Positions 1 to 21,590 of a stretch of 21,590 nt of DNA are shown one piece after another. The translations under genes were made by a program, and so were the position numbers. The DNA comes from a virus. Where the stretch lies: the IMG/VR virus record IMGVR_UViG_3300009009_000052, positions 1-21,590 of that record. One strand, 5' to 3'. Positions within the stretch are counted from its first letter, which is position 1. Each line of letters begins with the position of its first letter. The notes beneath the pieces are model-generated. The model saw only the letters and a program-made list of their open reading frames with translations. It was not told where the DNA came from and searched no databases.

Positions 1-857
1 CTCGGAACGGGGTTGATAACGATAGGCGTGATGGCGAATTTCCCTTTAAGGGCTATGATGCCGTATGCGTCCCTTCCGAAGTACATAACGGGATAGACAT
101 CGCACCTGTTCCCGGCGGTTGTTAATTTACCTGTCGTAACCGTTGACCCTGCGTCTTCATAAGGCGAGAAGATGGTGGACTTGAGATATCTCACGTCTTC
201 GCAGGCACCAATTTCGGTTTCCCATTTCGGCATCGAGCCGTAATCGGCCACATAGGTGAACCCGGTCATGCCGCGAATGTCGCTCGTCATATCGACGTGG
301 GTAACGCCTACGAATCCCGGAAGCACCGATTCCGTGTTGAAGTTCGGCGTGGATTTCGTGATGGAGGTGATGAACTGTGCCTCCTGACGTTCCAGAGCCC
401 GTACAATTTTCCTCTGGTCTGTCCGTGATACTACAGACACAACGCTCGTCCGTCCGGCCACGCTATTCGCGTAGAACACATTGGTACACGCTTTAAGCAC
501 GTTGTACCTCAGAGTCTCCACGGTCTTTGCGGCCTGCTCGCCGGATACGGCTACAGCCTCCTTAAGAACGGGGTCTTCGTGGGTGTCTACAATTATGTCG
601 CTAATTTCGACCAAGCCGCCGTACTGATACAGGTTCGCTGTAATGTCAGTTGCGGTCAGCTTTTCTGACGTCGGGGTTACGCCTTCGGTTAAGGGTGTCG
701 TCCTGAGTCCGAGAGAGTTGTATCTCCGGAATTTCATGGACTGGGTTTTGTTTGCGGGCAACGTCTTTGCCTGTCCGAATTTTTCGAGGCACAGATAAGG
801 CATCGCTCTTTTTAGTAATTCTACAACAACATAGGCTGCTGTTCGCGGTGTTATATC
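1..857 (-). CDS. Major capsid protein, N4-gp56 family, exon 2 (3' end outside window)
   Basis: This is the main coelement of the capsid gene; it forms the icosahedral shell. Reading from 857 toward 1 gives DITPRTAAYVVVELLKRAMP, then a KFGQ segment, LTEGVTP, a DTHEDPVL segment and GEQAAKT, the order I know from N4 gp56-type coat proteins. The first in-frame ATG of the uninterrupted frame is at 803 (MPYLCLEKFGQ), but the conserved-looking N-terminal residues lie upstream of it and the frame stays open back into non-coding sequence. I therefore join this exon to the short exon at 1542-1562 across a group I intron. The exact 3' splice site is not certain: after G858 (preferred, giving MSMTTYG-DITPRTAAY) or after G873 (adds GSNNK). 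The scaffold gene lies immediately upstream. The C-terminus is cut off by the window edge. Confidence 0.85.
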
Positions 858-1541
858 CTTGTTGTTACTACCCTTGCGGGCGGATGGTCATTTCTGCCAT
901 CTCTCATGGTTTCCCATGAGTACAGACTATCGCTTCACGCTCTCGCGTGTTAACTCGTTTAGTCGTTGCGGGTGCTCCTCGGTCTTGAGCTTGCGCATCA
1001 ATAAATACGCCTCCTCACGTCCAAGTAGTTCTTTTTCAGTCAATCTGGTAAAGAGTTTCCCATTTTTTATTTGAGTCCATTCGTTTACACAGCTTAATGC
1101 CAGTAACGCCTGCTCTCTTTTTACTCTTAGATAGGGAATTAATGCTCCGAGTATCGCAGCTAAATGCGTTTTCCCAGTAGCATTCCATCTCCACATTGAC
1201 CGTTTTCTAAGAACGCGCTCTTCACGTAAACTTCCACCGAAAACACTTTTGAATAGCTCAGGAATTTCCCTGTAAGTCATGCCCATATCAAGATATAAAA
1301 AATAACATGTTGTCCTTTGCTTTCCCGTGGGCTTATACTTTTTTATCCCAACACATCCTTCGCCATCAAAAATTCCGGCCATATAAGCTAAAAGAGCCGC
1401 TTCCCTCGGATTATCTTGCATGGTAATAATAGCAGAAATCTTCTCGTTTTTGTGCTTTGAATTATATACTATTACCTTTCCCATGTTTAGACTTCCCCGA
1501 TTTTGTTAGAGTTAATTTTATTACGGCAAAGTTTAGTCAAT
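858..1541 (-). mobile_element. Group I self-splicing intron in the major capsid gene
   Basis: Core helices can be built by eye on the minus strand. P1: exon TTACGGT (1548-1542) with GCCGTAA (1527-1521), ending in U-G. P3: TTAACTC (1515-1509) with GAGTTAA (956-950). P7: GACTA (964-960) with TAGTC (929-925). P8: CACGC-GAGA-GCGTG (949-936). P9-like hairpin: CTCATGG-GAAA-CCATGAG (920-903). A further hairpin GATGG/CCATC lies at 901-883. CGGG (1499-1496) with CCCG (972-969) and GTCT (1492-1489) with AGAC (985-982) fit P4/P6-type pairings. The segment CAACGACTA...GATAGTCTG resembles the R and S elements of the T4 td intron as I remember them. Size about 684 nt including the endonuclease ORF. The 3' end could instead be at 873. 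Confidence 0.8.
927..1484 (-). CDS. LAGLIDADG homing endonuclease encoded in the capsid intron
   Basis: 185 aa. Residues 32-44 read LAYMAGIFDGEGC, a single LAGLIDADG-type motif with the metal-binding acidic residue (FDGEG), followed by a basic region and the W-R-W pattern usual for the fold. Single-motif members act as homodimers and cut intronless alleles to drive intron homing. ATG at 1484 has only a weak purine stretch upstream (GGGG at 1498-1495), so translation is probably poor. The last ~15 codons are also the P7, P3, P8 core of the intron and the TAG stop (929-927) lies inside P7, so coding and ribozyme sequence are shared. Its position in the exon 1/exon 2 gap supports an intron-borne gene rather than a free-standing one. 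Confidence 0.85.
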   Translation of the reverse strand: MGKVIVYNSKHKNEKISAIITMQDNPREAALLAYMAGIFDGEGCVGIKKYKPTGKQRTTCYFLYLDMGMTYREIPELFKSVFGGSLREERVLRKRSMWRWNATGKTHLAAILGALIPYLRVKREQALLALSCVNEWTQIKNGKLFTRLTEKELLGREEAYLLMRKLKTEEHPQRLNELTRESVKR

Positions 1542-1562
1542 ACCGTAAGTTGTCATGCTCAT
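1542..1562 (-). CDS. Major capsid protein exon 1 (codons 1-7)
   Basis: ATG at 1562 follows a GGAGG Shine-Dalgarno with about 7 nt spacing and lies 11 nt after the scaffold stop. It encodes MSMTTYG, then the unspliced frame stops two codons later (I-D-stop). A head gene with a perfect start that dies at codon 10, together with a capsid frame open on its 5' side about 700 nt downstream, is the signature of an intron. The last seven exon bases TTACGGT pair with GCCGTAA 14 nt into the intron, ending in the U-G wobble that defines a group I 5' splice site. The joined product begins MSMTTYGDITPRTAAY, which fits this capsid family. Confidence 0.75.
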
Positions 1563-1573
1563 AATTTTTCCTC

Positions 1574-2545
1574 CTACTTATTGAGGGCCTCATCGAACGC
1601 GCTTTCAAAATCGTCGGCAATGGCCTGAGAGCCGTTGACAGCCCCTCTTCGTGTTTCCACTGCCGCGAGCGCCTGACGTTTTTCGTCCTTCTTTTTATTT
1701 ATAGGCACGATCTTGTCGCTGTTCGTGTTGGCTTCTGTTTGAATGTTGTTTGCTTTCTTAAAATCAGAGATGAGTTGGGCAACGTCTTCAGCGGTTCCGC
1801 TTTCGTAGGCTTCCGTCATAGCAGTCCGAAGATATTTGGGCTGAGTTTCTATCCATTTGGCGATGGAGCCGTCGTCCCTGTATTTCTCAAAATCGGGATG
1901 AGCTTCCTTTATTGCACCAAAATGCTCAGCTGTTGTGGCTATCTGGGCCTGCCTTACAACCGGTTCCAGCCTCGAACCCTGTTCGGTCAGCTTCGACCCC
2001 TGCTCAGTCAATCTCTTGTTTACGTCCTCGATGAAACCGTCAAGGACTTTTTGCATCCTTGCGATCTCAAGTTTTCTCTTCAGCCCTTCCATCTTCGTCA
2101 CAGTCTCGAAATCCTTCTCGTAGTCTGCGAGCTGCTTCTTCTCGTCTTCAGTAAGTAAGTCAGCATCCTCTTCGGGCTTTTTCTTCTCGGCGGGCTTTTC
2201 TGCCTCTTCCGCCTTCGGTTTCTTCGCCTCTTCGAGTTGCGACAATAACGCGGCTTTCTCGGTCTCCCAAGCGGCCTTATCGTGCTTGTGGATTCCTTGC
2301 AGGGTCTTATACCTCTGCGTGTCGGTCTCGTCGGTCTCGTCCGGCTTTTGCGCGGGCTCTTCCAATGTCTCTTTTTTTTCTACTGGTTTCTCCGCAACCA
2401 CTTCCTCAGGCTCTTTAGCTGCCGGTAGGTCAGCCTTGGCATCTTCGGTTATAGCTGTTTCGAATTCCTTATCGAAAACATCTTCACCCGGCACCTCTAT
2501 CTCAGTCGCTTTGGCTGCCCCTCTGTCGGCCTCTGCTTTTTCCAT
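1574..2545 (-). CDS. Scaffolding protein (head assembly)
   Basis: 323 aa from ATG 2545, chosen because AAGGAG sits 6 nt upstream; the frame stays open 12 codons further but without a ribosome site. Composition is typical of phage scaffolds: very rich in E, K, A and D, almost no Cys or Trp, predicted mostly helical. Residues roughly 10-140 are acidic and low complexity (runs of E/K/P/A). The middle has a short tandem repeat LTEQGSK-LTEQGSR, and the C-terminal third is charged and helical. It lies directly between portal-side genes and the capsid gene, the usual scaffold position in N4-gp56-type head clusters. Scaffolds diverge fast, so the call rests on composition and position, not on a motif. 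Confidence 0.7.
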   Translation of the reverse strand: MEKAEADRGAAKATEIEVPGEDVFDKEFETAITEDAKADLPAAKEPEEVVAEKPVEKKETLEEPAQKPDETDETDTQRYKTLQGIHKHDKAAWETEKAALLSQLEEAKKPKAEEAEKPAEKKKPEEDADLLTEDEKKQLADYEKDFETVTKMEGLKRKLEIARMQKVLDGFIEDVNKRLTEQGSKLTEQGSRLEPVVRQAQIATTAEHFGAIKEAHPDFEKYRDDGSIAKWIETQPKYLRTAMTEAYESGTAEDVAQLISDFKKANNIQTEANTNSDKIVPINKKKDEKRQALAAVETRRGAVNGSQAIADDFESAFDEALNK

Positions 2546-2577
2546 ATGTATCTCCTTGGTATAGGTTAAAAAAAAAG

Positions 2578-2593
2578 GCAATCCCGGAATTTA
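2578..2593. repeat. Left copy of 16-bp imperfect direct repeat flanking the HNH gene
   Basis: GCAATCCCGGAATTTA; 14 of 16 positions match GCAATTCCGGAACTTA at 3085-3100. It also forms a small hairpin (GCAAT...ATTGC, 2578-2597). Confidence 0.6.
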
Positions 2594-2633
2594 TTGCTTG
2601 TATTTAGTAAATAGTTTTGTTATAAATTTAGTT

Positions 2634-3101
2634 ATGAAAAAGCATAAACCGCATAAACATTTTATGACCATCGAATACCTATTGCAAAAACTCGAAGAAG
2701 CCTGTCTATTAAAAGGCAGGAGTGTTACCGGGAGTGAAATAAACGAGATGCCCGGATTTCCTTGTCGTTCACAATACGAGAAATGCGGTGGAATAATAAA
2801 AGCATTGGAAATGATTGGTAGGAAACACTTTTTCCATGACAAAGAAAGAATAAAAAGAAAACGAGAAGCTCCCCTGAAGATGAGATTCGAAATTCTCGAA
2901 AGAGATGGCTTCACCTGCCAATATTGCGGCGCAACTCCGCAAACAGGCGCAAGGCTAATGCTTGACCATGTTGTCCCTTTTTCTAAAGGAGGAAAGACAG
3001 AACGGGAAAATTTAATTACATCCTGTTTTTCTTGTAATATTGGTAAGCGTGATGCCATTTATGATCTCCTCCAAAAACGAAAAAGCAATTCCGGAACTTA
3101 A
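2634..3101 (+). CDS. Free-standing HNH homing endonuclease
   Basis: 155 aa from ATG 2634 (a TTG at 2598 would extend it; neither has a good Shine-Dalgarno). Residues 28-57 (SVTGSEINEMP...Y...GGIIKALE) resemble the HNH-associated repeat that binds DNA in homing nucleases. The HNH core follows: MRFEILERDGFTCQYCG (C95-x2-C98), LDHVVPFSKGG (D111 H112), N126, and CFSCNIGKRD (C131-x2-C134), with the zinc-knuckle cysteines and catalytic His present. It is on the strand opposite to every neighbouring head gene, is more AT-rich than they are, and is flanked by imperfect direct repeats, all fitting a mobile insertion. It need not be expressed with the structural genes. Confidence 0.85.
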   Translation: MKKHKPHKHFMTIEYLLQKLEEACLLKGRSVTGSEINEMPGFPCRSQYEKCGGIIKALEMIGRKHFFHDKERIKRKREAPLKMRFEILERDGFTCQYCGATPQTGARLMLDHVVPFSKGGKTERENLITSCFSCNIGKRDAIYDLLQKRKSNSGT

Positions 3102-3112
3102 TCCGAAATTGC
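3085..3112 (+). terminator. Hairpin at the 3' end of the HNH gene; right copy of flanking repeat
   Basis: GCAATT (3085-3090) pairs with AATTGC (3107-3112) and CGGA (3092-3095) with TCCG (3102-3105) around loop ACTTAA, with one C/A mismatch. CCTTT follows. It overlaps the HNH stop codon and may end that transcript. The first 16 bases are the right copy of the direct repeat seen at 2578-2593. Confidence 0.4.
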
Positions 3113-3156
3113 CTTTGGTCTCTTGCGTAATTGAGTTTAGGCCGCTATGTAGTTTT

Positions 3157-3321
3157 CTACCTCACGCGCGGCTGCAAACGCCTCTTGATTCCCTCAAGTG
3201 TCTTCAAGATGTCAATAACTTCATCCTTGGTTAAGATTACTTTTTCATCTTTCTTCTCCTCGCGCTTTTCGCCCTTATTGCAGTGGGTCGAATCGTAGTT
3301 TAAAGATGTTGAAATAGCCAT
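3157..3321 (-). CDS. Small protein of unknown function (54 aa)
   Basis: ATG 3321 is preceded by GGAGA with 7 nt spacing. The product is MAISTSLNYDSTHCNKGEKR followed by a K/E-rich stretch (EEKKDEKVILTKDEVIDILK) and a short amphipathic helix ending KRRLQPRVR. The composition (charged N-terminal half, one helix, basic end) does not match a family I recognise. It lies between the 82-aa gene at 3365-3613 and the HNH insertion, in the same direction as the head genes, so it is probably part of the late operon. A good start and in-line position support a real gene; its role is unknown. Confidence 0.6.
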   Translation of the reverse strand: MAISTSLNYDSTHCNKGEKREEKKDEKVILTKDEVIDILKTLEGIKRRLQPRVR

Positions 3322-3364
3322 TACACTGTCTCCAAAACATTGTCAAGAAAAATCTTCAATTATC

Positions 3365-3613
3365 TTAGTTCGTTCCCGGCATATCGCGTAAAATGTATTC
3401 CTTTAGGACGTTCAGGGCGATTACCGCGCCCTGATTCCGGTAGACGTTATTGCCTTCAGCCGTGTCATTCAGCTCTCTGGACTCACCTATCAGGAGATCG
3501 ATTAATTTAAGCATACTTTTCATCGCCGGGTCATTTTTTGAGGTATGAATCTCGGCAATAAGGACTGCTTTTTCGTTATTTGCCAGTCTTCTGTCTCCGA
3601 TTGTAGCGGGCAT
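3365..3613 (-). CDS. Small unknown protein downstream of the portal (82 aa)
   Basis: Starts at ATG 3613, which shares its A with the portal stop codon (TAATG), so translation is coupled to the portal. The sequence is a mix of helices (LANNEKAVLIAEIHTS, MKSMLKLIDLLIGESREL, AVIALNVLKEYILRDMPG) with no Cys, no signal peptide and no membrane segment. Small helical proteins after the portal often act in head completion or assembly, but no motif here shows that. Function unknown. Confidence 0.65.
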   Translation of the reverse strand: MPATIGDRRLANNEKAVLIAEIHTSKNDPAMKSMLKLIDLLIGESRELNDTAEGNNVYRNQGAVIALNVLKEYILRDMPGTN

Positions 3614-5928
3614 TATTTAATTCCTTTCCCTTTGGGTTTAGCGGGCTTCTTGGGAGCCGCTTTTTTGGCTTTTGCGGCAGCTTCGGTCAGTTTTTCCTTC
3701 ATTTTCAGGGAATGAGTGGCTGCCCTGTTCTTGTTAGCGAGTTCATGCGCTGTTTTCTCTGTCTTGATGGCCATTTCGGTAGCATGTGCCTCATTTTTAT
3801 GAGACATGTCTTGAATGTGAGCCTCTCCCTTGCGTGCGAGTTCGCCTTCCTTGGCGGTTCTTTCCGCCTGTTTGATAGCCAACTCCTCTTCAGTGATTCT
3901 TGGGTCGGTCTGCTCAGCGCCTTCAGGAGGTGCCTGTGCATCTTTAATGGCCTCCACGTTGGCTTTCTTGGCTTTAGTGAGCTGAGCCGCAGTCTGAGCC
4001 TTCTTATAGCCAATTTCAGCTTCCTGCATCTTGATGGCAAGCTGCATCTGGGCGGAATTGTCTCTTGCTTCCCTGAGCTTACCAACTTCCTCTTCAGAGA
4101 GAAGCTTGATGTTAAGGTCGTGGGTCTTGAATTTTTCTTCGAGGAATTCACGTTTAGGAATGTAATCCCATTCTTCTTCGGTCAGGGTCGTAGACAACTG
4201 AGCGAGCGCCTGCATCCTGATTTCTTTCATAACGAGAGATGATACGCCCTTTGCCTTGCACTTATAATCGCCTTTGATATCGGTTCTGGGATTGAACTCC
4301 ATGTTCCACGCGTACATGTCCCGGATAATCTTTTCGGTGAAGGCGTCAAAGTTTTTAACAACATCCTTAATCGATATGGTAATCGTAGCCAGTCTTCCGG
4401 ATGTGGCCTGAGCTGTTTCGTTGTTCACCATCTGGCCTATCATCCAAGTGGGCAGGGTCGTTTCTTCATCGGCAAACTGCTTGAACGCGTCTATAATGGT
4501 TAAGAGTTCGGTGATGTGAGAGTCAAAGCTGAGAGGCCGTATCGCCGGATAGGAGGCGTCAATTCCCTTGCCCTCCCTGAACCACAGTTTTCTTGGGTAG
4601 AAAGAGGTAAGGTCGGTATCTGCCGTTAAGAGGCTCCAGTTAACTTCAAGCTGGGGGCCGGAAACGCAGGCTGCATTATCAAGAACCATTCTCGCTCCGG
4701 CAGCTATCGCAATTTGTGAATGCCTCATGATTCTGGCAAGCCCTTCGCCGAAGATGCTCGTCTCGTCTTTTTCATAATAAAAGACTTTGTATTCATCGAG
4801 CGCCTTCTCGTATAGCTTGGCCTTGATTATCACATTGCCGAGGAGCCAGATGTTGGCCGCATATTCGAGTTCAACGTCATCGATCTCAATCCCGCAGGCC
4901 GCGAGGTCGCTCCCATCGACGTATCCCCAAAACTCAAGACCCTCATACTTCTTACCCATCTGCCTGTAAGAAGTGCGATTGTTGCCATCCGCTGTCATTG
5001 TGTCGGACGAGCCAGTCACTGCTGTAGAGATGCTGCTTCCGGATTTTCCGGTTCCTGCCTCGACATCGATGACCTGAAGGTCAACCTCCCAGTTGTGCGG
5101 GACATAGTTTCCTTCCGGATTATCTCTGATAAACTTCGTTATAAGGTCTCCGTAGAAGTCCTCACGTTTGGCGAGTTGTCGGAGATCGTGCTTTGTCAGG
5201 ATGTGCCGCTCAAACGAGCCCTCCATCTTGTCTACATCCACAACGGACATGTCCGGGAACCAGTCCCACAATCGAACGAACCTCAAGTCAGGGCTGTCAA
5301 CACTGCCGACCTTTTCCTCGTAGTCACCATCCTTTGTCGGAGTCCAACTCCGCTTGCTCTTCTTGAGGATCAAAGGGCCTTTCATGACACCGGTGCCATA
5401 AGATAGTCCAGAGCGTAGAACTTTCTTTGTCTCTTCGGGATAATCCATCTCGGTAAACTGGTCGTCAATCTCAGAGGACATCTTCGCGCAGGTCTCTTTT
5501 GCGTACTTCTGTATCGCCATGGTCAGGTCTTCTTCGGTAGGGATAGAAGTCTCTCCGGTCTCAGGGTCTTCGGAGACAAGAGACATTCCTATTTCCGTTA
5601 CCTTCTCTTTAGATATGGTGGGCTCTGGAGTCGGCTCGATCTCCCAATTTTTATCAGTCTCAGGGAAGAGCATCTCGTGCAACCGGGAAAGAACTGTGTT
5701 CAGTTTTGAGCGAGTCAGCTTGGGATACACCTTTGAGTTGTTCGGCTCTATCCTGACATCAGGGTCATACAGCCCCTTTATCTGCCTGAGAGACTCCAGC
5801 CACTCCAGCTCTTTCGGTCTTCGATAGGCTTTGTTGAGGTTGAACTGGTTCCTTAGTCTCCCGCCGAATGACAGCATAGCATCGTCGTTGCGCTTTTCCT
5901 TATCGAAAGCTGTTTTGATAGCGTCCAT
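3613..5928 (-). CDS. Portal protein (head-tail connector)
   Basis: 771 aa, ATG 5928 after AAGGAG. Portals form the dodecameric ring through which DNA is packaged. The N-terminal ~600 residues have portal character: an early RRPKELEWLESLRQIKGLYDP region, a P-E-T-D-K segment, then long alpha-helical stretches with a conserved-looking TLPTWMIGQMVNNETAQATSG region preceding an amphipathic helix. The length fits the large portals of short-tailed phages (P22-like and related, about 700-800 aa). The last ~150 residues are K/A/E-rich, coiled-coil-like and end in a basic tail (KPAKPKGKGIK). It lies directly downstream of TerL with a 30-nt gap, the standard order. Family identity is inferred from size, composition and context. 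Confidence 0.8.
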   Translation of the reverse strand: MDAIKTAFDKEKRNDDAMLSFGGRLRNQFNLNKAYRRPKELEWLESLRQIKGLYDPDVRIEPNNSKVYPKLTRSKLNTVLSRLHEMLFPETDKNWEIEPTPEPTISKEKVTEIGMSLVSEDPETGETSIPTEEDLTMAIQKYAKETCAKMSSEIDDQFTEMDYPEETKKVLRSGLSYGTGVMKGPLILKKSKRSWTPTKDGDYEEKVGSVDSPDLRFVRLWDWFPDMSVVDVDKMEGSFERHILTKHDLRQLAKREDFYGDLITKFIRDNPEGNYVPHNWEVDLQVIDVEAGTGKSGSSISTAVTGSSDTMTADGNNRTSYRQMGKKYEGLEFWGYVDGSDLAACGIEIDDVELEYAANIWLLGNVIIKAKLYEKALDEYKVFYYEKDETSIFGEGLARIMRHSQIAIAAGARMVLDNAACVSGPQLEVNWSLLTADTDLTSFYPRKLWFREGKGIDASYPAIRPLSFDSHITELLTIIDAFKQFADEETTLPTWMIGQMVNNETAQATSGRLATITISIKDVVKNFDAFTEKIIRDMYAWNMEFNPRTDIKGDYKCKAKGVSSLVMKEIRMQALAQLSTTLTEEEWDYIPKREFLEEKFKTHDLNIKLLSEEEVGKLREARDNSAQMQLAIKMQEAEIGYKKAQTAAQLTKAKKANVEAIKDAQAPPEGAEQTDPRITEEELAIKQAERTAKEGELARKGEAHIQDMSHKNEAHATEMAIKTEKTAHELANKNRAATHSLKMKEKLTEAAAKAKKAAPKKPAKPKGKGIK

Positions 5929-5958
5929 ACTCTACTCCTTCTTGGTTGTGCCCTCAAC

Positions 5959-7389
5959 TTAGTAAGCTGCGAGACTGCTCGCTGGTCTGTATTCCTTTTG
6001 TTTTAATTGAGCAAGAAATGCTTTCTTTTGTTTATCGTACGATTCTGCTTCAGAAACGTATAAACATAGATACTGTAATGCGTCTGAAACATGTGACGCG
6101 AAGTTCTTCACTGGAGTTGGTTTGTATTCTTCCCCGGAGCCCTTGGGGTCTTTGTCATAATGATAGGCTCCGTTCATTGCTTTCCTCAACCAGTGGACTT
6201 CCGGAGAAAGGATGAACCCCGGCTCGCCATAGCTCATCTTATTCAAAAACTGTTCCACCGCGCCAACCCTTGGTACTATTGCATTTGTAGGGGCGGAGAT
6301 GATGTTGCTCAGCCCAATCTCATGAGAATGGAGTATGTCAAAGCAAGTGCTCTCATCGGTGGGGGAACGAGAGATTCCTGATGGGTCTCCATACCCCATC
6401 ACGTTCATACCAAAGTACTTCTGCCTTAACAATGGAAGTACTTGGTTTTCGCAGAACTGCCGCAAGCCCATTCCGTCAGACACAAGCTCATCGAGTATTC
6501 TCAACTGACCGACAGGAGATATCTGCCCAAATACTACTGTGGGCTGGAGGCCAAAGTCCCATCCCGATATCAGGGGTATGCCTTTCAGGATGTCCAGAGT
6601 GTGCGGAGCGACGTGGATGTTGTCCCGATACGACGCAAAAACTGGTTTTCCTGAGACAAGATATCCATACTGGCCATGAATATAAATCCGGATATACATC
6701 TCATCTTTCCCGCGGGCGAGATTCTTATAATAATTCCTCGGCAGGTGCTTTGTGTTCTCCGCGTGGACTGAAAGACCTGATGGTTGCTTGAATATCCTCC
6801 ATCCTTCGGGGCGCAGCTTCTCAAACATCTTATACAGGTATGAGTCTTCGTCCGGCGGGTTGGTGTCCATTATAATTCCGAGCCAAGAGGGGCCTCCGTC
6901 TCTCGCAGAGGGATAGCGACCGATACGGGCGTCCATAGCCTCGATAATTGTCTTGGGTATCTCCCGGACTTCGTTAAACCATGCTCCGGTGACTTCAAGG
7001 GATAGAAGGTTGGATACTTGGTCTGGCCGGTCAAGCGCCCTGAATAAGACTTCGAGCTGGACTCCGGGGAATTTGGTAATGAAATACGAATGGTCTGTCA
7101 CACGCCACTCCCCGAATACCCTTGGGGGAAACCAGTCGTGGAAGGTTTTTATGGTCGTGTCTAAAAGCTGCCGATACGAGTTTCTGACAACAACCCAGCG
7201 AGAACGCCGTATCCCGTCAGCGGATGGTTTTTGTTCGTGAGCCCTACGGATGATTTCCATAACGCACCCAGAACTCTTCCCGCTTCCGAAGGGGCCGATA
7301 ACACACCGAATTCTATCGTTATTCAGTGCGAACTTCTTTATCGTCGGCACGTCTCCATAATCAAATAAAATTTTGTAGGGTTCACTCAA
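5959..7389 (-). CDS. Terminase large subunit (packaging ATPase/nuclease)
   Basis: 476 aa. The start is TTG at 7389, with GGAG about 8 nt upstream; no nearby ATG fits. TerL pumps DNA into the prohead and cuts concatemers. Visible motifs: Walker A GPFGSGKSS (residues 32-40); Walker B region LEVTGAWFNEVREIP with catalytic E140; the coupling region IIMDTNPP (~172-179); and a RuvC-type nuclease with D278 in ISGWDFG and D335 in GYGDPSG. A late acidic residue in SHVSDALQYL (near 450) completes the usual Asp triad. The protein is complete. Neighbours TerS-like and portal on the same strand confirm the packaging block. Confidence 0.95.
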   Translation of the reverse strand: MSEPYKILFDYGDVPTIKKFALNNDRIRCVIGPFGSGKSSGCVMEIIRRAHEQKPSADGIRRSRWVVVRNSYRQLLDTTIKTFHDWFPPRVFGEWRVTDHSYFITKFPGVQLEVLFRALDRPDQVSNLLSLEVTGAWFNEVREIPKTIIEAMDARIGRYPSARDGGPSWLGIIMDTNPPDEDSYLYKMFEKLRPEGWRIFKQPSGLSVHAENTKHLPRNYYKNLARGKDEMYIRIYIHGQYGYLVSGKPVFASYRDNIHVAPHTLDILKGIPLISGWDFGLQPTVVFGQISPVGQLRILDELVSDGMGLRQFCENQVLPLLRQKYFGMNVMGYGDPSGISRSPTDESTCFDILHSHEIGLSNIISAPTNAIVPRVGAVEQFLNKMSYGEPGFILSPEVHWLRKAMNGAYHYDKDPKGSGEEYKPTPVKNFASHVSDALQYLCLYVSEAESYDKQKKAFLAQLKQKEYRPASSLAAY

Positions 7390-7401
7390 TAACAGACTCC
7401 T

Positions 7402-7698
7402 TTACGAGTTTCCCATAACATCCGGGGTGCTGACCGTCTTTGTTTCCGGCTGTGGGTGGGTCACTCTGTAATACAGCTCTTGAAGATTCTTATCTTCCTT
7501 CGGTATCTCGTACATGAATGTGAACTCACCGAGAGTTATCATGCCCGGAGTCCCCGGCAGAGGACTCAACTGAATCTTCCTGCCTTCGTCAATTATCGCA
7601 AATACGCGCGGGTCTTTCAGCATCGTTTTACCGTACAGTTTTCCCGCAATAAAAAGTCCGCCTGCACATACCATCATTACTACGCCCTCATCTTTCAT
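7402..7698 (-). CDS. Small protein with an N-terminal hydrophobic segment, between terminase genes
   Basis: 98 aa, ATG 7698 after AAGGAGAG. Residues 6-20 (VVMMVCAGGLFIAGK) are hydrophobic with small residues, giving a possible single membrane anchor. The rest is soluble and contains a compact beta-like region (KIQLSPLPGTPGMITLGEFTFMYEIP). It sits 12 nt upstream of TerL. I do not recognise the family and the role is unknown; the position suggests a morphogenesis accessory or a host-envelope function. Confidence 0.6.
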   Translation of the reverse strand: MKDEGVVMMVCAGGLFIAGKLYGKTMLKDPRVFAIIDEGRKIQLSPLPGTPGMITLGEFTFMYEIPKEDKNLQELYYRVTHPQPETKTVSTPDVMGNS

Positions 7699-7722
7699 AA
7701 TACCCTCTCCTTTTTTAATAGT

Positions 7723-8385
7723 TTATTCAGCCATATTACATGGTGCTATATGGATGCACTGCGTCCGGTTTGATATCCAGCTCGCAAGTCCAACCATGCG
7801 CCTGCCCTCACACTCCAATCGGAGATTGGTATGAAGCTCTCCGGTAAAGTAGTCCGTCTTTTCGAGGACGCTGGACGGATAGAGCACCTCGTATTCAGCT
7901 CCCTCGATGTCCATCTTCATCAGCCTACAACGGTCAATGCGCAAGATATCAAAGACCTGATCCAACGGAAATGCTGGCACCTCGACTTCATAGTGATGTT
8001 CGGGATTGAACGTGCACTTACTGGTGCTTCCTCCTGAGAAGTCTTTCGACACGATGAATTTCACCGACTTCTGCCCCGGCGCTGAAACACAATAAGGGAA
8101 GACCTCAACGTTCAGGGTAGAATTCAAAACTATATTTTTGCTTAAGGTGGCAACCGTCTTTGGGATGGGCTCGATAGCTATAACGCGAGTCTTCGGGAAC
8201 AGCTTGGCGATCACGATAGAAAAGAAGCCCTCGTTCGCCCCGACATCAACGATAACGTCGCCGTCCCGGAACTCTATTCCTTTCTCGAACACCTTGTAGT
8301 TGTCTGAGAAGATTTCCTCTACCAACTGAGGAGCTGTCTTCGTGTCCATGAATTCAAGCTTCTGCCCTCTGAATTCCTTTATCAT
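7723..8385 (-). CDS. FkbM-family SAM-dependent methyltransferase
   Basis: 220 aa. ATG 8385 overlaps the upstream stop as ATGA and has AGGAGA. Class I methyltransferase motifs: motif I VDVGANEGFFSIV (46-58), acidic post-I IEPIPKT (71-77), and the FkbM signature MKMDIEGAEYEVL (156-168). FkbM enzymes O-methylate sugars or small molecules; in phages they may modify glycans or metabolites. The C-terminus (SWISNRTQCIHIAPCNMAE) is short and unusual. The gene is wedged between the TerS-like gene and TerL, within the packaging operon, which is not a standard place for it, and translational coupling implies late expression. The substrate is not deducible. Confidence 0.85.
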   Translation of the reverse strand: MIKEFRGQKLEFMDTKTAPQLVEEIFSDNYKVFEKGIEFRDGDVIVDVGANEGFFSIVIAKLFPKTRVIAIEPIPKTVATLSKNIVLNSTLNVEVFPYCVSAPGQKSVKFIVSKDFSGGSTSKCTFNPEHHYEVEVPAFPLDQVFDILRIDRCRLMKMDIEGAEYEVLYPSSVLEKTDYFTGELHTNLRLECEGRRMVGLASWISNRTQCIHIAPCNMAE

Positions 8386-8990
8386 ACACTCTCCTGTGGT
8401 ATGGTTTCGATTGGCTTAATGATTTCTGGCGGACTATCCGGTTCCGGCTCGGTCTCTATGGGAACCAAATCTGAATTTGGATTCATGGCGTGTTCTATCT
8501 GGCGGGTGTCCAGTCCATCGGCGGTTTGCTCTGCAACCGGGGTGTCGTGGAGTCCCTTTAAGATAACAAAGTAACTGGGGTCTCCTCCGCCCATCCCGTC
8601 CCCTCTCTTCAGCTTCGAGGCCATGATAGCAGACTCCATCTTAAACATCTCTTTCATCATGGTGACGAACTGCTTGTCATCCTCCTTCATCAGCTTCTTC
8701 AGCTTCCTACGACCACCGACCGTTCGATAAATCCACCGCATGTCCTTGAGGAGCTTGTAGGCTTCGTCGTCATTGCCAAGGATTGACAGTTCTTCAGCCT
8801 CAGACTGGGACATCGCCTGTTTCTCTTCTTTCTTGGATAGATTGTTTTCTTTGATTCCGTTGAAGTTGTCGAGGATTTCTGAGTCTTTCGAAACACGCCC
8901 TACCTTGGATTTCAAAAGAGCTTTCTGCTTCCGGACTTCGTCCCTCCGGTTCTGTGCGTATACTCGCATCTTTTCTTTACTTAATGGCAT
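8382..8990 (-). CDS. Probable terminase small subunit
   Basis: 202 aa from ATG 8990, chosen because GGAGG lies 7 nt upstream (an upstream TTG in frame would place the ribosome site inside the gene). The N-terminus is basic and helical (MPLSKEKMRVYAQNRRDEVR, KQKALLKSK), suited to DNA binding. The central region KDMRWIYRTVGGRRKLKKLM and KQFVTMMKEMFKMESAIMA resembles segments I associate with small terminases of short-tailed phages. The C-terminus is acidic and Pro-rich (EPEPDSPPEIIKPIETIPQE). Being the first gene of the packaging block upstream of TerL supports the call. No HTH motif is unambiguous. Confidence 0.5.
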   Translation of the reverse strand: MPLSKEKMRVYAQNRRDEVRKQKALLKSKVGRVSKDSEILDNFNGIKENNLSKKEEKQAMSQSEAEELSILGNDDEAYKLLKDMRWIYRTVGGRRKLKKLMKEDDKQFVTMMKEMFKMESAIMASKLKRGDGMGGGDPSYFVILKGLHDTPVAEQTADGLDTRQIEHAMNPNSDLVPIETEPEPDSPPEIIKPIETIPQESV

Positions 8991-9009
8991 GAGTAACCTC
9001 CGGAACCTC

Positions 9010-9038
9010 AACTACACTAATAAGTTACCGCGTGTCAA
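9010..9038 (-). promoter_or_regulatory. Possible promoter for the head operon
   Basis: A perfect TTGACA (9038-9033) is followed after 16 nt by TGTAGT (9016-9011), four of six matches to TATAAT. Transcription would start very close to the GGAGG of the TerS-like gene, so the leader would be very short; treat as weak. Confidence 0.3.
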
Positions 9039-9067
9039 CCTTTTTCTTTTTCAACTCTCCGAAAAGC

Positions 9068-9079
9068 GCAACGCGTTGC
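9068..9079. repeat. Dispersed palindrome copy 1
   Basis: GCAACGCGTTGC, a perfect 12-bp palindrome with a 2-bp centre, upstream of the head operon. Relative of the 13-bp GCAAC-N3-GTTGC copies elsewhere. Confidence 0.55.
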
Positions 9080-9134
9080 AACGGCATGAGGCTTTCCTGT
9101 GGTCAGAGAAATATCCAATAAATTCAACAAAAAC

Positions 9135-9147
9135 GCAACGGAGTTGC
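9135..9147. repeat. Dispersed palindrome copy 2
   Basis: GCAACGGAGTTGC, identical to the copy at 11596-11608. TTGACTCTT begins 10 nt to its right. Confidence 0.6.
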
Positions 9148-9164
9148 ATGGTTAAAATTGACTC

Positions 9165-9201
9165 TTCTTAATATAGTATATGTAATATACTATATTAAGA
9201 A
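9165..9201. repeat. Perfect AT-rich 16-bp inverted repeat with 5-nt spacer
   Basis: TTCTTAATATAGTATA (9165-9180) and TATACTATATTAAGAA (9186-9201) around TGTAA. It lies between the 3' end of the small-gene operon and the head operon. It could be a protein-binding site or a hairpin at the operon boundary; there is no GC stem or U-tract of a classic terminator. Confidence 0.7.
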
Positions 9202-9205
9202 CTAT

Positions 9206-9445
9206 CTACTGTTTCCTATCTTCGAAGCGTCCTATCCCCTGCTTCTCCTTATCTTTCAAGGAAGACCCATAAAAATCTCTCGACCAAATTATCGGAGGTT
9301 CTCCACCGGCCTGACTCTCTGCATCGCGTTCCTTATCCCACAACTTTGACTTGCACTTGGGACAGATACGAACCTCCGCCCCCCGCGGCGTCCAAATCCA
9401 CCCACATCTCTTACACACAAGTTTTATAAGATTAACAATCTTCAT
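9206..9445 (-). CDS. Zinc-ribbon protein (79 aa)
   Basis: Residues ~10-40 hold C-K-R-C-G and, 18 residues on, C-P-K-C, with aromatic and basic residues between (GWIWTPRGAEVRI): a zinc ribbon. The remainder is charged and lacks a recognisable domain. The ATG at 9445 overlaps the previous stop as ATGA and has little Shine-Dalgarno of its own, so translation depends on coupling. It is the last gene of the leftward small-gene operon. Such stand-alone ribbons in phages bind nucleic acid or protein; the partner is unknown. Confidence 0.7.
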   Translation of the reverse strand: MKIVNLIKLVCKRCGWIWTPRGAEVRICPKCKSKLWDKERDAESQAGGEPPIIWSRDFYGSSLKDKEKQGIGRFEDRKQ

Positions 9446-9672
9446 ATAAACATACCCTTCTGGGCTTCAATATATTCGGCGAGCTTCTTCTGGGCAATCG
9501 CCTGATTGTGCCGATACCATCTTTCATTGGGATATCTTTCCACCGGGATATCGAGAATTCCCTGCCAGTATTCAACAACCGTTCCAGTCGCATGTGCATC
9601 CGCTTCAAATATGTCCATCGTACCCAAAACGGCGGGAAACTTTTTATATTTCCTGTAATGTATCTCGTTCAT
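9442..9672 (-). CDS. Small unknown protein (76 aa)
   Basis: ATG 9672 overlaps the upstream stop (ATGA) and is preceded by GGAGG of the recurring junction sequence. The sequence (MNEIHYRKYKKFPAVLGTMD..., WYRHNQAIAQKKLAEYIEAQKGMFI) is soluble, with a helical C-terminus. No motif is recognised. Coupled upstream and downstream within the leftward operon. Confidence 0.6.
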   Translation of the reverse strand: MNEIHYRKYKKFPAVLGTMDIFEADAHATGTVVEYWQGILDIPVERYPNERWYRHNQAIAQKKLAEYIEAQKGMFI

Positions 9673-9869
9673 CCCTTTGCCTCCATTGCCTCCGACTCAT
9701 CAGTAATAGTAATACCAGCTCCAATACAAGCAGTCTGAACATCCCAAATCATCTGTTGAATTAGATTCTGTCGGTCGTACTGATTATTAATAATTACGTG
9801 AGCCATAGGATTAGCAAAAACTCCTGCGCACATAATTGCTACCATGTTCATCGCATCTGCTCTTTTCAT
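9669..9869 (-). CDS. Small unknown protein (66 aa)
   Basis: Start at ATG 9869 because of GGAGGGG 5 nt upstream and ATGA overlap with the previous gene; a longer in-frame reading to 9995 has no ribosome site. Sequence MKRADAMNMVAIMCAGVFAN..., ending EAMEAKG. Residues 8-20 are moderately hydrophobic. The pattern of a short protein with a hydrophobic N-terminal helix and an acidic C-terminus is common for phage early proteins of unknown role. Confidence 0.6.
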   Translation of the reverse strand: MKRADAMNMVAIMCAGVFANPMAHVIINNQYDRQNLIQQMIWDVQTACIGAGITITDESEAMEAKG

Positions 9870-10156
9870 TTCCCCTCCATTGCCTTCAGGAAGTCCCTCG
9901 CTGCTATGGCGAAGGCTCCGTTGTCGTCTTTCATAAATTCTAATATATACAAGAACAGCCCATAATTTGGTGGAAGCGAACAAACAAACTTCCATAACAA
10001 ATCTTTCTCATTCATCAGCTTCAACAACTGCACCCTTCCGGCTTCGGATGTGAAGTCGGGATTGGTATGATATCCGAGAGTCCCTTCTTCCCACCACTCA
10101 ATCCACAGCAGTCCGCAAAGCTCCTTGTTGAGTTCATCCTTTTCTTGTTGAGTCAT
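9866..10156 (-). CDS. Unknown protein (96 aa)
   Basis: ATG 10156 with GGAGGGG from the junction repeat. The sequence MTQQEKDELNKELCGLLWIE... with WWEEGTLGYHTNPDFTSEAG and a helical C-terminal half (FLYILEFMKDDNGAFAIAARDFLKAMEGK) looks like a small globular phage protein. I recall similar phage-encoded W-E-x-P-D-F-type proteins but cannot name a family. ATGA overlap with the next gene. Function unknown. Confidence 0.65.
   Translation of the reverse strand: MTQQEKDELNKELCGLLWIEWWEEGTLGYHTNPDFTSEAGRVQLLKLMNEKDLLWKFVCSLPPNYGLFLYILEFMKDDNGAFAIAARDFLKAMEGK
9867..9886 (-). repeat. Gene-junction repeat copy
   Basis: Read on the minus strand: AAGGCAATGGAGGGGAAATG, providing ribosome site and start codon of the 66-aa gene and the last codons of the gene before it. 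Identical to 10154-10173 and 10348-10367. Confidence 0.75.
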
Positions 10157-10173
10157 TTCCCCTCCATTGCCTT
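10154..10173 (-). repeat. Gene-junction repeat copy
   Basis: AAGGCAATGGAGGGGAAATG on the minus strand. Here the upstream gene has already stopped, so the repeat is kept although it is not coding on that side. Confidence 0.75.
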
Positions 10174-10182
10174 GCGATTGAG

Positions 10183-10350
10183 TTATAAATCTTCATCTCC
10201 ATAATAAGCTCGACCCCGTTCTTCTGGTGATAGGTCAAAAAAAGAATCTACCCCATTACGCTCACATTCTGTTTCCATTCGTGCCGCTCGTTCTTCTGCT
10301 GGTAAATCCCAAAATCCATTATTAACAGTTGTGTTAAGTTTTTCTCTCAT
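10183..10350 (-). CDS. Small protein with an internal duplication (55 aa)
   Basis: ATG 10350 follows GGAGGGG of the junction repeat. The product MREKLNTTVNNGFWDLPAEE continues RAARMETECERNGVDSFFDL and SPEERGRAYYGDEDL. Two copies of F-[WF]-D-L-x-x-E-E-R (residues 13-21 and 37-45) form an internal repeat about 24 residues apart. Small and acidic; no known family. Too short to be picked up by a 60-residue ORF cut-off, but start, ribosome site and spacing match its neighbours. Confidence 0.6.
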   Translation of the reverse strand: MREKLNTTVNNGFWDLPAEERAARMETECERNGVDSFFDLSPEERGRAYYGDEDL

Positions 10351-10367
10351 TTCCCCTCCATTGCCTT
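10348..10367 (-). repeat. Gene-junction repeat copy
   Basis: AAGGCAATGGAGGGGAAATG on the minus strand; ribosome site and start of the 55-aa gene, abutting the TGA of the 114-aa gene. Confidence 0.75.
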
Positions 10368-10711
10368 CAATAGTCTTGTAATAATGTTTGAATCCTTAAA
10401 CGATCAGCAATAGCATTTTCCTCTGTCGTTACTTCCTTTGCTCGTAAAATAGCCTCTCGTTCTAATCTTTTTGATTCAACCAATAGGTTAAAATCATCTT
10501 CCCATTTTCCGCTATGAAGCCAACCATAAGCTTCCGTCCATCCGGGTTGACCACCTATAATTCCATAAACTTCTACGGTTCGATTGCCTTCTTCTTTGTC
10601 AAGAAGATAAACACGAAAGGTTTTACCTCTTGCGTGTTGACCACTAACAAATTCTAACTTTCCAATCTTATCATTTCCGAATAATTCAGCATATTCTCTT
10701 GCACCATTCAT
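10367..10711 (-). CDS. Unknown protein (114 aa)
   Basis: ATG 10711 with GGAGGTGGG upstream (variant junction repeat) and ATGA overlap with the previous gene. The N-terminal two-thirds look like a small beta-rich domain (KIGKLEFVSGQHARGKTFRV, TVEVYGIIGGQPGWTEAYGW), and the C-terminus is a charged helix (LLVESKRLEREAILRAKEVT). I do not recognise the family. No Cys, no membrane segment. Confidence 0.65.
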   Translation of the reverse strand: MNGAREYAELFGNDKIGKLEFVSGQHARGKTFRVYLLDKEEGNRTVEVYGIIGGQPGWTEAYGWLHSGKWEDDFNLLVESKRLEREAILRAKEVTTEENAIADRLRIQTLLQDY

Positions 10712-10908
10712 TTTCCCACCTCCATTGCCTTGATGTAGCTGCCAATTTCAATTGTTAAGTTATTAACTGGCATAGAGCATGTTTTATTCAGGTATTTCAG
10801 CCAGCCTTCCAGCTTCTTGACTTGCTCGCACTTTTCATAATATGCTTTCCGCAAAATGTCTTCCGTTTTATTAACTTCCGACAAATCTTCTGAATGTGAT
10901 GGTAACAT
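10708..10908 (-). CDS. Small helical unknown protein (66 aa)
   Basis: ATG 10908 after AAAGGAGG. The sequence is mostly charged helix (EVNKTEDILRKAYYEKCEQV, KKLEGWLKYLNKT), coiled-coil-like, ending AMEVGK. No motif recognised. Sits between the ASCH gene and the 114-aa gene in the leftward operon. Confidence 0.6.
   Translation of the reverse strand: MLPSHSEDLSEVNKTEDILRKAYYEKCEQVKKLEGWLKYLNKTCSMPVNNLTIEIGSYIKAMEVGK
10709..10731 (-). repeat. Variant gene-junction repeat
   Basis: Minus-strand AAGGCAATGGAGG followed by TGGGAAAATG: the same core as the 20-bp repeats with a 3-nt longer spacer before the start codon. Confidence 0.6.
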
Positions 10909-10927
10909 ATTCCTCCTTTGTCTGTGG

Positions 10928-11305
10928 TCATAATAATTCCTTTTGAAGTTCCCATTTTATCAGCAGCCCCCAAAACGGCAGGCCGTGAGTTTTCCTGAAA
11001 AAGTCGTAGAACTTTTTCGCTGATTTAAATCCATCTGCCCTAATAAATCTGATTTCCTCCGCAAGGGGAAGCAGTCTTACCCCGACAACAATTTCATAAT
11101 GTTCTTCAATACATATCGGCTCAACGCTCGTACAAGTCCCCTCTCCGAGTTTCTTGCAATATTGTGTTCTCATCCCTGTATAGAGATAAAGCGTCTGCCC
11201 CGGTCTCGGATTCTTACAGTCTTTCCGTAGCGCCCGGATCGTCTGTTTCTTCTCGCCGGAAGCAACCTTGTCGGAAAACTCTTTTTTAAAGTTTAGGGCT
11301 GGCAT
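10928..11305 (-). CDS. ASCH-domain protein
   Basis: 125 aa, ATG 11305 after GGAAGGAG. The sequence has the ASCH/PUA-like signature: an N-terminal FKKEFSDKVASGEKKQTIRA (K-x-T-x-R with Gly before it), then KNPRPGQTLYLYTGMRTQYC, a later beta-rich segment and a C-terminal LPFWGLLIKWE strand. ASCH domains bind RNA or modified nucleosides; YqfB of E. coli is an N4-acetylcytidine amidohydrolase of this fold. Phage ASCH proteins of this size are common, with mostly unproven function. It is the first gene after the leftward promoter, so probably expressed early and strongly. Confidence 0.8.
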   Translation of the reverse strand: MPALNFKKEFSDKVASGEKKQTIRALRKDCKNPRPGQTLYLYTGMRTQYCKKLGEGTCTSVEPICIEEHYEIVVGVRLLPLAEEIRFIRADGFKSAKKFYDFFRKTHGLPFWGLLIKWELQKELL

Positions 11306-11457
11306 TTCACTCCTTCCTTGCCGGTGTCGGCATCATTCTTCTGGCAACCTATCCGGCACTACTTCTTTGATTATTTTCCCGCATTATCCGGCCTTCTGCG
11401 GGTCTTGCTGGCGATCATGCGGTTCCCCAACCGTGCCGTACCAGTTCAGTAGACTTA

Positions 11458-11486
11458 TATATATTACCTATAGGTAAGGAGGTCAA
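11458..11486 (-). promoter_or_regulatory. Leftward sigma70-type promoter with operator in its spacer
   Basis: Minus strand: -35 TTGACC (11486-11481), 17-nt spacer, -10 TATATA (11463-11458). The spacer contains the perfect 14-bp palindrome TTACCTATAGGTAA (11477-11464), positioned exactly where a repressor would block RNA polymerase. It would give a leader of about 145 nt ahead of the ASCH gene. Confidence 0.6.
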
Positions 11487-11595
11487 GGATTATTTTTTAT
11501 TATTTTCCGGAGATGATTTCTGTGGCAGAAAAGAGAAATGTGGTCTACCTCATACTGTAGCTCTGTTATAAATACTGGTATGCTTTATTAACAGC

Positions 11596-11608
11596 GCAAC
11601 GGAGTTGC
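11596..11608. repeat. Dispersed palindrome copy 3
   Basis: GCAACGGAGTTGC, extended by one pair to CGCAACGGAGTTGCG. TTAACA (11588-11593) precedes it by 2 nt, as at copies 4 and 5. Confidence 0.65.
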
Positions 11609-11649
11609 GTACAGATATTCTGAGATGTGATAACTATGTATGGGTGGTA

Positions 11650-12010
11650 TAAAGAGGCTCCATGGCTACCCCCTCCATCGCGCGTCAGGTCACCCCGGTG
11701 GGCCCGGAATAAGCATTCTTTTAAAGCCCTACGGAGAGATAGCTCGCCTCACGAAGGGATAGTCAATGCGCGCTGTGCGCTCACGGAGCCATGACTAAGC
11801 ACGGGCACATAGTCATGATTGAGCGCCGGAGGCAGGGGCCAATGGATATAATAGATGTGCTATGCGCCATATGTGCATGTATGGGCACGATGATCTGTAT
11901 AATGGCCTCGTAGGATGCCCTGAGGGGCACGATCAGGGAGCCGGGCAGGTCATAGTATGGCCTGAAAAGGGCAACATTTTACAAGTCGGGGTATCCTGCC
12001 CGTGGAGAGA
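11650..12010 (+). ncRNA. Hairpin-dense block, candidate structured RNA
   Basis: Several perfect helices can be drawn: GGCTCC (11656-11661) with GGAGCC (11785-11790); CATGACTA (11790-11797) with TAGTCATG (11810-11817); TGCCC-TGAG-GGGCA nested inside TGATC/GATCA (about 11891-11934); CGGGCAGG (11942-11949) with CCTGCCCG (about 11995-12002), enclosing AGGTCAT-AGT-ATGGCCT. The block is GC-rich within AT-richer flanks and has no good ORF. Strand is assumed from the rightward RNA downstream. No known RNA family is recognised and there is no covariation to prove it. Confidence 0.35.
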
Positions 12011-12387
12011 GGGCACTGGTTGTAATGATATCAAGGGGATATAAAAAGGGTAGTTTGTCAAATAGAAGTTGACAGGGAGAGCCGGGAGAGCGGAGATGTA
12101 CGTTTAGTTGTACTGTTATTAGTACTTCTGTGTGTGGAAGGTGTCGTTTTGGTGCTTTCTGGGGTACTAAATAGCTGGGTATGGTCTTCATTGACAATAG
12201 GGTAATGAGGTCTGTATCTGTTCTTTGGTGATTATATGACTCCGGCGCGCGCTTTTTTGAACAGGTTATTGAGGGGCTTTTGTTCTGTTTCGAGGGTTAT
12301 GGCCTTAGGTCGGCGGATTGTTCCGGCCCTGTGCTCTTTTCGTTAGGCGGTCTATCTTGAGATAGGGCTCGTAGGCCGGTGAAGTCC

Positions 12388-12418
12388 ATTCGACATTAAA
12401 AGTCGAATATTCGACATT
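12388..12418. repeat. Three alternating ATTCGAC half-sites
   Basis: ATTCGACATT (12388-12397), GTCGAAT (12402-12408), ATTCGACATT (12409-12418). The centre forms the perfect palindrome GTCGAATATTCGAC (12402-12415). Operator-like or replication-protein-binding arrangement. Confidence 0.6.
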
Positions 12419-12423
12419 GGAAT

Positions 12424-12451
12424 CCGGTACCGGTTACCCTGAACACCGGTG
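12424..12451. repeat. Two short GC palindromes
   Basis: CCGGTACCGG (12424-12433) and CACCGGTG (12444-12451), ten bases apart, directly after the ATTCGAC cluster. Confidence 0.5.
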
Positions 12452-12461
12452 ACAGGATAAA

Positions 12462-12479
12462 GGAATATTGATAAAAGGG
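12462..12479. repeat. 18-bp direct repeat, copy 1
   Basis: GGAATATTGATAAAAGGG, exact copy at 12598-12615. Confidence 0.75.
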
Positions 12480-12597
12480 GTCTTTTTATTGGCGCGTTGA
12501 GATAGGAGGCGTAAAAAAATAAAATGTCACGTTTTCCTTTGTCGCTGATAATTATGTATCCGGTGGCATCAATTCTAAGGACTCAGGCCGATGTGAT

Positions 12598-12615
12598 GGA
12601 ATATTGATAAAAGGG
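12598..12615. repeat. 18-bp direct repeat, copy 2
   Basis: GGAATATTGATAAAAGGG, 136 bp after copy 1. Confidence 0.75.
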
Positions 12616-12642
12616 TGAATTTAGGCTTTTGTGCGCTTCTGG

Positions 12643-12777
12643 GTGCCGGGACGGGGATAAATAGGCTCCTGAGATGCCCCGGAATCGATTATCTCTGGGT
12701 CAGCCTTATGATGGTATGCCTGATATCTGGCCTTTTGTGTCCGGTGGCCGGGAAGGGGTAAAATAGATAATAGGCTC
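12643..12777. repeat. Degenerate repeat pair GTG(G)CCGGGA...AATAGGCTC
   Basis: A segment beginning GTGCCGGGACGGGGATAA and ending AATAGGCTC (12643-12668) resembles one beginning GTGGCCGGGAAGGGGTAA and ending AATAGGCTC (12744-12777). GAATCGATTAT also occurs twice nearby (12682-12692, 12893-12903). Confidence 0.5.
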
Positions 12778-12797
12778 TTTTGGTGTAACTTGATATC

Positions 12798-12810
12798 GCA
12801 ATGCCGTTGC
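12798..12810. repeat. Dispersed palindrome copy 4 (one mismatch)
   Basis: GCAATGCCGTTGC, preceded by TTGATA (12790-12795) at 2 nt distance. Confidence 0.55.
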
Positions 12811-12825
12811 GCTTTTTATTCTCAA

Positions 12826-12860
12826 CAAGCGGCTTCCTGAATCCGTGCAAGCGGCTTTCT
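12826..12860. repeat. Iteron-like pair CAAGCGGCTTyCT
   Basis: CAAGCGGCTTCCT (12826-12838) and CAAGCGGCTTTCT (12848-12860), same orientation, 22 bp apart (about two helical turns). Confidence 0.55.
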
Positions 12861-12974
12861 ATGAATAGGCCAGTTATCGCCAGATAGAGTCCGAATCGAT
12901 TATAATGCCTCCTGCTGGGCTTTAACTTTTTAAGCTGTCCTTGTCGGTGGTTTTCTTGCGAACAGGCTCTGGGC

Positions 12975-13002
12975 TTGAAAGCGCAACGATGTTGCATATA
13001 AA
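12975..13002 (+). promoter_or_regulatory. Candidate rightward promoter with palindrome in its spacer
   Basis: TTGAAA (12975-12980), 16-nt spacer, TATAAA (12997-13002). The spacer contains GCAACGATGTTGC (12983-12995), copy 5 of the dispersed palindrome. Could drive the structured RNA and the rightward operon. Confidence 0.45.
12983..12995. repeat. Dispersed palindrome copy 5
   Basis: GCAACGATGTTGC lying between -35-like and -10-like hexamers. Confidence 0.6.
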
Positions 13003-13269
13003 TAGAGCGAAAAACGTAACCCTGCTCGCGGTACATTGATTCTATTGGCTCAGCGGGGACACTATCTGTGAATAGCCTATTGCGTAGCGCTCGCAGGGAC
13101 AGAAAATAGACGCTGAAATCAAAAGTTAACAGGAAATTGACCCTGTTTCAGGATGTGTAAAATAAATATGAATAAATATTAAAATATTATCTTCAATTAT
13201 ATCTGCTGATTATAGACTTTGTGTAAAATTAATGTAAATTAATGTTTGACAGGATATCAATTATATAAG

Positions 13270-13548
13270 AAAAGGAACCTACACCTTGAATATATCAAGA
13301 GTGTGACTGAGAGAGGCAAGGGAAACGGCCTCAGTGAGTAAACCCGTAAAACATCTCAGGTGGTTGCCCCGGAAAATATCCGGGGATGGCGCTCCTTGGT
13401 CACTGCTGAAAACCAATAGCCTCAGCAGGGTGCACAACACAACAGGCCGGGGTAAGGTAACGAAACAAGCGTCCCTCACGGGAGTTCACTCCTGTATGAT
13501 AGCGATGGTATCGCGTAGACTCATACAGTGCAAAGCTCACGGGGTGAA
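13270..13548 (+). ncRNA. Highly structured RNA upstream of the rightward operon
   Basis: Successive helices visible: CTTGA-ATATA-TCAAG (13285-13299) inside CAC/GTG; GAGGC...GCCTC with AGT/ACT extension (13306-13335 region); CCCCGG-AAAATAT-CCGGGG (13367-13385); CTGCTGA...TCAGCAG (about 13403-13428), whose loop holds ACCAA able to pair with the preceding TTGGT, a possible pseudoknot; CTGTATGA...TCATACAG (about 13492-13528) enclosing GCGAT-GGT-ATCGC; TCAC-GGG-GTGA (about 13537-13547). Many purine-rich joining segments (GGAAAC, GTAAAAC, GGTAACGAAAC). Flanked upstream by AT-rich sequence and downstream by the hammerhead-like fold. No family recognised; not a tRNA. Confidence 0.55.
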
Positions 13549-13600
13549 TGGATTCAGGATATAGTATCCTGCTGATGTGCTCAGACGAGAGCGAAATCCA
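13549..13600 (+). ncRNA. Hammerhead-ribozyme-like fold (type III, open stem III)
   Basis: Stem III: TGGAT (13549-13553) with ATCCA (13596-13600), U16.1-A15.1 in place. H17 is U13554, so cleavage is predicted after it. Stem I: CAGGATA-TAG-TATCCTG (13555-13571), seven perfect pairs. Core strand CTGATGT (13572-13578). Stem II: GCTC-AGACGA-GAGC (13579-13592), four perfect pairs. Then GAA (13593-13595) closing the core. The only departure from the consensus CUGANGA...GAAA core is U instead of A at position 9. Cleavage would separate the upstream structured RNA from the mRNA of the rightward operon 28 nt before its first start codon's region. Confidence 0.6.
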
Positions 13601-13627
13601 ACATGCAAACAGAAGAGGGGAATTACA

Positions 13628-13771
13628 ATGATAGACAGAAGCGAAGTATCACGGGCACTGGCGAAGGCTATTGCATTTAAGAACGTCGGAAAGCATAAAG
13701 AGGCCGAAGACTGGGCACGCAAGCTTGTAAAGCTGCTTGAATGCGCTGATATATTGAAAGGAGACAAATAA
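13628..13771 (+). CDS. Small helical protein, first gene of the rightward operon (47 aa)
   Basis: ATG 13628 after AGGGG with 7-nt spacing, shortly after the hammerhead-like fold. MIDRSEVSRALAKAIAFKNV followed by GKHKEAEDWARKLVKLLECA: two amphipathic helices resembling one TPR-type helical hairpin, rich in Lys and Ala. A longer in-frame reading from 13577 runs through the ribozyme and is rejected. Function unknown. Confidence 0.65.
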   Translation: MIDRSEVSRALAKAIAFKNVGKHKEAEDWARKLVKLLECADILKGDK

Positions 13772-13773
13772 AA

Positions 13774-13968
13774 GTGAGATGGAAAAATAAACTTAATAAG
13801 CGGGAAGTAAAGCATATAGACCATTTCGGGGTGAAGACCATTAAGGGGTTCATGTCGTTGCGGCGGCAAGCTCTTAGCCTTAATAAAGTCTTCCCGTGGA
13901 CAACCGCCTGTCCTATCTGTATGTCAATTGCAAAGAAGCTGGGCATAATGGAATGGGAGGATAAATAA
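13774..13968 (+). CDS. Small basic protein with a CxxC (64 aa)
   Basis: GTG start at 13774, AAGGAG 10 nt upstream inside the end of the previous gene; the nearby ATG is in another frame and stops at once. Sequence MRWKNKLNKREVKHIDHFGV, KTIKGFMSLRRQALSLNKVF and a C-terminal CPICMSIAKKLGIMEWEDK. A single CPIC pair with no matching second pair, so zinc binding would need dimerisation or His ligands (HIDH at 15-18). No family recognised. Confidence 0.6.
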   Translation: MRWKNKLNKREVKHIDHFGVKTIKGFMSLRRQALSLNKVFPWTTACPICMSIAKKLGIMEWEDK

Positions 13969-13969
13969 T

Positions 13970-14251
13970 ATGTTAACGAAAGAAGAATATAAAATAAAAG
14001 ACTTTCTGTTTGAGGAATTGATGAAACAGACCGGGTTCAGCCGATTGAGCATGGACGCGCAAGGCGAAGCGGCCAACGAGTTCGTTCGTACCGTGTCTAT
14101 GTTAAGGCGCGTCCCTATCACATGGGATGAAGAGAATACTCTCCATGACTGCCCGACGTGTACCGGGACAGGCGAATCGCAGTCTGGCGTGGGCTCCTGC
14201 TCGACGTGCAGGGGCAAAGGGACGATAGATAACCGTCCACGGGATTATTAA
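13970..14251 (+). CDS. DnaJ-type zinc-finger protein (93 aa)
   Basis: ATG 13970, GGAGG about 10 nt upstream, 1 nt after the previous stop. The C-terminal third reads CPTCTGTGESQSG, then CSTCRGKGTI: two CxxCxG(T/K)G half-modules of the DnaJ cysteine-rich domain, one complete zinc site (residues ~63-86). The N-terminal ~55 residues are helical (YKIKDFLFEELMKQTGFSRL...EAANEFVRTVSMLRRVPITW). There is no J domain. Small CxxCxGxG proteins are frequent in phages and probably bind protein or nucleic acid. Role unknown. Confidence 0.75.
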   Translation: MLTKEEYKIKDFLFEELMKQTGFSRLSMDAQGEAANEFVRTVSMLRRVPITWDEENTLHDCPTCTGTGESQSGVGSCSTCRGKGTIDNRPRDY

Positions 14252-14264
14252 TCGATTCTTGTGA

Positions 14265-14293
14265 TTGCCTTTCAATAGAGGGTTGAAGGGCAA
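14265..14293 (+). promoter_or_regulatory. 11-bp perfect stem-loop in the gap before the 57-aa gene
   Basis: TTGCCTTTCAA (14265-14275), loop TAGAGGG, TTGAAGGGCAA (14283-14293), one G-U pair. No T-tract, so not a standard terminator; possibly an RNA-processing or stability element. Confidence 0.5.
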
Positions 14294-14341
14294 TAGCGGA
14301 TAATTGATTAATGGGTAAACGGCAAACGAAAGGGGGAATTT

Positions 14342-14515
14342 ATGTGTGACATGAAAGAACTCTTTAAAAAACTGGCAGAAGTAAAGGCTGTCACTCCTAC
14401 AGAATCGGGCATTGACACGGACAGGCTCCGGTATGTAGTAGCGGCAACAAGGGCAAACAATAATTATAAAGGAGAATTAAAATGGAAAGAATTGAGGGCA
14501 ATAGAATCCGTATAA
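14342..14515 (+). CDS. Small protein overlapping the amidoligase start (57 aa)
   Basis: ATG 14342 after AGGGGG with 7-nt spacing. MCDMKELFKKLAEVKAVTPT, then ESGIDTDRLRYVVAATRANN, NYKGELKWKELRAIESV. Its 3' end overlaps the amidoligase gene by 34 nt in another frame and contains that gene's AAGGAG ribosome site, so the two are likely translationally coupled. Not recognised. A small coupled partner ahead of a peptide-bond-forming enzyme could be a regulator or a substrate, but this is only a guess. Confidence 0.55.
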   Translation: MCDMKELFKKLAEVKAVTPTESGIDTDRLRYVVAATRANNNYKGELKWKELRAIESV

Positions 14516-16458
14516 TCGGGCGAAAGTTATCAGAGGGCGCTCCGGCAAGAAGATCGACTCTTGATGCGCTGATTGACCATTTACATCTTAAGAACTACTT
14601 CAAGGTAGTAGAGCATGGACACGACAGGAGCTTCCAGCGGCAGTCTTGCTATATATCGGGAATTACTACTGAGTGTCCGAAGCCGCGCCGCAACCGGACT
14701 GAGCAGAATATCTCCGGGATGTATGGTTATAGAAGACGATGCTCATGGGACACGGCTAACTATCTTCCAAGGGCAGAGGGTGCAACCGAGCCGACAATCG
14801 CCTTTGCCTTTGATGGCGGCAAAGCTGTCCGGGCAGTATACTATAAAGAGTCCGGGACTCTTCTGCTGGGTAACTTTTCTTTTAGTAGCACTTCATCAGT
14901 GGAGTATCTTTCAAAGATTATGAGCTTCCTTACTACTCCAGATGAAAGCGGCAAGGTTCATCTTGCCCCGCTTCCGGCAATTGATCTTCCAGCGGTAGAA
15001 GTAAAAAGCTATATTCACATGGTTGAACTCCATAAGGGTGAACAGGTAATTGTAAAGCTTGATGCTGATAGAAAACTTTGCACGACTGGTTGTGACCCTG
15101 AATTCGAGTACCTTGAGAATGGGATTGCGAAACGTCCGTCAGCAATGTTTAAAGGCTCAACACCGAGCACCGAGATAGGTGTTGACGGTTCGGGCTTGTC
15201 AGTAGAATTACGTCCGAAGGCGTTTGAGAAGCCCTCAGACTTGATATCTTATATGATTGGCATAATGGAGCGCATTCCCGGTGAGGTCGGCCTCTCAGTG
15301 GCCGGGAACCACGCTCCGCTGGGCGGCCATGTGCATATCGGAGTAGGCCGGGAATATATTCCGAGCACCGATCTTATCTGGTTGCTCGATTCTTTTCTGG
15401 GAAAACCTGTTCTTGACCTTTCGGGCAGTAAGCGTGACAGCTATAAGCGGACAGGACAGGTCAGGGAACAGCCATGGGGTTTTGAGTATCGGACTCCGCC
15501 ATCAGCTATCTTTGCTTTTCCGGAGATAGCGCGCATTGCAGTGAAAATATGCAAGGTGTTGACCGAATGCTATGTCAACGGCCAGACGATGGAAATCAAT
15601 CAGCCGTTGCAGTTCGAGGACTACTGGAATTATGCGGGGCTCATTCCGAAAGAGTACGAATTATGGCAGGGCTTTTTATCTCAGTACAGAAGTTCGGACG
15701 CCGCAAGAAGTGCGAACGTAGTGCCATTATGGACTTGCGAGGCCGCCAAGAAGAGATATCCTTCTCAATTGGAAGCGGCGAGAACTTCTCCGGGGGCACG
15801 AAGCTTCCAAAGGAATCTTGAAGAGGACAGGGAGCAGGAGCGTGTTTCGGCGGCATATAGAGCCCAACAAGAGCTTGATCGGGCGAGAAGAATCAACCAA
15901 TCAAGGCAACCGATACAACAAGAGGCTTCTGAGGCGATTCTTTTCAGGGATGATTGGTCGAGTGTTGCCCAGAGTGCTTTTAACAGTAACATTACAAGCG
16001 CCTCATTAAGCAGGCCGGTAAGTTTATTCGGCCTGAATTCTGGCAGGGGTGATGTGGTATTCGGTTTTGATTGCGCCGGGTTTGATCGCATTCCAGCGAA
16101 TAGCGACATGAGCTGGGCGGGCTATGGAATACCGTACAGAGTTAGATGTCCAAGGAACGAACAAGATATCGCTGATGGTCAGCGTGTTGCAAGGGCTGTA
16201 TCGCAACAACACAGCATAACAACAGGCACGGCAAGCACTGCCGGGCGTTCCTCTATCGTTGAGGCCGCTCCGGTGGCTCCGGCTCAGACCTTTGACGCGG
16301 CGTTCGATGAAGCGGTTGGCACAACGATTACTGAGGGGCTCAGGCCGCTCCGTACTTCCGCTCCTTCAATGCCTGCGCCTGCCGTTGGGGGCAATATTGA
16401 CGAAGACTGGACTGCCTCAGGCGTGCCTGAGTTCCCGGTCGGCAATGATGAAGTATAA
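14482..16458 (+). CDS. phiEco32-type COOH-NH2 amidoligase (glutamine-synthetase-like fold)
   Basis: 658 aa, ATG 14482 after AAAGGAG. Motifs of the phage amidoligase type 2 family: GCDPEFEY (203-210, acidic metal/ATP ligands), EIGVDGSGLSVELRP (231-245), GGHVHIGVG (281-289), and EQPWGFEYRTPPSAIF (329-344). These enzymes use ATP to join a carboxyl to an amine, making amide or peptide bonds on unknown substrates. The N-terminal ~150 residues form a separate region with a Cys/Arg-rich stretch (C56, C65, C87). Residues after ~440 are Q/R/A-rich, low complexity, ending in an acidic tail. The following class II glutamine amidotransferase gene is the known partner of this family and could supply ammonia or act on gamma-glutamyl groups. 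Confidence 0.85.
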   Translation: MERIEGNRIRIIGRKLSEGAPARRSTLDALIDHLHLKNYFKVVEHGHDRSFQRQSCYISGITTECPKPRRNRTEQNISGMYGYRRRCSWDTANYLPRAEGATEPTIAFAFDGGKAVRAVYYKESGTLLLGNFSFSSTSSVEYLSKIMSFLTTPDESGKVHLAPLPAIDLPAVEVKSYIHMVELHKGEQVIVKLDADRKLCTTGCDPEFEYLENGIAKRPSAMFKGSTPSTEIGVDGSGLSVELRPKAFEKPSDLISYMIGIMERIPGEVGLSVAGNHAPLGGHVHIGVGREYIPSTDLIWLLDSFLGKPVLDLSGSKRDSYKRTGQVREQPWGFEYRTPPSAIFAFPEIARIAVKICKVLTECYVNGQTMEINQPLQFEDYWNYAGLIPKEYELWQGFLSQYRSSDAARSANVVPLWTCEAAKKRYPSQLEAARTSPGARSFQRNLEEDREQERVSAAYRAQQELDRARRINQSRQPIQQEASEAILFRDDWSSVAQSAFNSNITSASLSRPVSLFGLNSGRGDVVFGFDCAGFDRIPANSDMSWAGYGIPYRVRCPRNEQDIADGQRVARAVSQQHSITTGTASTAGRSSIVEAAPVAPAQTFDAAFDEAVGTTITEGLRPLRTSAPSMPAPAVGGNIDEDWTASGVPEFPVGNDEV

Positions 16459-16462
16459 TTAA

Positions 16463-16490
16463 AAGGGCTCAGCTTGCACGGTGAGCCCTT
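16463..16490 (+). promoter_or_regulatory. 9-bp stem-loop between amidoligase and amidotransferase genes
   Basis: AAGGGCTCA (16463-16471), loop of 10 nt, TGAGCCCTT (16482-16490), perfect. Followed directly by the AAAGGAG of the next gene rather than a T-tract, so partial terminator, processing site or translational control are all possible. Confidence 0.5.
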
Positions 16491-16508
16491 ATACAAAGGA
16501 GAACGACA

Positions 16509-17621
16509 ATGTGTATTATAGCGATTTGCGAGAAGAGATCACTTAAAAAGAAAGAGTTCGATGCCTGCTGGGACAATAACTCCCACGGCATGGGATACGC
16601 TCATTGGGACGGCAGCAAAATTGTTTCGACAAAGGGACACATGAAGCACAAAGAAGCATGGGAAATTTATCAGACGGTGCCCGTGCCTCATGTGGTGCAC
16701 TTTAGAATCAGAAGCGCCGGGGAAGTAGTGCCGGAGCTTACTCATCCCTTTCTTATAGAACATGCTTCCCGTGAGTTCGGGGAATATTCCGGACAGACTC
16801 CAGTGCTGTTTCATAATGGCACTGTCAGCGACTGGCGCGAACTTGTCATAATGGCGGCAATGCAGACGAAAGTCTTCCCGGAGGGTGTTATGTCAGATAG
16901 CCGTGCAATGGCCATTGCAATGAGTGTTGCCGGTGAACGGATTCTGGATTTTTTCTCCGGTATGAAATGGGTAGTAGTAGAAAAGAATGCCTTCCGGAAA
17001 TATGGCCAGTGGGTTGATGGCGAAGATGGCCTGCTATTCAGCAATGGAGGATTCAGGAAGCACGAAATCGTTGCCTGCTCGTCTATAGGTGACTGGCCGA
17101 CACGACGGGACTACTCCGGCGTCCCAGTGCAAACAACCTTTATTACTCCCGGTTGGCGCGGTAACTATGCGGACAGAAGGTGCACAAACTGCGTCTATTA
17201 TGTTTTAGACGATGCAAAGAGCGAGCCCTACTGCCTTTATAAAGAGGCCGAACTGGTGAACATGAACCCGTGCAGTGACTGGGAGGATGCAAAGAAGTAT
17301 GAAGACGTGGACACTCCAGAAAGAGTGTCCAGAGCGGATAAAACTTGTCTTGACTGCGAGAAGTATACAGGCATTAAGAAAGGGAAACCGCAATGCAAAT
17401 ATCTGGGAGCGATGAATAACACGAACTTGTGTAACCGTTTTTCTTTCAAGGCACCGAAAGGCAATATTTCATATTTGAACGGCAAGAATTGCCGGACGTG
17501 CAGTAGTTATGAAGGTGGCATGTCATGTATCAGAAAAGGCGTCCTGAAAGATATGTTTGCATGTAAGGAATACGAAAAGCTGGAAGAGGCGAAAGAGACA
17601 AACTACAGTTCGTTATCTTAA
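16509..17621 (+). CDS. Class II glutamine amidotransferase with three C-terminal four-Cys modules
   Basis: 370 aa, ATG 16509 after AAAGGAG. N-terminal Ntn-hydrolase glutaminase: Cys2 is the nucleophile after Met removal; HFRIRSAG (64-71) and THPF (78-81) match the R-x-A and substrate-binding loops; FHNGTVSDWREL (101-112) matches the HNG-x3-N region; SDSRAMA (129-135) matches the SDSE region. From 225 onward there are three tandem modules: C225-C228-C242-C255, C280-C283-C296-C308, C328-C331-C340-C352, each C-x2-C, then single Cys twice, likely zinc-binding. Gene order with the amidoligase fits the phage amidoligase/GATase-II pairing. The Cys modules might recognise the substrate or partner. 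Confidence 0.85.
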   Translation: MCIIAICEKRSLKKKEFDACWDNNSHGMGYAHWDGSKIVSTKGHMKHKEAWEIYQTVPVPHVVHFRIRSAGEVVPELTHPFLIEHASREFGEYSGQTPVLFHNGTVSDWRELVIMAAMQTKVFPEGVMSDSRAMAIAMSVAGERILDFFSGMKWVVVEKNAFRKYGQWVDGEDGLLFSNGGFRKHEIVACSSIGDWPTRRDYSGVPVQTTFITPGWRGNYADRRCTNCVYYVLDDAKSEPYCLYKEAELVNMNPCSDWEDAKKYEDVDTPERVSRADKTCLDCEKYTGIKKGKPQCKYLGAMNNTNLCNRFSFKAPKGNISYLNGKNCRTCSSYEGGMSCIRKGVLKDMFACKEYEKLEEAKETNYSSLS

Positions 17622-17652
17622 TAAAACAAACAAAAAAAAGGAGAAGTTCGAA

Positions 17653-18177
17653 ATGGCAAACAAGAGTGAATATGTACGGCAGTTAGTGACAAGGGGCGCG
17701 GCAGAGATAGTATATCCGGAAGCAGTGATCGCGGCGCTGAAAGAGTTCAAAAAGAATCACAAATATTCTGCCCTTCCTGAGGGAATGCAGGCACGGCAGG
17801 ACGCAATGGCGGCAATGGTAACGACGTTTTGCACGGCGCTTGCTATCGAGCCGATAGCATTCAGGGCTTTTGACTTGACGTCGGATGGTAACTCATCCGA
17901 GTCTTACTATGACAGCATTGAGCGCACTATAACAATGCTCGGCAAGCTGTCAGTGATAACTTTCCTGCATGAGTTCGCTCATGGGCTCAATCCGGATGGC
18001 GGCGAAGACTTTGCCCGTATGTGGTCTTTGACTCTTTTTAGGAAAGTATATCCGAAAGCATTCGAGAATCTTTTCATGGCAACGAAGAGCCCGACAGAGT
18101 TTTTCTTGGTGCGTCCACCGGTTCAATCAGCGGTTGAAGCATTCAGGCTCGCACAAAATCCGATAGCGCAGGCATAG
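17653..18177 (+). CDS. HExxH zinc metalloprotein, probable peptidase
   Basis: 174 aa from ATG 17653 (AAAGGAG upstream); an in-frame extension into the previous gene's end lacks a ribosome site. HEFAHGL at residues 106-112 is a zincin active site, with catalytic Glu107 and ligands H106, H110; E118 in GGEDFARMWSL is a candidate third ligand. The segment FARMWSLTLFRKVYPKAFE after it is unusually aromatic. No signal peptide or membrane segment, so it acts in the cytoplasm. As the third gene of the amidoligase cassette it may trim or remove a peptide product. Peptidase activity is inferred from the motif alone. Confidence 0.75.
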   Translation: MANKSEYVRQLVTRGAAEIVYPEAVIAALKEFKKNHKYSALPEGMQARQDAMAAMVTTFCTALAIEPIAFRAFDLTSDGNSSESYYDSIERTITMLGKLSVITFLHEFAHGLNPDGGEDFARMWSLTLFRKVYPKAFENLFMATKSPTEFFLVRPPVQSAVEAFRLAQNPIAQA

Positions 18178-18189
18178 GGACATATGGCT

Positions 18190-18233
18190 CGCTCCGGGAG
18201 GTCTCTTCTGGGGGCCTCTCAGAGCGTTTATTT
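18190..18233 (+). terminator. Long stem-loop with T-rich tail after the metalloprotein gene
   Basis: CGCTC (18190-18194) pairs with GAGCG (18222-18226) and GGGAGG (18196-18201) with CCTCTC (18215-18220) around a 13-nt loop; TTTATTT follows. Resembles an intrinsic terminator or attenuator separating the cassette from downstream genes. Confidence 0.5.
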
Positions 18234-18270
18234 AAGGCAAACAGCACACAAACAAGAAAGGATGGACAGA

Positions 18271-18666
18271 ATGAGCACGAGGGCACAAATTATTATAACA
18301 GACGGACAGGATGAATTATGGTTCTACAGGCATTCGGACGGATATCCGGAAGGCACGATGCCGACACTTGAAAAGTTCTTGTCATGGGTAAAAGAGGGTA
18401 GAATAAGAGATAACGTCGAGCAGGCGGCAGGGTGGCTCATCCTGATAGGCGCAAAAGAATACAGCCACGAATATAAGCTTGATGTAAATGGGAAGCTGGG
18501 AAGAGTGGATAAAGAAAATTTATTTGAGCCGGGGAGTGACCCTATGATGGGCTGGAAGTGTGGAGCATATGAGCCGTGTTGCCCCGTGGTTCACGGTGAC
18601 ATTGAATATCTTTATACCGTTGACTTGAAGAAGAAGGCGGTCACTTACTACACACCGATAGCTTAA
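18271..18666 (+). CDS. Conserved phage protein of unknown function (131 aa)
   Basis: ATG 18271 (MSTRAQIIITDGQDELWFYR) after AAAGGA; upstream in-frame starts at 18184 and 18262 run through the stem-loop or lack a ribosome site. The opening MSTRAQI...YRHSDGYPEGTMPTL is one I have seen in phage and bacterial proteins without assigned function. Residues 60-131 contain C-x-A-Y-E-P-C-C (around 100-107) and a beta-rich end (DIEYLYTVDLKKKAVTYYTP). Probably a small alpha/beta domain. Function unknown. Confidence 0.7.
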   Translation: MSTRAQIIITDGQDELWFYRHSDGYPEGTMPTLEKFLSWVKEGRIRDNVEQAAGWLILIGAKEYSHEYKLDVNGKLGRVDKENLFEPGSDPMMGWKCGAYEPCCPVVHGDIEYLYTVDLKKKAVTYYTPIA

Positions 18667-18682
18667 TGAAAGGAGATAGATT

Positions 18683-18970
18683 ATGCTGGAAGAATATGTT
18701 GAGGCTTTAAAAGAAGTAAATGTTCTTATAAAAAAGGCACATCCTATAATTGCCGAAACGGTAGGGGCGCTCAGGGAGTACGGCGATGAACTTTTCAATA
18801 TCGCGGAAACCATCACGACCGCCAGCGTTGATATAAAGGCGGGGATGATTAAGCGCTACGTTGAAAAACACGGGTTCACGAAGCAGGAAGCAATAATTCT
18901 TACGCTTGACTCATGGGAGATTATGAGCAATGGGCTCAAGGATTATGTCAATAAAAAAGGAGGTAAATAA
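18683..18970 (+). CDS. Unknown helical protein (95 aa)
   Basis: ATG 18683 after AAAGGAG, 17 nt from the previous stop. All-helical look: LEEYVEALKEVNVLIKKAHP, AETVGALREYGDELFNIAET, and FTKQEAIILTLDSWEIMSNG near the end. No Cys, no membrane segment, no motif. Function unknown. Confidence 0.65.
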   Translation: MLEEYVEALKEVNVLIKKAHPIIAETVGALREYGDELFNIAETITTASVDIKAGMIKRYVEKHGFTKQEAIILTLDSWEIMSNGLKDYVNKKGGK

Positions 18971-18971
18971 T

Positions 18972-19253
18972 ATGCCGTTTAACGTAACAGAAAAGACCCT
19001 GCTGGAAGTGCAAGATTCAGAATGGGGAATTACACTGGTTCAGGGATACAGAAACCGGGACGGAGATTTCAAAGCGGAGTTCTGCAAAAAGAAAAATTAT
19101 CAGACAAAGGAGATGGAAGACTTAAGGCCGCTCAGCGTATATCTGGGGAAGACGAAAGAGAAAGCTATCGGGCTGGCAAAGTACATTATAGAGAAGTTGG
19201 GCGGGAGCGGTATTGTAAAAGGCACGAACGAAGACAACGATGTGCCTTGGTAG
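18972..19253 (+). CDS. Unknown small protein (93 aa)
   Basis: ATG 18972 lies 1 nt after the previous stop; GGAGG is in the end of the previous gene. Beta-rich N-terminus (VTEKTLLEVQDSEWGITLVQ, GYRNRDGDFKAEFCKKKNY), then a helix (TKEKAIGLAKYIIEKLGG) and an acidic end with DNDVPW, a D-D/N-x-P-W tail of the kind seen at the C-terminus of single-strand DNA-binding proteins and other protein-interaction tails. The similarity to an SSB tail is weak evidence. Function unknown. Confidence 0.65.
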   Translation: MPFNVTEKTLLEVQDSEWGITLVQGYRNRDGDFKAEFCKKKNYQTKEMEDLRPLSVYLGKTKEKAIGLAKYIIEKLGGSGIVKGTNEDNDVPW

Positions 19254-19265
19254 CAACGGCGTTGC
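19253..19265. repeat. Dispersed palindrome copy 6
   Basis: GCAACGGCGTTGC, starting at the last base of a stop codon; TTGACTCTT follows 5 nt later, as it does (10 nt away) at copy 2. Confidence 0.6.
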
Positions 19266-19270
19266 GTAGG

Positions 19271-19326
19271 TTGACTCTTGTCACTGCTTCTGAGTTGAGG
19301 GCTCAGGAGCGGTTGCGGATAGTCAA
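19271..19326 (+). promoter_or_regulatory. Nested stem-loop before the TGA-interrupted gene
   Basis: GCTTCTGAG (19286-19294), loop TTGAGGG, CTCAGGAGC (19302-19310), with outer pair TTGACT (19271-19276)/AGTCAA (19321-19326). The loop is nearly the TAGAGGG loop of the hairpin at 14265-14293. Confidence 0.5.
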
Positions 19327-19354
19327 ACAAGGCAAACAGAAAAGGAGAAGAGAT

Positions 19355-19729
19355 ATGGATATTAATATTTTGAGAGGGTGCATTCTTGTGGGTGTCGATG
19401 GAGAGATTAAGGATACGGAAGTAATCTTTCAGACGGACTTCGGGGCAAGATATAAGATGTATCATGAGCAGGATTGATGTGAGCATGTATATCTGGATGA
19501 TATATGCGGAGAGTTTTCTGATTTAATCGGTGCCCCTCTTCTGGAAGTAGAGAAGATCGAGGGAGAGCATATCAGTGACGAAGAGACGGACTCCCTCACG
19601 TGGACGTTCTACAAGCTGGGAGCCATTAAGGGGCGTGTGACGCTGGTATGGAGAGGCGAGCCAAACGGCTATTATTCTGAGGGTGTGGATTTTTTACGGC
19701 TTGATGAAAACGGAGAAGCAATATACTAA
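19355..19729 (+). CDS. DUF7448-like protein with an in-frame TGA at codon 41 (candidate selenocysteine)
   Basis: ATG 19355 after AAGGAG. Reading through the TGA at 19475-19477 gives 124 residues: 40 before it (ending ARYKMYHEQD) and 83 after (starting CEHVYLDDICGEFSDLIGAP, later LTWTFYKLGAIKGRVTLVW and NGYYSEGVDFLRL). Both halves match one protein family as I remember it, in which this spot reads QDCCE; the TGA thus replaces the first Cys of a Cys-Cys pair. No start codon with ribosome site opens the second half. A hairpin begins 5 nt after the TGA (see next entry). Alternatives: nonsense mutation, sequencing error, or a truncated 40-aa peptide. Function of the family is unknown. Confidence 0.6.
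19483..19507 (+). promoter_or_regulatory. Hairpin after the in-frame TGA, bacterial SECIS-like geometry
   Basis: GCAT (19483-19486) pairs with ATGC (19504-19507), a GT bulge, then ATATC (19489-19493) with GATAT (19499-19503), loop TGGAT. The apical loop starts 17 nt after the TGA and has G as its second base, within the loose rules for bacterial SECIS elements. It could arise by chance in AT-rich coding sequence. Confidence 0.4.
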
Positions 19730-19747
19730 CAAAGGAGGGGGCAAACG

Positions 19748-20023
19748 ATGAAGGGTAAAACACAAAGACCAAAGAGGCTGGTGTTCCGTGACAGTTCGGG
19801 GGCAGGCAAACAGATTCACGCTGAAATTGATTTCAGTCCGAATTGCGCCGAGTTTGTTTTGAAAAAGGGGCTTCAAATGATTGCGTCGGAGCCGTGGATT
19901 CAATTCAAGCCGAAAGATTGGAGCGATATGGTTTCAAACACTTTTCAAGAGATGGTTGACGCTTGGAACGAGAAATATTGCGTGGAACCATTTCCTAAAG
20001 AGGGGGCAAGCGATGAGAGGTAA
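19748..20023 (+). CDS. Unknown protein (91 aa)
   Basis: ATG 19748 after AAGGAGGGGGC. Basic N-terminus (MKGKTQRPKRLVFRDSSGAG), then a region with EIDFSPNCAEFVLKKGLQMI and WIQFKPKDWSDMVSNTFQEM; C-terminus acidic. No recognised motif. Its end overlaps the next gene by 11 nt and supplies that gene's ribosome site. Confidence 0.6.
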   Translation: MKGKTQRPKRLVFRDSSGAGKQIHAEIDFSPNCAEFVLKKGLQMIASEPWIQFKPKDWSDMVSNTFQEMVDAWNEKYCVEPFPKEGASDER

Positions 20024-20279
20024 AACTTACATCGACATTAATCTGGCTGAGGACTGGCAGTATCCGGCGCGGACGGTGCGCGTCCGGATTGCTGACGTGG
20101 CAAGATACTTTAAAACAGAAGCGCGGTCTATGTCAGGATGCAGGTCGCTGGCCGGGATTACAGGAGACTGGCGAAACATTGACTATATCGCTCAGGACTG
20201 CCTTGAGTACTTCAAAGAGGTGAACGTCGAGGAGATGAGGCGCGCTGGAAAACGGGAAGGCATGACACCGAAATTTTAA
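20013..20279 (+). CDS. Unknown protein (88 aa)
   Basis: ATG 20013 with AGGGGG upstream, overlapping the previous stop. An in-frame extension from 19881 runs through the previous gene and is rejected. Sequence MRGKTYIDINLAEDWQYPAR, TVRVRIADVARYFKTEARSM, ...YIAQDCLEYFKEVNVEEMRR. Mixed alpha/beta, basic C-terminus. Not recognised. Confidence 0.6.
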   Translation: MRGKTYIDINLAEDWQYPARTVRVRIADVARYFKTEARSMSGCRSLAGITGDWRNIDYIAQDCLEYFKEVNVEEMRRAGKREGMTPKF

Positions 20280-20303
20280 ACAGGGCAAACAGGAGGATTC
20301 GAG

Positions 20304-20543
20304 ATGAGTCAATTTTATGCAGATATTTTAGGAGACAGAAAAGAAAGAACCTGCCGCGGAAATAAAAACAGCGGGGTAACAGGTCATATCCGAGGCTGGA
20401 ACGTCGGGGCACGGGTGACGATGAGATATAACGAACTGAAAGACGAAGACGAAGTTACAATTGAATTGACGAGCGGCTCAAACGGTGGCCGGAGCGTTAA
20501 TCTGGGAACTTTCACTCACAGGGACGTTGTAATCGGCGAATAA
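20304..20543 (+). CDS. Unknown small beta-rich protein (79 aa)
   Basis: ATG 20304 after AGGAGG. MSQFYADILGDRKERTCRGN, then NSGVTGHIRGWNVGARVTMR, DEVTIELTSGSNGGRSVNLG, ending FTHRDVVIGE. The alternation of hydrophobic and polar residues suggests a small beta barrel or sheet. Pattern similar to small phage proteins that interact with nucleic acid, but no motif proves this. Confidence 0.65.
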   Translation: MSQFYADILGDRKERTCRGNKNSGVTGHIRGWNVGARVTMRYNELKDEDEVTIELTSGSNGGRSVNLGTFTHRDVVIGE

Positions 20544-20687
20544 TGGGGCTGTAGTGCACGGAGACGCATTATTTATCCGAAAGCGGTTGGGTACAGCCTT
20601 GAGGCACGAAAATTATCGTAGCGCTTCCAGAATGCGCTACAAAGCTAACGGGGGCTATCTCACGATAGCTCCCGTAAAGGAGATGAA
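20544..20687 (+). promoter_or_regulatory. Three-helix structured leader
   Basis: GGCTGTA (20547-20553) pairs with TACAGCC (20592-20598); GTAGCGC (20618-20624) with GCGCTAC (20634-20640); GGGGGCTATC with GATAGCTCCC around TCAC (about 20650-20673). The last helix ends just before the AAAGGAG of the 48-aa gene. Could be a riboswitch-like or thermosensor leader; no known class matches. Confidence 0.4.
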
Positions 20688-20834
20688 ATGAGATACCACG
20701 GCAAGATCGGGAACCAGTTTATTCAGCTTGAAAAGCCGACCGAACCGGACGAAAACGGAGCCGGGCTTATCGTCTGGAGCCTGCTGGCAGGAGCGCTTCT
20801 GATGCTGCTGCTGTGTGTGGCTTCAATTTTGTAG
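20688..20834 (+). CDS. Small single-pass membrane protein (48 aa)
   Basis: ATG 20688 after AAAGGAG with 5-nt spacing. The first 30 residues are polar (MRYHGKIGNQFIQLEKPTEP, DENG), the last ~24 form one hydrophobic helix (AGLIVWSLLAGALLMLLLCV, ASIL) ending at the C-terminus: a tail-anchored protein. Small membrane proteins in phage early regions include inhibitors of host envelope or defence functions; nothing here specifies which. Preceded by the three-helix leader. Confidence 0.65.
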   Translation: MRYHGKIGNQFIQLEKPTEPDENGAGLIVWSLLAGALLMLLLCVASIL

Positions 20835-20892
20835 GCCGAAAAAAATCCGGGGAGGAAAAAGGAAAAAGAGACACGGAGGGATAGCTAATGTT

Positions 20893-20994
20893 GCGAGGCG
20901 TGGCTGGTATAACCCAATGGCGGCCACTTCGTAAAGAGGGCGAGCCGAGTACAAGTTGCTTGAAAATGGCAATAGCCACGTCTCGTATTTTATT
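20893..20994 (+). ncRNA. Candidate small RNA closed by a 13-bp helix
   Basis: GCGAGGCGTGGCT (20893-20905) pairs with AGCCACGTCTCGT (20974-20986) over all 13 positions with two G-U pairs. Inside are three small hairpins: GGT-ATA-ACC, CGGC...GCCG and CAAG-TTG-CTTG. ATTTTATTTT follows, like a terminator tail. A 36-codon ORF (20888-20998, with GGAGG upstream) overlaps it exactly and is an alternative reading. No RNA family recognised. Confidence 0.4.
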
Positions 20995-21010
20995 TTAAAA
21001 ATAAAAAGCG

Positions 21011-21109
21011 TCCCCGGTATAGACGGTTCCGGGGATCAGGATTCCCACGGGGTATGAGGATGCCTCAACACGTCCAATAACGCCAGATAGGGGGTGGGAC
21101 TTATCTGGC
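21011..21109 (+). promoter_or_regulatory. Hairpin-rich leader of the recombinase gene
   Basis: TCCCCGG (21011-21017) pairs with CCGGGGA (21029-21035); TGAGG-ATG-CCTCA (21055-21067); GCCAGATA (21082-21089) with TATCTGGC (21102-21109), loop GGGGGTGGGACT. The last hairpin is 10 nt before the GGAGGG ribosome site. A regulatory leader is likely; class unknown. Confidence 0.4.
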
Positions 21110-21131
21110 TTACTTTATGGAGGGAAAAGAA

Positions 21132-21590
21132 ATGAGCACCAAAGAAACAAGCGAGAAAAAAGACGATAGGATGGAAATATGGAATTCGGTGTGCAGACCA
21201 CCCAAGGATGCGTTAAGAACTATCGGGGCGGGTCGCTTGAAGGGTAAAAGCGATATAAATCCGATGTTTCGATACGAGGCAATGACCCAGTTGTTTGGGC
21301 CATGCGGAGCAGGCTGGAAATACACTATAGATAAACTGTGGAGAGAGGATGCGTCGGACACGCAGGTTTTCGCTTTCGCACAAGTGTCTGTTTATTTTAG
21401 GGTATCCGTGGATGCTTGGAGCGAGCCGGTGCAAGGAGTGGGCGGTTCGATGCTCATTGCAAAAGAGTCGAGCGGGTTGCACTCTTCTGACGAGGGCTAC
21501 AAAATGGCAATAACAGATGCGCTCGGAACAGCAATGAAAATGCTTGGGGTCGCGGCAGATGTTTACGCGGGTAAATGGGACGGGTCGAAG
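21132..21590 (+). CDS. Probable single-strand annealing recombinase (Rad52-like/DUF1071-type), 5' part
   Basis: ATG 21132 after GGAGGG; open to the window end (153 codons seen). After a charged start, residues 14-36 (MEIWNSVCRPPKDALRTIGA) lead to DINPMFRYEAMTQLFGPCGA followed by GWKYTI, then beta strands (FAFAQVSVYFRVS) and GYKMAITDALGTAMKMLGVA followed by ADVYAGKWDGSK. The pattern N-P-x-x-R-x-x-x-M-T-x-x-F-G-P-x-G-x-G-W and the final K-x-A-x-x-D-A-L...LG-x-A-A-D-V-Y are those of phage annealing proteins that pair single strands in recombination and replication. The C-terminus lies outside the window. Confidence 0.75.
   Translation, partial: MSTKETSEKKDDRMEIWNSVCRPPKDALRTIGAGRLKGKSDINPMFRYEAMTQLFGPCGAGWKYTIDKLWREDASDTQVFAFAQVSVYFRVSVDAWSEPVQGVGGSMLIAKESSGLHSSDEGYKMAITDALGTAMKMLGVAADVYAGKWDGSK

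What the first reader, a model, noticed from the sequence alone, without database searches (positions are those of the whole stretch)
19355..19729. In-frame TGA replacing a Cys codon: possible phage selenoprotein
The two halves read as one protein, TGA is at codon 41 before TGT-GAG, and I recall homologues with Cys-Cys-Glu here. TGA in a Cys position followed by a hairpin with a G-containing loop 17 nt downstream is the classic Sec pattern. Selenoproteins in phages are rarely reported. TGA acts as stop elsewhere in the window, so wholesale recoding is excluded.
Basis: partly seen in the sequence, partly recalled or inferred. Interest (0 to 1): 0.75.

Follow-up and report, generated by a model that had tools for sequence, protein, structure and literature searches.

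The report
Selenium-containing protein encoded by bacteriophages
A small bacteriophage gene carries a stop codon (TGA) exactly where its relatives have an essential cysteine, followed by the RNA hairpin bacteria use to insert selenocysteine there; at least six other phage lineages carry the same arrangement, so this looks like a previously undescribed family of phage proteins that contain selenium.

Summary
The ORF at 19355-19729 is one DUF7448 protein (Pfam E 1.5e-25) read through TGA at codon 41 (19475-19477). That codon is the first Cys of an invariant H-x-Q-D-C-C-E motif. It is not an isolated nonsense codon: an IMG/VR scan for HxQD-TGA-CExV gave six records, all DUF7448 or close kin, and a relaxed scan gave one more, making seven TGA lineages with the window. 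TGA at the second Cys gave none, and TGA at conserved Trp83 gave none in DUF7448. Premature stops elsewhere in 126 Cys-type homologues number 1 in 13,323 codons.

Six of seven TGA genes have an uninterrupted stem of at least 7 bp with G in the first two loop positions, 14-24 nt after UGA, against 3 of 126 Cys-type homologues (p about 1e-7). With the protein held fixed, synonymous recoding makes the window's hairpin in 0.35% of cases. TGA is an ordinary stop elsewhere on all these contigs.

Best reading: a phage selenoprotein family using the host's Sec machinery, with a vicinal Sec-Cys pair. The host, Sec incorporation and biochemical function are unproven. The window's hairpin is the weakest energetically and misses the bSECISearch energy cut-off.

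The parts
19342..19347 (+). Shine-Dalgarno-like AAGGAG upstream of the start
   Evidence: read directly
19355..19729 (+). DUF7448 gene, 124 codons with one in-frame TGA read through; predicted selenoprotein
19475..19477 (+). TGA at the first Cys of the H-x-Q-D-C-C-E motif: predicted selenocysteine codon (Sec41)
19478..19480 (+). TGT, Cys42, the vicinal partner; Cys in all 132 non-redundant relatives
19487..19505 (+). SECIS-like hairpin: 5' arm 19487-19493 GUAUAUC, loop 19494-19498 UGGAU, 3' arm 19499-19505 GAUAUAU; an alternative longer form pairs GCAU 19483-19486 across a bulge
19478..19726 (+). Downstream coding half, conserved without stop or frameshift (WTFYK, NGYYSE motifs)

Best explanation
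The gene encodes a phage selenoprotein of the DUF7448 family. Shown by sequence: UGA replaces an invariant Cys, the same replacement recurs in at least six other phage lineages, and a hairpin with the geometry of a bacterial SECIS follows the UGA in six of seven lineages and is rare in Cys-type genes. Inferred from the known bacterial pathway: during infection the host's SelB, loaded with Sec-tRNA-Sec made by SelA, SelC and SelD, binds the hairpin loop and puts selenocysteine at codon 41, while other UGAs still terminate. Inferred more weakly: Sec41 and Cys42 form a vicinal selenol-thiol pair, near conserved His37, Asp40 and Glu43 in sequence, in a small all-beta protein, which does redox or nucleophilic thiol chemistry that Sec speeds up; the Cys-Cys forms do the same more slowly in other hosts.
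For: Pfam and PHROG matches run across the TGA. All 6 IMG/VR records with HxQD-TGA-CExV are DUF7448 or close kin; a relaxed scan adds L065. TGA at second Cys: 0. TGA at Trp83: 55 pattern hits, none DUF7448, although 73/126 Cys-type genes fit the wild-type form of that pattern. Background premature stops 1 in 13,323 codons. Two assemblies from different IMG metagenome records, 99.99% identical over 9.4 kb, both carry the TGA. Hairpin: 6/7 TGA-type vs 3/126 Cys-type, p = 8e-8; with the published 16-37 nt spacing 5/7 vs 6/126, p = 3e-5. Synonymous recoding gives the hairpin in 0-5% per gene, 0.35% for the window. TGA is a normal stop on all contigs and no UCA-anticodon tRNA was found on them. Tree needs 5 changes among 129 sequences.
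Against: Host and its sel genes are unknown. The window hairpin is weak in energy (-5.1 alone, -6.9 in 41 nt), below the bSECISearch cut-off of -7.5. A broad bSECIS filter by energy does not separate TGA from Cys genes. L032 lacks a standard hairpin by the strict rule. The stem length of 7 bp and spacing window were chosen after looking, though nearly all of 81 settings point the same way. No TGA-type gene turned up in 85,000 bacterial and archaeal genomes, and none in the eight isolate/phage records inspected. A single origin of TGA is not rejected (AU p = 0.18). No protein-level evidence.
Confidence: 0.87

Rival explanations
1. The TGA is a nonsense mutation, assembly error or sign of a decaying gene.
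For: One Cys-type relative (L182) does carry a single TGA at Trp99, so such events occur. The window itself is one metagenomic contig without reads.
Against: Expected about 0.04 TGA at this site, found at least 4 lineages by the strict scan plus two more and the window. None at the second Cys or Trp83. Downstream halves intact and conserved. Hairpin selected only in TGA genes.
Confidence: 0.04
2. UGA is decoded as ordinary Cys or another amino acid by a suppressor tRNA or a recoded phage/host code.
For: TGA falls only at a Cys codon, which a UCA-anticodon tRNA-Cys would also give.
Against: TGA ends ordinary genes on every contig, reading by code 4 is not needed for long ORFs, no suppressor tRNA found on the contigs, and a hairpin would not be needed.
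Confidence: 0.05
3. Regulated termination: the 40-residue N-terminal product is what matters, or leaky readthrough with any amino acid makes two products.
For: UGA is the leakiest stop codon (general knowledge); a downstream hairpin can promote readthrough.
Against: The inserted position is an otherwise invariant Cys; a leaky stop would have no reason to sit there in seven lineages, nor to have a loop with the SelB-type G.
Confidence: 0.04

Closest known systems
DUF7448 (Pfam PF24240; PHROG phrog_2650), Cys-Cys form, common in Bacillus, Pseudomonas, Escherichia, Salmonella and Acinetobacter phages
   Same: Whole domain, all invariant motifs, size
   Different: First Cys of the pair is encoded by TGA with a hairpin after it
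Bacterial selenoprotein genes with bSECIS (for example E. coli fdhF), and CU-motif selenoproteins such as SaoL, KCU-star and MbdU listed in PMC13188914
   Same: In-frame UGA at a Cys site, hairpin with G in a small loop 16-37 nt away; vicinal Cys/Sec pair. The apical GGUCU loop of the L033-type gene equals the fdhF loop as I recall it
   Different: Encoded by phages; the 2026 review's text has no mention of phage, virus or viral, and DUF7448 was not among the DUF families returned from it; order is U-C rather than C-U
Poxvirus glutathione peroxidases (molluscum contagiosum, fowlpox), known viral selenoproteins (PMC8310308)
   Same: A virus gene with Sec relying on host machinery
   Different: Eukaryotic viruses, captured cellular enzyme, eukaryotic SECIS; unrelated protein

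Membership tests
DUF7448 (PF24240) | Profile score above Pfam's gathering cut-off (27 bits) | tested here: met
   90.1 bits, E 1.5e-25
Bacterial selenoprotein gene | In-frame TGA aligned with a conserved Cys of homologues | tested here: met
   126/126 Cys-type homologues have TGT/TGC at the site
Bacterial selenoprotein gene | At least two different sequences share the TGA (rule used in PMC1088965) | tested here: met
   Seven lineages
Bacterial selenoprotein gene | Hairpin just downstream: stem 4-16 bp, loop 3-9 nt with G in first two, 16-37 nt from UGA (PMC13188914) | tested here: met
   Window: 7 bp, UGGAU, spacing 16; 0.35% of synonymous versions do so
bSECISearch program model | Hairpin energy at or below -7.5 kcal/mol (a program cut-off; PMC13188914 notes that a subset of selenoprotein genes fails this model) | tested here: not met
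   Window -5.1 to -6.9 for the relevant hairpin; L028, L031, L065 and L033 pass
Bacterial selenoprotein gene | TGA is a normal stop in the same genome | tested here: met
Bacterial selenoprotein gene | selA, selB, selC, selD available in the expressing cell | not testable with these tools
   Host unknown; no tRNA-Sec over the cut-off on the phage contigs
Bacterial selenoprotein gene | Selenium present in the protein | not testable with these tools
   needs 75Se labelling or mass spectrometry

The most novel reading that the evidence does not exclude
Phages that infect selenocysteine-decoding hosts have repeatedly converted a catalytic Cys of a widespread accessory protein (DUF7448) to selenocysteine, building their own SECIS each time, so that phage fitness genes depend on host selenium metabolism.
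Probability: 0.6. Interest if true: 0.8.

Novelty: new member of a known kind. Interest (0 to 1): 0.74.

Why it matters
Viral selenoproteins that I could document from the held literature are poxvirus enzymes; I found no paper describing a phage-encoded selenoprotein family. This one also marks Cys41 of DUF7448, a common phage protein of unknown function, as the likely reactive residue, because Sec replaces Cys almost only in active sites. It predicts testable host dependence on selB and selenium, offers a handle on DUF7448 function, and warns that gene callers cut such phage genes in two.

Tried and rejected
Rfam at gathering score, and with relaxed E-value on the region: nothing relevant. 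tRNA-Sec on the phage contigs: only sub-threshold matches, two of them at places ARAGORN calls tRNA-Leu, one at an ordinary predicted tRNA. Generic hairpin energy: weak or no discrimination between TGA and Cys genes (p = 0.017, p = 0.2), replaced by an explicit stem-loop test whose first version wrongly dropped the window because of a G-U rule. PDB fold search: no good Foldseek match; best second-look matches Z 6.3 (8owu_D, an immunity protein) and 5.3 (5v77_B), too weak to give a function. BFVD: other DUF7448 phage proteins and giant-virus relatives. Host: near-DNA searches in phages found nothing useful and protein relatives are too distant. Isolated phages with odd annotation under the match were checked; none showed a TGA at the site, one has an unrelated frameshift. 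DUF7448 is rare in 398 Pseudomonadota and 296 Spirochaetota genomes, and none there has an internal stop. A scan for other TGA/Cys pairs on the same contigs found no second convincing candidate.

Full report
What is there. The window ORF runs from ATG 19355 (Shine-Dalgarno-like AAGGAG at 19342) to TAA 19727-19729 with one in-frame TGA at codon 41, 19475-19477. Read through, the 124-residue protein matches DUF7448 (PF24240, E 1.5e-25) and phrog_2650 (E 2e-38), each in one stretch across the TGA. The window is a 21.6 kb IMG/VR virus record without an assigned host.

Position of the TGA. In the alignment of 23 relatives H37, D40, C41, C42, E43 and V45 are invariant. In 132 non-redundant IMG/VR sequences the first Cys is TGT in 81, TGC in 45 and TGA in 6; the second is always TGT or TGC.

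Recurrence. A whole-collection scan for H-x-Q-D-TGA-C-E-x-V found six records; tblastn shows all to be DUF7448 or close kin. L029 and L030 are two assemblies of one phage, 99.99% identical over 9.4 kb. L033 is a more distant relative (PF24240 23.5 bits, below the cut-off; phrog_2650 1e-7), complete with TGA when the full contig is read, and has Cys-type relatives of its own. A relaxed scan added L065 (HERD-TGA-CESV). With the window this makes seven TGA lineages. The same scan in 85,000 bacterial and archaeal genomes gave nine hits, none of them DUF7448.

Controls against random nonsense. TGA at the neighbouring second Cys: none. TGA at Trp83, one transition away from TGG: 55 pattern hits, none in DUF7448, although 73 of 126 Cys-type genes fit the wild-type form of that pattern. 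Internal stops in Cys-type genes: 1 in 13,323 codons, L182 at Trp99. With about 500 family members by capture-recapture, 0.04 TGA would be expected at the site; at least four independent ones were found by the strict scan without counting the window (P about 8e-8, or 7e-5 with the upper bound of the rate). The tree needs five changes and scatters the TGA genes among Cys genes, but a single origin is not rejected (AU p = 0.18).

Not a recoded genome. TGA ends ordinary ORFs on all eight contigs. Long ORFs are read without code 4. No suppressor tRNA and no tRNA-Sec above the cut-off was found on them.

The hairpin. The published bacterial SECIS model asks for a loop of 3-9 nt with G in its first two positions, a stem of 4-16 bp, 16-37 nt from UGA, and energy at or below -7.5 kcal/mol (PMC13188914). 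The window has GUAUAUC-UGGAU-GAUAUAU, spacing 16. Its energy is weak (-5.1 alone, -6.9 in a 41-nt fold). Energy-based tests discriminate little in this family (p = 0.017, p = 0.2). An explicit test does: an uninterrupted stem of at least 7 bp with at most one G-U, G in the first two loop positions, spacing 14-24, is present in 6 of 7 TGA genes and 3 of 126 Cys genes (p = 8e-8); with the published spacing range, 5 of 7 and 6 of 126 (p = 3e-5). I tried 81 settings; nearly all give enrichment, most of them below 0.05. With the amino acids fixed and codons drawn from each contig's own usage, the hairpin appears in 0.35% of versions of the window gene and in 0-5% of the others. So the hairpin is kept at RNA level in TGA genes. 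L032 is the exception. The L033 gene has the loop GGUCU on a CAGACU/AGUCUG stem.

Mechanism. Shown: a recurrent TGA/Cys exchange and an RNA-level hairpin. Inferred from the known pathway: host SelB and Sec-tRNA-Sec decode the UGA. Inferred, weaker: Sec41-Cys42 is a reactive vicinal pair in a small beta-rich protein (AlphaFold mean pLDDT 85.7) whose fold has no clear match in the PDB. Similar folds in BFVD are other DUF7448 proteins from phages and giant viruses. The function of DUF7448 stays unknown; redox or nucleophilic thiol chemistry is my best guess, at about even odds.

Literature. No paper in the held library that my searches returned describes phage-encoded selenoproteins (bioRxiv and most subscription journals are not held). 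The 2026 review of prokaryotic selenoproteins has no occurrence of phage, virus or viral in its main text. Known viral cases are poxvirus glutathione peroxidases (PMC8310308). tRNA-Sec genes have been claimed in huge phages (PMC10747093).

Noticed in passing
L047:3927-7932 (and the same genes in L049): A 719-aa AAA_21 ATPase followed by a 619-aa UvrD helicase sits just upstream of the TGA-type DUF7448 gene: looks like a Gabija-type defence pair carried on a phage contig; not tested with PADLOC.
   Followed up: no
L182:690-1046: A Cys-type DUF7448 gene with a TGA at the conserved Trp99, the only internal stop in 126 Cys-type genes; nonsense, error or something else.
   Followed up: partly
window 11300-13570: About 2.2 kb with only short ORFs between the minus-strand structural genes and the plus-strand small genes.
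   Followed up: no
window 14482-16458 and 16509-17621: A phiEco32-like COOH-NH2 ligase (PF14395, E 2e-11) followed by a 370-aa cysteine-rich protein with a sub-threshold DUF7140 match.
   Followed up: no
window 7723-8385: A methyltransferase (phrog_8156) among the structural genes on the minus strand.
   Followed up: no
L051:9543-12710: Ten tRNA genes, one with a four-base anticodon (taga), downstream of the TGA-type DUF7448 gene in an AT-rich phage contig.
   Followed up: no
L250 (LR745208.1, 485-kb phage): Its DUF7448 copy is split by a frameshift.
   Followed up: partly
Escherichia phage 26175III, L248: A DUF7448 ORF lies unannotated between two tRNA-Ser genes.
   Followed up: partly
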